From: Candidatus Schekmanbacteria bacterium | GTDB taxonomy: Bacteria > CSSED10-310 > JACPHN01 | DNA: 64,000 nucleotides | Assembly: GCA_016188575.1 (NCBI GenBank) | Contig: JACPHN010000068.1 | Coordinates: 1-64,000 of the forward strand | Direction: 5' to 3' | In this document: piece by piece, positions 1 to 64,000 of the stretch | Layout of the letters: each line of letters starts with the position of its first letter | Position numbering within the stretch: position 1 is the stretch's first letter | Notes under the pieces: generated by a model | Databases searched by the model: none | What the model was told of the DNA's origin: nothing | Seen by the model: the letters and a program-made list of their open reading frames with translations, nothing else | Program-made: the position numbers and the translations under genes

Positions 1-345
1 GTGTGGGCCGCCGAGATCCACCATCGGAGCGGCGAGATCCGCGATGCTCTCACGAAGAGGCGGGCGCTGCGGCGCGGACGGCGCTCCCGCAAGGTCCGGC
101 ACCGCGCGCCCCGGTTCGCGAATCGGCGGCGGCCCGAAGGGTGGCTCCCTCCGTCGCTCGAGAGCCGCGTCCGGCAGGTCGAAACCTGGACGAGGCGGCT
201 CATCCGATGGGCGCCGGTGAGCGCGATCGAGATCGAGACGGCGCGATTCGATACGCACGTCCTCTGCGCCGGCCACGACCTCGAGGGCGTCGAGCCGAAG
301 TACCGGACGCTCCTTCAGAAGGCAGACGGGTATGAGTACGCGTAA
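1..345 (+). pseudogene. IscB-family nuclease, C-terminally truncated fragment (5' end outside window)
   Basis: The reading frame is open from the first base, so the gene begins upstream. The visible 114 residues match the arginine-rich bridge helix of IscB/RRXRR proteins (RRALRRGRRSRK, then APRFANRRRPEGWLPPSLESR) followed by the RuvC-II strand (IEIETARFDTHVL, with its Glu). IscB proteins are transposon-associated, RNA-guided ancestors of Cas9. An intact protein continues into an HNH domain with CxxC and a third RuvC segment. Here the frame stops about 30 residues after RuvC-II and no HNH coding follows in the 48 nt before the next gene. It is therefore a truncated, presumably inactive remnant. 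The family call is from recognised motifs; no search was run. Confidence 0.6.
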
Positions 346-393
346 CGAAGGCAAGAGCGCCGCTTCCCCTCCCCCCAACCGCGGCGCGATCCG

Positions 394-1212
394 GTGGAAA
401 GCGCGCTGCAGCTTCAGGAAACCGGAGAGAAAGCCATCGCGCTCGACCGCGACGACCTGCCGCGAGTCGAAGACCTCGTCACCGAGGACGATACGCCAGT
501 GGATAACCTTGGGTCGGAGAAGAACCAGCGCCTGCTCACCGAACCGCTCTACAGCTCATGGCACGGCGGCGGGCGAAAGTTCGTTGCCGCGGCGAACGTC
601 GGCCTGTTCTTCTCGGTGCGGGAGCCACCTGTCGTTCCTGACGCGTTCCTCAGCCTCGATGTCGAGGTGCACCCGGACTACTGGGCCAAAGTGCACCGTA
701 CCTACTTCTTTTGGGAGTTTGGCAAGGCGCCCGATGTCGTCATCGAAATCGTATCCAACGCAAGAGGCGGTGAGCGCCGGGACAAGATGGTCACGTACGC
801 GCGCATGGGCATCCCCTATTGCGCAATCTTCGACCCTTCGCGGCGGATTCAGGCCGAGCTGTTGACGGCCTACCGGTGGACAGCGGCGCGCTGCTACGAG
901 GAAGTGTCGGCTGAGCTCTTTCCGGGCGTGGGGCTCGGCCTGGCCGTGTGGCGCGGGACGTTCGAGGATGGCGATGGCGTCTGGCTGCGCTGGCGGGAGG
1001 CTGATGGCGAGCTGATCTTGACCGGCTCGGAGAGGGCGCAACGCGAGCAGGAACGCGCCGACCACGAGCAGGAGCGCGCCGACCGCGAGCAGGAACGGGC
1101 AGACCGCGAGCAGGAACGGGCAGACCGCGAGCAGGAACGGGCAGACCGCGAGCAGGAACGGGCAGACCGTCTCGCGGTCAGGCTCCGGGAGCTGGGGATC
1201 GAGCCCGACTAG
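394..1212 (+). CDS. Uma2 family (DUF820) PD-(D/E)xK nuclease-like protein
   Basis: The protein has 272 residues from a GTG start; no clear ribosome binding site was seen. The central part carries the Uma2 pattern: PDAFLSLDVEV, then APDVVIEIVSN (the D and E-x-x of the PD-(D/E)xK core), then RRDKMVTYARMGIPYCAIFDP (R-x-K-x-x-x-Y followed by the strand with the conserved aromatic). Uma2 proteins are predicted restriction-endonuclease-fold proteins of uncertain role, abundant in cyanobacteria and mobile-element-rich genomes. The C-terminus is a highly charged coiled coil made of six seven-residue repeats (REQERAD type) ending in LAVRLRELGIEPD, a usual Uma2 tail. It sits next to an IscB remnant, which suggests an accessory locus. 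Confidence 0.75.
   Translation: MESALQLQETGEKAIALDRDDLPRVEDLVTEDDTPVDNLGSEKNQRLLTEPLYSSWHGGGRKFVAAANVGLFFSVREPPVVPDAFLSLDVEVHPDYWAKVHRTYFFWEFGKAPDVVIEIVSNARGGERRDKMVTYARMGIPYCAIFDPSRRIQAELLTAYRWTAARCYEEVSAELFPGVGLGLAVWRGTFEDGDGVWLRWREADGELILTGSERAQREQERADHEQERADREQERADREQERADREQERADREQERADRLAVRLRELGIEPD
1042..1167 (+). repeat. Six tandem 21-bp units inside the Uma2 gene
   Basis: There are six contiguous 21-bp units. The last four (1084-1167) are identical and encode the heptad REQERAD; the first two differ at a few positions. The repeat keeps frame and encodes a charged coiled coil, so the copy number can vary without destroying the gene. Homogeneity of the last four units suggests recent slippage. 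Confidence 0.85.
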
Positions 1213-1364
1213 ATGTCGCTTCGGCGCCATTGGCAGCGGACCCGAGGCAACCACGTCAGCCACCGCGAGGCGGCAAGCCGGGGCTGTCGGCCGTGCGGCG
1301 GCGCCACGTATCCTCGGCGGCTCCGGCGCACTTCGGTCGCGAGGAGCGCCGTCCCTCCTCCCGG

Positions 1365-3482
<2,118 letters not shown>

Positions 3483-3770
3483 TTACAGCCGAATGCCGCC
3501 GGAAGCGAGATCCAGGGCCATCCCGGCAACGTTGCCGGCGAGCTGTGCCGCGGCCCGCGTCGCATCGTACACCTCTCCCCACACCGCGGTGTGGAGCTGG
3601 CGCGCACGCTGCGCGGGCCCGGCGAGACCGGGGAGCGCGCCGAGCTGCGCGAACACCGCGTCCGCAGCGCGGCAGTGAAGGCGGTGCATCGCGAACAGCC
3701 CTGAGTCCACCGTCGCCTGAGCACGTTCCGTAAGCGCTCTCACTTTCTTGATCACGATCGTCTCCGACAT
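3483..3770 (-). CDS. Small alpha-helical protein, unknown function
   Basis: The frame encodes about 95 residues from the ATG of MSETIVIKKVRAL; an upstream in-frame start would add eight residues. It is helical and Ala/Leu/Arg-rich, with no membrane segment or metal motif (for example RALTERAQATVDSGLFAMHRLHC and VWGEVYDATRAAAQLAGNVAG). The size and amphipathic character recall phasin-like polymer-granule proteins, but no family signature is certain. It lies between nrdJ and fadH on the same strand. Coding status is supported by frame and position rather than by homology. Confidence 0.5.
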   Translation of the reverse strand: MSETIVIKKVRALTERAQATVDSGLFAMHRLHCRAADAVFAQLGALPGLAGPAQRARQLHTAVWGEVYDATRAAAQLAGNVAGMALDLASGGIRL

Positions 3771-3828
3771 CGCACGGCGGCTGGCCATTTGCACGCTGGC
3801 CCGCAGCCGCCGCCCGCCTGGCCGCGTC

Positions 3829-6258
3829 TCAGCACTCGCTAAACCCGCAGCAATGACACTTCATACATCCTTCTTCGCGCACGAGCGTCGCGTTGCCGCA
3901 ATCCGGACACAGGTCCCCTAACGGCACCGCCGCGGGCGACTTCTTGCCGTTTCGGTGGGGCGCCTCCGGTGCCCCGGATTCCGGCCGGCCGCCGCCATTG
4001 ACCGTCACCTTCCCGTGCGGCGGCATGGCAGGTTCGCTTGTGACCAGGGTCTCCAGATGCGTGGCCAAGACGTGCGCCATGGCATCGGGAAGCGAGCGCA
4101 CCCGCTCGGGGCCGAAACCTACGTGGCGCCCTCCACCGATTCCCGAAAGCTGGTTGATGATCTCTTCCAGGCGCTCTTCTCCCGCGTACGGCGACGGCAT
4201 GCGCAGCAGTAACGAAACGAGACGGCCGAGACCCTCGCTCACTGCCGCGATGTCGCTGCCCGCCTTGCCGACGTTGCAGAACACCTCGAACGGCGCACCG
4301 CCGCCGTTGTTGTTGATGGTAATGTACGCCGTTCCGAGCGGCGTGTCGATCTTGTAGGTCGTGCCGGCAAGCGCCTGCGGCCGCGGCCGGATCTCCTCGT
4401 GCGAGCGCTCGCGCCGGCGCACCGGCGGCGGCACCGGCAGCGCCTGGGGTGCCGGCTTGTCCTCACTCGCGCCCGCCGTCCCTACGTGCAGCACCTGCGT
4501 GCCCTTGCACGCATCGCGGAAAACCGTGATGCCGAGGCAACCGAGGTCGTATGCAAGTCGGTAGGCATTCGCGACGTCCTCCACCGTGGCCTCGTTCGGC
4601 AAGTTCACGGTCTTGGAAACGCCGTTGTCTGTGTGGCGTTGGAATGCCGCCTGCATGCGGATGTGCCAGGGATAGGGGATGTCGTGGGCCGTGACGAAAA
4701 CGTGGCGTAACCGCTCCGGCGCCTGCGCCATGCCGCCGAGTGAACCGTGAGCCGCGGCGGCCTCGCGCAACCGCGCCGCCTCGCGCTCGGGCAAGCGTTC
4801 GAGCTGCGCCGCGAACACCGGGTTGACGAAAGTCAGCTCCCGCTCGCCCACCACGTGCCGGAAAGCCAGAGCAAAAATGGGCTCGATGCCGGACGAGCAA
4901 CCAGCGATGATGCTGATCGTTCCCGTCGGGGCAATGGTCGTGACGGTCGAGTTGCGCAGCGGCTTGCCCTGAGCATAGATACTGTGAGGCCAGTTCGGAA
5001 ACGGGCCGCGCAGTACCGCCAGCTCCTCGCTGGCCCGGTGCCCCTCCTGCTGCACGAATGCCATCATCCTGCCGGCGATGTCGATCGCCTCTTCGCTGTC
5101 GTATGGCACACCGAGCTTGAAGAGCGCATCAGCCCACCCCATGACGCCGAGCCCGATGCGGCGGTTCGCCTTGACGGCCTGGTCGATCGCGGGTAACGGG
5201 TAGGGGTTGACCTCGATAACGTCATCGAGAAATCGCACGGCGCGATGGACCACGGCGCGCAATGACTCCCAGTCTATCGCCTCCGCGCCGGATGCCGCGG
5301 CGGAGACGAAAGCTCCCAGGTTGATCGAGCCCAGGTTGCACGCTTCGTTTGGGAGCAACGGTTGCTCGCCGCACGGGTTGGTCGCCTCGATCTCACCGAG
5401 AGCCGGCGTGGGGTTCGCGGACGACTTGTTGACGCGGTCGATGAAAATCATGCCGGGATCGCCGGTCGCCCAGGCCGCCTGCACCGCCTGATCGAATACC
5501 ATGCAGGCCGAAAGCTCGCTGACCGTCTTGCCGCTCTCGGGAGCGATGAGCGCATAGTTGCGATCCTCGCGCAGCGCGCGCATGAACTCCTCGGTGACGC
5601 CGAGGCTGATATTGAAGTTGGTGATGCCACCGGACAGCTTGCAGTCGATGAACTCGAGCACGTCCGGATGATCGATGCGCAAGACCCCCATGTTGGCACC
5701 GCGGCGCCTCCCGCCTTGCTTGACGCTCTCGGTGGCCGCGTCGAACACGCGCAGGAAGCTGACCGGACCCGACGCGCGCCCGCCGCTGCGCCGCACCAAC
5801 GAATTCTTGGCGCGCAAGCGCGAGAACGCGAATCCAGTCCCACCGCCGGATTGATGAATGATCGCGGCATTCTTCACCGCGTCGAAAATCCCGGGCAGGG
5901 AATCCTCTACGGGGAGCACGAAGCACGCCGAGTACTGCAGGCCTCCCGTTCGACCCGCGTTCATCAACGTCGGAGAATTCGGCAGGAACCAGCCGTTCAC
6001 CATCATCTCGTAGTACTCGTTGACGGCGCGGGCTGCATCTTCTTCACTGGCGCAGTACCGCCGCTCCGCCGGAATCATGGCCCACGCGACGCGCCAGCAC
6101 ATGTCTTCCGGGGTCTCGACGATTTCCTCGTGATCGCGCAATAAATACCGCTCCTTCAGCACGCGGATCGCGGCTTCCGTCCACTGCCCGTTCTGCAGGG
6201 GGCGCGGTGGCTTCGGAATGCTGCGATCGGTATGAGGCTCTGTGGACAGGCGTGACAT
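3829..6258 (-). CDS. nrdJ: Adenosylcobalamin-dependent (class II) ribonucleoside-diphosphate reductase
   Basis: The protein has 809 residues from the ATG at 6258, which has GGAGG seven bases upstream; a longer frame to 6354 lacks this. It makes deoxyribonucleotides using a cobalamin-derived thiyl radical, so it works with or without oxygen. Landmarks are the substrate loop SPTLMNAGRTGGLQYSACFVL (active-site Cys), GGGTGFAFSRLR, NFNISLGVTEEFM, the NPCGEQPLLPNEACNLGSINLG motif (the N-x-C-x-E catalytic set) and TIAPTGTISIIAGCSSGIEP. A TSCPD-type domain follows (TPLGTAYITINNNGGG, then EVFCNVGKAGSD). The tail is a CPDCGNATL/CMKCHCCGFSEC zinc-ribbon that supplies redox cysteines. Control by NrdR is suggested by tandem boxes upstream. 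Confidence 0.95.
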   Translation of the reverse strand: MSRLSTEPHTDRSIPKPPRPLQNGQWTEAAIRVLKERYLLRDHEEIVETPEDMCWRVAWAMIPAERRYCASEEDAARAVNEYYEMMVNGWFLPNSPTLMNAGRTGGLQYSACFVLPVEDSLPGIFDAVKNAAIIHQSGGGTGFAFSRLRAKNSLVRRSGGRASGPVSFLRVFDAATESVKQGGRRRGANMGVLRIDHPDVLEFIDCKLSGGITNFNISLGVTEEFMRALREDRNYALIAPESGKTVSELSACMVFDQAVQAAWATGDPGMIFIDRVNKSSANPTPALGEIEATNPCGEQPLLPNEACNLGSINLGAFVSAAASGAEAIDWESLRAVVHRAVRFLDDVIEVNPYPLPAIDQAVKANRRIGLGVMGWADALFKLGVPYDSEEAIDIAGRMMAFVQQEGHRASEELAVLRGPFPNWPHSIYAQGKPLRNSTVTTIAPTGTISIIAGCSSGIEPIFALAFRHVVGERELTFVNPVFAAQLERLPEREAARLREAAAAHGSLGGMAQAPERLRHVFVTAHDIPYPWHIRMQAAFQRHTDNGVSKTVNLPNEATVEDVANAYRLAYDLGCLGITVFRDACKGTQVLHVGTAGASEDKPAPQALPVPPPVRRRERSHEEIRPRPQALAGTTYKIDTPLGTAYITINNNGGGAPFEVFCNVGKAGSDIAAVSEGLGRLVSLLLRMPSPYAGEERLEEIINQLSGIGGGRHVGFGPERVRSLPDAMAHVLATHLETLVTSEPAMPPHGKVTVNGGGRPESGAPEAPHRNGKKSPAAVPLGDLCPDCGNATLVREEGCMKCHCCGFSEC

Positions 6259-6341
6259 CGGGCGTCCTCCAGGCGGGGGAAAGTGAGCGGAAAGGCTTGT
6301 TTGGCTGTCTGTGAAGGGGATCGGGGCGAGCAACGATATCC

Positions 6342-6370
6342 TTCCTACCACCACATATAGCGCATGTCAA
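6342..6370 (-). promoter_or_regulatory. Putative sigma-70-type promoter of nrdJ
   Basis: On the minus strand TTGACA (6370-6365) is followed after 17 bases by TAGGAA (6347-6342). The -35 matches the consensus fully; the -10 is weak (3 of 6). It lies about 85 bp upstream of the nrdJ ATG. The 17-bp spacer is almost entirely an NrdR box, as expected for repressor occlusion. Confidence 0.4.
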
Positions 6371-6394
6371 GGGATGATCACCTGTATGTCGTGT
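6348..6394. promoter_or_regulatory. Two tandem NrdR boxes upstream of nrdJ
   Basis: Box 1 (6348-6363) reads ccaccacatatagcgc and box 2 (6379-6394) reads cacctgtatgtcgtgt. Both fit the 16-bp NrdR consensus acaCwAtATaTwGtgt, with the C, the central AT/TAT core and the G preserved. They start exactly 31 bp apart, three helical turns, the arrangement known for NrdR-controlled promoters. NrdR is the nucleotide-sensing repressor of ribonucleotide reductase genes; its gene is not in the window. Box 1 overlaps the promoter spacer. Confidence 0.65.
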
Positions 6395-6499
6395 CATGGC
6401 CGGTGCGCGGCGCAAGCTTGATTTCATCGGATCCGCGCAGGTATCCTAGAGGGAGCGGCCCGTTGCGAAACTAATTGAGGCGCTCTGGGAGGTGCTTCG

Positions 6500-7960
6500 G
6501 TGACCATACCGGTCGAGCTCAAGCAAATCAGCGATACCGTCTGGGAGCTGCCAGCCTCGTACAAGAAAGGCATGCGCGTGCCGGCTCGGATCATCGGCAC
6601 GCCGGACCTTATCCGCGCCATGGACGCCGGGGTCTTCGAGCAGGTGACAAACGTGGCCACGCTGCCGGGAATTTGCCGATGCGCGCTCTGCATGCCGGAC
6701 GGGCACTGGGGGTACGGGTTTCCGGTCGGCGGCGTCGCCGCCATGGACGTCGAAAAGGGCGGCGTTATCAGCCCTGGAGGTATCGGCTTCGACATCAACT
6801 GCGGCATGCGGCTGATGTTGACCAACCTGACGGAGGAGGAGGTGCGCCCGCACCTCAAGCAGTTGGTGGACAAGCTGTACGAGCACATCCCCGCGGGCGT
6901 CGGCCGCCACGGCCTGTTGGATCTGACGCGCGGGGACTTCGCGGACGTGCTGGAAAAAGGTTCCGCGTGGTGCGTCAAGCGAGGCTACGGCTGGCAGGAG
7001 GATCTGGAGCGTACGGAGGAGGGCGGCTGCTTCAAGGGGGCGGACACCGCAATGGTCTCTGACCGGGCGGTGGCGCGTGGCCGCAATCAGGTCGGGACGC
7101 TGGGCAGCGGCAACCATTATCTGGAGATCCAGGTAGCGCGCCCCGAGCACGTGTATGACGCCGCGCTTGCGGCCCGGTTTGGACTGACCCGGCCCAATCA
7201 GGTGGTGGTCATGTTTCATTGCGGAAGCCGCGGCTTCGGGCACCAGGTGGCGTCGGACTACTTGCAGTCCTTCCTCGACGTCATGACCAGCAAGTACGGA
7301 ATCCCGGTGCTGGATCGCGAGCTTGCCTGCGCGCCCTTTGCGTCGCCGGAAGGGCAGGCGTATTTCGCGGCCATGAAGTGCGCCGCAAACATGAGCTTCG
7401 CCAACCGGCAAGTCATCCAACACCGGGTGCGTGAGGTGTTCGCGGACGTCTTTGGACGCGACCCGAAGGATTTGGGGCTGCGGCAGATCTACGACGTTTC
7501 GCACAATACGGCCAAGCTGGAAGAGCACGTGGTACAAGGAGAACGGCGCACGCTACTGGTGCACCGCAAGGGCGCGACGCGCGCTTTCGCTCCGGGAATG
7601 CCAGGCATTCCCGCAGCGTTCGGCGACATCGGGCAACCGGTCATCATAGGCGGCAGCATGGAGACAGGCAGCTATTTGCTCGTGGGGACCCCCGGTGCCG
7701 CCGACACCTTCTATTCCACGGCTCATGGCAGCGGCAGAACGATGAGCCGCCAGAAGGCCAAGAAGCTGTGGCGCGGACAAGAGCTGCAGCGGCAGATGCA
7801 GGCGCGCGGGATTCTGGTGCGGACCGCGTCCTACGCCGGGCTCGCCGAGGAGGCCGGTGGTGCCTACAAGGACGTGGATCAGGTCATCGGCGCGACGCAG
7901 GCGGCGGGAATCAGCCACCGGGTGGTGCGTTTTTCGCCGATCGGTAATATCAAGGGGTGA
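6500..7960 (+). CDS. rtcB: RNA-splicing ligase RtcB
   Basis: The protein has 486 residues from a GTG with GGGAGG seven bases upstream. It ligates 2',3'-cyclic-phosphate or 3'-phosphate RNA ends to 5'-OH ends using GTP and Mn2+, in RNA repair or tRNA splicing. Metal and catalytic motifs are present: CMPDGHWGYGFPVGGVAAMD, GGIGFDINCGMRL (Cys and Asp ligands), LGSGNHYLEIQ, MFHCGSRGFGHQV, YDVSHNTAKLEEH and TAHGSGR, whose His is the guanylated residue in characterised RtcB. The archease activator gene follows directly, so the two probably form one transcript. Confidence 0.96.
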   Translation: MTIPVELKQISDTVWELPASYKKGMRVPARIIGTPDLIRAMDAGVFEQVTNVATLPGICRCALCMPDGHWGYGFPVGGVAAMDVEKGGVISPGGIGFDINCGMRLMLTNLTEEEVRPHLKQLVDKLYEHIPAGVGRHGLLDLTRGDFADVLEKGSAWCVKRGYGWQEDLERTEEGGCFKGADTAMVSDRAVARGRNQVGTLGSGNHYLEIQVARPEHVYDAALAARFGLTRPNQVVVMFHCGSRGFGHQVASDYLQSFLDVMTSKYGIPVLDRELACAPFASPEGQAYFAAMKCAANMSFANRQVIQHRVREVFADVFGRDPKDLGLRQIYDVSHNTAKLEEHVVQGERRTLLVHRKGATRAFAPGMPGIPAAFGDIGQPVIIGGSMETGSYLLVGTPGAADTFYSTAHGSGRTMSRQKAKKLWRGQELQRQMQARGILVRTASYAGLAEEAGGAYKDVDQVIGATQAAGISHRVVRFSPIGNIKG

Positions 7961-8021
7961 GAGCTTTCTCGACGGCGACTGCGGGCGCCGCCACCGGGCG
8001 ATACTGAATGGGGCAGGGGCT

Positions 8022-8456
8022 GTGCCGTTTCGCTATCTGGACGATGTAGCGATCGCGGATGTCGCGATCGAGGCCTGGGCCGAAACGCTCGAGGACCTCT
8101 TTCGGGACAACGCTGACGCGATGCTGCTCGAGATGGTCGAGAATCTCGACACGATTGCCCCTGGCGAGACGCGCCAGGTGACCGCTGCGGCGCCGGCGGT
8201 CGATCGCTTACTTCACGATTTCCTTCAGGAAATCATCTTCTTCAAGGACGCGGAATGCAAGTTCTTCCGTCCTGGGCAGCTCCGCATCGCGCAGGGCGGT
8301 GGGGGTGAATGGTCGCTGGATGGCACGCTGACAGGCGAGCCCATCGACCACACGCGGCATGCCGTCGGCATCGACGTGAAGGCCGTCACGATGCATCGTC
8401 TGACCGTAGAGCGCGCGGGGCAGGGGTGGAAGTCACTTGTAATCCTGGACATCTGA
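8022..8456 (+). CDS. Archease, RtcB-activating protein
   Basis: The protein has 144 residues. The GTG at 8022 is chosen because the conserved archease N-terminus starts there (MPFRYLDDVAIADVAIEA); the open frame extends upstream into rtcB without homology. Archease speeds RtcB turnover and widens its nucleotide use. Diagnostic features are the N-terminal Asp cluster (DDVAIAD), the central LLHDFLQEIIFF and the C-terminal KAVTMHRLTVER ending in VILDI. It lies 61 bp after rtcB, supporting an RNA-repair cassette. Confidence 0.9.
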   Translation: MPFRYLDDVAIADVAIEAWAETLEDLFRDNADAMLLEMVENLDTIAPGETRQVTAAAPAVDRLLHDFLQEIIFFKDAECKFFRPGQLRIAQGGGGEWSLDGTLTGEPIDHTRHAVGIDVKAVTMHRLTVERAGQGWKSLVILDI

Positions 8457-8465
8457 GGAACCCTA

Positions 8466-8903
8466 ATGTCGGAAAGTCCGTATCGCGATGCCATCGCTCA
8501 ACTGTACGATTACTTCAATTGCACGCTCAGCGCGGATGATCCAGCGACCAAGGACAGGGTCAAGGCCCTGATGCAGGTCTTCGCGCGCTCCGTGCGCATC
8601 CTGGAGCATGGTGACGTGCGCGTCAGTGGACGGGACCAACTGCACGGCCGCATCGAAGAAATGGTGCGCTATCACGAAAGCGTCAAGGTCACCCCGATGG
8701 TGCTCGAGATTCGCGACGCGGCCGCGGTGGAAGGCCGCGAGGCAGTTGAAGCACTGTATGGGGAAATGGCCTACTTGATCCCCCGGAGAGGCAAGCGGCT
8801 GTTTCGCACCTCGCTCGAGCTGCATCAATGGGAGCGCTTCGACAGCGTCTGGCGGATTACGGGCGTCGACCGGCGAATGGTCAACGTGTTCGATGCCGAT
8901 TAA
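8466..8903 (+). CDS. Unknown protein, possibly NTF2/SnoaL-like
   Basis: The protein has 145 residues from an ATG preceded by GAGGAA, nine bases after the archease stop, so it is probably co-transcribed with rtcB-archease. The pattern of N-terminal helices (AIAQLYDYFNC, RVKALMQVFAR), followed by strands with VEALYGEMAYLIPRRGKRLFRTSLELHQWER and a final WRITGVDRRMVNVF, is what small NTF2-like alpha+beta cone proteins show. No catalytic residue set could be assigned. The function is unknown; the fold suggestion is inference. Confidence 0.7.
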   Translation: MSESPYRDAIAQLYDYFNCTLSADDPATKDRVKALMQVFARSVRILEHGDVRVSGRDQLHGRIEEMVRYHESVKVTPMVLEIRDAAAVEGREAVEALYGEMAYLIPRRGKRLFRTSLELHQWERFDSVWRITGVDRRMVNVFDAD

Positions 8904-8932
8904 GTATTGGCCGGGCGCGCGGGAGGGCGGTG

Positions 8933-8960
8933 TTGCCATTCGCTCGCTTCGTGATATAGT
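8933..8960 (+). promoter_or_regulatory. Putative sigma-70-type promoter of the zinc-ribbon kinase gene
   Basis: TTGCCA (8933-8938, 5 of 6 matches) is followed by a 16-base spacer and TATAGT (8955-8960, 5 of 6), with a TG one base upstream of the -10 (extended -10). It lies about 130 bp before the kinase start and 30 bp after the preceding gene, leaving a long untranslated leader. Confidence 0.5.
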
Positions 8961-9093
8961 TCCAAAAAGCGGCGCGGCGTCTGCTGCGAGGGCGCGTTTC
9001 TGCGGGCGCCAGACAGCGGCACGGGCGCGTGGGAACAAGAGATCCGACTGAACATGTAATTCGCCCGTGACTTGGATGCCGGAAGAGATGACC

Positions 9094-10944
<1,851 letters not shown>

Positions 10945-10945
10945 A

Positions 10946-10960
10946 CGGCGGCACCCGCCG
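10946..10960. terminator. Short GC hairpin between convergent genes
   Basis: CGGCGG-cac-CCGCCG forms a perfect 6-bp stem with a 3-base loop in the 21-bp gap between the converging kinase and sensor genes. It could stall both transcripts, but there is no T-run on either side, so classical intrinsic termination is not shown. Confidence 0.35.
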
Positions 10961-10965
10961 CCGGT

Positions 10966-12633
10966 CTACCGGGCAGCGTCCGCTTCGACCACGGGCTCCA
11001 CAAACCCGGCCACGGAAAGCCGGTAGAGAATCGACCGCGTGGTCGGCTCGTCGAGATCCGCGGAGGCCATGACCTGAGAAAGCGTCATCTCGCCTTCGAT
11101 AAGCAAGCTGACCCGCAGCTCATCCATCGTCAGCCACATCGAAGTGCGGTCATCCGGTGGCCCTAGCGCCCGCACGCGCGTGCTGAGCGAAGGAAAGGCC
11201 TTCATGACCTGGGCGGTTTCCTGGGCGTGGCGGGCAGCTTCGATCACAAGCGATTGCCAGTCGCGGTCAATGGTCCTGTCACCAGCAGGCGCGTTGGGCA
11301 GAAACTTGAATTTCCCGGTCCTCCAGCCGTAGAGCTTCTTGAACGCGCTCTCGCCGCGCTCTCCGTCGGCCTCCGCGTGCAGGACCGTGGCGCCGTCCAT
11401 GACTACCAAGCCTTCCTTGCCATTGTGGTGAAAACACAGGGTCCCGAACCGCTTCGACGTCGCAATCATCTGCACGAGGTCCGGCAGGGAAAAAAATTCC
11501 AGCTCGCCTTCCAGACCCATGGCACGAGTGGCAATGTCGCGGACCCGGCGCTGAACGCTGAGGCGCATTTTTTCGAATGCGTAGGCGAGCAGCCCGATCT
11601 CATCCTCTGTGGAAATGTCGACCGGCTTGTTGAAACGGCCGGTCGCGATCAGGGCCGCGTCCGCCATGAGGCGCTTGATCGGCCGCGTGATCCGCCGGCT
11701 GATGCTGGCGGAGACGAGAAGCACGACCAACATCAGCGCTGTAGTCATTGCGCCGACCAGTAGCCCCGTGCGGCGAGCAAGACTGGAGAGGCGATCGAAG
11801 CTCAATCCCAAGCGCAGCACTCCCAGCCGCTCGCCGGCCGGCGAAGTGAGCGTCACCAGCACGTCGATGACCTGAACCCCGAGCGCCTGATCGCGATACG
11901 GCTTGGCGATGTGCTCGGTCGCGTTTGCAAGTGTGGCGATGGTACCGTCGGCGAGCCGCAACCCCGTAAACTTCTCGTTGGAATGCGCGATGACCCGGTT
12001 ATCCGCGTCCACCACGAACCCGTACACGACGTTCTCGCGCCGAATGGTATCGTCCAGAAGGCGCTGGATCCTCGGGCGGTCACCGTTTTTTACCGCGGCC
12101 TCGCAGACAACGGCGAGAATGCGCGCCAGTCTCTCTGCTGCTACCCGCACCTCGGCCTCCGACCGGCCTTCCGCGATCACCAAACCCAGCCGCAGCGTGG
12201 CGGCTTTTTGGGAATTGACCACCAGGGGGTGGGCCACATCCAGAAACGTCATGCCCAGAGCGGCGTAGCGGTATGTCTGGGTCAGCGTCGCCGTGGCTGC
12301 GGACGCGGTCATGCTGACTGGATCGCTCAGCGTCGCCGCCACAAAGCGCGAGTCGCTGTGAGCGATGATCGTGTTTCGGCTGTCCACGATGACCCCGTAG
12401 ACGATATCGCGGTTGGCGACGGTTTCGTGGAGAATGCTCTGAAGAAACGTGACATCGGTGGCCAACAGCGCATTCTTGGTGGCGGGCGCCAGGAGCCGCC
12501 CGACCGACAAGGCTTGTTCCAGCAGCATCTCCTCAAAGCGCTGCCGATGACTCGTCCAGATCACGTAGTTGAAGAGAGGAATGAGGACGAAAACGAGCAG
12601 CAGGCGAATGGTGATGCGTCGGGAGATGCTCAC
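10966..12633 (-). CDS. Membrane sensor with two extracytoplasmic sensor segments, HAMP and DUF4388 domains
   Basis: The protein has 555 residues from a GTG with GGAG six bases upstream, two bases after the preceding lipoprotein gene. It opens with a membrane helix (ITIRLLLVFVLIPLFNYVIW). A long outer region holds two similar units (IVYGVIVDSRNTIIAHSDSRF and VVYGFVVDADNRVIAHSNEKF), which look like duplicated dCache/PAS-like sensors. A second membrane helix (about 285-305) leads into a HAMP domain (SISRRITRPIKRLMADAALIATGRF). The C-terminal part is DUF4388/PatA-N-like (LEGELEFFSLPDLVQMIATSKRFGTLCF) with a winged-helix-like end. There is no kinase or methyl-accepting domain, so output is probably by protein contact. 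Confidence 0.85.
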   Translation of the reverse strand: MSISRRITIRLLLVFVLIPLFNYVIWTSHRQRFEEMLLEQALSVGRLLAPATKNALLATDVTFLQSILHETVANRDIVYGVIVDSRNTIIAHSDSRFVAATLSDPVSMTASAATATLTQTYRYAALGMTFLDVAHPLVVNSQKAATLRLGLVIAEGRSEAEVRVAAERLARILAVVCEAAVKNGDRPRIQRLLDDTIRRENVVYGFVVDADNRVIAHSNEKFTGLRLADGTIATLANATEHIAKPYRDQALGVQVIDVLVTLTSPAGERLGVLRLGLSFDRLSSLARRTGLLVGAMTTALMLVVLLVSASISRRITRPIKRLMADAALIATGRFNKPVDISTEDEIGLLAYAFEKMRLSVQRRVRDIATRAMGLEGELEFFSLPDLVQMIATSKRFGTLCFHHNGKEGLVVMDGATVLHAEADGERGESAFKKLYGWRTGKFKFLPNAPAGDRTIDRDWQSLVIEAARHAQETAQVMKAFPSLSTRVRALGPPDDRTSMWLTMDELRVSLLIEGEMTLSQVMASADLDEPTTRSILYRLSVAGFVEPVVEADAAR

Positions 12634-12635
12634 TC

Positions 12636-13232
12636 TCAGCTCCTAGCCTCGGTCCGCCGAGAGAACGCCAGGGTCTTGGAGAATACGCCGCGGCGCCAGG
12701 CATCCCAGACATAGCCGGCGATGTCAGTCCCAGGGCTCGTCAGGCGAACCTCGGTAGCGAACGCCGTGCTGACCGTGCCCGCGATCTTCCCGCCCTGGAC
12801 GTCGGCGGCCACGGCATTGGCGTCCATGAGCCTGACGTCGAGCGCGTCGCTGCCGGAAAACGAATAGACGGCGAAGAAATACCCATCAGACTCCTCTGTC
12901 CCTGGACTGTCCGTGAAGCGGAGGGTCAAGAAACCGGTACCGGAAATTGAGGTCGGCGTCACCTCGAGCGCCGCGAGATCCGTTCCCTTTCCCTTGGCGA
13001 GCGTGATCAGCAGCGCTCTCATGGGTCCAGAAGCCACTGCTGGCGGGTCGACGTGCGCGAACCACTCCTCGTCTTCCGCGACACGCGCATACCAGTCGCC
13101 TGGGAGGCGCGTTTCCGGGGTGGTCGCCGCGGGCGGCGGCGGCAGCGGGTGCCGGCTCAGCACGGGGTAACACCCGGCCAGCAGGGCAGCCAACAGCAGT
13201 TGGAATGTCGGGGACGTCACGTGATGCCGCAT
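12636..13232 (-). CDS. Predicted lipoprotein, unknown function
   Basis: The protein has 198 residues if started at the ATG of MRHHVTSPTFQLL. The longer frame to 13334 would put 34 residues before the signal sequence. The lipobox LAGC follows a short hydrophobic core (LLLAALLAGC), predicting lipid attachment at the Cys. The mature part is proline-rich, then a compact alpha/beta domain (MRALLITLAKGKGTDLAALEV, TGFLTLRFTDSPG, YFFAVYSFSGSDALDVRLMD) of unrecognised family. It is two bases upstream of the HAMP/DUF4388 sensor gene and is likely its partner or periplasmic ligand-binding component (inference). Confidence 0.7.
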   Translation of the reverse strand: MRHHVTSPTFQLLLAALLAGCYPVLSRHPLPPPPAATTPETRLPGDWYARVAEDEEWFAHVDPPAVASGPMRALLITLAKGKGTDLAALEVTPTSISGTGFLTLRFTDSPGTEESDGYFFAVYSFSGSDALDVRLMDANAVAADVQGGKIAGTVSTAFATEVRLTSPGTDIAGYVWDAWRRGVFSKTLAFSRRTEARS

Positions 13233-13462
13233 GCCGGGAACCAGGTTGTAGGGGTGGAGCTTGTGCAAGGCAGTATCGATCGGCAAGCCGGTTTCTGTCA
13301 ACGGCGAGGTCGCGCGGCAGGCCAGGGTCGCCATGGCGACTTGCGGGCGCGCGGGCGGACGAGCTCGGCCACGGCTGCCCGGTAGTCCAAACGCCCCGCC
13401 CGTGCTATCATGAAGCAGTCATTGCGTTGCAAGTGGTGCACCTGGGTGGGAGCGCATTCTGA

Positions 13463-14218
13463 ATGCTCGAGGAAAAGATCACCGTGGCCGGAAGCGCACC
13501 GGCTCGGTCCGCAGTCGCGCCGGCCGCAGCCCGTGAGGATGCGATCACGGCCCGCGACGTAAGCAAGCGTTATGGTGCTCATTGGGCAGTATCCCGCGCC
13601 ACGTTTCGGGTGGCGCAAGGGTCTTGTTTTCTGATTATTGGGCAAAACGGCGCCGGGAAGTCGACGCTGTTGCGCATCGTCGCCACGCTGAACCGCCCGA
13701 CCCTCGGGGAGCTGAGCTATTTCGGCGAAGCGCCGCGCCACGATCATGCCGCGGTTCGCCACCGCATTGGGTTGCTATCCCCGCGGTTGGGACTCTATGA
13801 AGACCTCACGGCGGCCGAATCGCTGCTGACGTTTGGACGGCTTTCGACACGGCCGAGTAGCGACCGGATCCATGAGCTGCTGGGCCTTGTCGGCTTGAAC
13901 CCCAGCCTGGCGACGCCGGTGCGACTCTTCTCTCAGGGGATGCGCAAGCGCCTGGCTCTGGCTTGCCTGGCAGCCCAAGATCCCGATCTGGTCTTGCTCG
14001 ACGAGCCGTATGGCGCGCTGGATCCGGCGGGAATGACCCTGGTCGACAACATGGTGCGGCGCTGGCAGCGCCAGGGCGCGACCGTCGTGATCGCGACCCA
14101 CCACGTCGAGCGCGGAGCGGAGCTTGCCGACGACGGGATCTCTCTGGACAGAGGACGGATCGTCGCCAAGGGTTCCGCGGAAGAGCTCACGCGGTTTGCC
14201 GCGGCGCGCTTTCACTAG
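13463..14218 (+). CDS. ccmA: Cytochrome c maturation ABC transporter ATP-binding protein CcmA
   Basis: The protein has 251 residues, with GGGAG ten bases before the ATG. It is the first gene of a nine-gene ccm operon. It has Walker A (GQNGAGKST), a Q-loop region, the signature FSQGMRKRLALACL, Walker B (LVLLDEPYGALDP) and the H-loop (VVIATHHVE). In characterised systems CcmA powers release of holo-CcmE from CcmC with CcmB. The N-terminus is about 25 residues longer than usual, and a later start is possible. A candidate extended -10 (TGcTATCAT, 13403-13411) lies upstream. Confidence 0.93.
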   Translation: MLEEKITVAGSAPARSAVAPAAAREDAITARDVSKRYGAHWAVSRATFRVAQGSCFLIIGQNGAGKSTLLRIVATLNRPTLGELSYFGEAPRHDHAAVRHRIGLLSPRLGLYEDLTAAESLLTFGRLSTRPSSDRIHELLGLVGLNPSLATPVRLFSQGMRKRLALACLAAQDPDLVLLDEPYGALDPAGMTLVDNMVRRWQRQGATVVIATHHVERGAELADDGISLDRGRIVAKGSAEELTRFAAARFH

Positions 14219-14252
14219 CAAACTCGCGCCGCGACCGCAGGAAGCGTCATCT

Positions 14253-14921
14253 ATGCGACAAGTCTGGGAAGTGCTCAGAAAGGACCTGCTCATCGAGTGG
14301 CGCGGCCGGTCGCGCTCCACCGGCGTGTTCTTCTTTGCGATGATCCTGTTGCTCCTCTTCTCTTTTGCACTCGGGCCCGACTCACAGGTGCTGCGGCAGC
14401 ATGCCGGAGCGTACATGTGGTTGTCGCTGCTATTGTCCTCGACGCTGGCGCTTTCGCAGTCCTTTCGCATCGAAGTAGAAAGCGACGCGCTCACGGTGCT
14501 ACGCCTACTTCCCGTAAGTCCGGTTTCGCTGTACTATGGAAAGGCGGCCGCGAACACTCTGGTGCTGCTGCTGCTCGGTGTGGCCAGCGGCCCCATCGTG
14601 ATTGCGGTATTCGATGTAACGCTACACGCCCCGATCGGCCACCTCCTTTTGCTGCTCCTGCTGGGGTGCGCCGGGCTTGCCGCGCCAGGAACCCTCTACG
14701 CGGGGATTACGTGCCGCGCCAAGGGCCAGGAGATCCTCCTGCCCGTGCTGCTCTTCCCGCTCATCGTTCCCGCCATGCTGGCTTCGGTAAAGGCCACGAC
14801 GCTGATGATGAACGGGGATCCGATGGGGCAGGGGCGCTCGTGGTTCATCTTGCTCCTGTGTTTCGATATCATCTATTGGAGCATCTCCGGGTTGCTGTTC
14901 GCAAAAGTGATTGAAGAGTGA
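14253..14921 (+). CDS. ccmB: Heme exporter membrane protein CcmB
   Basis: The protein has 222 residues from the ATG of MRQVWEVLRKDLLIEWRGRS, 34 bases after ccmA with an AGGAAG site. It has six predicted membrane helices and the CcmB hallmarks: an N-terminal KDLLIEWR followed by a helix, the loop RIEVESDALTVLRLLPVSPVSLYYGKA, and TLYAGITCRAKGQEILLPVLLFPLIVP. It is the permease partner of CcmA. The length is typical for the family. Confidence 0.93.
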   Translation: MRQVWEVLRKDLLIEWRGRSRSTGVFFFAMILLLLFSFALGPDSQVLRQHAGAYMWLSLLLSSTLALSQSFRIEVESDALTVLRLLPVSPVSLYYGKAAANTLVLLLLGVASGPIVIAVFDVTLHAPIGHLLLLLLLGCAGLAAPGTLYAGITCRAKGQEILLPVLLFPLIVPAMLASVKATTLMMNGDPMGQGRSWFILLLCFDIIYWSISGLLFAKVIEE

Positions 14922-14970
14922 GCTCGCGCGCGCGGTGCGAGTGCCGAAAAAGGAATGGGAGACAGATCTC

Positions 14971-15657
14971 ATGGGAATGGCAAAGTGGGAAGACGCTGTC
15001 GGTGCCATCGGCCTGATCTTGCTCGGAGTAGGCCACTACATGGGGTTGTTCATAGCGCCGAAAGAAGCGATGATGGGGGACGTCGGACGGATTCTTTACG
15101 TCCACGTGCCGGTGGCATGGATTTCGATGCTGAGCTTCCTGGTCGCCTTCGTCGCGGCGCTCGGCTACTTTTTCCGGGGCACGACGACCTGGGACGCACT
15201 GATGGAGTCCGCGGTTGAGGTTGGCGTCGTGCTGACCTCGCTGCTGTTGGCGCTCGGTTCGCTCTGGGCGCGGCCCACCTGGGGTGTCTGGTGGGACTGG
15301 GACCCGCGCCTGACGACGGCCGCCGTCATGCTTCTGGCTTTCCTGGGAGTCACCGCGCTGCGGCGGCTGGTCGACGGTCCCGAGCAGCGGGCGACCTGGT
15401 CCGCGGTGGCCACGGTGGTCGCCTTTGTCAATGTGCCGATCGTGTACTTCTCCGTGAAGTGGTGGCGCAGCTTGCATCAGACCCAGTCCTCACCAAAAAC
15501 GGTGGATCCGGGGATGGTGACCAGCCTCCGCGTGTGTGCCTTCGCGGTGCTTTTCATTGCCATCTTTTTCATCGCGCGCCGCTGGCGTATCGCCAAGACG
15601 CGGCTCGAGAACGAGCTCGCTCCGCCCGAAGCGCTGCTGGATTCAGAGGAGGCGTAA
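14971..15657 (+). CDS. ccmC: Heme-handling membrane protein CcmC
   Basis: The protein has 228 residues from the ATG at 14971 with GGGAG nine bases upstream; an open frame with a TTG at 14911 overlapping ccmB is also possible. CcmC loads heme onto CcmE. It has six membrane helices with the tryptophan-rich heme motif (ARPTWGVWWDWDPRLTT), the HVPVAW histidine before it and the PIVYFSVKWWRSLHQ histidine after it, as in the heme-handling protein superfamily. Confidence 0.94.
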   Translation: MGMAKWEDAVGAIGLILLGVGHYMGLFIAPKEAMMGDVGRILYVHVPVAWISMLSFLVAFVAALGYFFRGTTTWDALMESAVEVGVVLTSLLLALGSLWARPTWGVWWDWDPRLTTAAVMLLAFLGVTALRRLVDGPEQRATWSAVATVVAFVNVPIVYFSVKWWRSLHQTQSSPKTVDPGMVTSLRVCAFAVLFIAIFFIARRWRIAKTRLENELAPPEALLDSEEA

Positions 15658-15660
15658 CCG

Positions 15661-15798
15661 ATGACGGGAACGATAGAAAGTGGGTGGGAGTTTGTGATTG
15701 CGGCCTATAGCCTGACCTGGCTGGTGCTGATCGGATATGCCGCATCGCTCTGGGTACGCGGCAAGTCTGTCGCGAAAAACGGTGAGGACCGCCGATGA
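15661..15798 (+). CDS. ccmD: CcmD-like small membrane protein
   Basis: This 45-residue frame begins ATG ACG GGA three bases after ccmC and overlaps the ccmE start by four bases (ATGA). It encodes GWEFVIAAYSLTWLVLIGYAASLW, a single membrane helix, followed by a basic tail (RGKSVAKNGEDRR). Size, topology and position between ccmC and ccmE are exactly those of CcmD, which helps release holo-CcmE from CcmABC. It is easily missed by gene callers. Confidence 0.85.
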   Translation: MTGTIESGWEFVIAAYSLTWLVLIGYAASLWVRGKSVAKNGEDRR

Positions 15799-16247
15799 GC
15801 GCGACCGCGAGGATTACAGCAGGCGTTGTAGCTGTCGTCGTCGCCGCGGCCGCGCTCGGCTATATCGCTTACGGAGGTATCGGCGAAAACCTGGTCTACT
15901 ACTGGAGCCCGACCGAGCTCGTGCAGGCAGGACCAAGAGCGTTCGGGCCCATCATACGACTGGGCGGCCTCGTCAAGCAGGGCACCGTCGAGTGGAACAA
16001 GGAAGCAAACTTTATTGCCTTCCAGGTTACCGACGGCAAGGAGCAAGTCAAGGTGGAGAACACCGGGGCGCCGACGCAGATGTTCCGCGAGGGAATCGGC
16101 GTCGTCGTCGAGGGGACGTTTTCTACGGATGGAGTATTCCGATCCAATCGCCTCATGGTCAAACACTCCAACGAGTACCGGGCCCCGCAAGACGGCGTGC
16201 CGGTGGAGGAGCTGTACAAGACCATGGAGGAAGAGGTGAACCGATAG
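15795..16247 (+). CDS. ccmE: Heme chaperone CcmE
   Basis: The protein has 150 residues: an N-terminal signal anchor (ITAGVVAVVVAAAALGYIAYGG) and a periplasmic OB-fold domain (RLGGLVKQGTVEW, FIAFQVTDGKEQVKVENTG, VVVEGTFSTDGVF). The heme-binding segment VKHSNEYRAP keeps the covalent-heme His and the Tyr four residues later. It carries heme from CcmC to the CcmF lyase. Its start overlaps ccmD and its stop overlaps the ccmF GTG, indicating translational coupling. Confidence 0.94.
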   Translation: MSATARITAGVVAVVVAAAALGYIAYGGIGENLVYYWSPTELVQAGPRAFGPIIRLGGLVKQGTVEWNKEANFIAFQVTDGKEQVKVENTGAPTQMFREGIGVVVEGTFSTDGVFRSNRLMVKHSNEYRAPQDGVPVEELYKTMEEEVNR

Positions 16248-18241
16248 TGGTCAGTTTATTTGGTACGCTTGCCGTGCTCGTCGGGCTGGCGGCGGCGGGA
16301 ACGGGAATGGTTCTTGGGCTCAGCAGCGCGGACCGCCGCCGCACAGGATCCGCGGCGCTGATTCGCGGGCTCGCCTACGCCAACGTCTGCATGCTCGCCC
16401 TGGCGAACGGGCTCATGGTCTACGCGCTGGTTGCACACGACTTCTCGGTATCCTATGTCGCGGAAGTCGGCAGCCGGTCCACCCCGCTATTCTTTACGAT
16501 CGTGTCGTTGTGGGCCTCCTTGAACGGTTCGCTGCTGTTCTGGGCATTCATGGTGGCCCTCTATACGGCACTGGCCGCGCGCGTATGCCGTCACAGATTT
16601 GCCGAGCTCATGCCGCTTACCCTCGGCGTGTCGCTGCTCGTGTGCGCTTTCTTCGACTTCCTGGTCGCGGGCGTCACCAACCCATTCGCGCCGGTTACCC
16701 CGGTGCCACCGGACGGCCCGGGGCCAAACCCGCTGCTGCAGAACCATCCGCTCATGGCATTCCACCCGCCGGCGCTCTACGCGGGCTACGTCGGCATGGC
16801 GGTTCCGTATGCCATGGTGATCGCGGCGCTGGTCAAGGGAAAGCTGGAATCCGATTGGGTGCGGGCACTGCGATTGTGGATGATCCTGCCCTGGCTGTGC
16901 TTGACGCTTGGCATCGTCGCCGGCGGGTGGTGGTCGTACGAAGTGCTCGGTTGGGGCGGCTACTGGGCCTGGGACCCCGTCGAGAACGCGTCCTTTCTTC
17001 CGTGGCTCACGGCCACGGCCTTTCTCCATTCGCTGTATTTGCTCGAGCGACGCCGCGTGCTGGCCGGCTGGACCGTGGCGCTTGGCCTGGCGACCTTCCT
17101 GCTGACCGTGCTCGGCACCTTCATGACCCGCAGCGGCGTCTTCAACTCCGTGCATTCCTTCACGCAGTCCGCCATCGGCCCGATTTTCCTGGGATTTCTT
17201 GCGGCGAACCTCCTCGGGTGCGTGCTGCTGTTCGCGTTGCGGGTCGACAAGATTGCCGGTCGCGGCTCGATGGGCAAGCCACTCTCCCGAGAGTCCGCCT
17301 TTCTTTTCAACAACTTGTTATTCGTGGGGCTGACGTTCATGGTGTTGGTCGGTACCGTGTTTCCGCTTCTGACCGACGCCCTGCGCGACCAGAAGATCAG
17401 TGTCGGCGAGCCCTATTTCAACCGCATGGCGGTCCCTCTTGGCGTCGGAATCCTGTTTCTGATGGGCGTGGGTCCGGCGCTGCCGTGGGGCAGCACCACG
17501 CTGACCGACCTCCGCCGGCGGTTTCTGTTGCCCCTTGCCGCCGGCATCGCGGCGTTGGGCCTGGCGCTGTCCGTGGGTGCCCGCGGCGTCTGGCCTTTGC
17601 TGACCTTCGGCCTTGCCGGCTTTGCGGCGTGGGTCAGCATCGCGGAGATCGCCGCCCCGATTCGCTTGCGCGTCCGCAACAAGGGCGAATCGCTCGGCAA
17701 GGCGACGCGCCGCGTGTTCGCGACCAGCCGCCGGCGCATCGGCGGGCACCTCGTCCACCTGGGCATCAGCGCCATCTTCGTCGCGATCGCAGCTTCGTCC
17801 GCGTACAAGGAACAGGCGGCCGCGACTCTGAACGTCGGCCAGGCGGTGCAGGTCGGTCCGTATAGCGTGACCTTTGCCGGAGCGCGCGGCGAGCAGGAGC
17901 CGCACCGATACTCGCTCATCGCCGACTTCAAGGTGCGGCGCGGCGACCAGGACCTCGGCGTGCAAAGCCCGCGTCTCAACTACTACGCTACTCGGCGGGA
18001 GCCGCTCGGCACTCCCGCCGTCAGCGAAGGATTTCGACACGATCTCTACCTGATCTTGCTCAACGTCGCCGAGGACGGCAGCCACGCCAGCGTCGAGGCG
18101 CAGATTCATCCCTTGGTCGCCTGGATTTGGTATCTCGTTCCCGTCCTGGTCCTGGGAATCGCCATTGCCATGTGGCCCGAACGCAAGAGCGCGCTGCCTG
18201 CGGCCACGGCGGAAGGTGCTGCGCGGAGAGCATCTCCATGA
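16247..18241 (+). CDS. ccmF: Heme lyase subunit CcmF
   Basis: The protein has 664 residues from a GTG that overlaps the last base of the ccmE stop; the open frame runs further upstream as an antisense-free shadow of ccmE. It has about 15 membrane helices. The family motif GWGGYWAWDPVENASFLPWL is intact and flanked by conserved histidines (LLQNHPLMAFHPP and GVFNSVHSFTQS). CcmF attaches heme to apocytochrome c cysteines with CcmH. It overlaps ccmG by ATGA. Confidence 0.96.
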   Translation: MVSLFGTLAVLVGLAAAGTGMVLGLSSADRRRTGSAALIRGLAYANVCMLALANGLMVYALVAHDFSVSYVAEVGSRSTPLFFTIVSLWASLNGSLLFWAFMVALYTALAARVCRHRFAELMPLTLGVSLLVCAFFDFLVAGVTNPFAPVTPVPPDGPGPNPLLQNHPLMAFHPPALYAGYVGMAVPYAMVIAALVKGKLESDWVRALRLWMILPWLCLTLGIVAGGWWSYEVLGWGGYWAWDPVENASFLPWLTATAFLHSLYLLERRRVLAGWTVALGLATFLLTVLGTFMTRSGVFNSVHSFTQSAIGPIFLGFLAANLLGCVLLFALRVDKIAGRGSMGKPLSRESAFLFNNLLFVGLTFMVLVGTVFPLLTDALRDQKISVGEPYFNRMAVPLGVGILFLMGVGPALPWGSTTLTDLRRRFLLPLAAGIAALGLALSVGARGVWPLLTFGLAGFAAWVSIAEIAAPIRLRVRNKGESLGKATRRVFATSRRRIGGHLVHLGISAIFVAIAASSAYKEQAAATLNVGQAVQVGPYSVTFAGARGEQEPHRYSLIADFKVRRGDQDLGVQSPRLNYYATRREPLGTPAVSEGFRHDLYLILLNVAEDGSHASVEAQIHPLVAWIWYLVPVLVLGIAIAMWPERKSALPAATAEGAARRASP

Positions 18242-18774
18242 ACTGGAAAGTGCTGGCGGGCACTCTGCCCTTCGTCATTGGCCTGATCGTGCTGCTGGCG
18301 TCCGGCTTCGGTAAGGACCCATTCGCATTGCCCATGGCGATGGTCGGCAAGCCGGCGCCGAGGTTTATCCTGCAGACGCTCGACGGCAAGCGTGAGGTAG
18401 ACCTCGCCGCACTGAAGGGCAAGACCGTTGTCGTCAACTTCTGGGCAACCTGGTGTGTGCCGTGCTGGCAGGAGCACGCGGCGCTGCAGGACGCCGCCAA
18501 GCGCCACGATCCGGCGGAGGTGGTGTTCTTGGGGGTGGTCTACGAGGACTCGCGGGATGAGGCGCAGGAATACCTGCAGAAGAAAGGATCGGCGTACGAA
18601 AATCTCTTCGATCCGGGCACGCGCGCGGCGATCAGTTATGGCGTGGGGGGGGTGCCTGAGAGCTACTTCGTCAGTCCGGGAGGAATGATCGTGGAAAAAT
18701 TCAACGGCCCGCTTGACGCGCAAAGCATCGACTCCTTGGTGGCCCGCTCGCAGCGGGACGGCGGTGCGCGATGA
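18238..18774 (+). CDS. ccmG: Thiol:disulfide oxidoreductase CcmG/DsbE
   Basis: The protein has 178 residues from the ATG overlapping the ccmF stop. An N-terminal membrane anchor (LPFVIGLIVLLASGFG) precedes a thioredoxin fold with active site NFWATWCVPCWQEH and the cis-proline region GVGGVPESYFVSPGG. It reduces apocytochrome c disulfides or CcmH before heme attachment. Confidence 0.93.
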   Translation: MNWKVLAGTLPFVIGLIVLLASGFGKDPFALPMAMVGKPAPRFILQTLDGKREVDLAALKGKTVVVNFWATWCVPCWQEHAALQDAAKRHDPAEVVFLGVVYEDSRDEAQEYLQKKGSAYENLFDPGTRAAISYGVGGVPESYFVSPGGMIVEKFNGPLDAQSIDSLVARSQRDGGAR

Positions 18775-19322
18775 GCTCAGCGAAGGCACTGGCTGCGGCG
18801 ACGCTTGTGGGCCTCGTAGCGCTGCTCGGCGCGGCGGCGGCTGGCGCCGGCGAAGAACCGGCGCGGCCTCCCACTTTCGACGGCGCTCTTCCCGCCATGA
18901 CGCCACCAGGCGCGGAGACTGCCGAGCTCCTCACGCTCGACATCGCCTCCGGCCTGCGATGCCCAATCTGCCAGGGTCTTTCCGTGGCCGACTCTCCCGT
19001 CGACCTGTCCCGTAGCATGCGCGACCAGATCGGCGAGATGGTCCGGCAGGGGTATTCCCGCGAGCAGATCAACGCGTTCTTTGTCGACCGCTACGGGGAA
19101 TGGGTCTTGCTGGCGCCACCGCCACGGGGCTTCAACCTGATCGTCTGGCTCGCACCGGCAGGGGCGCTACTCATTGGCGCGATGGTGGTGGTGAGTTTCG
19201 TGCGCAAGCAAGGCCGCACGGCAAGGGGCAATAGCGGGCAAGTCGAGGCGCCGGGCGGGACGGCCGCGCCGGACGACGAGTATCAGGCCCGGGTCCTCGC
19301 CGAGCTGGAAAGAGAGGAATAG
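18771..19322 (+). CDS. ccmH: Cytochrome c maturation protein CcmH (CycL type)
   Basis: The protein has 183 residues overlapping ccmG by ATGA. It has a signal peptide (LAAATLVGLVALLGAAAAGA), the family redox motif LRCPICQGLSVADSPVDLS, then RDQIGEMVRQGYSREQINAFFVDRYGEWVLL and a C-terminal membrane helix. It presents reduced apocytochrome to the lyase. The second position after the first Cys is Pro-Ile rather than the more common Leu-Val, a tolerated variation. Confidence 0.94.
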   Translation: MSSAKALAAATLVGLVALLGAAAAGAGEEPARPPTFDGALPAMTPPGAETAELLTLDIASGLRCPICQGLSVADSPVDLSRSMRDQIGEMVRQGYSREQINAFFVDRYGEWVLLAPPPRGFNLIVWLAPAGALLIGAMVVVSFVRKQGRTARGNSGQVEAPGGTAAPDDEYQARVLAELEREE

Positions 19323-19323
19323 C

Positions 19324-20619
19324 GTGTACACCTGGCACGCCGCCGTGGCGGTCTTGCTGACGAGTCTGCTCGCGGGAGCGGTGTTGGTCGTGCGTGAACG
19401 GCGGCGCCGCGGCGCGACCGAGGAGGTGGCGGAAGCGGTCGAGCTCCAGGACCTGAGAGCACGCCGAGCATGCCTTCTCGAGGAGCTTCGCGTCCTGGAC
19501 CTCGATGAGGGACGCCTGTCTCCCACGGCCTTCAAGGCCGAGCGGCAGCGACTTCTGGAAGACGCGGCCGAGGTCTTTCGCCAGCTCGAGAAGCTCGAAG
19601 CGGTGGCGGGAAAGCAGCGGCACACGAGGCCAGGCGAGCAGGCGCGCCCCGCACGCTTGTTGCGCTGGCTGCCGGCGGCGACGTGGGCAGGCGCCGCGGC
19701 CGGTTTCGCCTTGCTCCTCACCGCGGTGATTCAGGAAGCGCTGGCGCCACAGCCGCCCGCCCAGGCGCCGCATGAGGCGGCAATGCCGGCCCCCATAGGC
19801 GCCGCGCCCGGCGCTGAGGAGACCCTCCCCGAGCTCCCGGAAACCATCGCCGAGCTCAATGGCGTTGCCCATCGCGCACTCGCGGAGCAAGACTACAACA
19901 CGGCCATGGCGGCGGCGCAAAAGGCGCTTGGCATGGACCCCAAGGATCTCGAAGCGCGGGCGCACATGGCGTTTATGCGGGCGGTAATCGGCCGCACAGA
20001 CAAGGCACTGCAGTCGCTCGATGAGATCCTGGCGGACGCCCCGGACCATCACGAGTCGTTGATCTTCAAGACCTTGATCGCGCTGCAGGCCGGAGATGCG
20101 GACCTCGCCGAGGCGACCGCCAAGCACGCCATGACCAAGGCTGTGGGGGCCCAGGATCGCGAGGTTCTTACGAGCCTGCTGGAACAGGCGAAAGCGTTGC
20201 GCGCCGGGGGCGAGCGGGTTGGGCAAGCGGCGCCGGCACCGGGCGCCGGCGGCGGTACTGGCAGCCCCGCGACGGCGGGCGCCGCACCCGGCGTCTCGGG
20301 AACGATCCGACTGGCCGACGGGGCCGCAGGCGAGGTTTCCCCGCAGGATACTGTCTACGTCATTGCCAGAGCCACCGAAAGCACCGGCGGGCCACCCGCT
20401 GCCGTCAGGAGGCTGGCCGCCGGCGAATTCCCCATGCCGTTCGCGCTGGGAACTGAAGACATCATGGCGGGCGCCGCCTGGCCGGACCGCATGACGATCA
20501 CGGTGCGGATCGACAAGGACGGCGATGCCATGACGCGCTCGGAGGCAGACCTCGAAGGGAGCACGCCGGCACCGGTCGCGCTCGGGGCTCGGGACGTGGA
20601 GATCGTGGTCGGCAGTTAG
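19324..20619 (+). CDS. ccmI: CcmI/CycH TPR protein
   Basis: The protein has 431 residues from a GTG one base after ccmH. There is one N-terminal membrane helix and a cytoplasmic leucine-zipper-like region (about 35-95, ELQDLRARRACLLEELRVLDLDEGRLS). A second membrane helix and TPR repeats follow (about 175-290, LAEQDYNTAMAAAQKALGMDP and the like). The periplasmic C-terminal domain (GTIRLADGAAGEVSPQDTVYVIARA, then IDKDGDAMTRSEADLEGSTPAPV) is characteristic of the CcmI third domain. It chaperones apocytochrome c to CcmF-CcmH and closes the operon. Confidence 0.92.
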   Translation: MYTWHAAVAVLLTSLLAGAVLVVRERRRRGATEEVAEAVELQDLRARRACLLEELRVLDLDEGRLSPTAFKAERQRLLEDAAEVFRQLEKLEAVAGKQRHTRPGEQARPARLLRWLPAATWAGAAAGFALLLTAVIQEALAPQPPAQAPHEAAMPAPIGAAPGAEETLPELPETIAELNGVAHRALAEQDYNTAMAAAQKALGMDPKDLEARAHMAFMRAVIGRTDKALQSLDEILADAPDHHESLIFKTLIALQAGDADLAEATAKHAMTKAVGAQDREVLTSLLEQAKALRAGGERVGQAAPAPGAGGGTGSPATAGAAPGVSGTIRLADGAAGEVSPQDTVYVIARATESTGGPPAAVRRLAAGEFPMPFALGTEDIMAGAAWPDRMTITVRIDKDGDAMTRSEADLEGSTPAPVALGARDVEIVVGS

Positions 20620-20935
20620 GAGCGTGGCGGAAACGCCTGACCGCTTTTCGCGCTCGACTGCAAGCCGAGCGGAAAGCGCATCCCGAGGCCCCCCACCCGG
20701 AAGCAGCCGCGCAACGCAATCAGAGGCCAGCGCCACGGGTGCAACGCCAGAACAGACTCTCATTTCCAGCCGCAAAACGTCCCATGGTGTTGGCCCTGAC
20801 CCCGCCGCACCTCGGCGGCGGGATCACGGTGCCCGGCGGACCATACGCCCATCCTCGGCTTGCTTCCGATTCCTCGCCGCCAACAACCAGCCCGTGGACT
20901 TTCGGGAAGGTTTCGGTCAGTAGCGGCGGTCGCGC
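20620..20935. other. Stretch without a convincing gene
   Basis: This is 316 bp between ccmI and the frameshifted surface-protein gene. Open frames exist in all three plus-strand phases but none has a ribosome binding site, a signal peptide or recognisable motifs. A GGCG-gaaa-CGCC mini-hairpin followed by TTTT (about 20631-20656) is the only possible ccm terminator. Part of it may be the decayed 5' end of the downstream gene. Confidence 0.4.
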
Positions 20936-22731
20936 TTGGCAGGCCTACGCGACTGTCCAATACTGCTTCAGAGCGGCAAGGCTCAGCTTCGTGGCTCGGG
21001 GAGCATCCGTGCACACAGGGCGGTTCGAGTCACGAGCACGGCGGTGAGCGCGGGTTCGGTCAGCCGCCTGGTGGATTCGACGCTAACTTCCGGTGCGGTC
21101 TCGGTCGGCGAGATTTCTGGAGGGACGTGCTCTGGTTGCGGCGACATCTCCGCAAGCTCGATCACCGGGGCGACCATTACGAGCTCGGGAGTGTCACGGC
21201 CACAAGCATCTCTCTCTCGCAGATCACAGGGTCGGGCATCGTTGGCGCCGCGAGCATCGATGGGTCCTCGATCGTCACCTCGGGCGGCGTTGGCGCGGCC
21301 GCCGATGAGGACCTGTCCATCACCGGTTCGACGATCGCCGGCAACTCGGGTGGCGTCAGCGGGGTCGGGATGCTCGAAGACTCGGTCATCCCCAACAACG
21401 GCGGCGGGGTATCGACGAGCGTTTCGGCCACGATCACGGGTTCGCGCATTCTGCGCAACGGTGGAGCCGGCGTCACGGGTGCGCCGGCCATCAGCGCCTC
21501 GACCATCGCCGGAAACAGCGGCTCGGGGATCGTGCTCACCGGCGCTGGCAGCGTGTCCGGCTCCATCGTCGACAACGGGGACGGCAACAGCGGGCGCTAT
21601 GCGGTCGAGCACACCGGCACGGGCGACGCGGCATGTGAGCAGAGCTACTGGGGCGCCGCCGCCACGGCGCAAATGGATGCTGCCGACGCCAACGGCAATC
21701 GGCAGAATGATGAACAGGCGAATCTCTCGGCCATCTACGACGGGCATGACAAGGTGCTTACGGACGCCGGTAAGGTCGGCTACGACAATTGGCTGGCCGC
21801 GCCACCGGCGAACGCCCCCACCTACTTGCAAGACCTGACGCTCGACCCGCCGAGCCCGGTGAGCGCCCAACGGGTGGACTTCATCATGCGCTTCAGCAAC
21901 ACCATGGATATGGGGGTGACACCGGTCGTGACCTTTGGGCTCGGCGGCTCGTTCACCGACATGGCGCTGGCCAATCCGACCTGGTCGACCAGCGCCGTCC
22001 CCAACGACACGCTGACGATGAGCTACCTGGTGGTCAGCGAGACCCCTGACGGCACGCACACGCTCCGGGTGAGCGGAGCCCGGGACAGCGCTGGCCGCAC
22101 GCTTCCCGACGATACCGCGACAACCTTTGTGATCGATACGCCGGTCGGCATCGCCAGAGGCGTGGCCCTCGGTTGGCAGGTACTGGGGGTGCCGGCCTCA
22201 CCCGCGGCCCGGGACTCGGGGGAGGCGATCCTGAGCTGGCAGACCGTCCCCGAGAACGACCTGGGCGGCTACACGGTGCTGTGGGGGCTGAGCCCGGGTC
22301 AGCTCACGAGCGCTCAGGATGCCGGCCTGGCGACGAGCGCGACGATAGCGGGGCTGACGCCGGGGTTGACCTACTACTTCGCGGTCCAGACACGGGAGGA
22401 CAATGGCAGCCCCGGGCCAATCTCGGAGATCGTGAGTGGGGTAGTGCCAGAATCACCCATGGCGACGGCAACGCCGACCGTGGCGGCCACCCCCTCGCCC
22501 ACGGCCACGCTCGGCGCGGTGACGCCGACTCACACCCCGAGCGTCACGCCCACCAGCACGCCACCGGGCAACAAGGTACCCTCGGGCCGGCACGGCCTCT
22601 TGATCTTGCTGCTCGCGATTCCAGCATTGGTCTCTTTCCAAAGAAGAAAAGTGGCACCCGGTCCGCCCGCTGCCGGTCCCGGGATGCCGGCGGGGAATCG
22701 GTACTCAACCTGTTGGCGTGCGGACAGGTAG
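20936..22731 (+). pseudogene. Frameshifted beta-helix surface protein with fibronectin-like domain and C-terminal sorting-like tail
   Basis: Beta-helix-like Ser/Thr/Gly repeats (VDSTLTSGAVSVGEISGG, then ASSITGATITSSG) run in one frame to about 21190. They continue without a break in style in another frame (TATSISLSQITGSGIVG, then SIDGSSIVTSGGVG) to 22731, so the gene is broken by a -1-type shift there. Downstream come an Ig/CARDB-like region (VSAQRVDFIMRFSNTMDMGV) and a fibronectin-III-like domain (AILSWQTVPENDLGGYTVLWG, then GLTPGLTYYFAVQTRE). A Thr/Pro linker leads to a hydrophobic segment and basic end (HGLLILLLAIPALVSFQRRK) like an IPTL-CTERM or other exosortase-type signal. No signal peptide was found upstream, so the 5' end is also damaged or unrecognised. 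Confidence 0.6.
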
Positions 22732-23096
22732 GGTAAATCCCAGCGATGGGAGCTGCGCGGTCACGGGAGCGTATGAGAAGACTCCGGACGCAGGCGAGAA
22801 TGGATCCAAGCTTCCGATGGCGAGAGAAGTCGACATGTTTCTCGCTCGGTATGACCGGGATGGGGCCTTCCTTTTGGGCGACTGCGGCCGGCGGCTACGA
22901 GTGCGACCTTGGGATGGGCGTCTCTGTCAATCCGTCTGACGGGGCAATCACGTCGCCGGCTACTGTGACGAGAAAATGCAAATTCCGCTGGAGGTTTCCA
23001 GGCAGCAGCTTTGCACGCGGCACCGCCTGGCTACCGTTCCTGGGCCGCAGACGAAACGTCTGCCGGCGCTGCGTGCGAGAGCGCTATCGGCTCGCT
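22732..23096. other. Stretch without a convincing gene
   Basis: This is 365 bp downstream of the surface-protein gene. Short open frames lack ribosome sites and motifs. One translates with the SFRWREK/FSLGMTG style often given by palindromic intergenic (REP-like) sequence, which suggests non-coding repeat remnants. Confidence 0.35.
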
Positions 23097-23516
23097 TCAA
23101 CCACTGCTGGGACCCTGCCGTAAGACATGCACAACTACGCCATTTTTCTTATATGCAGCGAAAGACGAATCCGTAGTATAAATATCAGAACAACAACGTT
23201 CTATGCAGGCAGCTAATACAAAACTATCCGTAGCCAATAGATTCAATCCCTGAGCTAGACTTGCTGCTCTTCGGAGTCGATCCAGTGTATCGAGCCACAC
23301 CACCTCACATATCACCGGAATGCTTTCTAGAGCCGTCCGCGCATATTCTTCGCGCAGCAAGCCGCGAAGTGCCAGGCGTTGAATCTCGTACAGCGTGATG
23401 GCAGATACGACAACGTGCCGGTTTCCTTGGGTCACCTCGGCCCACAGGCGCACGACTTCTGGGTGGCCCATGGAGTGGTACACGAAGACCCCGGTATCAA
23501 AACCGATCATCATCAT
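23097..23516 (-). CDS. PIN-domain toxin, VapC type
   Basis: The protein is about 137-139 residues; three consecutive ATGs at 23516, 23513 and 23510 are possible starts. The acidic PIN core is present: IGFDTGVFVYHSMG (first Asp), VVVSAITLYEIQRLAL (Glu), LLATDSFVLAAC (Asp) and DIYTTDSSFAAY (Asp). VapC toxins are Mg2+-dependent ribonucleases, often cutting tRNA. It overlaps the end of the antitoxin gene by 14-20 bases, the usual antitoxin-first organisation. The gene is AT-richer than its neighbours, consistent with transfer. Confidence 0.85.
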   Translation of the reverse strand: MMMIGFDTGVFVYHSMGHPEVVRLWAEVTQGNRHVVVSAITLYEIQRLALRGLLREEYARTALESIPVICEVVWLDTLDRLRRAASLAQGLNLLATDSFVLAACIERCCSDIYTTDSSFAAYKKNGVVVHVLRQGPSSG

Positions 23517-23742
23517 GGCGCCACTCTTCGATCGCCCGCAACGCTTCCGCCGCTTCCGCGGCAGACAGGTTGTCTTGCTCCGCCGCCCGCGCCAGGGCCT
23601 CTCCGGCGCGGCGCCTCCGGCCTTCATCCAGGTAATACCGCACCGCTTCTTGGATGACCGCCGAAAAGGACTTACCATCCTGCTCGGCCACTTGTTTGAC
23701 ATCATCGCAAAGATTCGTGGGAAGGTAACAAGAAGTTCGCAT
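23497..23742 (-). CDS. Ribbon-helix-helix antitoxin of the first PIN pair
   Basis: The protein has 81 residues from the ATG at 23742 with GGAG five bases upstream; a longer open frame to 23808 lacks this. The N-terminus is a short strand then two helices (RTSCYLPTNLCDDVKQVAEQDGKSFSAVIQEAVRYYLDEG), the RHH_1/CopG DNA-binding pattern. It is followed by a charged, Ala-rich tail that would wrap the toxin. It should neutralise the overlapping PIN toxin and repress the operon through the repeats at 23801-23829. Confidence 0.85.
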   Translation of the reverse strand: MRTSCYLPTNLCDDVKQVAEQDGKSFSAVIQEAVRYYLDEGRRRRAGEALARAAEQDNLSAAEAAEALRAIEEWRHDDDRF

Positions 23743-23800
23743 CCGATCTCCGACGAGGAACGCACGGGATTCAGCCGGCGGAGGAAGCACCACTCCTGCT

Positions 23801-23829
23801 ATGATCATGTACTGTGATCAGAGACCCAA
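23801..23829 (-). promoter_or_regulatory. Putative promoter/operator of the RHH-PIN toxin-antitoxin pair
   Basis: Two TGATCA hexamers (23802-23807 and 23815-23820) are 13 bp apart around a GTAC centre, making a near-palindrome suited to two RHH dimers. On the minus strand TTGGGT (23829-23824), a 17-bp spacer and GATCAT (23806-23801) form a moderate promoter (4 of 6 each). The repeats occupy its spacer and -10, as expected for autoregulation. It sits 59 bp before the antitoxin start. Confidence 0.45.
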
Positions 23830-24140
23830 TTCAAGTTCGAGTCTAGTCTCCAGAGCGCGATTCTGAAGGGGGCTCGCGCCCCGGAGCGCCGCTCGTTGGC
23901 GGCGGGATGCCGGCCGAACCCGCGAGATTCCTTTGCCTGGCGATTCCGCAGCCACCTGGATCGCCGCCGGCTCCGCGCCGGTCCCGTGGCCGAAATCTTC
24001 GGCAGCGAGCTCGTCCGGCTCCTCGCCGAGGAATCGGCGATCTTGAGTTTCCCATTAGTTTTCCACCGGCTCCGCCAACCCACGCCGGATGAGCGGACGA
24101 CCTCGCAACTCGAGTTTCTCACTCGCGGCTTTAGGGCATC
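23830..24140. other. Stretch between the two toxin-antitoxin pairs, no gene supported
   Basis: This is 311 bp. On the minus strand several short frames look coding in composition (for example RFLGEEPDELAAEDFGHGTGAEPAA) but have no starts, are interrupted by stops and match nothing recognised. It could be a decayed gene or a dispersed intergenic repeat of the host. Confidence 0.35.
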
Positions 24141-24578
24141 TCATGCCAACCCTCGAATGATACCATGACCACCAGGCCAAACGCGGCGAAAGTCTTTTGC
24201 ATTGAGTGTGAGCAAATAAGTTGCTTCTGATGTTGAAGCTAATCTGGCAATGGCTGCGTCATAGACGCAACCACCTGAAATACCTTGCGCCGCGAGATCA
24301 TCGAGTATGTACGCATATTGGCTAGCATCAAGCATAGCGATTGTAGCATTCGATTCAACATTTTCGTGAATGAGCTTCCGTGCTGTCTCCGGATCAATAC
24401 GCGGTTTCACGGGAAGCGTTGTCAACACACTGTACAACTCAAGTAGCGTATGCCCGGATATGAGGAAAACGAATCGGCCCGCAATCGCATCGCGCAACCA
24501 TGGCAGCGCAACTTCATGCCGCGGATGAGCCGGTATCATCGCGGCGACAAGAACGGACGTATCAAAGAAGACTCGCAA
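24141..24578 (-). CDS. PIN-domain toxin, VapC type (second pair)
   Basis: The protein has 145 residues from a TTG start one base after the antitoxin stop. PIN residues are clear: VFFDTSVLVAAM (Asp), ISGHTLLELYSVLT (Glu), CVYDAAIARLA (Asp) and LLTLNAKDFRRV (Asp). It is a predicted ribonuclease toxin. Its base composition is clearly more AT-rich than the chromosome around it, suggesting acquisition. It is a different lineage from the first PIN toxin, being longer and paired with an AbrB-type antitoxin. Confidence 0.87.
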   Translation of the reverse strand: MRVFFDTSVLVAAMIPAHPRHEVALPWLRDAIAGRFVFLISGHTLLELYSVLTTLPVKPRIDPETARKLIHENVESNATIAMLDASQYAYILDDLAAQGISGGCVYDAAIARLASTSEATYLLTLNAKDFRRVWPGGHGIIRGLA

Positions 24579-24579
24579 A

Positions 24580-24843
24580 TTAGTAGGTTCCCGCGGCCTG
24601 GACGTTCAATCGCGATTTTCGGTCTAGCTCGAGCGCTTGCTCGAGATCGCCGGCGGCTTCGCCCGTAAAAAGCAAGACACCGTCTTTCTTGACGAGAATG
24701 GGACTGGCGTGCACACGTTCCACCACGAGACCATCGCCGCGTCGTTCGACCGATACGGAGGTACCAGGTGAGAGCGCCAAGGCTTCGCGCAAATCCTTTG
24801 GGATCACGATGCGACCAAAGCGATCAATCGAGGTAACGGACAT
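24580..24843 (-). CDS. AbrB/SpoVT-type antitoxin
   Basis: The protein has 87 residues from an ATG with GGAGG five bases upstream. The N-terminal swapped-hairpin DNA-binding domain is typical (TSIDRFGRIVIPKDLREALALSPGTSVSVERRGDGLVVERV). A C-terminal tail (LLFTGEAAGDLEQALELDRKSRLN) probably binds the toxin. It is followed immediately by the PIN toxin gene and preceded by inverted repeats that look like its operator. Confidence 0.88.
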   Translation of the reverse strand: MSVTSIDRFGRIVIPKDLREALALSPGTSVSVERRGDGLVVERVHASPILVKKDGVLLFTGEAAGDLEQALELDRKSRLNVQAAGTY

Positions 24844-24856
24844 TTGAACCTCCTAC

Positions 24857-24896
24857 TTGCCATATCATGATAGCAGATGGCAAACGTTAATGGCAA
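24857..24896 (-). promoter_or_regulatory. Promoter/operator of the AbrB-PIN toxin-antitoxin pair
   Basis: Three copies of one heptamer occur: TTGCCAT at 24857-24863, and ATGGCAA at 24877-24883 and 24890-24896. The first two form an inverted repeat with a 13-base spacer; the last two are direct repeats at a 13-bp pitch. On the minus strand TTGCCA (24896-24891), an 18-bp spacer and TATCAT (24872-24867) with an upstream TG form a good promoter. The heptamers cover the -35, the spacer and the region just downstream of the -10, fitting autorepression. Confidence 0.6.
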
Positions 24897-25055
24897 CCTG
24901 CCGGATTCGATCCTGTTCAAGCCTCGTCCGCCGAGCTCGGCGCCGCCTCGTAGCGATCGACAAGGATCTGGCCCGGGCCGACCCGCACGTGGTCCTGGGT
25001 CGTTTCTCGCCATGCGGCAATGTACGGGCGCGCGGCCCCTCGGGGTGGCGTCGCC

Positions 25056-25230
25056 TCAGCGGCGGACCTCCGGCGTTTGGCCCGCACTCAACAGCGCCTC
25101 GGCGAACTCAGTCAGCTCCCGCGTGTAGTCCGAGAGCTGTTCTTTGGACAGCGCGTCCAGCAGACGTTTCGCCGAGTCGAGGTCTCCATGCTCCGCGTCG
25201 TCTCGATGCCCCAATCGAAGCCGATGCTCG
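25056..25230 (-). pseudogene. Possible remnant of a small gene
   Basis: On the minus strand a frame ending at the TGA at 25058-25056 encodes an amphipathic, coding-like C-terminus (DAEHGDLDSAKRLLDAL, then QLSDYTRELTEFAEALLSAG). No ATG or GTG with a ribosome site precedes it, and upstream the coding style seems to switch frame (SIGFDWGIET). This suggests a decayed gene between the antitoxin and the 1325-residue protein. The family is unknown. Confidence 0.3.
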
Positions 25231-25285
25231 GGGCGCCGCGCCGGCGCTGGTCCCCGACCGGAAGTGTCGCCGGCGCCCGTGAGTC

Positions 25286-28200
25286 TCAGCGAGACAGAAA
25301 GTCACCGCAGACAGAGACGGCGTCGGTGGCGCCCTCGGTGACGCGCGCCAACGTGCAGCCGCTGCCGTGCCAGGTCGCCGCGCCTCGCCGCGAAACCTGA
25401 CCAAAATACGGGACGCTCTCAATCGCGCCAGCGCCGCTGTCCGCCGCGGCGCTCGTCTGCGCCGTGAAGCGCAAACGGTCACGCAGTCCCGCGAGCAGCA
25501 TGTCCCACGCAACCGTCTCCTCGTAGGTGCTGTCAATCACCGAGTACTTGGCGGAGCTTGACCCAGGCAACAAGAGCCCCATCGACAAGGCGTCCGTCTT
25601 TGGGAAACCGAAGTCCCCGAAGTCGAGGGTATCGCGATACAGCGCATAGCACGCGCCGCCTCCGGAAGTGGCGCTACAGCTCGCCGAGTAGAACGGATCT
25701 GAGTACCTGCGGTCCGGACCGCCCGGGCTGTGGAGGCCGTAGGTGATCATCGAGTACGTGGGCAGCGACGCCACGCCGGCGGCCTGGAGGTCCATCTCCA
25801 TCCTGGCATGTACGAGCCCCGCCATGAGGCGAGCGGTGAATGGCGAGCGATCCATGTAGCTGAAAGCACCATGATAGGACAGGTCGCTGATCTGCCCGCA
25901 ACTGGGTTGACCATCGGCGGTGGGGCAAAGGTCCAGGAGCGCATTGTGTTTTCCCACCGAGGCATCGAGGCGTCGCCAAGTGCTCGCCGTCGAATACGTG
26001 CTCGGCAGCAGCTCGGACACCTGGTTGCTCTGCCACCACGCGGCATGATAGTGGCCGCTCGGCGTCATCATCGTGCGCAGGCCGCCGCGCTCGAGCTGGT
26101 CGATGATGCCCATGTGCTCCGTCTGGCCGAAGCCGTCGAACAGGCCCAGGAGCGGCGAGGCAAAGGCCCACGTCTCGTCGTAATACCACGGCGTCACCAT
26201 GAACAGCGACTGGTCGCTATTGTCCTCGCCGGCCGCGCTGACGAGGTCGCGGAACAGAGTGGCGAGCAAATCCACAAAACGCCGTTGCGCTGCGTTCAGC
26301 TTGTTCCAGGTCTGACATGTGGTCGAGCTCATGGTGCCGTCGGCGTTGCGACACGTCATGGCGACGCCGTCAATGGCGCTGCAGCTCCCCGTGGAGCAGG
26401 CCTCGGCACAGGCGTCAGTGCTTTCGAAGAATCCGGAGCTGGCGCCGTCAACCTTGCACTCGTAGAGTCCGGCCCGGACATTGTCGACCATGGGCCGCTG
26501 GCAGGTCAAGGGCCGCCAGGTTTCGTCCATGGTTTCGTGGTCCGGGTTTGAGCTATCGATCTCGGCGCTGACCTCCGCCCACGCGGGGCAGCGAGAGCTG
26601 CCGACCGCCTGGCTCGTCTCTTCGTGCTTTACACCCTCCGCGTCTTCCCAATACCAGTCGCAGCTTATCTGGTCATCGTGCAGCGCATCGGCGACGGCCG
26701 TTGTGGCCAGTCCCGTATGCACGATGAGGTATAGCGTGCTCCCGGCGCACGCGCGAAGTGGAGCATCGAGGTAGAGCACCTTGTCGCCGATCGCGCCGAT
26801 ACGGCCGTAGGATGCGAAGCCATTCGCGATCCCACCGGCGCAGGCAACCATGTCGCCGACCTTGGGAGCCCAGCTCGCGGCATCGCAACCCGACGACGGA
26901 CAGACGACCTTGCTGTACACCCCTGCTGCCGCCTTCTTCACCAGAGTGTGGTCAGCCTGATCGAGGAAATACGGCACCTCGCTGTCCTTCTTGAAGGTCA
27001 CGCCACTGAGCATCAGACCGGGCGAGTTGTTGCACGCCCGCTTGCCGGCCGCCGTGTCAAGTATCGCGCCGGCGCGCATGCCGTGATTCTTGACCTCGGC
27101 AACGACCTCCGCGGGCGTGGGACTGTTGCCTTCCGCGTTATTGAATTTCGCCTGGAAATGGATGGTCGCATCTCCTGTCGAATACGCCGGGTCGTCCGCG
27201 GAGTCAGAGCCGGCAAGATATGCGCCAAGCGGCACGTCGGTCACCCCGTGGTCGCGCAGCCGCTGAGCGAGATCTCCAATCCCGGAGGTCTGCCCGCTGA
27301 GCTGACCGACAAAGAAACCCCAGAGGATGTTGGACCGGTTTGTGGAGGGTCCCTCGTAGCTCGTCAGCGAAGCGTACAGCCGACCTCCGCCGGCCGGGCT
27401 CGCGAACCCCAGCGGTACGAGCGTCGGGCTGGCGGCCGCCGGAGCCTCCAAGACATAGCTACGGGTGCTTTGCGCAGGAACCCCCCACTGCTCGCAATAC
27501 GTCCGAGATCGCGAGTCCGTCGCCGTGCAGCGGGAGAGAAAAGCCGGTACGATCTTGTAGGTCGCGGTCAACGCTGACGTGGAGGAAGGCGTGTAGTCTT
27601 CGAACACCGGCTCCTGCACCACGGCATAGAGCTTCCAGCCACTTGGAAGGTTCCCGAACGTGACCTGATTGGCCGCCAAGGACGTGGAGCTCGCATTGCG
27701 GACCAGAAACCACTGCCGGGTGACCTCGCCGCCGCTCGCCCGATGGTACATCGGAACGGCCCATGTGGCTGTCGTGCCGCGCTCGGCCTCGGCAACGGAT
27801 GGGACGGTCCACGGTCGCCCCTCATCCGGTCGATCGAGCACCGCGAGATAGGCCCGTCCCTTCGTCTCCGCCACCGGCACGCTATCCCCCGAATACACGG
27901 TCCGGGGCGCGTGCCAGACCTCAAAATACGTGGCCTTGAGCTGCTGCTCAGAGGATCCCCCCTCACCGCTGACGGCCAGGGTCTGAGTGCGGCGCAACGC
28001 GTTCGCTGGCAGCGACGGGTCGGCCGACGGGCTGACGATTTCCACCCTCGTCGGCGAGCTGGAGCTGGAGATTCCAGCCTTGCCCAGGATTTGCAAGTAG
28101 TCAGTCAGTCCGGTCCGCATCTCGGCCGCATCGACGTAGACTTTCTCGATGCGCATGTCGTCGACCAGGAAGTTGCGCCAGTACGCGGTCGCCACGCCCT

Positions 28201-29263
28201 CCTTCGAGGTCGTAAGCTGCGGATACGTGGCGCCGGCGATACCGACCCGATCGTGCGTTGCGTCGTCGTCATTCATCGCAAACAGCGCCAGAACCGGGCT
28301 GCCGGTGGCCGGGCACGAGCTGGTTGCGAGCGCGATCTCGTGCTCGAAGCGGGCCTTACTCCGATACGGTGGAATCGCCACGTACGTATCCGGGGCCGAC
28401 CAACCCGCCGTCGGCACCGGGTTATTGCAATAGATCCCGAAAAATGCCCCGCCGCCGGCACCATCTGAGACCCCGTCGCAGGGGCCCAGAGCGGTCCCGC
28501 TATTCGCGTCACCGGTAAGCGCACAGACCGTCTCGAAGGAAACCTTCCACACGCCGGCGCCAAGTCCGGTGAGCGCGCGCAGCACCCCGCGCCCTGCCCC
28601 GTCGCTCAGGGAGTCGCTCGAGCTGACCTGCTCGGACACCGATAGCACATGGGCAAAGGTCCCCGCTTTGGCGGTCGAATCCAGCAGGGTGGAGCAGATC
28701 GCGTGATCGTCTGCTCCATCACAGACGCGGAGCTTGACGTTATCGAACCAACAGACGTGGTAGTTGGCGCAGAGATATGTGTTCACCCAGGCGGTGTTGT
28801 AGCCCCAGCCGTCCCCACTGGACCATGCGGACAGCGCGCCCTCGCTGGGCGAGGCAGTGAGCGTCTCCAAGGGGTCGGAGCTGATCGCGTTCGAGCTGTC
28901 CTGCCAATGAACGACCGTACCGTTCTCATCCACGGCGACGGCGGATCCATTCCGCCAGCCGCCACTCGAGCGCGTCCATGACGCCGCGGAAGCGGCGCTC
29001 GTCGTCGGCGTCGGAGTCACCCGCGCCGCCAACTGAGACTTCAGCACGATTCCCGAGCTCCTCCCCGGGGCGTCGCGACCCCCGGCCTCGCCGCCGATGC
29101 CCCCGAGAATGGCGTCGAACTTGACAAAGAAGACCACGGCCAAAACGGCCGCCAGGAGCAGGACTCCCATCCGCGCCGCATTCCCGCTGGGGCCGGGAGG
29201 CGACGCAGGCGGAGTCTCGGATGGTTGGGATGGTTCTGGCGACGGGTTGCCGTGATCGGCCAT
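25286..29263 (-). CDS. Large membrane-anchored exported protein, unknown function (1325 residues)
   Basis: The ATG at 29263 has GGAGAG four bases upstream. A 31-residue proline-rich cytoplasmic start precedes one membrane helix (MGVLLLAAVLAVVFFVKFDAIL), so about 1270 residues lie outside the membrane. No domain is recognised with certainty. The exterior part alternates beta-rich regions with Cys-rich stretches (DACAEACSTGSCSAIDGVAMTC). A segment at about 660-1240 has helix-strand phrases and conserved-looking aromatics and acids (GAYLAGSDSADDP, MVTPWYYDETWAFASPLLG, TMMTPSGHYHAAWWQ), possibly a TIM-barrel hydrolase. It follows the pectate-lyase-like genes on the same strand. Confidence 0.85.
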   Translation of the reverse strand: MADHGNPSPEPSQPSETPPASPPGPSGNAARMGVLLLAAVLAVVFFVKFDAILGGIGGEAGGRDAPGRSSGIVLKSQLAARVTPTPTTSAASAASWTRSSGGWRNGSAVAVDENGTVVHWQDSSNAISSDPLETLTASPSEGALSAWSSGDGWGYNTAWVNTYLCANYHVCWFDNVKLRVCDGADDHAICSTLLDSTAKAGTFAHVLSVSEQVSSSDSLSDGAGRGVLRALTGLGAGVWKVSFETVCALTGDANSGTALGPCDGVSDGAGGGAFFGIYCNNPVPTAGWSAPDTYVAIPPYRSKARFEHEIALATSSCPATGSPVLALFAMNDDDATHDRVGIAGATYPQLTTSKEGVATAYWRNFLVDDMRIEKVYVDAAEMRTGLTDYLQILGKAGISSSSSPTRVEIVSPSADPSLPANALRRTQTLAVSGEGGSSEQQLKATYFEVWHAPRTVYSGDSVPVAETKGRAYLAVLDRPDEGRPWTVPSVAEAERGTTATWAVPMYHRASGGEVTRQWFLVRNASSTSLAANQVTFGNLPSGWKLYAVVQEPVFEDYTPSSTSALTATYKIVPAFLSRCTATDSRSRTYCEQWGVPAQSTRSYVLEAPAAASPTLVPLGFASPAGGGRLYASLTSYEGPSTNRSNILWGFFVGQLSGQTSGIGDLAQRLRDHGVTDVPLGAYLAGSDSADDPAYSTGDATIHFQAKFNNAEGNSPTPAEVVAEVKNHGMRAGAILDTAAGKRACNNSPGLMLSGVTFKKDSEVPYFLDQADHTLVKKAAAGVYSKVVCPSSGCDAASWAPKVGDMVACAGGIANGFASYGRIGAIGDKVLYLDAPLRACAGSTLYLIVHTGLATTAVADALHDDQISCDWYWEDAEGVKHEETSQAVGSSRCPAWAEVSAEIDSSNPDHETMDETWRPLTCQRPMVDNVRAGLYECKVDGASSGFFESTDACAEACSTGSCSAIDGVAMTCRNADGTMSSTTCQTWNKLNAAQRRFVDLLATLFRDLVSAAGEDNSDQSLFMVTPWYYDETWAFASPLLGLFDGFGQTEHMGIIDQLERGGLRTMMTPSGHYHAAWWQSNQVSELLPSTYSTASTWRRLDASVGKHNALLDLCPTADGQPSCGQISDLSYHGAFSYMDRSPFTARLMAGLVHARMEMDLQAAGVASLPTYSMITYGLHSPGGPDRRYSDPFYSASCSATSGGGACYALYRDTLDFGDFGFPKTDALSMGLLLPGSSSAKYSVIDSTYEETVAWDMLLAGLRDRLRFTAQTSAAADSGAGAIESVPYFGQVSRRGAATWHGSGCTLARVTEGATDAVSVCGDFLSR

Positions 29264-29293
29264 GAAGCTCTCCTCTGGGCGTGGAACGCGAAA

Positions 29294-29330
29294 AGGCAGG
29301 TTGCCCCCGGTTCTGGGGAGGAGCCTGCCT
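29294..29330 (-). terminator. Hairpin with T-run after the pectate-lyase-like gene
   Basis: On the minus strand AGGCAGG and CCTGCCT (29330-29324 and 29300-29294) pair around an inner CCCC/GGGG stem. The sequence then continues with a TTTT run. This is a good intrinsic terminator for the upstream lyase gene. It ends 30 bp before the ATG of the next gene, so it could instead be a structured leader. Confidence 0.5.
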
Positions 29331-29446
29331 ACACGATGTCGGGAAGCGTGAAATACGCTTACCGGTGCGCGTTGGCGGTGTCAAGCCGGGGCTTGGCCGA
29401 GGCACGACGCCGCGAAGAAGGCGCCGTAGATCCGCGGCCGAGCACG

Positions 29447-31096
29447 CTACAGGTCGTCGCAGCCGGCGCCGGTGCTGGCGCCGGCCGCGATGACGCGATC
29501 GGACAACTCATTCAGGTACACCTCGATGTTCCTGTAGCCCGCCGCCGAGAGATTCACGCCGTTGTGATCCGCAATGCCAACCCGCAGGCCGTTTCTCCGC
29601 TCCCAGCTATCTGGCATTCCGTCGTCATCCGTGTCGCTGGCGGCACTCAGTGGGGAGGCACAGGAGGGCGCGAGGGGTGCGAACGTGTCGCGAACATTCC
29701 GCGTTTGTCCGTTGACGACCGCCCCAGTATTCGGCGGTACGGAGGTCATGTTTTGCCGCAGGTATCCTACGATTCTCTGATCCATGGTATCTCGTGGGAA
29801 GGCGCCTACGGTGGCGATCATGTAGTCCGCGAGGTCTGAAGCGCTCGTATAGGCTATTGTTGGATAATCAAGGCGGCCGGATATGCTCGGATAAGCCAGC
29901 GAAAATTCCTGTGGTCCGCCGATATCGAGAACGTTATCATCGTAGTAAATATTGTTCCTGCTGTCATCGGAAAGAGCTGGCAGCATCATTTCGTTTTCAT
30001 TTCTATCGATCATGTAGTTTCCGACCCAGTTAATATTCACGAAAAACGATGGTGCCGATGGTACGCAGTAGTTTCCTGCGTTTGTTGACGTGCATCTGTT
30101 ATAGTAAATTGGGTCGGTCGGGTCGAAAATGAAGTTGTTAGAAAGTTCCAATCTCATCCTCTTGTTTGTGCAGTTAGATGTTCCCATGATATCATCGCTG
30201 TTTTCCTCACAGCTTATTTCTGGAAAACGCGCCTGAATCCCGCTCCGCATGTTGTGGTGTATAGAGATGTCGTTCTGATCGTGAGCAGTAGTAGAGTAGT
30301 TCATGAGCATTCCACGCCAATAATGATCACTAAATGTTTCAGACATCACGGAGTTCTGTATGGTGATATTATTCGATCGCGATAGTTGAAAAGCCTCGTC
30401 GCTCGCCCGGGCAAAGGACAAATGATCAATGACGATGTTCCTCACGCCGTCAAGACGGATAGCGTCCGAGGAAATCCAACCCGACGAAGCCAGCTCGGCT
30501 GCAGCGGGGCGCGAGCGCAGGTGGCGCATGATGATGTTGCTGCAACCCGGGTTTGCCTCGTACACGTCATCCAACTCGAAACCGCGTATGATTACGGGAG
30601 TGGGTGCGGTCTGTCCCGCGATTGTCTTACTTCCGTAGTGGCATTCTATTGAACCATGCTGGAATACGCCACCGACCGTAAATACAATATAGGCAGGACG
30701 CTGGATGTCCATGCAGGCCTGCAGAGATCCTGGACCTGACCGGCCGGTATTGGTAACCTTGCACACTACGCCATAGCGCCCGCCACACGTGTTCAGAGCG
30801 CCAAAACCTTCCGCACCTGGAAAGGCCCGAAGCCCGCCCGATGAGGCGATGCGGATGCTCACGATGGCTGTTCTGGCTATCCCTCCGCTGCTCGCGCGCA
30901 AGGTGGCGTTCGCCGTCGCCGGGGCGGCGCCAGCCGCGGCGCTCAGGGTGCACGTCGACGCGCTCCCGGGAGCCGGTGGGCAAATACCGGTCACCCCAGA
31001 CGGCAGCCCACTGAAGGCAAAACTGACGGTCTCCGTAAAATTCGTCCGGGTGAGGTTCGCCGTCAGCAGAGCCGAGGCGCCCTGGTTCAGCGTCAC
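29447..31096 (-). CDS. Pectate-lyase-like (PL1-type) beta-helix protein, 3' part of a frameshifted gene
   Basis: There are 549 codons in this frame. It begins with the end of an Ig-like domain (NLTRTNFTETVSFAFSGLPSGVTG) that belongs to the preceding frame. The catalytic-type region starts at RAFPGAEGFGALNTCGGRYG, followed by VTNTGRSGPGSLQACMD, IRGFELDD, IVIDHLSFARASDEAFQL and NNITIQNSVMSETF, the ladder of a right-handed beta-helix lyase. The end (DTDDDGMPDSWERRNGL, then GYRNIEVYLNEL) is the dockerin-like, calcium-type tail common in such exported lyases. It probably cleaves pectate or related polyuronides. The core is AT-richer than its surroundings. Confidence 0.85.
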   Translation of the reverse strand: MTLNQGASALLTANLTRTNFTETVSFAFSGLPSGVTGICPPAPGSASTCTLSAAAGAAPATANATLRASSGGIARTAIVSIRIASSGGLRAFPGAEGFGALNTCGGRYGVVCKVTNTGRSGPGSLQACMDIQRPAYIVFTVGGVFQHGSIECHYGSKTIAGQTAPTPVIIRGFELDDVYEANPGCSNIIMRHLRSRPAAAELASSGWISSDAIRLDGVRNIVIDHLSFARASDEAFQLSRSNNITIQNSVMSETFSDHYWRGMLMNYSTTAHDQNDISIHHNMRSGIQARFPEISCEENSDDIMGTSNCTNKRMRLELSNNFIFDPTDPIYYNRCTSTNAGNYCVPSAPSFFVNINWVGNYMIDRNENEMMLPALSDDSRNNIYYDDNVLDIGGPQEFSLAYPSISGRLDYPTIAYTSASDLADYMIATVGAFPRDTMDQRIVGYLRQNMTSVPPNTGAVVNGQTRNVRDTFAPLAPSCASPLSAASDTDDDGMPDSWERRNGLRVGIADHNGVNLSAAGYRNIEVYLNELSDRVIAAGASTGAGCDDL

Positions 31097-32460
31097 CGCG
31101 GTAGGCGCAAGCGCCAGGGAATATCCGGAGCGGCGGCACTGACGACAAGGGAGAGCGCGGTCGTCTTGGTGATCGACCCGCTGACTCCCCGCACGGTGAG
31201 CGGATATGTCGCGGCGGCGGTCGCGGCGGAAACGCTGATGCTCAGCGACGCAGTGTTTCCCGTCGTGGATATCGTGCTCGCGGTCACACCACTGGGGGTT
31301 CCAGTCAGCGACAGGCTCACGCTGCCGCCGAAGCCCGTGCGCCGGATGGACACCGTTATCGCGGCCATGTGCCCTGGAGCGATCCGCACCGGATTGGGGG
31401 TTACCGACAGGCTGAGGCTCCCTGCGGCGAGCACACCGACAGGCAGATTCACAGTTTTCGTCCGGGCGCTGGGCGCTGCGGTCAGCCGCGCAAGCACCGG
31501 TGTTCCCGTAACCGGGGCGGCGGCTGATGCCTGCAGGGTCAACACGGCGCTCTTCGCACCACTTGCCACGGCGACGCTGGCGGCGCTGACTCCAGTTGGC
31601 AGCCCCGTCACGGAAATGGCGATCGGTCCTGCCGCCGCGGCGCTCGGATTCACACTCCGGGTGACGCGTATCGTGATCGGGGCTGACGAGCCTGGGCTGA
31701 GGCTGACACTCGTGGGGGACAGGGACAGGCTGTAGTCGGTTCCGTGCAAGGTCACCGGCACAGACAGGTCGCCGGCGCTGCTGCTGATTCCGACGCTTGC
31801 GGAATGGGCGCGCGCGGTGCCTGGAGACGCCGCCGCCACCGTGATCGAGCAGGAAGCTCCCGGGAGAAGGCGCGCGCCATTGTAGGAGGTGGAGCGTATC
31901 GCGAAGCGGGACGCGTCGGCGCCTGACAGGCTCACAGCGCTGATGACGGCCGGCGTTGTCCCCGCGCCCGTGTTGCTGATCGCAATTAGCCGATTCGGCA
32001 CCGCGACGCCAATCAGAGTTGCGGGGAAAGCGACGCTTGCCGGGCTTGCCGACAGCCGCGGCTGTGTTGCCGCTCCCGGCGTGACGTTAATTTCGAAGTC
32101 CTGGCCTCGAACCTCATCGCCGGCGGTAGCCGTGATCGTCAGGTATTGGATAGCCACTGAAGCTGTCGCGGCGGCGCTGAACGTGGCGGTCGCCGTGTTT
32201 CCGTAGGCAGGGTTGGGGGTGATCGTAACGGTGAGCCCACTCGCCGCCGAAACCGCAAAGGCGATTGGCCCAACGAACCCGTACCGATCGATTTCAATTG
32301 CGGTGGTGTGGCTACTCCCCTGTTGTAGGTCGAAATCTCTTCGATCGGCGTAAAACTCCATGGCGTGAGCGGTGCGATCCGCCAAGACCGCGCCTACCGA
32401 AGCGGTCAGGGCGCCGAGGATCACGGGGAGATAGGCAGAGACACGAGCAGATTTCTTCAT
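31093..32460 (-). CDS. Secreted Ig-like-repeat protein, 5' part of the frameshifted lyase gene
   Basis: There are about 455 codons from the ATG of MKKSARVSAYLP; a TTG nine bases upstream is also possible. It has a signal peptide ending near ADRTAHA and then a beta domain. A HYDIN/abnormal-spindle-like Ig domain follows (LSASPASVAFPATLIGVAVPNRLIAISNTG), then repeated NEW3/CARDB-like units of about 85 residues (SLSLSPTSVSLSPGSSAPITI; SLSLSVTPNPVRIAPGHMAAI). The frame derails at SAAAPDIPWRLRLPR. One base earlier the other frame reads SLALAPTAVTLNQG, the expected next repeat, so a single base is missing near 31119-31125. The intact product would have about 1000 residues. Confidence 0.85.
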   Translation of the reverse strand: MKKSARVSAYLPVILGALTASVGAVLADRTAHAMEFYADRRDFDLQQGSSHTTAIEIDRYGFVGPIAFAVSAASGLTVTITPNPAYGNTATATFSAAATASVAIQYLTITATAGDEVRGQDFEINVTPGAATQPRLSASPASVAFPATLIGVAVPNRLIAISNTGAGTTPAVISAVSLSGADASRFAIRSTSYNGARLLPGASCSITVAAASPGTARAHSASVGISSSAGDLSVPVTLHGTDYSLSLSPTSVSLSPGSSAPITIRVTRSVNPSAAAAGPIAISVTGLPTGVSAASVAVASGAKSAVLTLQASAAAPVTGTPVLARLTAAPSARTKTVNLPVGVLAAGSLSLSVTPNPVRIAPGHMAAITVSIRRTGFGGSVSLSLTGTPSGVTASTISTTGNTASLSISVSAATAAATYPLTVRGVSGSITKTTALSLVVSAAAPDIPWRLRLPR

Positions 32461-32712
32461 GGCGGTCAAGGCTCCATTCGCTTGTCCGGGCTACCGCGCG
32501 CCGGTAACCGCGTGGACGTGAGGTCGAGATGCGTTACGCCGAAATGACGCACCGCTCGTGCCAGCGCCTGGCCGGCGTTGACGCCAGTGACCAGCGGCGC
32601 AACCAGGCGCCGCGCGGGCGGGACGGCTCAGGTTGCCTGGCAGGCCTCCGCCGAGGTCTGCGCAGGATTGTGCGCAGGAGTCGGACGACGCCCCCGGGCA
32701 AACGATACGGCG
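32461..32712 (-). other. Gap with coding-like but unstarted frames
   Basis: This is 252 bp between the two large minus-strand genes. One minus-strand frame after a TGA reads like protein (LVAPLVTGVNAGQALARAV, then HLDLTSTRLPARG) and ends just before the next start. A second frame upstream (SCADLGGGLPGNLS) has a similar style. No ATG/GTG with a ribosome site exists, so a decayed small gene or 3' remnant is likelier than a functional one. The promoter for the Ig-lyase gene must also lie here; none was clear. Confidence 0.3.
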
Positions 32713-35169
32713 TCAGAGCGGCGGTGGATCACCATCGCCGCGGCCACGAGTGGTGGAAGCGCCGAGATCAGACCTCGACTCAGGTTCCGGTTGCGCCATG
32801 GTCTCGCCGGGCTCCTTGCGAGCCGCCGGGTGAAGCGCGGCGCGGATCAGCCAGGCCGTGCATAGCGCCATGGTGCTCCCAACAACCCCAAACCACACGC
32901 TGGCCGCGCTTCCGCCTGCCCAGCCGAGCCCGGCTCCGCCCACAACCAATGCCGCGACCAGCAGCACGCGGACCCACGACGGCATTGCTCGCTGACGCAC
33001 CGCGCGCCGCATTTCCAGCAGCAGCACGGCCGCGGCCAGCATCCCGACCACGACTGCAATCCCGCCCAACACCGTAGCGACGCCTCCGGACAACCCCAGC
33101 ACCTGAACGGTCGCCGGCGCGCCGATCGCCAGGATCTGCTGAAAGCGCAAGTTTTCGCCTTCCGCTGGAAACGCGATGCGCACGGGCAAGCCACCGGTGG
33201 CGGCCGTCACGGCGCTGCCCTTATCGTAGGCCTTCTTCGCGAGGTTCGTCCGAAAAAGCTGATCCGCGGCGGATTGTCGCGCAGCGAACGATGGCTGCGG
33301 GGCTTCCGCGGTCTGCGCATATTCCGGTGGAGCGGGTGCCATCTCGCCGCTGGCCATGGCGGGGGGGCGAAGCGGCGGCCGTTCGGGCTCGCTCGGAGGC
33401 ACCGGCCGCAGGGAGCCGCCGGCGTACCGGTAGGTGCTCTCGCGCGGCAAGAATACCGATAGCCCGAGCCGGCTGATGGGCACATCCAGCGCCGGCGCGC
33501 CGAGCTCCAGCAGGCTCCAAAGTCCTCGCGGCGCCGCACCACGCGTAAAATACACGACTTCTACGGGAAATGCGGCGGACTCGCCGCTGCCGGAGCCGCC
33601 ACCGCCGGGCTCCGTGTTCGGCGCCTCGGATCGCGGCAGGGGAATGAGCACGCGTGCCAGCGCCGAGTCTTTCGGCGGCTGTCCTTTGCCCGGGCGAGCC
33701 GCCTTGTCCTGAACGAACACAGACCAGATCTCGGCATTCACGGGCAAGTCGACAGCCAGGAACTGCTTGCGATTGTTGCGCATCGTGAAGACGGCGCGCG
33801 TCAAGGTCGCGCCGTCGTCGCTCATGACCGAAGTCACCAGCGCCTCGTCGCAAGACGCCACCATCACTGGCAGGTCTTCGTGCCGGCGCACGCGCAGATC
33901 GAGACGGAAGGGACGCTCGTGGTAGCGGAACCCGAGGAGCAGCGGGTTGGTAGCGCGCTCCCACAGCGTGGACGGGACTTCAGCGGCGTCGATCGCAATC
34001 ACCTTCTCGCTTGCCGCGATGTCGACCTCCGCGGTGGCCGCCGCCTCAATACCGATCGCGCCAGTGGCCCGCTCGACGCCGAGCGCCGCGAGCAGCGGTA
34101 CGGTGATCGAGTCGCCCTGCTCGCCGATCGCCCGCTCGTAGAGGACCGTGATCGCGTACGGACCTTTCACCGCGAAATCGGCGGTTACCTGCAGCTCCCT
34201 GCCTTCGGATTCGCGGTCAAGGACCCTGAACCCCGAGGTGAGGTTGGGTGCCTGGACGTCGAGAATCTCGGCACCTTGCGGCACTGCCCAGGAGAAAGTC
34301 GTCACGCTCGCCATGAGAACCTGAAACGCGAATGTCGTCTGCAGGCTCATGACCCCGTCGCCGATCGTCACGAGGGTCTCCTCCTCCACGTACACCTTCG
34401 GCGTCTGTGCGATGACCTGCAGCCCCTCGTCGGTGTGGTCCTGTGCGAGCGGCAGGTAATACGACAGCGCCACCGGTGCGCCCGGCGTCAAGGCACCGCC
34501 GGACACGCGGGTCTCGGAGCCGGCGGTCTGGGTGGCCACCAGGTTAGCGGCCTCGACCCGCTCCACCCCCGAGCCGGGAAGAAACCGCGCATTCGCGACC
34601 GGCGCGGGAACGGGCGTGAAGGAGAGCTCGTTGCGTCCAGGTCTCGCCGGTCCCGCGACCGCAAAGTCGAGCTCGACCGCTCGCTTGCCGGCACCGCGGG
34701 CCCAGAGCTCGTACCCATCGCCGCTCACGACGACGAGATCGCTCTGGGAGCGTACCGCGCTGATCGTGCATCGCCCGAGCAGCGGAACGCGCACCCAGGA
34801 GCTCGGGCTCAGGATGTCCACCGTGACCCTGGCGCGCGCGCGCAGCACGCCGTCGCTCGAAACGGTCCCCTCGTAGCTCGCTTCGGTGACCGCGTACTCC
34901 TGCGGCGGCGGCGCCTGTTGCTGGCCGGCCGCCGCGGGAGATGCGGCGGTGGCCAGGCGCTTGAAATCATCCCAACCCAACGTCACTTCGGTGCCACGGA
35001 GATCGGGAAGCACCGCCAGGTCGCTCGGCGCCGGCGCGCCGGGCCGGGGCGTGCCTGCGCCGGCAACGGACGCGCCGATGACACCCAGAGTCAGAGCACA
35101 CGCCAGCGCCAGCGGCCAGCTTCGCGTGGCCATCGCCATGCCGATCCGGCAAATGCCCGTCGCGATCAT
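32713..35169 (-). CDS. Exported multi-domain protein, third copy of a repeated ~750-residue module
   Basis: The protein has 818 residues from the ATG that overlaps the preceding stop (ATGA); a longer open frame to 35352 overlaps the upstream gene. It has a signal peptide (SWPLALACALTLGVIGASVAGA) and then the module opening LPDLRGTEVTLGWDDFKRL. Many beta-strand segments follow, with the hallmark RHEDLPVMVASCDEALVTS, then MRNNRKQFLAVDLPVNAEIWSVFVQDKA. The C-terminus has a membrane helix or two (ATVLGGIAVVVGMLAAAVLLLEM) and a charged tail. It is clearly homologous to both halves of the upstream 1497-residue protein. The family function is unknown; an envelope or surface role is likely. Confidence 0.85.
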   Translation of the reverse strand: MIATGICRIGMAMATRSWPLALACALTLGVIGASVAGAGTPRPGAPAPSDLAVLPDLRGTEVTLGWDDFKRLATAASPAAAGQQQAPPPQEYAVTEASYEGTVSSDGVLRARARVTVDILSPSSWVRVPLLGRCTISAVRSQSDLVVVSGDGYELWARGAGKRAVELDFAVAGPARPGRNELSFTPVPAPVANARFLPGSGVERVEAANLVATQTAGSETRVSGGALTPGAPVALSYYLPLAQDHTDEGLQVIAQTPKVYVEEETLVTIGDGVMSLQTTFAFQVLMASVTTFSWAVPQGAEILDVQAPNLTSGFRVLDRESEGRELQVTADFAVKGPYAITVLYERAIGEQGDSITVPLLAALGVERATGAIGIEAAATAEVDIAASEKVIAIDAAEVPSTLWERATNPLLLGFRYHERPFRLDLRVRRHEDLPVMVASCDEALVTSVMSDDGATLTRAVFTMRNNRKQFLAVDLPVNAEIWSVFVQDKAARPGKGQPPKDSALARVLIPLPRSEAPNTEPGGGGSGSGESAAFPVEVVYFTRGAAPRGLWSLLELGAPALDVPISRLGLSVFLPRESTYRYAGGSLRPVPPSEPERPPLRPPAMASGEMAPAPPEYAQTAEAPQPSFAARQSAADQLFRTNLAKKAYDKGSAVTAATGGLPVRIAFPAEGENLRFQQILAIGAPATVQVLGLSGGVATVLGGIAVVVGMLAAAVLLLEMRRAVRQRAMPSWVRVLLVAALVVGGAGLGWAGGSAASVWFGVVGSTMALCTAWLIRAALHPAARKEPGETMAQPEPESRSDLGASTTRGRGDGDPPPL

Positions 35170-38100
35170 GGCAGGCTCCGTGCGCCACGAACGAGGAGAA
35201 AGCCGGCGAGGATCACGGGTGGAGCCGCGATGGCTGGATACAGAAAGTCGAGGTTGGCGTTGGCGCCGAGATGCAGGACGGCAACCGCTCCTACGAGCAG
35301 CGCCGCGACGGCGACCGCCAGGCGCGAAGGCGCGCGACGGCCGGAGATCCACACCAGGCGCAGAACGATCGCGGTCGCCCCGGCAGCCGCCAGGAACAGC
35401 ATCCAGCCGACCACGCCGTCCAGGCCCGCGGCCGCGAAGCGAAGCGACACGGTTACCGCCTCCTCGCCCTTGATCAGCGTCTTGGCGAGCTCGAGTCGCG
35501 TGCCCACGGCGGGGATTTGCACCTGAACGGGCAAGACACCCTTCGCGCTTCCGGCGCGCTGAACGGCCGCGTTGTACTCGAAAATCGCCTTGGCTGGCGG
35601 CCTCTCCGCGCGCCTGACACTCGCGGGGAGCTGCGCTGGCGCATCCTGCGGCTTGCCGGCCCGGCCTCCGGCGACTTCGCGCGCGGCATCGTCGAAATCC
35701 TGCGCGTACTCCACGCCCTTCGCCGCAAGCACCGCCCAGGAGCCCGAGCGCGTGACGTCGGTCATTTCTCCGCCAAGATCGAAGTAGCGGAAGTCTGCCG
35801 GCACGTACAGAGTCCAGCGCATTTCCAGACTATCGAGGTCGACTCTTGGAGCTTCCAGAGTGCGCTGACCTACTGTCCCGAGCGCGCCGATGGACAGGAA
35901 ATAGATGAGGGAAACCGGGAAGGATTCGCTGGCCTGTGCCTGCAAAGACGACTGGCGGAGTGGCACGAGAACGGCCCCGGAGTCATCTTTCGCGGCCTTT
36001 ACGGGGCGTTGATCCACATAAGCACCCCAGACGTCGGCGCCATCCGGGAGGCTGATCTTGAGGTACTGTTGCTGGTTGTTCCGCACCCGGTAGTCGGCGC
36101 GCGTCAGCATCTTTCCATCACTGCCCACGTACGTCGTAAGCTCCGCCGCGTCTACCACCGAGCGTTTGACGAATACATCGTCGTGCTTTTGCACCGCCAC
36201 CGTCGCCGCATACGGAAGGCGCACGTAGCGGTAGGCGTACAGAATGGGTGACGGCGAGTGGGTGAAAAACTCGGGGAGCTCGGAAGGGTCGACAGGAGTC
36301 AGCCCGTCCTCGGCGCGGCCCGCGGTGATCTCGACGTTGGACCGAGCGGAAACCGCCATCCAACCGGTCTGCCGGTCGACACCAAGGACGGTGAGCGCGG
36401 GAAGAGGCGCTTCGGCGGAAGCCGCGAGGCCGCCCAGCGGGATCTCATATCGGAGGCTCAGGCCGTATTGCTGATCGACTGAAAACGGCAGCGATACCGA
36501 TACGCGCCGCTTACCATCCGCCTCTTTCTCATCGTGCCCATCGATGCCTGTTCCCGACACGGCGAGCACGGTCGCAGCGCCGGGAAGCTCCACGGCGAGC
36601 GCAGTGGCTTCCTTTTGCTGTAGACGGTAGTCGATGCTCGTGAGGCACTGCATGAGCCCCTCGCCGATGCTGACGAGCGTGTGCGTTTCCGCTTCGATCT
36701 TGCCTTCGGCGGTGGCGGGACCTCTTTCCCTGCGGGGCCTCCACGTCACAGATAGCTGCGGTCGCCCACCGAGGGCGATGGCGATACGCGATTTTTCGCC
36801 TTCCACGCCGGCATTCTCCGTGACAATGCCGCCGCTGGCTTCAATCTCGGCAGCGGGGAGCGGAAGCTCGAGCGACAGTGCCCCGGCGGCGACGCTCGGC
36901 AAGGTGAGGTACAGACTCGTGCCGTCGATGGTGGAGGGCAGTGGGCGGGCGAGGGTGGCGCGCAGCGCGTGCGTGCCGCTACCGCTGACGATTACGTGAA
37001 CGTAGCCGGAGGCGGTGATCAGGGGCGCGGGACGCTCATCGAGCAGCGCATTCATGAGTGCATGATCTTCGGGAAACAGCGGGACCGACGTCCACGCGTG
37101 CGCGGTCAGCACTTCAAGGTCAGCGTCGACGGCGAGCACCACGGTGGTGCCTTCGGGGGCGACGGTGCCGCTGAAGGCAAGCCGGGAAAGGGCGTGCGCC
37201 ACCGGTGGCTCGGGCACCGCGATGGCGGGGGAGGAAGCCAGCGCCGCGATCACGCGATCGAGCAGTGGCCGGAGGTCATTCCAGGGGACAGCGAGCCGCG
37301 TATCGGGAAGCACCGTCGCGGGTACCGGCGGTTCGTCGGCGCGGCAAAGCGGCGATGCCGCGGTGAACGCCGCAAGGCTGAGAGCGAAGAGCGCGGCAAG
37401 GCGACGCAGCCTTCCCCGGTAGACAATGGTCGCGGCTGCGCCCAGGAGGGCGCCCGCAAACACTGCCGCGCCACCCCGCTGCACCGCCATGGAGGTAATG
37501 CCGAGCGCGAGGACGACTCCCATAAGCATGGCGCCATGCGCCCTTCCCACCATCGCCGGGTCGCGGGATAGCGTCCCGAGCGCGACAAAAACGAGCACGG
37601 CGCTGAGCAAGAAGCCTGCCACCGTCCCCCCACCGGGAAGATCCGCCCGCCGATACCGCCACCTGACTGCCGGCGCCTCGCCGGGCGCAATGACGCGTGC
37701 GTTTCCGACGTAGCGCTCACCAAACGCGGGAACGGCGATGCGGACCGGCAGGAATCCGCGTGCCTCGCCGCCGCCCGGCGCCTTGACATCCGCGGTTTGC
37801 GGCATGGACTGCGCAACGGTGTTGGAAACCATTGCCATGACCTCTTCTTTGGCCGTCGCCGACTGGTCTTTCGCCTCCTGCGCCTCCTCGTCGGAGACCT
37901 CGCCGGCGACATTGGCGTACGGACTCTCGGCTCGCGCCGCCATCGGCCTCTGCGGCTGCGGGGGAGCGACGTGACCTTCAAACAAGATATCCACGTCGCC
38001 GTCGACCTCGCGGTAGGTCAGCTCGGAGGGCAAGAATAGCTCCCAGGTGAGTGACAGACATTCCAGATCGCTCGCGGCGGGTGCCACGAGCTCACCAGTG

Positions 38101-39659
38101 CCGAAGAGGGAGAATGGCGGCCGCTTTTCGAAATAGACGTACGACAGGGTAAAGGTGGCCGCGCCCGAGGCCTGCTCCCCCCCCGTCGTTTCCAGCGGAA
38201 GCAGGAGGGCATCGCCAGCCTGCGCCGGCTTGACGGGTCGGTCCGCCAGGAATGCGCTCCAGAGCTCGGCGCCGGCGGGAAGCGTGGCACGCAGGAACTG
38301 CTTTCTGTTGTTCTTGATGCGATAGGTGACCTCGGTTAGCACCTTTCCATCTGGACGCGCGAACGTGCGCAGATGAGCATCCTCGATGATAGCGGGTTTC
38401 ACGGCGAGGTCCTCATGCCGAATAACCTTGATGGTCCCACTGTAGGGCACGCGCGCGTAGCGGTAGGCGAAGAGGGCCTGTTGATTTGCGGCCGCGGCGA
38501 GCTGTGCGGGGAGCTCGGTGGGGTCCACCTTGCTGAGGTTGGAGCTGGCGCCGGTCTCGAGCACCTCGACGTTACCGGCCGCGGCGACGGCCAGCCACCC
38601 CGACTGGCGGTCGGCCTGACGCACGTCTACGACGGGAAGCGCGAGCTCCGCCTGGCCTTCCACGATGTCGTGCTCGTAGGATAGGTTCACGACAAAGCGC
38701 TTCGCCGCGCCGGGTGCAAACGCCAGGCCGACTTCACCCGTCGTGGCACGCCGGTCCTCGGTCTTCTCGAGTCGCGCGCCGCTGACCTGCACGTCGAGAA
38801 GGCGATAGTCGGCGGGCAGTCCGACGGACAGGGCGATAACGTCGCTACCGTACGCCTGGACCTCGACGCGGGACGTGCCGCTGAGGATACCTTCTCCCAC
38901 GGTAAGCGCGGTTTCGGCGTCGGCGTGGATACGGCCGGCGGTCGTGCGCGGGGCCGCCTGCGCCCGGGCCTTCTTCCAGGACACGGTCGCGGGACCGGGC
39001 GCGGCGACGCTCGCGATGACGCGAGTTGAACCCGCCGCTGCACTGCTCTCCGTCACCAGGCCGCGGCTGACGAAAACCTCGAGGTCGGTGCCGGGCAGCT
39101 CGAGCTCGAGCGTCGTCCCGGGCGGAATCGGGCCGCCGATCGTCAGCCATTTCCTGCCCTGGCTTTCAGTCACGGGCACATCGGCGGTCGCACTGATGGA
39201 GGTGGACCCCGAACCGCGGCGCAGCACGGCGCGCGCGCCGCCGACCTCGACGACCGTCGCCGGCGCCCCGCCGAGGCGAATCGTGCGGAAGACTCCGTCT
39301 CCGGCCGGGATGGGCACCTGAACCCAGTCGTCGGCAACAAGCACCTCGACCACGGCATCGATCTGCAACCGGCAGGTGCTGCCATCCGGCGACAACCGGC
39401 CAACGATGCGAGCAGCCGAGAAGGCGTACGGCGCCGGTGGGGTCGGAAGCGCGCTCGCCTGCGCCCTACTGTCTTCAAGAATCCGCAGCAGCCGCGCGAA
39501 GTCCGCCCAGGGCACCAGCGCCTTCGAACCAGGAAGATCGGGGAGCTCACCGCCGACGGCGGCTTCCCGTGGCGCCGGTTGCGCCTGCGCCTCGAGCTTG
39601 GCGACAACCGCCAGGAGAAGGACAGACAGTGCCACTCCCGCAACCTTCCATCGCGCCAC
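35166..39659 (-). CDS. Giant exported protein made of two fused homologous pre-protein modules (1497 residues)
   Basis: A GTG start with GGAGG seven bases upstream leads into a signal peptide (WKVAGVALSVLLLAVVAKLEAQA). Module A (about 35-690) begins LPGSKALVPWADFARLL and contains HEDLAVKPAIIEDAHL, then RIKNNRKQFLRATLPAGAELWSAFLADRPV. Three or so membrane helices follow (690-790). A second signal-peptide-like stretch (RRLAALFALSLAAFTAASPLCRA) then leads into module B, which repeats the plan: LPDTRLAVPWNDLRPLL and KHDDVFVKRSVVDAAEL, then RVRNNQQQYLKISLPDGADVWGAYVDQRPV. It ends in terminal membrane helices. It overlaps the third copy by four bases. It reads as two complete precursors joined in frame. 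Confidence 0.87.
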   Translation of the reverse strand: MARWKVAGVALSVLLLAVVAKLEAQAQPAPREAAVGGELPDLPGSKALVPWADFARLLRILEDSRAQASALPTPPAPYAFSAARIVGRLSPDGSTCRLQIDAVVEVLVADDWVQVPIPAGDGVFRTIRLGGAPATVVEVGGARAVLRRGSGSTSISATADVPVTESQGRKWLTIGGPIPPGTTLELELPGTDLEVFVSRGLVTESSAAAGSTRVIASVAAPGPATVSWKKARAQAAPRTTAGRIHADAETALTVGEGILSGTSRVEVQAYGSDVIALSVGLPADYRLLDVQVSGARLEKTEDRRATTGEVGLAFAPGAAKRFVVNLSYEHDIVEGQAELALPVVDVRQADRQSGWLAVAAAGNVEVLETGASSNLSKVDPTELPAQLAAAANQQALFAYRYARVPYSGTIKVIRHEDLAVKPAIIEDAHLRTFARPDGKVLTEVTYRIKNNRKQFLRATLPAGAELWSAFLADRPVKPAQAGDALLLPLETTGGEQASGAATFTLSYVYFEKRPPFSLFGTGELVAPAASDLECLSLTWELFLPSELTYREVDGDVDILFEGHVAPPQPQRPMAARAESPYANVAGEVSDEEAQEAKDQSATAKEEVMAMVSNTVAQSMPQTADVKAPGGGEARGFLPVRIAVPAFGERYVGNARVIAPGEAPAVRWRYRRADLPGGGTVAGFLLSAVLVFVALGTLSRDPAMVGRAHGAMLMGVVLALGITSMAVQRGGAAVFAGALLGAAATIVYRGRLRRLAALFALSLAAFTAASPLCRADEPPVPATVLPDTRLAVPWNDLRPLLDRVIAALASSPAIAVPEPPVAHALSRLAFSGTVAPEGTTVVLAVDADLEVLTAHAWTSVPLFPEDHALMNALLDERPAPLITASGYVHVIVSGSGTHALRATLARPLPSTIDGTSLYLTLPSVAAGALSLELPLPAAEIEASGGIVTENAGVEGEKSRIAIALGGRPQLSVTWRPRRERGPATAEGKIEAETHTLVSIGEGLMQCLTSIDYRLQQKEATALAVELPGAATVLAVSGTGIDGHDEKEADGKRRVSVSLPFSVDQQYGLSLRYEIPLGGLAASAEAPLPALTVLGVDRQTGWMAVSARSNVEITAGRAEDGLTPVDPSELPEFFTHSPSPILYAYRYVRLPYAATVAVQKHDDVFVKRSVVDAAELTTYVGSDGKMLTRADYRVRNNQQQYLKISLPDGADVWGAYVDQRPVKAAKDDSGAVLVPLRQSSLQAQASESFPVSLIYFLSIGALGTVGQRTLEAPRVDLDSLEMRWTLYVPADFRYFDLGGEMTDVTRSGSWAVLAAKGVEYAQDFDDAAREVAGGRAGKPQDAPAQLPASVRRAERPPAKAIFEYNAAVQRAGSAKGVLPVQVQIPAVGTRLELAKTLIKGEEAVTVSLRFAAAGLDGVVGWMLFLAAAGATAIVLRLVWISGRRAPSRLAVAVAALLVGAVAVLHLGANANLDFLYPAIAAPPVILAGFLLVRGARSLP

Positions 39660-39782
39660 GCAAAACCCTCCGGTGCTCGTCTCGGCGATGCGCCGTGCAT
39701 GCTTGCACCAGTCTACGCGCGCGGAGGGGTGCCGTCAACGGGCGACGGCAGACGCCGCCCGCGCGGATGCACGCGGCAGCTC

Positions 39783-40823
39783 CTAGCAGCAGCCGCTGGT
39801 CGGAGTCGCGCGGCTCTCGCCATCGAACGGCAGCCCGCCGCCGCATCCCGCGAACAGCCCGTAGTGTCGGCTGAAATCGCCCAGAAACGTGAAATGGGCG
39901 GCGAAGCGCGTCTCGTAGAGCATGCGCCAGGTATTCCCGCACACTGGAAATACCTTTCCGGTCTCGATGTGGTGGTGCTTGTCCAGCACAAACAGGTGCG
40001 AATGGTCGGGAATCGTGCCGCAGTAGACGACGGCCTGACCGTAGTCCTCACAAGCCGTCTCCAACCCGGCGAGCTTGAACAGGCGATACGTCGCCGCATA
40101 GAAGCGGATGGCGCCGGCCCGGCTCGCCATGGTGGAATCCGTAATGGCCAGAGGGCGATCGCTGACGAGCCGAGGATCGACAAAGCCGCTGCGGTGCGCA
40201 AGGCGGAGAAAGTCGTTCCAGTAAAGCGCTCCGCCCATGCACTCGCCGTAAAACACCGGGTCGTCGCGAAGCGCCGGAGGGACGCGCCGATCGGCGTAGA
40301 CATCGGAGAAATAGAGCTCGCCGCCGGGGGCGAGCAGGCGATGAGCGCCGCGCAATACGGCCTCCTTGTCCGGCGAAAGGTTGACGACGCAGTTGGAGAC
40401 AATCAGGTCGAAGCCGCCCTCGGGAAGGTCCAGATCGCCGAGCTTCTCGATGAAGCCGCACAGAAAGCGGACGTTATCGAAGCCGAAGACCTCGGCGTGG
40501 TGGGCGTGGTGGCGCTCGGCCACCGCAAGCTGCTCGGCGGTCATGTCGACGCCCACCACGCGGCCCTGCTCACCGGCAAGCTGCGACAGGGCGTAGACGT
40601 CGCGCCCCGCTCCGCATCCCAGGTCCAGGATCCGGCAGCCTTGCAGCAGCGGCGGCAAGACCAGTCCGCACCCGTAATAGCGCGAGAGCACCTCGGGGTG
40701 AATACGGGCGAGAAGCGGTCGGAGACTCCCGGTAACGGCGGACGTGTCGCAGCAGGCATCGGTTTTGAGATCACGCGAAGACTGCAACTGCCGGCCATAG
40801 TACTCCTTCACCAGCTCATGCAT
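39783..40823 (-). CDS. arsM: Arsenite S-adenosylmethionine methyltransferase
   Basis: The protein has 346 residues. It transfers methyl groups from SAM to trivalent arsenic. The Rossmann motif ILDLGCGAGRDVYALSQLAG is followed by VVGVDMTAEQLAVAERH. The As(III)-binding cysteines are recognisable: TDACCD near the start, IVSNCVVNLSPDKEAVL in the middle, and VFYGECMGGALYWNDF later. The C-terminal ~100 residues (HSHLFVLDKHHHIETGKVFPVCGNTWRML, ending SGCC) resemble the longer ArsM form linked to arsenosugar pathways. It is the last gene of a three-gene minus-strand operon, 13 bases after the DUF547 gene. Confidence 0.9.
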   Translation of the reverse strand: MHELVKEYYGRQLQSSRDLKTDACCDTSAVTGSLRPLLARIHPEVLSRYYGCGLVLPPLLQGCRILDLGCGAGRDVYALSQLAGEQGRVVGVDMTAEQLAVAERHHAHHAEVFGFDNVRFLCGFIEKLGDLDLPEGGFDLIVSNCVVNLSPDKEAVLRGAHRLLAPGGELYFSDVYADRRVPPALRDDPVFYGECMGGALYWNDFLRLAHRSGFVDPRLVSDRPLAITDSTMASRAGAIRFYAATYRLFKLAGLETACEDYGQAVVYCGTIPDHSHLFVLDKHHHIETGKVFPVCGNTWRMLYETRFAAHFTFLGDFSRHYGLFAGCGGGLPFDGESRATPTSGCC

Positions 40824-40836
40824 GTTGTGCTCCTGG

Positions 40837-41628
40837 TTATTTCGTGCGATTCAGGTTCCAGTCGTAGTCGAGAAAGTCGATCTCGAGCTCGTTCTTTTTC
40901 AGAGTCTCCAGGGCGGTTCCGCTGATGCCGAGCGCCTCGGCATAAGACGCGAGAAACTGAGACAAGCTCGTAAACCCGCCCCAACCTTTTTCGAAATCCT
41001 CCCGGTACCACTTGAAGATGCTGGAGACTTCCAGAACCTGGCCGGAAAGACGATTGCGACTGTGGTCCGCAAGGAAGTCGCGGGCGGCGGCATCCAGTTG
41101 CGCGGTCAGGCGCTCGCCCGTGAAGGCCTCGGCGCGAAGCGCGGGGCAACCGATGCTGGCGCAGTTCACGGCGAAGTGAATGCGCGGCTCGTGGTAGCTG
41201 CCGGCGCGAATCATGCCGTGCTCGATGTCGTCAAGCGAGCGCGTCGCTCCCAGAAGCTCAAAAAAGCGCTTCTTCCACGGCGATTGCAGGAAGGAGCCCA
41301 GGTCCTTTATGGACGCCAGCCCCGGATACTTGGTCAGCACAAGCTGGACGGTCCGGGCATTGTACGTATTGATGAGGAAAGCGAGCCGCTCGGCGCTGGG
41401 CCAGGCGTCGAAATCTCGCTGCGCGACGCCCGACGTCTTGGCGAGATAGGCGTCGAGCTTCTGGCGTTCGGCCACCAGGCCGTCGTAGTTGACCTGTGTC
41501 CCCTTGCCGTCCTGGACAGCCACGACGGAGCGCTTGAGCAGCTCGTCCCAGGCGCTGTGGTCAAACGATTCCGCCGCCACCCGGGACACGGGCAGAGTCA
41601 GCAGCACGCACACTGTGATCCATCTCAT
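40837..41628 (-). CDS. Exported DUF547 protein
   Basis: The protein has 263 residues. A short signal peptide (MRWITVCVLLTLPVSRVAA) is followed by a DUF547 domain: VNYDGLVAERQKLDAYLAKTSGV, RLAFLINTYNARTVQLVLTKYP, LDDIEHGMIRAGSYHEPRIHFAVNCASIGCPALR and the final VLEVSSIFKWYREDFE. The conserved AxNC-ASxGCP pair of cysteines is intact. DUF547 proteins are of unknown function and recur beside VTT-flavoprotein and ArsM genes. It lies three bases after the flavoprotein gene. Confidence 0.92.
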   Translation of the reverse strand: MRWITVCVLLTLPVSRVAAESFDHSAWDELLKRSVVAVQDGKGTQVNYDGLVAERQKLDAYLAKTSGVAQRDFDAWPSAERLAFLINTYNARTVQLVLTKYPGLASIKDLGSFLQSPWKKRFFELLGATRSLDDIEHGMIRAGSYHEPRIHFAVNCASIGCPALRAEAFTGERLTAQLDAAARDFLADHSRNRLSGQVLEVSSIFKWYREDFEKGWGGFTSLSQFLASYAEALGISGTALETLKKNELEIDFLDYDWNLNRTK

Positions 41629-41631
41629 TGA

Positions 41632-43785
41632 TTATCCCCTTCGCCAATTGTGATAGCGTTCAATCCAGGCGAGCGCCCGTGCCGGCGCGTGCGCCCGCCT
41701 CCATTGGCCCGCGGCGTACTTGTTCGCCTCGGCGAGCGTTGGGTAGGTGTGAATCGTGCTCAGAATCTTCCTGAGGCCGAGCCGGTGGCGCATTGCCAGA
41801 ACGAATTCCGCGAGCAGATCGCCGGCGTGCTCGCCGACGATCGTCACGCCGAGGATCCGGTCGGTGCCCGGCGCGGTGAGCACTTTCACGAAACCGCGCG
41901 CCGCGCTGTCGGCAATGGCGCGGTCCAGATCTTCGAGGCCATAGCGGGTCAGCTCGAACGCGATGCCTTTTTCCGCCGCTTCCAGCTCGTTGAGACCCAC
42001 GCGGGCAACCTCCGGGTCGGTGAAGGTGGTCCACGGAACCGCCGAGTAGTCGGCCTTGAACCGTTTGACGTCTCCGAACAGCGCGTTGACGGTAGCGAAC
42101 CAGGCCTGATGAGCGGCGGTGTGGGTAAACTGGTAGGGGCCGGCCACGTCGCCGGCCGCGAGGATGTTCGGGTAGAGCGTTTCGAGGTACTCGTTGGTGA
42201 CGACCGTGCGCTGCGTCGGGATTCCGAGCTCCTCCAGGCCGTAGCCCGAAAGGCGCGCGCTACGTCCGACAGCGCAAATTAGCTCATCGAACTCGAGGCG
42301 GGTTTCCGCGGCGCCGTCCGCGGCGGTGACGAGGATCTTGCGCCCGCCGTCGCGCTCGCACCGCACGGCCTTGTGTCCGGTGAGCACCGTGACGCCGTCC
42401 GCCTCGAGCGCCGCCCGGGCGAATGCCGAAACCTCCACGTCCTCGCGAATCAGGATGCGCGGCAGCATCTCCACCTGCGTGACCTGCGCCCCAAGCCGCG
42501 CGAAGGCCTGCGCGAGCTCGCAGCCGATCGGCCCACCACCGAGCACCACCAGGCGTCGTGGAACGGTTTCGAGCGCGGCGAACCGGTCCCACATCGTGTC
42601 GCTGGTGACGTAGCCGACCTCTTCGAGGCCTGGCAGCGGCGGCACAAAAGGCCGCGCGCCGGCCGCGATGACGATGCCGCGCGTTGTCAGCCTCACCTCT
42701 TCCCCGCCATGCAGGCTGACTTCCACGGTCCACGGATCGACAATCCGCGCGTGCCCGGCCAGGACCTCCACGCCGAGCGCGGTGTAGCGCTCGGCGCTAT
42801 CGTGCGGGGCGACCGTGCGAATCACCTCGTGGATGCGCGACATGACCTCCCTGAAGCTGAACGTCGGGGGCACCGGCGCCAGCGCATAGCGGTCCGCGTG
42901 GCGCATCTGATGGGCGAGCTTGGCGCTGCGGATCAACGCCTTGCTCGGCACGCAACCGAAGTTCAGGCAGTCACCGCCCATCTTGTGGCTCTCCACCAGC
43001 GTCACCTTGGCCTTGACGGCGGCCGCAACATAGCTGGAAACCAGCCCGGCCGCGCCGGCGCCGATGACTACGAGGTTGCGGTCAAAGCGCACAGGCCGCT
43101 GCCAGCGCCGGTAGACGCGGCGCCGCTGCAGGCGGCGCACGGCACCGCGCGCAAAGAGCGGGAAAATGCCGAGGAGGGCGAATGACAACAGCAGCCCCGG
43201 CGAAAGGATGCCGCCAACGTGGTCGAGTCGCGCGAGCTGGGTCCCGGCATTGACGAATACGATCGTGCCAGCCAGCATCCCGGTCTGACTGACGCCGTAG
43301 AAGGTGCGCGTGCGGATGGGGGTCAGGCCCATGAGCAGATTGATCAGAAAGAACGGGAATATGGGCACGAGGCGGAGCGTAAACAAATACCAGGCGCCGT
43401 CTCGCGCCATGCCTTCATTGATGGCTTTGAGCTTGTCGCCGAAGCGGCGCTGGACGGTATCGGCCAGAATGTAGCGGGACGCGAGAAATGCCGCGGTAGC
43501 GCCGATGCTGGAAGCAAATGACACGAGCACGGTGCCCCTGACCAGTCCGAAAAGCGCCCCGGCCGCGAGCGTCATGATGGCGGCGCCGGGAAGCGAGAGC
43601 GCCGCGACGGCGACGTAGAGCGCGAAGAAGATGCCGGCAACGAGCCACGGGGACTTCGCCTGCGCGGCGGTGAAGCGGTCCTGGCTTTCCTTCAATGCCT
43701 CCAGGGTCAGCCAGCGATCGAGGTCGAACAGGAAGAACGCGGCGACGAGGACCGCGACAACAAGAATCAAGGCGGCTTTTTTCAA
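41632..43785 (-). CDS. VTT (TVP38/TMEM64) membrane domain fused to a mercuric-reductase/lipoamide-dehydrogenase-like flavoprotein
   Basis: The protein has 717 residues from the TTG at 43785, which has AAGGAG eight bases upstream; the open frame to 43974 has no ribosome site. Residues 1-235 are a VTT/DedA-like membrane domain (AALSLPGAAIMTLAAGALFGLVRGTVLV, then RLVPIFPFFLINLLMG). The rest is a class I pyridine-nucleotide disulfide oxidoreductase: VVIGAGAAGLVSSYVAA, the redox pair GGDCLNFGCVPSKAL, VVLGGGPIGCELAQAFARLG, NILAAGDVAGPYQFTHTAAHQ and the dimerisation domain. It has no metal-binding HMA domain and no C-terminal CC, so Hg(II) reduction is not implied. It heads the operon with DUF547 and arsM. 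Confidence 0.9.
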   Translation of the reverse strand: MKKAALILVVAVLVAAFFLFDLDRWLTLEALKESQDRFTAAQAKSPWLVAGIFFALYVAVAALSLPGAAIMTLAAGALFGLVRGTVLVSFASSIGATAAFLASRYILADTVQRRFGDKLKAINEGMARDGAWYLFTLRLVPIFPFFLINLLMGLTPIRTRTFYGVSQTGMLAGTIVFVNAGTQLARLDHVGGILSPGLLLSFALLGIFPLFARGAVRRLQRRRVYRRWQRPVRFDRNLVVIGAGAAGLVSSYVAAAVKAKVTLVESHKMGGDCLNFGCVPSKALIRSAKLAHQMRHADRYALAPVPPTFSFREVMSRIHEVIRTVAPHDSAERYTALGVEVLAGHARIVDPWTVEVSLHGGEEVRLTTRGIVIAAGARPFVPPLPGLEEVGYVTSDTMWDRFAALETVPRRLVVLGGGPIGCELAQAFARLGAQVTQVEMLPRILIREDVEVSAFARAALEADGVTVLTGHKAVRCERDGGRKILVTAADGAAETRLEFDELICAVGRSARLSGYGLEELGIPTQRTVVTNEYLETLYPNILAAGDVAGPYQFTHTAAHQAWFATVNALFGDVKRFKADYSAVPWTTFTDPEVARVGLNELEAAEKGIAFELTRYGLEDLDRAIADSAARGFVKVLTAPGTDRILGVTIVGEHAGDLLAEFVLAMRHRLGLRKILSTIHTYPTLAEANKYAAGQWRRAHAPARALAWIERYHNWRRG

Positions 43786-44298
43786 TGGCGGATCTCCTTT
43801 TGCTGACGCGCCGCAGCGCCAGGCCACAGACCCGGCCAGCGACTCGCCCTGGCCGTCTCGCCGGTAGCCGGCGATCCGGCCTGACGCGCGTAGCGCGGTG
43901 GCAAAGCGCTTGATCACTGGTAGGGCTAGCGCGAAAAGGGCGCGCAACACAATACCGGTTTCGTAGCTGTTCACTCCCCCCCGGCTTGCGGGGGGGACTG
44001 CGGGGGCGAGATCAGGAATGGCGCAACAACGCGCTCGCCACGGGGTGCCGCCGCTGGATGCCGCCGCTCACGTGCGCGGCGCGGTATCGCAGGCGCAGGC
44101 GCAATGGAGCTGTGCGCTTTTCGGCTCGGTGTACTATCGGCGTCACACTGCAGCGCCGGGACGGTGGTGGCAGAGCCGCATGGGCGTGACGATCCCGCCC
44201 TCGGTTTCGCGCGGCTTCGTGCGGTCCGAAACTTGCATGACGTCCATGGGCTATTGGGACCGTGCCGCCGGCGGCACACCGAGTAAGGAGCATATCAG
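43786..44298. other. Divergent intergenic region, no gene supported
   Basis: This is 513 bp between the divergent flavoprotein and subtilase genes. It holds a GC-rich palindrome at 43976-43996, and the ribosome site GGAG for the subtilase lies at its right end. Small open frames on both strands lack ribosome sites and recognisable motifs. No promoter with both elements near consensus was seen. Confidence 0.4.
43976..43996. repeat. GC-rich palindromic element, left copy
   Basis: Seven C's, the loop ggcttgc and seven G's form a perfect stem, extended by a T-A pair. The same style of element (C-run, GCxxGC centre, G-run) recurs at 45965-45990. The two bracket the subtilase gene. It may be a REP-type repeat or a transcript-end hairpin; there is no T-run. 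Confidence 0.6.
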
Positions 44299-45840
44299 AT
44301 GACATTCGTGCTGAAATCCCACGCGCGCGCCCTGCGGCGCCTTCGACCCATGAGTCTCGTCGTGATCGCGGTTGCCGCGCTTTGCGGCGCGGCGACGAGC
44401 GCTCTCGCGGCCGGCCGCCCCGCGGACCAGACGACCCAGGTAATCGTAAAGCTCCGCGATACCGCGCGCTTTCGGCTTCGCGGCAGTGAAATCGCAGCCA
44501 TCGACCACCGCTTCGCGCCCGTCGAGCGACGCGCCCTCGAGGACCTCAACGCAATGCTGATGGCGAATCCGGGCGTCACGGAGCGCGGACGGCTGTTTCA
44601 GCGGCCCGCGGACGAGCTGGATCGAGAGCGCGCAACCGCGATCGCTGCGGGTCACTCGGAGCTGGCAGACCTCAACAACTACCTGCGGGCTGTCACCTCC
44701 GAGCCGGCCGCTGCCCGAGCCCTCGTTGCGGCGCTCAAACGCAATCCGCTGGTGCAGACCGCCTACGTCGAGCCCCCCACTTTCCCCGCCGGCCTTCCCG
44801 TCCGACCTGCCGCGCCTGCGTCCCTCACTCCGCTACTCGGGAGCGCATTCGCGATCACGCCGGCAGCCACCAGCGACTACGAGTCCCTGCAGGGGTATCT
44901 CGAGGTCGCGCCTACCGGCGTCGACGCCCGCTACGCCTGGCAGCACGAGGGAGGACGCGGCGAAGGAATTCACTTCATCGACGTCGAGGGCGGCTGGAAC
45001 ATCACGCACGAGGATCTGAAAGCGCCGTTCTACACCTCGGGCAGCCACAATGCCGACTGGGTAGACCACGGGACCGCGGTTCTCGGCGAGATCCTGGCCC
45101 AGGATAATGGTTTCGGGGTTACGGGCATCGCCCCTGACGTAGTCTTTGGACTGTCGTCGATCTTCCCGTTCTCAAGCTCCGCCAACGCCATCAACACGGC
45201 GGCGAACCAGCTCTCGGCGGGTGACGTCATGCTCATCGAGCTGCATCGCCCGGGGCCCGATAGCGGTGAGGCGTGTGCCTGCAACTGCTCGCAGCACGAG
45301 TACATCGCCGTGGAGTACTGGCAAGCGGATTTCGATGCCATCAAGGCAGCCACGGCCAAGGGCGTCGTGGTGGTGGAGGCCGGAGGAAACGGGGGCATGA
45401 ACCTGGATAACAGCATCTATGGCGGCCGCTTCGACCTGGGCGTGCGCGATTCGGGTGCCATTGTCGTCGGCGCTGCCAAGGCGGATGGAACACGGCAACC
45501 CACGTGTTGGACGAGCTACGGCAGCCGCGTTGACGTGCATGGTTGGGGCGAGGCGGTCGTCACCACGGGTTATGGGGACCTGTACAACCCGGGTGACGAC
45601 AACCGGCTCTATACGGATTCGTTCGGCGGCACCTCGGGAGCTTCTCCCATTGTCGTCGGTGCCGCGGTGGCGTTGCAGGGAGTTTACAAGCAGGGGGCGA
45701 CGAGCACCGTCGAGGTGCTGGCGCCGGCCGACGTCCGGCAGACGTTGCGCGACACGGGGACCGCGCAGGGCGCTTCGGCCAAGAACATCGGCCCGCTCCC
45801 CGACCTGCGAGCGGCGATCGACAGCGTCCTTGGAGAATAG
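44299..45840 (+). CDS. Secreted subtilisin-like (S8) serine protease
   Basis: The protein has 513 residues with GGAG eight bases upstream. A long signal peptide (SLVVIAVAALCGAATSALA) and an inhibitor-like propeptide (TTQVIVKLRDTARFRLRG; QTAYVEPP) precede the catalytic domain. The triad is visible: Asp in HFIDVEGGWNITHEDL, His in DWVDHGTAVLGEILAQDNG and Ser in GGTSGASPIVVGAAVALQG, with the oxyanion Asn in VEAGGNGGMNLDN. An unusual CACNCSQHEY insert lies between His and Asn. It is predicted to be extracellular or periplasmic. Confidence 0.93.
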   Translation: MTFVLKSHARALRRLRPMSLVVIAVAALCGAATSALAAGRPADQTTQVIVKLRDTARFRLRGSEIAAIDHRFAPVERRALEDLNAMLMANPGVTERGRLFQRPADELDRERATAIAAGHSELADLNNYLRAVTSEPAAARALVAALKRNPLVQTAYVEPPTFPAGLPVRPAAPASLTPLLGSAFAITPAATSDYESLQGYLEVAPTGVDARYAWQHEGGRGEGIHFIDVEGGWNITHEDLKAPFYTSGSHNADWVDHGTAVLGEILAQDNGFGVTGIAPDVVFGLSSIFPFSSSANAINTAANQLSAGDVMLIELHRPGPDSGEACACNCSQHEYIAVEYWQADFDAIKAATAKGVVVVEAGGNGGMNLDNSIYGGRFDLGVRDSGAIVVGAAKADGTRQPTCWTSYGSRVDVHGWGEAVVTTGYGDLYNPGDDNRLYTDSFGGTSGASPIVVGAAVALQGVYKQGATSTVEVLAPADVRQTLRDTGTAQGASAKNIGPLPDLRAAIDSVLGE

Positions 45841-45964
45841 CGAAGCAACACGCCGCCCTCGAGCCGCCGCCTGCCTGCGAGATCGCGGCGCGGAAAGGGC
45901 ATCGCGAAAACCCCTCGCCCCACGCCATAGGCGCGTGGACAAGACGGATGCCGCTTCCTGTCCC

Positions 45965-45990
45965 CCCTCCCCTCGCATGCGGGGGGAGGG
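45965..45990. repeat. GC-rich palindromic element, right copy
   Basis: CCCTCCCC and GGGGAGGG arms pair around a GCATGC centre, followed by another G-rich tract. It lies in the 183-bp gap between the converging subtilase and PEGA genes and resembles the element at 43976. It could act as a bidirectional transcript end, but no T-run is present. Confidence 0.55.
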
Positions 45991-46023
45991 TCGGGTGGGG
46001 GGTAGCCCGCGGCGGGCTCGGTA

Positions 46024-47160
46024 CTACTTGCTCGTCAGGCGAATCTCGAGAGATTGCTCCTTGTCAACCTCGATTTTGACCGTCTTGCGCGTCGACCCGG
46101 CGCGCGGATGGGTCACTTCGATCGCGTGCTCGCCGGGCGCCAGATAGAGATACCCCCAGTCCGCGCCACGCGCCGTTCCCCAGAACTCGCCGTCGATGTA
46201 AATGGCCGAGTTTTCAGGCGAGATCTTGAGCTTGAGCGTGCCGACGCGCTCCTCGTCACTGTAAGCACCGGCCTGTGCCGATTCCGGGTCCGGCACCGAT
46301 GGCCGCTCGCGTTCGTTGCCTGGCGGCGGCACGGTCGCGGAGCCGTAGCGCTCGGGGCCGCGGGACTTCTCATCGTCGCGGTCCGCGTCGCCATAGTCGC
46401 GCGGCTCGGCCCAAGGTTCGGGGTCGCGCGGGGGTTCACCACGCGTCAGGCGCTCGTATCCCCCCCCATGCATCAGCGTGTAGCTCAGGCGCAGCGTCTT
46501 GCCCCTGGAAATGTAGACATCGACCACCAGCGAGCGGTATCCGCGCAGGCGAAACTCGAGCGTGTGGCGTCCAGGCTCGAGCACGAGGCGATCCGGCCAG
46601 CCGTCCAGGTCGTCGGCTTCACCCACATAGTCGCCGTCGACATACACCCACGCTTCCTCGGGTTCGACGTGGGTCTCGATGTAGCCGTAGGGAGAATAGT
46701 AGCTTGGATAGACGTAGCGGGGCGGATAGTAGTATGAATCGTAGTAGTAGTCGTCATACCACCACCACCACGGCGTTCCCCAGTAGATGTAGTGATGGTG
46801 CGGACGGTGGGAGTAGTAGCGGTGCGACCTGTCGCGGTGTCGCTCGATGGTCGTGGATGGCCGCGGGCGGTCACTGTGGCGTTCGCCCGCGTCGCTGTCG
46901 CGCGTGATCGAGCTCCTGGGAGTCGCGGAGCTGCTGCTGGAGCTTGAAGATCTCGGGCTGCGCGAGGTGCTCGAGGTGCTCGAGTGGCCTTGTTCCTTCT
47001 TTTTCTCCTTGCCGACGCTCGTCACGGTGGTGGTCGTCGTGGTGCTCTTGTCCGCCGCACGTGCAGGGGCGGAACCGCCGGCAAGAAGGCCCACGGCCAG
47101 CGCCAGCGCGCCCGCCAAGAGCACGAAAACCGGACTGTGGCTGGCTCGTTGCGTAGTCAT
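46024..47160 (-). CDS. Exported PEGA-domain protein with Ser- and Tyr/Trp-rich segments
   Basis: The protein has 378 residues from the ATG at 47160 with GGAG nine bases upstream; the open frame extends 14 codons further without a ribosome site. It has a signal peptide (FVLLAGALALAVGLLAGGSAPARA) and a Ser/Thr/Arg low-complexity region with a run of eight Ser. A His/Tyr/Trp-rich stretch follows (WGTPWWWWYDDYYYDSYYYPP). There are two PEGA-like domains: EEAWVYVDGDYVGEADDLDG, then LVLEPGRHTLEFRLRGYRS; and ENSAIYIDGEFWGTARG, then YLYLAPGEHAIEVTHP. PEGA domains are found in surface proteins, often with envelope or polymer contacts. Confidence 0.88.
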   Translation of the reverse strand: MTTQRASHSPVFVLLAGALALAVGLLAGGSAPARAADKSTTTTTTVTSVGKEKKKEQGHSSTSSTSRSPRSSSSSSSSATPRSSITRDSDAGERHSDRPRPSTTIERHRDRSHRYYSHRPHHHYIYWGTPWWWWYDDYYYDSYYYPPRYVYPSYYSPYGYIETHVEPEEAWVYVDGDYVGEADDLDGWPDRLVLEPGRHTLEFRLRGYRSLVVDVYISRGKTLRLSYTLMHGGGYERLTRGEPPRDPEPWAEPRDYGDADRDDEKSRGPERYGSATVPPPGNERERPSVPDPESAQAGAYSDEERVGTLKLKISPENSAIYIDGEFWGTARGADWGYLYLAPGEHAIEVTHPRAGSTRKTVKIEVDKEQSLEIRLTSK

Positions 47161-47496
47161 CGATGCAGTCTCCTGAGTGTCGTTTATTGTGCAGTCGACC
47201 ATAGTACAATACAGCGAACGGTCCCAAAGCGTTGAGCGGGGGTAGCGGACCGGGCTCGCGTGGCCGGCCTGGTCCGTGGTAATATCGCCCGCGTTGCGCG
47301 GCGCTCATGCGCCCGGAGTGCTCGCCGTGAATGGCACCAGGATCAGGTTTTCGGTTGCGCGGTGCGGCGATGTCCCGGAATGCGGCACGGCCGTCCCGCG
47401 GCTCGCCCTGCCCGCCTGCGGCACGCGCGGCGTATTGACATGCCAGGTAAAAAAACCTAGCGTCTTTGTGCGCTTTTGGTGAGAAGCCCGAGAAAA
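47161..47496. other. Divergent intergenic region with a promoter
   Basis: This is 336 bp between the PEGA gene and the hybrid kinase gene. Apart from the plus-strand promoter at 47435 and the PEGA ribosome site it contains no supported gene. A TACTAT hexamer on the minus strand near 47200 could be the PEGA -10, but no good -35 accompanies it. Confidence 0.4.
47435..47463 (+). promoter_or_regulatory. Putative sigma-70-type promoter of the hybrid kinase gene
   Basis: TTGACA (47435-47440, full match) is followed by a 17-bp spacer with an A-run and TAGCGT (47458-47463, 3 of 6). It is 34 bp before the chosen ATG, leaving a short leader. Confidence 0.45.
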
Positions 47497-48891
47497 ATGA
47501 TGATGAGCGGCGTGGATAGTTCTGAGGCTGTCGCGGCGGCGGCAAGTGGGGCGGAGTTGCGAATTCTCACGATCGACGATTCGCAGACTACGCGGCGGCT
47601 GATTTGCGACGCGCTGACCAGCGACGGATACGACGTCGATACGGCATCTGACGGGATCACCGCCATCTCCAAGATCAAGAACCAGCGCTACGATCTGCTC
47701 ACCCTCGATGTCGAGATGCCTGGATTGCACGGCATCGAAGTGCTCCGCATCGTCCGCAAGATCGATCCCGAGATCGTCGTGATCATGGTGACCAACCTCG
47801 ACAGCATCCAGACCGCATTGCACTGTATCCGTCAGGGCGCATACGACTACGTCACCAAGCCGTTCACCTCCGAGGAGATGGTGCTGGCGGTCGGCCGCGG
47901 CATCGAGCAGCGCCGGCTGTCGCGGGAAAACAAGCGGCTCGTCGAGAACCTCAGAAAGATGAATGAGGAGCTCGAGGAGAAGGTCCGGCTCAGAACGCGC
48001 AGCCTCGAGGAGTCGGCGCAGCAGCTCCAGGTCTACGCCCACGAGCTCGAGCACAAGAATACGCAGCTCGAGGAAGCCTATCGGAAGCTCAAGGAGCTCG
48101 ATCGCCTGAAGTCGGAATTCATCACCATCGCTTCGCACGAGCTCCGCACGCCGCTGGTCGCAATCCAGGGATACAACTCCATCCTCCTCGGGGGCCGGAT
48201 GGGTTCGCTGAGCGACTCGCAACGCCGCGGCTTGCAGATTTCCGGCGAGAACATCCAACGGCTCACCAACATCGTTCAGGATATTCTCGACATCTCCCGC
48301 ATCGACAGCACCTGCCTCGACCTCAGGCCCAAGGTCTTCGATCTCGGTGAGCTCGTCGCCCAACTGCGAGACGAAGCGGCGCCGCTGGCCGAACGACGGA
48401 AGCAGACCATCTCGGTAGCGTGTCGCGGCCCCGTTCCGCCGGTCTACGCGGATCGCAACCGCATTATCCAGGTCTTCTACAACCTCATCTTGAACGCGAT
48501 TCGCTTCACGCCCGACGGCGGGAGCATCACACTCGGCGTCACCGAGCCGGTTCCAAACGCGGCGACCCACGTGGAAATGTGGGTCAGCGACACCGGCATC
48601 GGCATCGAAGAAAAGTACTACGAACAGGTCTTTGAGCGATTTTTCGAGATCCAGCCCTCCGAGCACCACTCCTCGGGCACGATCGAGTTTCGCAGTGGGG
48701 GTAGCGGGCTCGGGCTGTCAATCGTCAAGGGCATCGTCGAGCAACACGGCGGAAAGGTGTGGGTCTCTTCCGAGCTCACGCGTGGCGGCATCGGAAGCAC
48801 CTTCACCTTCACCCTGCCGCGCGGCGACTTGACTCCGCTGCCGCAGCTAGAAGGCGAAGTGCGCCGCGACAAGCCCGTGCTCATCGGCTGA
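47497..48891 (+). CDS. Response regulator-histidine kinase hybrid
   Basis: The protein has about 464 residues; one of three consecutive ATGs (47497, 47500, 47503) is taken, as the upstream TTG frame has no ribosome site. An N-terminal receiver (RILTIDDSQTTRRLICDAL, phospho-Asp in LLTLDVEMPG, Lys in YVTKPFTSEEM) leads through a long coiled coil (about 130-205). The kinase core then has FITIASHELRTPLVAIQGY (H-box), VFYNLILNAIRFTPDGG (N-box), DTGIGIEEKYYEQVFERFF and GSGLGLSIVKGIVEQHGG. It has no membrane helix, so it is a cytosolic relay likely phosphorylated by a partner kinase. Its 3' end overlaps the convergent exported-protein gene by 11 bases. Confidence 0.92.
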   Translation: MMMSGVDSSEAVAAAASGAELRILTIDDSQTTRRLICDALTSDGYDVDTASDGITAISKIKNQRYDLLTLDVEMPGLHGIEVLRIVRKIDPEIVVIMVTNLDSIQTALHCIRQGAYDYVTKPFTSEEMVLAVGRGIEQRRLSRENKRLVENLRKMNEELEEKVRLRTRSLEESAQQLQVYAHELEHKNTQLEEAYRKLKELDRLKSEFITIASHELRTPLVAIQGYNSILLGGRMGSLSDSQRRGLQISGENIQRLTNIVQDILDISRIDSTCLDLRPKVFDLGELVAQLRDEAAPLAERRKQTISVACRGPVPPVYADRNRIIQVFYNLILNAIRFTPDGGSITLGVTEPVPNAATHVEMWVSDTGIGIEEKYYEQVFERFFEIQPSEHHSSGTIEFRSGGSGLGLSIVKGIVEQHGGKVWVSSELTRGGIGSTFTFTLPRGDLTPLPQLEGEVRRDKPVLIG

Positions 48892-51199
48892 GATTTCTGG
48901 TCTTCGGGCACCGGAGGCGCCGCCGCAGGCGCCCCGCCGCGAGCCCGCCGAGAGCGGCCGCCAGGCCCATTCCCCCGATCAGCGAGTGCGGCGCCCCGGG
49001 AGGCGGGCCACTGACCCGATACAGGCCGACGTCGACCATGGTCACCAGTGCATCCCACAACAGCTTGTTGATCGCTCCCCCCTTGCTCGCCGTGACGTAG
49101 TACGTCCAGCTCTCAGCGGGCGTCGCGCAAGTCTCGTCGAGGTCCCGATAGAATATGTTCAGGCCGACCGCAGCATAAAGCACGAGCCCCGGGCACGTCC
49201 CGTCCGGGCGATCGCCGGCGGTCAACGCCCGAATCAGGCTTCCCGCGGGGAAGAGGCCATCCAGAGGAACCTCGACAAGACCTGTGGTTGTCCCCCGATA
49301 GAGAACCGGAGTGCCATCCTGCCGCGATGCGGCAGCGTACAAGGTGTTGCCGGCATCGACCACGAGGTCGTTGACGGCGTGGGGCGTCGCGAGCAATGGC
49401 ACGACGGCCCACGTCGAAGGTGCGCTCGCGCAGTCGTCGGTGATCCGATAGAGTCCGTTTGCCACTGGCAGCGGCCCACGGGCGCCGCTTGTCACCAGGT
49501 CCGCACTGACGTAGGTCACCGTCACGCCGGGAGATTCTTCGACCAGGACGATGTCCGCAATGTCCGCGTCCGGCCCCGGCACCGCGTTGGCGAGACTCAC
49601 CTGTGTCCAGCTCTCGCCGCCGTCGCAGGTCACCAAGAACCCTCCTGCCCGCTCTTCCGCCGGGTCCGAGAGCCCCGCGTAGACGGCAGTACCGGCGCTG
49701 TACGTCGCATCCAGAGCGATCGCCCCGACTACCGCGGTGGAACCGAAGCCATGATCGCCTGCGGACAGCAGGACATTCCAGCTCGTGCCGCCATCCGTGG
49801 TGGCGTACAGCGAGGTCGTACCGACAAACGCGTCATTGACGGGATCTGCTTCGCTGACCGCGAGCCCCCAGTATAGCTGCAGATCGCCGCGCGGAAACAA
49901 GGGCACGCCCCAGTCGGGTTCGGCCGCGTCCAGCGTCATGGTTTTCCACACGCCGCTCGAAGAGCTCGCCCAGCCGATCGACTTGGCCGGGTACGCGCCA
50001 ACCGCCGCGGCATTGGTGAACATCTGCCACGTGCGCACCGCGGACATCCCTTCATCGTGGTCCCGGCAGCGCGCACCCGCGCTCGTCGAGGTCGCCATGC
50101 CCTGGCCGCTGGAAAGATAGAGCAGCGTTGAGGTCAAGGCATCTGCGGCATACGCCGAGCCGCGCGGCGGGGTTTCCCAGGAGTCCCCGCACACCCTGCC
50201 CCACGAGGCGCCGCCATCGAGCGATCGGGCCACACTCGTGTAGAGGCGGTCCGTAGCGGCATCACCCGGTCCCGGGAAGGCGAAGATGGGACCCCCGCTA
50301 CCCGCCACTCCGGTGTCCTGGGGCGTCCATGACTGCCAGTCGCCGGTGTGTTGTACCCACAAATTGCCATTGTCACCGCTGCCGGACATCCACACGACAC
50401 CTTCCGAGTCGACGGCAAAGTGCGAAAAGAGCGCGCGGCCACCGGCGTCGCCGATCGCCAGGGAGACGAACGTCGTGCCTTCCGCCACGGCCTCTACTGG
50501 ATCGGTGCTTCTGGCCAGCCGTGGCGGCTCCAGGCGTTCTTGGAGATAGACGTAGGTTGATGTCGACGCCACGGACGCGTCGCGCCCAACCTTTACGTCG
50601 ACGATCGCAGTCAGTCCCGTGGCGATAGGAGCGGCAAACGAAACCGCGCAGTCCGAGCTTACTGTGCCGCGGTGCAACGTGCCGGCCGCAGCGACGAAAA
50701 GCCGGCCCGCGGCATCGATTGCAAACGGATCCGACGCGGCAAACTCGGTTTCGCCGTCGGCGAGGCGGGAAAACGCGTTTTCCGAACCGTAGTGGATGCC
50801 ATCACCGACACCGACGAAGATGCAGCGGGGGTCGGTGTCCGGCAGCACCGTGAGATGGTGAGCCTGGCGTTGCCCCGTGCCAGCGACGAGACCCGCGACC
50901 TGAATCCAGGGACTGAATACAGGTAAGGGTTCGGTTTCGCCCACGATCGCCCGAAACAGCACGTTGGGGCTCGTGGTGGCGGCGTAGAGCTCGGTGGTGG
51001 TGTCGCTCGTGCGCACCGAGGAGATGCTGGCAACGGGCCCGCCGAAGAGGCGGTACGGCGAAATGGTCACGTCGGCGTGCACGAGTGGCGCGGGAGCGAG
51101 GGCAAAAAGTAGCACCGCGGCAAGCACTGGGACGGCAACGGTGGCCGGCACGGAACGGGACGCATGAGCAGCCGGGTCATGGGGAGGCAAAGAGGTCAT
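48881..51199 (-). CDS. Exported beta-propeller-like protein with C-terminal sorting-like tail
   Basis: The protein has 772 residues from the ATG of MTSLPPHDPAAHA; the open frame to 51376 adds 59 residues before the signal. A signal sequence (ATVAVPVLAAVLLFALAPAPLVHA) precedes a repetitive region with Asp-box/BNR phrases (RSLDGGASWGRVCGDSW, YATTDGGTSWNVLLSAG, VTCDGGESWTQVSL), as in sialidase- or photosystem-assembly-like propellers. The end (PPGAPHSLIGGMGLAAALGGLAAGRLRRRLR) is a hydrophobic helix plus Arg cluster, resembling a MYXO- or PEP-CTERM-style signal. The function is unknown. Confidence 0.82.
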   Translation of the reverse strand: MTSLPPHDPAAHASRSVPATVAVPVLAAVLLFALAPAPLVHADVTISPYRLFGGPVASISSVRTSDTTTELYAATTSPNVLFRAIVGETEPLPVFSPWIQVAGLVAGTGQRQAHHLTVLPDTDPRCIFVGVGDGIHYGSENAFSRLADGETEFAASDPFAIDAAGRLFVAAAGTLHRGTVSSDCAVSFAAPIATGLTAIVDVKVGRDASVASTSTYVYLQERLEPPRLARSTDPVEAVAEGTTFVSLAIGDAGGRALFSHFAVDSEGVVWMSGSGDNGNLWVQHTGDWQSWTPQDTGVAGSGGPIFAFPGPGDAATDRLYTSVARSLDGGASWGRVCGDSWETPPRGSAYAADALTSTLLYLSSGQGMATSTSAGARCRDHDEGMSAVRTWQMFTNAAAVGAYPAKSIGWASSSSGVWKTMTLDAAEPDWGVPLFPRGDLQLYWGLAVSEADPVNDAFVGTTSLYATTDGGTSWNVLLSAGDHGFGSTAVVGAIALDATYSAGTAVYAGLSDPAEERAGGFLVTCDGGESWTQVSLANAVPGPDADIADIVLVEESPGVTVTYVSADLVTSGARGPLPVANGLYRITDDCASAPSTWAVVPLLATPHAVNDLVVDAGNTLYAAASRQDGTPVLYRGTTTGLVEVPLDGLFPAGSLIRALTAGDRPDGTCPGLVLYAAVGLNIFYRDLDETCATPAESWTYYVTASKGGAINKLLWDALVTMVDVGLYRVSGPPPGAPHSLIGGMGLAAALGGLAAGRLRRRLRCPKTRNLSR

Positions 51200-51497
51200 G
51201 GCGGTTGCGTCTTTGTTGGTCGTAGCGGTTCTGGATATGGGATGCCCTGCTGACGGGAAGAGGGAACGCTGATAGACTACTGCCGTGCAGGCGGGGTTCG
51301 CCGCGTCCCCGCCGCCGCCAGCTTTGGGAGCGGAAAAGCGGGTGCGCGAGCAAGCCGGCCGACGCTGCACTAGCAAACTCCGTGCCGTGCCGAATGCGCG
51401 AGCAAGGGGATGGTTGTCATACGGCTGGCGACCGGGGAGGGTTTTTGATGCAGCGCGAAGTAATGATTACGGCGGACGTAACCACGGAGCGGTGGCC

Positions 51498-53198
51498 GTG
51501 ACCTCGCTTGCCGAACAGCTCGACGTAGATTACGAAGCGCTCTGGCACGGGCTACGACGGTTTGTATCCCGAATTGCCAACGCGCTTGATCTCGACACGG
51601 CGCTGGAACACTGTCTGGACGCGCTGATCGATATTCTCGGCGCCGATCGCGGGATGATCTGGTGCCTGACGCGCGACGGCACGCCGTATCCGGTGCATGG
51701 GCGCCGCCTGGGCCGGCGCCTGGACCCGCTGGAGCAGGCCCAGATCTCGGAGACGACGGTGCGCAGCGTGCTGCAGTCCGGGGAGTTCTTGCTCAACGAT
51801 CTCGCGGCGGTTGAGGGGAGCGAGAGCTTTCGCGCTTTCGGTATCGTTGGGGTGCTCGCCGGGCCGCTTCGCCGGCTGTCGCAGCTTGAGGGGACCGCGA
51901 CCCCGCTGGCCGCCCAGAGCCCCTCACCAACGACGCCGCGCGGCGTGGTCTACGTCGACTTCCGCGAACCGCAGAAGATCCTGGCACCGCCGCACTTTGA
52001 CTTTTTTCGCGCCGCCGTCGACCAGATCGCCATTGCTCTGGACCACAACGAGCTACTCGCGACAGTGCGGGCGATGACCCCGATGCTCGAGTTCGAACGT
52101 AGTCACCTGGCGGATCAGAGCTGCGCGCCGTCGCTCGCCGACCTGCTGGCGCCGCCGAGCATGGTGGAGCTCCGGCGCACGCTGTTGCCGGCGGTGCCGA
52201 CGAACACGCCGATTCTCATTCTCGGGGAGTCGGGGACGGGCAAGACCCACCTCGCGCGCGCCATCGCCAACGCCAGCAATCACCCGCGACCGTTCGTGCG
52301 CGTGAATCTGGGACGGGGATCGGATCGAAACACGGCGGTTTCGGAGCTCTTCGGGCACGTGCGCGGCGCCTATACGGGCGCCGCCGGGATGCGGATCGGC
52401 AAGGCCGAGCAGGCAGACGGTGGCACGCTTTTTCTCGATGAGGTGCTCAACCTGCCAATCGACGTCCAGCCACTGCTGCTCGATCTGTTGCAGGACGGCA
52501 CCTATGAACCGCTGGGCTGGAGTCTGCCGACACCGAAGCAGGTTCAGGTGCGGGTCATCGCGGCCACGAATGGGAGTATCGAAGCGGCGCTGCGCGACAA
52601 CCTCCTGCGCGCAGACGTTTATTATCGACTGGCCGGTACCGTGATCGACCTCCCACCGCTGCGCGCGCGGCGGCGCGACGTGCCGATGATTGCGGAGCAG
52701 TATCTGCGGGCCTGTCTGCCAAGGCGCAACTGGGTGATCGCGGCTTCCTTGCGCGAGTACCTGATGGATCCAGCACACCACTGGCAGGGAAACATCCGTC
52801 AGCTCCAGCACCTGATGGACCGCGCGGCGGCCCGGGCACTCGCGGCGGACCGTGAGGCGACAACCGTCACGCGCGCGCATGTCGAGGGACTCGAGAGCAG
52901 CGCCGGCGCAGCTCGACTGGAGGTCGGCGATCCGGGACAGGCGCCCGCGGCGGGCAAACCGCTGCTTGACCCCGCTCAGCCAGGCGCATCGTTTACCCGC
53001 ATCCGCAAGCAACGCGACCTTCTCGACGCCGCCGAGGCGGAGCTGATCCGGGACGCCCTGCAGCGTCACAACGGAGTCGTGTCGTGGGCCGCGGAAGAGC
53101 TCGGCATGCCCTACACGGGATTCCTGAGCCGCGCCAGGACGCTCGGAATCGACCGCGCCACGCGGCGGCGGAGCCGGCGGATCACCGAGGGGACCTGA
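51498..53198 (+). CDS. GAF-domain sigma-54-dependent transcriptional activator
   Basis: The protein has 566 residues from the GTG at 51498 with GGAG eight bases upstream; the frame is open to 51285. An N-terminal GAF domain (about 15-190, DLDTALEHCLDALIDILGADRGMIW) precedes an AAA+ domain: Walker A LILGESGTGKTHLA, the sigma-54-contact loop GHVRGAYTGAAG (Tyr for the usual Phe), Walker B GGTLFLDEVLNLP and the sensor region. A Fis-type HTH closes it (LIRDALQRHNGVVSWAAEELGMPYTGFLSRARTLG). There is no receiver domain. It is three bases upstream of the kinase-ATPase gene, so kinase and activator are probably one pathway. Confidence 0.92.
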   Translation: MTSLAEQLDVDYEALWHGLRRFVSRIANALDLDTALEHCLDALIDILGADRGMIWCLTRDGTPYPVHGRRLGRRLDPLEQAQISETTVRSVLQSGEFLLNDLAAVEGSESFRAFGIVGVLAGPLRRLSQLEGTATPLAAQSPSPTTPRGVVYVDFREPQKILAPPHFDFFRAAVDQIAIALDHNELLATVRAMTPMLEFERSHLADQSCAPSLADLLAPPSMVELRRTLLPAVPTNTPILILGESGTGKTHLARAIANASNHPRPFVRVNLGRGSDRNTAVSELFGHVRGAYTGAAGMRIGKAEQADGGTLFLDEVLNLPIDVQPLLLDLLQDGTYEPLGWSLPTPKQVQVRVIAATNGSIEAALRDNLLRADVYYRLAGTVIDLPPLRARRRDVPMIAEQYLRACLPRRNWVIAASLREYLMDPAHHWQGNIRQLQHLMDRAAARALAADREATTVTRAHVEGLESSAGAARLEVGDPGQAPAAGKPLLDPAQPGASFTRIRKQRDLLDAAEAELIRDALQRHNGVVSWAAEELGMPYTGFLSRARTLGIDRATRRRSRRITEGT

Positions 53199-53201
53199 GC
53201 C

Positions 53202-56200
53202 ATGATCGGTCGTCAGCTCGGCCCGTACCGACTGCTCGAGCGCCTCGGCATGGGAGGCGAGGGAATCGTCTTCCTGGGAGCGCGAGACGCAGATGGGGAG
53301 CGCGCTGCTGTAAAGCTCCTGCGGCACCAATCCGCGGCCTCGGCGGCGGCAATCTGCAGGGAAATTCGCATCCTGGCCCGGATCTCCCACCCGCAAGTCA
53401 TTCGCATCCTCGACCACGGCATCGCGCAGGGATCGCCCTGGTACGCGACTCCATACGTCCAGGGCGACAACCTGGTCGCGCACGTCCGCCGGAGCTGGCA
53501 CCCCGCCATCACGGCGCGTAGCGCGTCGGGCGTTGCGACCACGGAGCGCCACCTGCCCGCGGCAGGCGGTGCCGACCTCGCACCGGAATCGCTCGGCCGC
53601 GCCCCCGACAGCGCCGAAATCCCCCGCGCTGAGCTCGCCCACGTGCTCCGCCTCGTCCGCCTGCTGTGCGGGCCGCTCGCGCACCTCCACGGCGAGGGGA
53701 TCGTGCATCGCGACATCAAACCGGGCAATATTCTGGTGACGCGCGAGGGCCTTCCGATCCTGCTGGACTTCGGTCTGGTTGCTCGGTTTCCGGGCGCGGA
53801 GGGGCGGGAAGCGCTCGACGACGTCGCCCCGAGCGGGACCATAAGCTACATGGCGCCCGAGCAGATCCGCGGCGACCTGGTGGATCCGCGGGCCGATCTG
53901 TACGCTCTTGGCTGCGTTCTCTATGAGCTCATTGCGGGCAGGCCTCCGTTTCGCGGCAGCGCGGATGCTTCTGTCATCAAGATGCACTTGACGCAGGAGC
54001 CGTTACCGCTGTCCCGCCTCGTTTCAGGTGTAGGCCCTGAGCTAGACGAGCTCGTCCGGAGGCTCCTCGTCAAACGCGCCTCCGATCGCCTTGGCTATGC
54101 GGAAGACGTCGCCGTGCTACTGGGCGCGCTGGAGGGCACGCGTCCCACGGAGCCGCCCGAACCGCCCCGCGGCCGGCCGTACGTCCACCGTTCGGGGTTC
54201 GTGGGGCGGGGGGAGGCGCTGCAGGTGCTGCACGCGAGCCTCGACCGCGCCGACTATGGAAACGGTCAGCTCTTGCTCGTGGGCGGGGAGAGCGGTGCCG
54301 GAAAGACGCGGACACTTCTCGAGCTCGCCCGGGCAGCGACGCGTAGAGGGTTTCGGGTGCTGGCGGCGCATTGTGACGTGGACCTGGAAGGCGGCGAGGT
54401 GCGGCACCCTGCGGCAACCGCGGCGAGTCCCATCGGCACGCTGCTCGGAGCCATTGCTGATCAATGCCGTGCCGTGGGCACGGCGCCGGCCGCGCTGCTT
54501 GGCCGCCACGCGGCCGTGCTCGCCCAGCTTGACACCTCATTGGCGGAACGCGGCGCCGTCGCGGGCACGGCGGAGCTCGAGCTGCTGCCGCCGCAGTTTA
54601 GTCGCATCCGGCTTCTCGCGGCGCTTGGAGCTGCCCTGGAGAAGCTGGCCGAGCGACAACCGCTCCTTTTCCTGGTCGACGACCTGCAGTGGGCGGACGA
54701 GCTGACGGTTGGGTTTGCATCTTACGCGCATGCCTCGGGGGTGCTGGAGAGCATTCCCTGTGTGCTCGCCTGCGCCTACCGTACCGAAGAATGCTCGCCA
54801 CAGATCGCCGCGCTGCTCGGCGCCGCGCGATCAGCCGCGTTCGTCCTCAATCGCCTGCAAGAGCGCGACGTGGAGTCGATGGTCAAGGACATTCTCGCCG
54901 TGCGGAGCGCGCCGCCGGACCTGGCCGCGTACGTGTGGAGGCAATCCGAAGGAAACCCGCTGTTTGTCGCCGAATACCTCCGCACCGCGGTGGAGGAAGC
55001 GCTGTTGGTGAGACCTCCAGGAGGGGCGTGGAGCACGCCAGAAATCACCGGCGCGGCGGGGGAGACAGTCGACTGGGAGCAGGCGATCGCACTTCCGCGA
55101 ACGCTTCGCGAGCTGCTCAGCCGCCGTCTCCGAACGCTGTCGATCGCGGCGCGGCGCCTGGTCGACGTCCTGGCGGTATGCGGTCGCGAGGCCGACGTGT
55201 CGCTGCTCGTGGCAGCCGGCGGCATGGCGGATAGCGAGGTCAGCGTCGCGTTGGCGGAGGCGCGGCGGCGCCACCTGCTCGAAGACACGCCGGCACCAGC
55301 GACGCTGCGCTTTGCACACGACAAGATCCGGGAAGTGGCGCTCGCCGAGCTTGACAACGAACGCCGGCGAGCCTTCCACTTTCAGGTGGCGGAAGAGCTG
55401 TCCAGGCGACTCGCCGGCGGCGAACAAGTATCCGAGCTGGCGCTCGCGCGGCATTGGGCAGCGGGAGGAGAGCCGGAACGGGCCCGCCCCTTGTTCCTCG
55501 CAGCCGCGGCCAAAGCCACCCAGCGGTATGCGCTGAGCGAAGGAGAGGCAGCGTACGAGGGATACCTGGCGCTGGCGCTCGATCGGCCCGTGGAGCGCGC
55601 GGCGGCCCTTCTTGACAACGCGCGGCGAGTACAGATGATCAGGGGCCGCATGGAGAAGGCCCGTGAGATGCTCGAGGCATCCATCCACCTGGCGCGGGAG
55701 CACGCGGCGGACGAGCTCGCGGCACGGGGCCTGGGGGCTCTGGGCTCGGTGCTGGCCGCTCTCGGAGAGGTGGAAGCCGCGCGGGAAGCGTTTTCCGAGG
55801 CGCTGGCCTCCATCCGCAGGTGTGGCAACCGCGATGTCGAAGGCCAGCTCCTCCACAACCTGGCCAAAGTTCACGTCGATGCGGGCGAGCTCGACGCGGC
55901 ACGGGAGCTGTGCCACGAGGCGCTGGCGATCCAGCGCGGCAGCGGCAATCGTTCGGCCGAGGCCGTGGTGCTTTCCACGCTCGGCGTGATCGAGCACGAA
56001 ATGGGCGCGGTGGAAGCGGCGGCGCAGTTGAATGAAGACGCGTTGCGCATCCACCGTGCCCTCGGCAATCTCCGCTGCGAAGCGCTCCTGCTCAACAATC
56101 TGGGCGTCCTCGCCATGGAGGGTTCCGCCCTCGAAAAGGCGCGCGAGCTGCTTGGACGCGCGCTTGCACTGGCCAGGCGCGTCGCGGACCGGACGCTGGA

Positions 56201-56771
56201 AGCCGAAACCTTGGAGAGCCTGGCAACGTGCCTGCTCGAGCTTGGGTTACACCGCGAGGGGGCGGAGGCGATCCAGGGGGCGGTCGCGGCGGCGCGTGGC
56301 GTGTGTACCCGGCATCGGCAGCTCGAGATGCGGGCGCGGATGGCGGAGATCGCAAACGCCGCGGGTAATCCGGAAGAAGCGGGGAGGGTCGCCGGCGACG
56401 CGGCTGGCGAAGCGCGGGAGGCGGGCAACGAACGCGCCGAAGCGCTCGCGTTGTGTCAGGTGGCAATTGCCGCGGCGGCGCGTGGCCGGGAGGTGGAAGT
56501 GGACGGCGCTCTGCAGAGGCTGCTCGCACTGCTCCCGAAGCTGGCGGATCGACGTCTTGTGGCGCAGGTCTTGCTGGCTGCCGCTCGCGCCGCACGCGTT
56601 CGCGATGGCGGCTTCGAGCGCGCCGGACCGTGGGCGGAAGAGGCACACAGACTCTTTGCGGCAACCGGGCAGGCGCTGTACCAGGCGCTCGCCGCGGGCA
56701 TTGCCACCGCCGCAGGCCGCCCGGCGCCGGCGGCCGGCCCTTGTGTCCAGCCCCACTCGCCGCTAGGCTAA
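53202..56771 (+). CDS. Ser/Thr kinase-AAA ATPase-TPR signalling protein (1189 residues)
   Basis: The kinase domain (1-310) is complete: LGMGGEGIVFLG, AAVKLL, HRDIKPGNILV, LDFGLVARF and YMAPEQIRG. It is interrupted by an Ala/Arg-rich insert of about 50 residues near 105-150. A STAND-type ATPase follows (about 330-700): VGRGEALQVLHASL, Walker A GGESGAGKTRTLLEL and Walker B LLFLVDDLQWADEL, with the arginine-rich winged-helix part after it. The rest (about 760-1170) is TPR repeats (LHNLAKVHVDAGELDAARELCHEALAIQ, LSTLGVIEHEMGAVEAAAQLNEDALRIH). Such proteins phosphorylate partner sigma-54 activators in myxobacteria; the activator gene three bases upstream fits this. No membrane helix. Confidence 0.93.
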   Translation: MIGRQLGPYRLLERLGMGGEGIVFLGARDADGERAAVKLLRHQSAASAAAICREIRILARISHPQVIRILDHGIAQGSPWYATPYVQGDNLVAHVRRSWHPAITARSASGVATTERHLPAAGGADLAPESLGRAPDSAEIPRAELAHVLRLVRLLCGPLAHLHGEGIVHRDIKPGNILVTREGLPILLDFGLVARFPGAEGREALDDVAPSGTISYMAPEQIRGDLVDPRADLYALGCVLYELIAGRPPFRGSADASVIKMHLTQEPLPLSRLVSGVGPELDELVRRLLVKRASDRLGYAEDVAVLLGALEGTRPTEPPEPPRGRPYVHRSGFVGRGEALQVLHASLDRADYGNGQLLLVGGESGAGKTRTLLELARAATRRGFRVLAAHCDVDLEGGEVRHPAATAASPIGTLLGAIADQCRAVGTAPAALLGRHAAVLAQLDTSLAERGAVAGTAELELLPPQFSRIRLLAALGAALEKLAERQPLLFLVDDLQWADELTVGFASYAHASGVLESIPCVLACAYRTEECSPQIAALLGAARSAAFVLNRLQERDVESMVKDILAVRSAPPDLAAYVWRQSEGNPLFVAEYLRTAVEEALLVRPPGGAWSTPEITGAAGETVDWEQAIALPRTLRELLSRRLRTLSIAARRLVDVLAVCGREADVSLLVAAGGMADSEVSVALAEARRRHLLEDTPAPATLRFAHDKIREVALAELDNERRRAFHFQVAEELSRRLAGGEQVSELALARHWAAGGEPERARPLFLAAAAKATQRYALSEGEAAYEGYLALALDRPVERAAALLDNARRVQMIRGRMEKAREMLEASIHLAREHAADELAARGLGALGSVLAALGEVEAAREAFSEALASIRRCGNRDVEGQLLHNLAKVHVDAGELDAARELCHEALAIQRGSGNRSAEAVVLSTLGVIEHEMGAVEAAAQLNEDALRIHRALGNLRCEALLLNNLGVLAMEGSALEKARELLGRALALARRVADRTLEAETLESLATCLLELGLHREGAEAIQGAVAAARGVCTRHRQLEMRARMAEIANAAGNPEEAGRVAGDAAGEAREAGNERAEALALCQVAIAAAARGREVEVDGALQRLLALLPKLADRRLVAQVLLAAARAARVRDGGFERAGPWAEEAHRLFAATGQALYQALAAGIATAAGRPAPAAGPCVQPHSPLG

Positions 56772-56808
56772 TTGACCAACACCTGCAACCACCCGAGACC
56801 CGCGATCC

Positions 56809-57606
56809 GTGGCACACATCGCCGACCTACCCATCGTTCTGCGCACCGCTCTGCGCCTGTACCCCTGGCGGCAGATCGCCGATCCAGTCCCCCTCACGGT
56901 GCTGCGCAAACCCATCACGGCCAGCACTGTGGCACTGGTCACCACCGCGGGGCTCGTCCGGCCCGGAGACGCGCCATTCGACGACGCGGTAGCCGGCGGC
57001 GACTACTCGTTCCGCGTGCTCCCGGCAACTACGGACGTTGCCGCGCTGGAGGAGCATCATCGCAGCGCTTCCTTTGATCACAGCGGCATCGCGCGGGACC
57101 CCAACCTCGCCTTCCCGCTCGACCGCTTGCGGGAAATGGCCGCGGAAGGCGCAATTGGAGCGGTGGCGCCGCGCCATCTGTCGTTCATGGGCTCGATTAC
57201 CGCGCCCGGGCGGCTCGTGCGCCGCACGGCGCCGGCGGCAGCAGCCTTGCTGGCGGCCGACGGAGTCGACATCGCGCTGCTGGTCCCCGTCTGACCCATG
57301 TGCAATCAGACCGTGGGTCTGATCCAGGCAGAGATAGAGCGCGCTGGCGTGACGACGGCTTCGATCAGCCTGATGCCGGAGATTACGGCGCGGGTTCGCC
57401 CACCACGCGCGCTCGCAGTCCCGTTTCCGCTCGGTTTCCCTCTCGGCAGGCCGCATGACGCCGCCGAGCAGAAGCGCGTCCTGAGAAACCTGCTCGCGCT
57501 TTGCGAACGTCGCGACGTGCCTGTGCTGGAGAGGCTCGACGCCGCCGAGGTCAGTGGCGAACAAGGGGAAGCCGAGGGCGTTTTCGATCCCGTGCCGAGC
57601 TTGTAA
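56809..57606 (+). CDS. GrdB-family selenoprotein (glycine/sarcosine/betaine reductase B-like), in-frame TGA as selenocysteine
   Basis: The GTG start gives [22 protein letters not shown]. The frame meets TGA at 57292-57294 after [15 protein letters not shown] and continues in the same frame for 103 more codons ([43 protein letters not shown]). Together they give 265 residues with U162-P-M-C165-N-Q-T168, the UxxCxxT motif of the GrdB family. Both sides of the TGA are conserved family sequence. A hairpin at 57305-57323 is placed as a bacterial SECIS. These short stand-alone homologues are thought to be redox proteins; the substrate is unknown. It starts 37 bp after the kinase gene and has a weak ribosome site. 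selA/selB/selC are not in the window. Confidence 0.88.
57305..57323 (+). promoter_or_regulatory. Putative bacterial SECIS element
   Basis: ATCAGACC and GGTCTGAT form a perfect 8-bp stem with the loop GTG (57313-57315). The loop begins 18 bases after the TGA, inside the 16-37 window known for bacterial SECIS elements, and starts with the expected G. It lies within the coding sequence, as bacterial SECIS elements do, and should bind SelB. Confidence 0.75.
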
Positions 57607-57648
57607 ATAGCTGCTCCTGTTTTTGCGACACTCGACCGACGCCCAAAT

Positions 57649-58212
57649 CTAAACTCTTAGCGAGCCACGAAACCCCCTGGTACTATAGTAAGATTGTGCA
57701 CCGTTGTGATAAACGAAAACATGGTCGTAGCGACGATCACAAAAGAAGGCACCGCCGAGTTTTCTAATATCAGGAGGTGTTTTCACCCAGCTCGATGTTT
57801 TCGTGTCGAAGTCTCCAAGTTGCTGCAATCCTCGATATTGTTCCTCTGTCAATAGATCCAGGCCCATGGAAGTCGCCATATCAATAGCACTATTTTCTGG
57901 TCTATGTTCTTTCCTTGACTCCAGTCCTACACGATCGTAACAAATACTCCTGCGGCCTTCAGGACTTTCCAGTGAGCAATCATAAAAAATGTATTCGCCC
58001 GTCTCCTTATCATAACCAACAACATCCGGTTCACCGCCGGTTCTTTCCATTTCATTGAGCGACCACAGTTTTCCGGGATTATCTTCCAGCTTCTCTTGTA
58101 CTTTCATCCATTCTATACCGTTATGGCGATCCATGTTTTTATCAAACCTGGCTTTCAAGATTGTGAGTAATTCTCCGCGCTGCTTTTCATTCATGTTTGT
58201 AGCTTTGTGCAT
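57649..58212 (-). CDS. DUF4256 protein
   Basis: The protein has 187 residues from the ATG of MHKATNMNEKQ (AGAGG ten bases upstream); nearby TTG and ATG starts are possible. It shows the DUF4256 sequence from start to end: LLTILKARFDKNMDRH, GGEPDVVGYDKETGEYIFYD, RRSICYDRVGLESRKEHRP, LLTEEQYRGLQQLGDFDTKTSSW and LGGAFFCDRRYDHVFVYHNGAQSYYSTRGFRGSLRV. The function is unknown. Codon use is much more AT-rich than the neighbours, pointing to horizontal acquisition. It converges on the selenoprotein gene. Confidence 0.9.
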   Translation of the reverse strand: MHKATNMNEKQRGELLTILKARFDKNMDRHNGIEWMKVQEKLEDNPGKLWSLNEMERTGGEPDVVGYDKETGEYIFYDCSLESPEGRRSICYDRVGLESRKEHRPENSAIDMATSMGLDLLTEEQYRGLQQLGDFDTKTSSWVKTPPDIRKLGGAFFCDRRYDHVFVYHNGAQSYYSTRGFRGSLRV

Positions 58213-58620
58213 TACTGCCAATCCTCTTCGTCTCTATTCCATTAGCCTTTGCTCACCTGGCCTTCTTACGGCTTGCTCCTTCTGTTTATGTCCACGGTGA
58301 TCTGCATCTTGGGATTCGCTGACCGTAGACCAGAGATGTCGGCGTATTTCGCTTTTTTATCGCCATCGAGAACGCGTGTCAAGCCCCGCGGTGCGGCACG
58401 GGCTGCCAAGGACTTGCCACCACGCGGGGACTACCCTTGCATGACAGACCACCGCCGCCATACTCAGTACTGCAATCGGTGAACGGCACCCTTCAGCAGA
58501 AACGGCAGCGAACGTCGGCGAATGCAGAGACTACAGGACGACCCCGGCAACTTTTCGATTGCGCCGCGTCCAGCCAGCGGGCAGGTAGGCGCGGAGCTCG
58601 CTCCCGCCGAGGCGCGCGGC
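58213..58620. other. Divergent intergenic region, no gene supported
   Basis: This is 408 bp between the DUF4256 gene and the second sigma-54 activator. The left part is AT-rich like the DUF4256 gene; the right part returns to host composition near 58380, possibly marking the edge of the acquired segment. No attachment-site repeat, clear promoter or -24/-12 element was found. The activator frame is open from 58522 but without a ribosome site. Confidence 0.4.
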
Positions 58621-61600
58621 ATGGCGGACGACCGGCTGATTCGCGCCACCCAATCGTTGTTGCGCTCGCTCGGCACGGAGCCCGCGGATCTTTTGGATAT
58701 CTTGGCTTCGGCCGCCGGACGCATTGCGAATGCTGACAGCGCCGTCGGCGTGTTGTTCGAGCCGGGCGCCTCCGGGGCAGCGGCCGGCCTTCGCCTCGGC
58801 GGCCGCAGCCTGGTGGCCGGGGCCGATGCCGCCGCCTACGTATGCGCGCTACACGCGGCGGCCGCCGCGGGGATGCGCCTGTGGACGGGTGAGAGCGAGA
58901 TCCGCGCGCTGTTGGGAGCAACGCGCGTCAGCGGGGAGTGGGGACGGCTGTCGTCGGTCTGTTGGGTGCCGCTGAGCACGCCGGTCGGCGATCCGTGGAC
59001 GCGCCCGCACAAGCTGGAGCCCGATCAACCCTCGATCACGCTTGGGGGCATCGTCTGCGAAACCCTGGTGCCGGCGCCGGCGGTTTCCACGGAGCTGCTC
59101 CGGCAGCTCGGCCTGTTCGCCAATCTGGTGGCCGAGGCCTTCCTGCTGCGGGATTTGTACGTCCGCGAGGGGACCGGACCACTCGCCGGGCTCGTCGGCC
59201 GCGAGGGATTGATGCGCCTTCTCCGACGACTGCTGCCGATGGCGATCGAGCGCGGCTCTTCGGTGTCGCTGACGCTTCTCGCCGTCGATCACCTCAAGGA
59301 TATCAATGCCAAGAAGGGCTACGAGGTCGGCGACGAGGTGGTACGTAAGCTCACGGCGCTGGTGCTCGCGCAACTTCTACCTGCGGACGTGCTCGGCCAT
59401 ATCTGGGGTGCGACGCTGGCGGTCGTCAGCGCCGACGCGCGCATCGATCGCGTGCTGCGCTCTGCGGAGGAGGTGCGGGAGGCAGCTCAGCGCGTTTTCT
59501 CCGATCACCCGGAGGGAATTACGGTAAGCGTGGGAGTCGCCGACAGCACGACAGCGGAGATGCGCGACGCCGACACGCTGCTGCGCGCCGCGGCCGCCGC
59601 CCTGGAGCTGGCGCGCCAGCGCGGGGGCAACCGCACCGAGCGGTATGATGCGCGCACGCACGCCGTGCTCGATGCCGATTCCGGCTCTTCGGGACGGCTG
59701 GGTCTGCTCGCGGGCAACGACTTGCGGGCGCTCATCTCGATTTGGGGCCTGGTCAGTGGCGCGACTTCCATGAGCGAGCTGCGCGTCGTGCTGGGCAGCA
59801 CTCTCGAGCAGCTCCTGCCCCTCTTGCGAGCGGACCGCGCGGAGCTCTTCCTGTGTGACGCAGCGTATTCCGGACCGCTCGGCTTCCTGGTCGGGCGGGA
59901 CACGGTCGAAGGTGAGCTGATCGACCAGGCGGTGGTGCCGGAAATCGCGCTCGAATGTCGAGCGCGCCGGGAGCTCGTCAGCAGCGGCGCGGGCGGGGCG
60001 GCAGGCGTGCGTCGCCTGGCAGTGCCGTTGATCACCCCGAAGGGGTTTGTCGGCGTGCTTCACGTCGCGGCCGTGCGCAGTGACCGGCTGTCGCTGGATG
60101 CCAACGGCATCGAGCTGTTGCGCAACCTCGGCGAGCTGCTCGGAAAGGCCGTGGATCACATGTGGGTGGTCGAGGACGCAAAACGCCATCGTCAGGCTCA
60201 GGAACGGTTGCTTCGCGAAGAGAACCGCGCGCTCCGGAGCCTGATCCGGTCGAGCTCGGGTCTGGTCACCAACGATGCCGCGATGCTCGAGGTCGTGCGC
60301 CAGATCCAACGCGTCGCCGCCTCGGAAGTGACTGTGCTGGTGACCGGCGAGAGCGGCACCGGCAAGGAGCGGGTCTGTCGGCTGCTGCACGAGTATTCCG
60401 CCCGGTCGGCTGGACCGTACGTCGTTGTCGACTGCGGAGCGATTCCGGAAACGCTCTTGGAGAGCGAGCTCTTCGGGCACGAGCGGGGGGCGTTCACCGG
60501 CGCCCTGACCCGGCGCAAAGGCCGCTTCGAGTTTGCCGCCGGCGGGACCCTGGTGCTCGACGAAATCGGCGAGCTGCCGCTCGCGCTGCAGGTCAAGCTC
60601 CTGCGCGTCATTCAGGAGAAGACGATACGCACGGTGGGCGGGGATCTGGAAATTGCCGTCGATTTCCGGCTGGTGCTGGCCACCAACCGCAATCTCGAGC
60701 TCATGGTGAAGGCGGGCCAGTTCCGCCAGGATCTCTACTACCGAATCACGGTCGTGCCGCTCCACCTCCCGGCCCTGCGAGAGCGTGGAGAGGACGTGCT
60801 GCTGCTGGCCAACTACTTTCTGCGCACGCTGTGCGCCGAGGCCAACCGGCCGCTGCTGCACCTGCCGGCGGAAACGGCACGGCTGTTGCTTGCGCACCCC
60901 TGGCCGGGCAACGTCCGCGAGCTGGAAAACCGGATTCGGCGGGCGGCCGTCATGGCGCCGGGACCGGAGGTCACCCCGAGCGATCTGGGCTTCGCGCCGG
61001 CGATTGTCGCCAGCGAACCGCGTCAGCCTGCGCCGGAGGCGCCGCGTCTGTTGATGAGCGAGAGCGTGGCCGCACCCGCGCGGGCACCGCAAGCTCCGCC
61101 GCGGCCGCCGGTGCCGGTCGAGCCGCAGTGGCGACCAGCCGAGGGAGTCTCGGCCGGCCCGGCCCGAAGCGATCTCGAAGGCATACTCGCGCGCTGGCTC
61201 TGGGAGCGATGGAAGGAGACACCGGACGCCGCGCCGCCCATGCTCTACGTCGAGGCATTCCTGTTGCGCGAAGCGCTGAATCTCGATGGCGACGTCATTT
61301 CGAAGGCCGCGAGCCGCCTGGACTTGTCGCGCGCGACGCTCAGAAAGCGGCTGCAGGAGCTCGCCGATCCGCGCCTCACCGAGCTCCTGCAGGGACATGG
61401 CGCCGCGCACGCTATCCTGGCGTTGCTGCGGGCTCGGCGGCCGGGCATTGACCCCCCACCGTCCGTCCTCGAGCGCTGCGAGGCCGCCATCATCCGCGAG
61501 CTCCTGGTGCAACACCGCGGGAACCAGAAGCAGGTCGCGGCGGTCATGGGCTTTTCCGAAGCCACGATGACGCGCCGGCTCAAGAGCGCCGTGGGGACCG

Positions 61601-61629
61601 ACAGCCAGCTTCGAGACGGCGGTGCGTGA
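58621..61629 (+). CDS. Large sigma-54-dependent activator with GAF, degenerate GGDEF and second GAF domains
   Basis: The protein has 1002 residues from the ATG of MADDRLIRATQS (GAGG eight bases upstream); an ATG at 58522 would add 33 residues. N-terminal GAF-like region, then a GGDEF-fold domain (about 200-350, SLTLLAVDHLKDINAKKGYEVGDEV). Its GGDEF signature is replaced by IWGATLAVVS, so it should not make c-di-GMP. A second GAF (about 380-520) and a short coiled coil lead to a full AAA+ domain: VTGESGTGKERV, GHERGAFTGALTR, GGTLVLDEIGELPL and HPWPGNVRELENRI. The C-terminus has two Fis-like HTH segments (ISKAASRLDLSRATLRKRLQEL and QKQVAAVMGFSEATMTRRLKS). Confidence 0.92.
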   Translation: MADDRLIRATQSLLRSLGTEPADLLDILASAAGRIANADSAVGVLFEPGASGAAAGLRLGGRSLVAGADAAAYVCALHAAAAAGMRLWTGESEIRALLGATRVSGEWGRLSSVCWVPLSTPVGDPWTRPHKLEPDQPSITLGGIVCETLVPAPAVSTELLRQLGLFANLVAEAFLLRDLYVREGTGPLAGLVGREGLMRLLRRLLPMAIERGSSVSLTLLAVDHLKDINAKKGYEVGDEVVRKLTALVLAQLLPADVLGHIWGATLAVVSADARIDRVLRSAEEVREAAQRVFSDHPEGITVSVGVADSTTAEMRDADTLLRAAAAALELARQRGGNRTERYDARTHAVLDADSGSSGRLGLLAGNDLRALISIWGLVSGATSMSELRVVLGSTLEQLLPLLRADRAELFLCDAAYSGPLGFLVGRDTVEGELIDQAVVPEIALECRARRELVSSGAGGAAGVRRLAVPLITPKGFVGVLHVAAVRSDRLSLDANGIELLRNLGELLGKAVDHMWVVEDAKRHRQAQERLLREENRALRSLIRSSSGLVTNDAAMLEVVRQIQRVAASEVTVLVTGESGTGKERVCRLLHEYSARSAGPYVVVDCGAIPETLLESELFGHERGAFTGALTRRKGRFEFAAGGTLVLDEIGELPLALQVKLLRVIQEKTIRTVGGDLEIAVDFRLVLATNRNLELMVKAGQFRQDLYYRITVVPLHLPALRERGEDVLLLANYFLRTLCAEANRPLLHLPAETARLLLAHPWPGNVRELENRIRRAAVMAPGPEVTPSDLGFAPAIVASEPRQPAPEAPRLLMSESVAAPARAPQAPPRPPVPVEPQWRPAEGVSAGPARSDLEGILARWLWERWKETPDAAPPMLYVEAFLLREALNLDGDVISKAASRLDLSRATLRKRLQELADPRLTELLQGHGAAHAILALLRARRPGIDPPPSVLERCEAAIIRELLVQHRGNQKQVAAVMGFSEATMTRRLKSAVGTDSQLRDGGA

Positions 61630-64000
61630 GCCAGCGGGGACGCGGAAGCACCTTGCGGCAAGGGCGCGGCGCCGATTCCCGGCCGGCGTGGTGCCCGTCA
61701 TCGGTGTCGCGCTGCTGACCCTGAGTGCTTGCCCAGCCGCGCCCACGGAGAGCCCGGCGCCTTCACCGTTCGTCGCGCTGCAAGGAACGTGGGCCTTTCG
61801 CGCGGGCGACGATCCGACGTGGGCACTACCGCGCGTCGACGACTCGCAATGGATTCCCGCTCAGGTTCCTGGCGCGTGGCCGGGCGCCGCGTCCGCCGAC
61901 CTCGCTGGCGGCAGGTGGGGATGGTATCGCCGCCGCATCCCGGTCCCCCGGCCTTCTGGATGCCCGTCGTGCTCACCTGAAGGTCTCGCCATCGCCCCGG
62001 GAAAGATCGGCGACGCCTACGAGGTATACGTCAACGGTGCCCGCCTCGGCATCGCCGGGGCCTTTCCCCCGGCGCCGCGACAGGAATGGGACCGCCAGCG
62101 GATTTTCCCGCTACCGGCGGCGCTGGTGGGCTCTGCACAGAGCGTCCTGGTCAGTCTCAGGGTCTGGAGCGAGCCGTGGCAACGGGCCAGCAAGGCAGGT
62201 CCGTGGGGTGGCGTCTTCCTGCTCGGCCCCGCAGACCTGCTGCGCGAGCACCTCCTGCTCATGGAGCTCCCGGACCTCTTCCTGGCGACATTCTACATCC
62301 TCGTGGGCGTCTACCACCTGCAGTTGTTTCGCCGCCGCCGAGAGCTGCGGGAATATCTGTGGTTTGCTCTCTTTGCCATGAATGTCGCGGCCTACGACTT
62401 TTTGCAGACGCAGTGGCGGTTCCGCGTGACCGAAGACTTTGCGCTGCTGAAGGAAGCCGAGTTCGTGATCTGGTTCATCCTGCCGGCGACTGCCATCCAG
62501 GGCATCTGGACGCTCATCGGGCGCCCCGCCGGCCGCCTGATGCGCGGCTATCAGGCCACGTTTGCGGTGCTGGCGATCCTGGGCGTGCTCATTCCGGGGC
62601 TGGCGCTCAACGTGCGCCTGGTGAACGTGTGGGAAATCGTGGTGTTGCCCTGGCTGCTCTCGCTTCCCGTGATCGTCGGCGCTGCCGTGCTCCGGGGGAA
62701 CCGCGAGGCCAGGACGATCGGCATCGGGCTGATGTTGCTGGTGCTGGCGGCGCTGAACGACCTGGCGCGCGATCAGGGGGTGGTCAACACGCCGCGGCTG
62801 CTGCTTGCGGGTTTCGCGGCGCTCGTCTTCTCCATGGCCATCTCGCTCGCCAATCGCTTTGACCGGGTGCATGACGAGGCCAATGCCTTGCGCGCGGATC
62901 TGGAGCTGCGGGTGGCGGCACGGACGCGGGATCTTGCGGAAGCGAATGAGCGGCTGCGCCAGCTCGATGAAGAGAAGAGCCGGTTCTTTGCCAACGTATC
63001 GCACGAGCTGCGCACGCCGCTGACGCTGCTGCTCGGCCCTCTCGGACAGGTCCTCGACGACGCGGCGCTGCCGGCGGCCTGCCAGCAGGCGCTGGAGATC
63101 GCGGCACGCAACGGCCGGCGACTGTTGCGGCAGGTGAACCTGCTGCTCGACTTCGCACGCCTCGAAGCAAGACGCGTGGAGCTGTCGCGAACGTGCCTGC
63201 GAGTCGCAGAGCTCGTGCGCGGCGTACTTCCTGAAGTAATCGCCGCAGCGAGCGCCAAGGGAGTCAGTCTGAGCGCCGAGGGCCTGGAAAGCGGCGACCC
63301 CGGCCACCTGTCGGTCGAAGTGGACGTCCCACGCATGGAGCAGGTGCTGCTCAATTTGCTCGGTAATGCGCTCAAGTTCACGCCGCGCGGCGGCGAGATC
63401 CGGGTCCGGCTGGAAAGCAGCGGCGGCGAGGTGCGGATTTGCGTCCGCGATACCGGCGTCGGCATTCCCGCCGAGGAGCTGCCACAGATCTTCTCGCCAT
63501 TTCGCCGGGCGCCGGCCGCAGGACGCAGCGAAGGCGCGGGTGTGCGGTATCGCCGGGAGCAACCGGGAACGGGCCTCGGGCTGGCGCTGGCGCGGGAAAT
63601 CGTGGCGCTGCACGGAGGTCGCATCGAGGTGGACAGCGTCCCGGGCAAGGGCTCGGAGTTCCGCGTCGTCTTGGCGGTGCGCGATGGCAGCCCCGGGACC
63701 AGCGGTGGGGCTTCCGAAGTCGCGATGGAGCGTGCGGCGAGGACGGAGCTCGCCGACGTGGAGCTCGCGTGCGAGACCGGTTGGTCACCGCCGGACCAGA
63801 CGGCGGCGGGTGCAGCCAGCTCCCGGGTGCTTATCGTTGAGGACAACGCCGACTTGCGCCGGTTCCTCGCGGACCTTCTCGGCGGCGCGTATCGCCTGTC
63901 GTTCGGGGCGGACGGCGAGGAAGGGGTCGCGCTCGCCCGCAGGGAGCGGCCCGACCTCATCGTGTCGGATGTCATGATGCCCAAGATGAGCGGCCTGGAG
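61622..64000 (+). CDS. Membrane hybrid histidine kinase with lipobox-like N-terminus (3' end outside window)
   Basis: A GTG overlapping the activator's stop by eight bases opens a frame that runs to the window end (793 codons). The N-terminus has a hydrophobic stretch ending LTLSAC (Cys37), a possible lipobox. A jelly-roll, 7TMR-DISM-like outer domain follows (TWAFRAGDDPTWALPRVDDSQW, then VYVNGARLGIAGAFPP). Several membrane helices (about 210-405), a coiled coil and a kinase core come next: FFANVSHELRTPLTLLLGPL with H461, LLNLLGNALKFTPRGG, RDTGVGIP and GTGLGLALAREIVALHGG. A receiver domain starts at RVLIVEDNADLRRFL with phospho-Asp783 in IVSDVMMPKMSG. Overlap with the activator gene suggests one signalling unit. 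Confidence 0.9.
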   Translation, partial: MREPAGTRKHLAARARRRFPAGVVPVIGVALLTLSACPAAPTESPAPSPFVALQGTWAFRAGDDPTWALPRVDDSQWIPAQVPGAWPGAASADLAGGRWGWYRRRIPVPRPSGCPSCSPEGLAIAPGKIGDAYEVYVNGARLGIAGAFPPAPRQEWDRQRIFPLPAALVGSAQSVLVSLRVWSEPWQRASKAGPWGGVFLLGPADLLREHLLLMELPDLFLATFYILVGVYHLQLFRRRRELREYLWFALFAMNVAAYDFLQTQWRFRVTEDFALLKEAEFVIWFILPATAIQGIWTLIGRPAGRLMRGYQATFAVLAILGVLIPGLALNVRLVNVWEIVVLPWLLSLPVIVGAAVLRGNREARTIGIGLMLLVLAALNDLARDQGVVNTPRLLLAGFAALVFSMAISLANRFDRVHDEANALRADLELRVAARTRDLAEANERLRQLDEEKSRFFANVSHELRTPLTLLLGPLGQVLDDAALPAACQQALEIAARNGRRLLRQVNLLLDFARLEARRVELSRTCLRVAELVRGVLPEVIAAASAKGVSLSAEGLESGDPGHLSVEVDVPRMEQVLLNLLGNALKFTPRGGEIRVRLESSGGEVRICVRDTGVGIPAEELPQIFSPFRRAPAAGRSEGAGVRYRREQPGTGLGLALAREIVALHGGRIEVDSVPGKGSEFRVVLAVRDGSPGTSGGASEVAMERAARTELADVELACETGWSPPDQTAAGAASSRVLIVEDNADLRRFLADLLGGAYRLSFGADGEEGVALARRERPDLIVSDVMMPKMSGLE

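Follow-up and report, generated by a model that had tools for sequence, protein, structure and literature searches.

A candidate stand-alone PrdB/GrdB-like selenoprotein gene with an in-frame TGA and a SECIS-type hairpin in Candidatus Schekmanbacteria

Known selenoprotein reductases and the joined reading frame

PrdB is a 26-kDa clostridial selenoprotein and a subunit of D-proline reductase. In D-proline reductase and glycine reductase, the selenocysteine (Sec) subunit does not act alone; the amino substrate is bound by a partner that carries a pyruvoyl group. The PrdB/GrdB family with the UxxC motif is established (PMC1088965, PMC2398784, PMC9312934) and has been listed in selenoproteome surveys since 2005. 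In two of these surveys, the UxxC "proline reductase PrdB" is the third most abundant known selenoprotein family in the Sargasso Sea data (PMC1088965), and UxxC PrdB selenoproteins are among the most abundant in GOS (PMC2398784). About 40% of Sec-using organisms have been classed as aerobic (PMC5029168). A sequence-only reading of the locus described herein had called it an unrecognised selenoprotein of a known family. The second half of this description agrees with the surveys; the word "unrecognised" holds at most for the locus. As judged from its sequence, the gene is a PrdB/GrdB-family selenoprotein gene of a kind already known. The selenoprotein status itself is ordinary; what stands out is a widespread branch of the family without the usual partner enzyme.

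The window, which is the whole stretch of 64,000 nucleotides that was analysed, belongs to an assembly of 9.2 Mb in 275 contigs (93.8% complete, 3.7% contaminated). Two open reading frames lie in the same frame on the forward strand, one at 56809-57294 (161 aa, terminating in TGA 57292-57294) and the other at 57298-57606 (102 aa), and only TGA CCC separates them. When the TGA is translated as Sec, the joined gene at 56809-57606 encodes 265 aa from the start GTG 56809 to the stop TAA 57604-57606, with UPMCNQT at residues 162-168 (U-x-x-C-x-x-T). No alternative start codon was found upstream of 56809 within the open frame, and GTG 56809 is aligned with the starts of the homologues. Within the UxxC motif, the conserved cysteine of resolving type, Cys165, is encoded at 57301-57303 and is invariant in the family alignments. 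The two same-phase frames, the coordinates and length of the joined product, and the motif are all as the sequence-only reading had described. Its expectation for standard gene calling also holds, since translation table 11 gives either a protein cut at 161 aa or two pieces. The locus is a clean example in which automatic ORF calling would drop over one third of a protein.

Relatives were collected by one scan of genome contigs, which gave 80 loci with 41-67% identity to the window protein. About ten phyla altogether are represented, among them Myxococcota, Acidobacteriota, Planctomycetota, Verrucomicrobiota, Poribacteria, Thermodesulfobacteriota, Nitrospirota, Chloroflexota, Gemmatimonadota, Latescibacterota and SAR324. 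The codon at the position of residue 162 is TGA in 79 of the 80 relatives (selenocysteine codon 162, forward strand) and TGC (Cys) in the remaining one (L039), with no TAA or TAG. Cys was also found in three further homologues (L114, L115 and L015). A conserved in-frame UGA with Cys in some homologues, by which selenoprotein genes are recognised, is therefore present. Downstream of this codon the frame is open for 81-125 codons in all 80 relatives. The conservation claimed for both sides of the stop was thus confirmed, and homologues that end at this TGA or change frame after it, which had been named as counter-evidence, were not seen among the 80. The region 56809-57606 is almost certainly a single gene in which TGA 57292-57294 is decoded as selenocysteine.

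A restart of translation at ATG 57298 was considered and rejected. At position +2 from Sec, 48 of the 80 relatives carry Met and the other 32 carry V, I, L, T or F, so that this ATG is not a conserved restart.

The SECIS-type hairpin and the selenocysteine machinery

A bSECIS-type hairpin is located at 57305-57323 on the forward strand, with the sequence ATCAGACC-GTG-GGTCTGAT. The stem has 8 perfect pairs, 7 of which are conserved or covarying in the family, and the spacing from the end of the TGA to the first loop base is exactly 18 nt. Stem, loop and spacing match what had been described from the letters alone. The G and U of the apical loop at 57313-57314 are invariant in the family. The arrangement is that of a selenoprotein gene, with a bSECIS stem-loop directly 3' of the UGA and a G in the apical loop.

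The hairpin is unremarkable by energy alone, with z between -1.2 and 0 against dinucleotide shuffles. In silico folding of an isolated 42-mer gave -10.4 kcal/mol for the hairpin and -12.6 kcal/mol for a competing helix of 8 bp in which the GA of the TGA takes part. The competing helix is missing from the folds of stretches that start downstream of the UGA. Synonymous recoding of the seven codons (NQTVGLI) gave an equally good fold in 106 of 20,000 cases (0.5%). An Rfam scan of the stretch returned chance matches only, and no Rfam family matches the hairpin.

Covariation was measured on 63 distinct elements, which were compared with 500 shuffles. The percentage of paired cells was 98.2% versus 86.8% in the shuffles, and the number of compensatory (double-sided) cells was 52 versus 17. 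The covariation score was 0.383 versus 0.157, a value reached by 0 of the 500 shuffles. Sliding the pairing partner left only 9.5-48% of the cells paired. Within the hairpin, the third position of a near-invariant Gly codon is matched to the opening base of a Ser/Thr/Ala codon, a pairing kept in 74 of 75 distinct elements through the combinations ACN with GGT, TCN with GGA/GGG, and GCN with GGC. As far as the codons tell, this pairing cannot stem from selection on the protein. Among the Sec genes of the family the hairpin has a mean of -9.2 kcal/mol. The Cys homologues L039, L114, L115 and L015 keep 3-4 of 7 pairs at -1 to -2 kcal/mol, and by these values all four have lost the hairpin. The hairpin is far above chance because it is conserved and covarying in the relatives, and not by its folding energy. 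These data support a SECIS hairpin that lies at the proper position and is real in evolutionary terms.

The genes for selenocysteine incorporation were searched in the source genome, as the sequence-only reading had proposed, and all four were found. The tRNA-Sec (selC) scored 76.8 bits with the anticodon tca, selA and selB are both present, and selD was detected above the cut-off with an in-frame TGA of its own in the motif CAGU. A lack of selB and selC, which would have spoken against Sec decoding, is not the case here. Similarly, selA was above the cut-off in 45 of the 49 genomes bearing the PrdB-like family. As a separate observation, the selD of the source genome (G000:C166:25456-26379, L030) is itself a selenoprotein gene.

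Family placement, partner subunits and predicted function

The Pfam family GRDB (PF07355) was matched with 40.3 bits against a gathering threshold of 22, and only profile positions 212-345, towards the C-terminus, were covered. The best NCBIfam model was PrdB TIGR04483 (E 5.5e-37, 127.5 bits, 206 residues aligned), and the window protein falls below its curated cut-off of 300 bits. The GrdB models gave E 1e-12 to 5e-16, far below their cut-offs. All 42 of the 42 aligned family members match the PrdB model, with a best E of 1.6e-57. The earlier term "GrdB-type" is thus right for the Pfam family and misplaced within it, where the protein is nearer to PrdB than to GrdB.

In the phylogenetic tree, GrdB, PrdB (L113, L116 and L117) and the window group fall apart. 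The window protein is placed within a clade of 45 rows (SH-aLRT 100), beside Myxococcota and uncultured relatives. The PrdB proteins form one clade with a support of 97, and GrdB is set off from the window group by a fully supported, very long branch. The motif also differs by clade: PVUPxC[NH]Q in the window clade, UG[ILT]CNQ in its sister clade, and AGUGTCHR in the PrdB proteins with an adjacent PrdA (L113 and L116).

Like PrdB, the window protein is a single domain of about 240 residues whose UxxC motif puts Sec at the corresponding position. Unlike PrdB, it stays below the family cut-off, carries UPxCNQ instead of UGTCHR, belongs to a separate clade and is not accompanied by PrdA. The C-terminal half of GrdB/GrdF/GrdH (PF07355, TIGR01918), including UxxC, is homologous to it. 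However, those proteins are about 430 aa in full length, and the window protein lacks their N-terminal half, GrdA and the pyruvoyl subunit. The Sargasso Sea and GOS selenoproteins recorded as "PrdB, pfam07355, UxxC" (PMC1088965, PMC2398784) share the Pfam family and the motif. The window clade is not split off in the available portions of these surveys, however, and there the D-proline reductase function is attached by homology. The PrdB sequences of the surveys may well include the UPxC[NH]Q clade.

PrdA was not found in the source genome by profile search, an absence that is not absolute in an assembly 93.8% complete. It was above the cut-off in none of the 48 other family genomes, three of which gave weak partial matches of 22-33 bits. 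The same search scored 925 bits in Ligilactobacillus salivarius, the positive control. The pyruvoyl subunit PF09338 was likewise not found in the source genome and was absent in 35 of 36 family genomes, with positive controls. GrdA was likewise not found in the incomplete source assembly, and its controls were positive in two GrdB-bearing genomes. Because PrdA, GrdA and the pyruvoyl subunit are absent, the protein is not a D-proline or glycine reductase as known. Judged by gene content, the function usually attached ("proline reductase") is not supported for the window branch. With the partner missing wherever it was looked for, the widespread clade cannot be a proline reductase as known; a doubtful transferred function becomes correctable, and the question of the real function becomes testable.

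A side observation was made on a Peptoclostridium acidaminophilum plasmid (L113:3630-5651), where a prdA-like gene and prdB form one frame with no stop between them, giving 674 aa when the TGA is read through. The gene table there lists prdB alone. The frame can be read as a PrdA-PrdB fusion or as a sequencing slip.

AlphaFold was used to predict the structure of the joined protein, and one confident domain was obtained that continues through residue 162 (pLDDT 93.9, pTM 0.90). The PDB (up to April 2026) held no match by sequence profile, and the fold search gave nothing at E <= 0.001, with a top TM of 0.31. Since the comparison with the PDB gave no significant match, fold analogy yields no function. 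The PrdB/GrdB-type domain appears to be without a solved representative.

The best explanation, to which we give a probability of roughly 0.88, is a Sec-decoded, stand-alone PrdB/GrdB-like redox enzyme of 265 residues with Sec162 and Cys165, located in the cytosol and having no pyruvoyl partner. SelB with Sec-tRNA(Sec) would bind the hairpin at 57305-57323, and the ribosome would read UGA 57292-57294 as selenocysteine. The product would be a single-domain protein, presumably cytosolic, in which Sec162 and Cys165 would form the UxxC redox pair of a putative selenol reductase. In the predicted cycle, Sec162 would attack a small substrate, the resulting intermediate would be resolved by Cys165 with formation of a selenenyl-sulfide, and a thiol system of the cell would then restore the enzyme. 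The enzyme would probably act alone, with no partner subunit. As there is no pyruvoyl partner, amines activated through a Schiff base are not expected as substrates. The sequence evidence establishes, or nearly establishes, the Sec decoding, the family, the motif and the absence of the partner genes. The redox role of Sec162/Cys165 is most likely, as the UxxC motif and homology suggest. We see an even chance that the UPxC[NH]Q clade is a separate enzyme family, a pyruvoyl-independent selenol reductase found in about ten phyla and filed as proline reductase, whose substrate is maybe a metalloid or another small molecule. Such a substrate is hinted at by the sister clade with UG[ILT]C, which is found next to genes for metal handling and inside an arsenosugar operon.

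Rival readings and the gene neighbourhood

A mechanical ORF list splits the locus as if the TGA were an ordinary stop at 161 aa. The downstream frame would then be a gene of its own, with translation starting again at ATG 57298, three bases past the TGA, or else the whole gene would be a recent pseudogene. This reading has to face a sequence conserved before as well as after the TGA, the lack of TAA and TAG in all 80 relatives, Cys in the same column of homologues, the covariation of the hairpin and one continuous predicted domain, and it is extremely improbable. Similarly, the match to Pfam GRDB, confined to the C-terminal positions 212-345 of the profile, would fit a fragment or stand-alone form of GrdB, the B component of glycine/sarcosine/betaine reductase. 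However, the protein lacks the N-terminal half of GrdB, the GrdB scores are far below their cut-offs, GrdA was found in two GrdB-bearing genomes and not here, and a fully supported branch lies between them, which leaves this form hardly credible. The protein could also be a genuine PrdB that serves D-proline reductase as its Sec subunit, since PrdB (TIGR04483) is the closest named family and pfam07355 UxxC sequences are filed as "proline reductase" in the surveys (PMC1088965, PMC2398784). This assignment is very unlikely given a score of 127.5 bits where the cut-off is 300, a clade separate from the PrdB that has PrdA, and UPxC[NH]Q against UGTCHR; neither the source genome nor the 48 others gave PrdA above the cut-off, and PF09338 is lacking in 35 of 36.

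The gene context raises another reading, in which the protein belongs to a sigma-54/kinase signalling operon and serves that system as effector or as redox sensor. A GAF-sigma54 activator-Fis HTH regulator (51285-53198, forward strand) is followed after 3 nt by a Ser/Thr kinase-AAA-TPR protein (53202-56771, forward strand), which ends 37 nt before the selenoprotein start. All three genes are on one strand, the kinase and the selenoprotein gene could be co-transcribed, and the clostridial prd operon is sigma-54 regulated through PrdR (PMC6615313). However, the activator/kinase pair is beside the gene in no relative; a related kinase was seen only at L034, about 2.7 kb upstream. The window holds no more sigma-54 promoter-like matches than chance predicts (11 versus 11.1 expected). 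A signalling role is therefore unlikely, and the neighbourhood is probably incidental. The sequence-only reading had held this context to be notable; as the arrangement is not conserved, it gives no clue to the function of the putative stand-alone redox enzyme.

Clustering of the neighbours over all loci identified GFO/IDH/MocA dehydrogenases in Poribacteria as the sole strongly recurrent partner. At most Poribacteria loci (L063, L065, L068 and others), dehydrogenases of this type flank the gene on one or both sides, often directly, and 28 loci fall into one cluster. The adjacent genes elsewhere are a mixture that includes MsrB, OsmC, nitroreductase, carotenoid synthesis, pyrophosphatase and FTHFS. 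Because the neighbours outside Poribacteria are not conserved, no substrate can be deduced from context.

In a Nitrospirae MAG (L107:5483-8521), a PrdB-like UGTC selenoprotein is located within an arsenosugar operon, in the order TIGR04169 peroxidase-like protein, ArsS (TIGR04167), selenoprotein and TIGR04283 arsenosugar glycosyltransferase. Among other loci of the UG[ILT]C sister clade, L102 adjoins an ArsR-methyltransferase pair and L111 adjoins a copper-type ATPase and a methyltransferase. The arsenosugar and metal context of the sister clade is a lead and not a result.

Directly after the selenoprotein gene of the window, a DUF4256 gene is found at 57649-58221 on the reverse strand. Its G+C content is 44-50% within a region of 70% G+C, and it was likely acquired from elsewhere.
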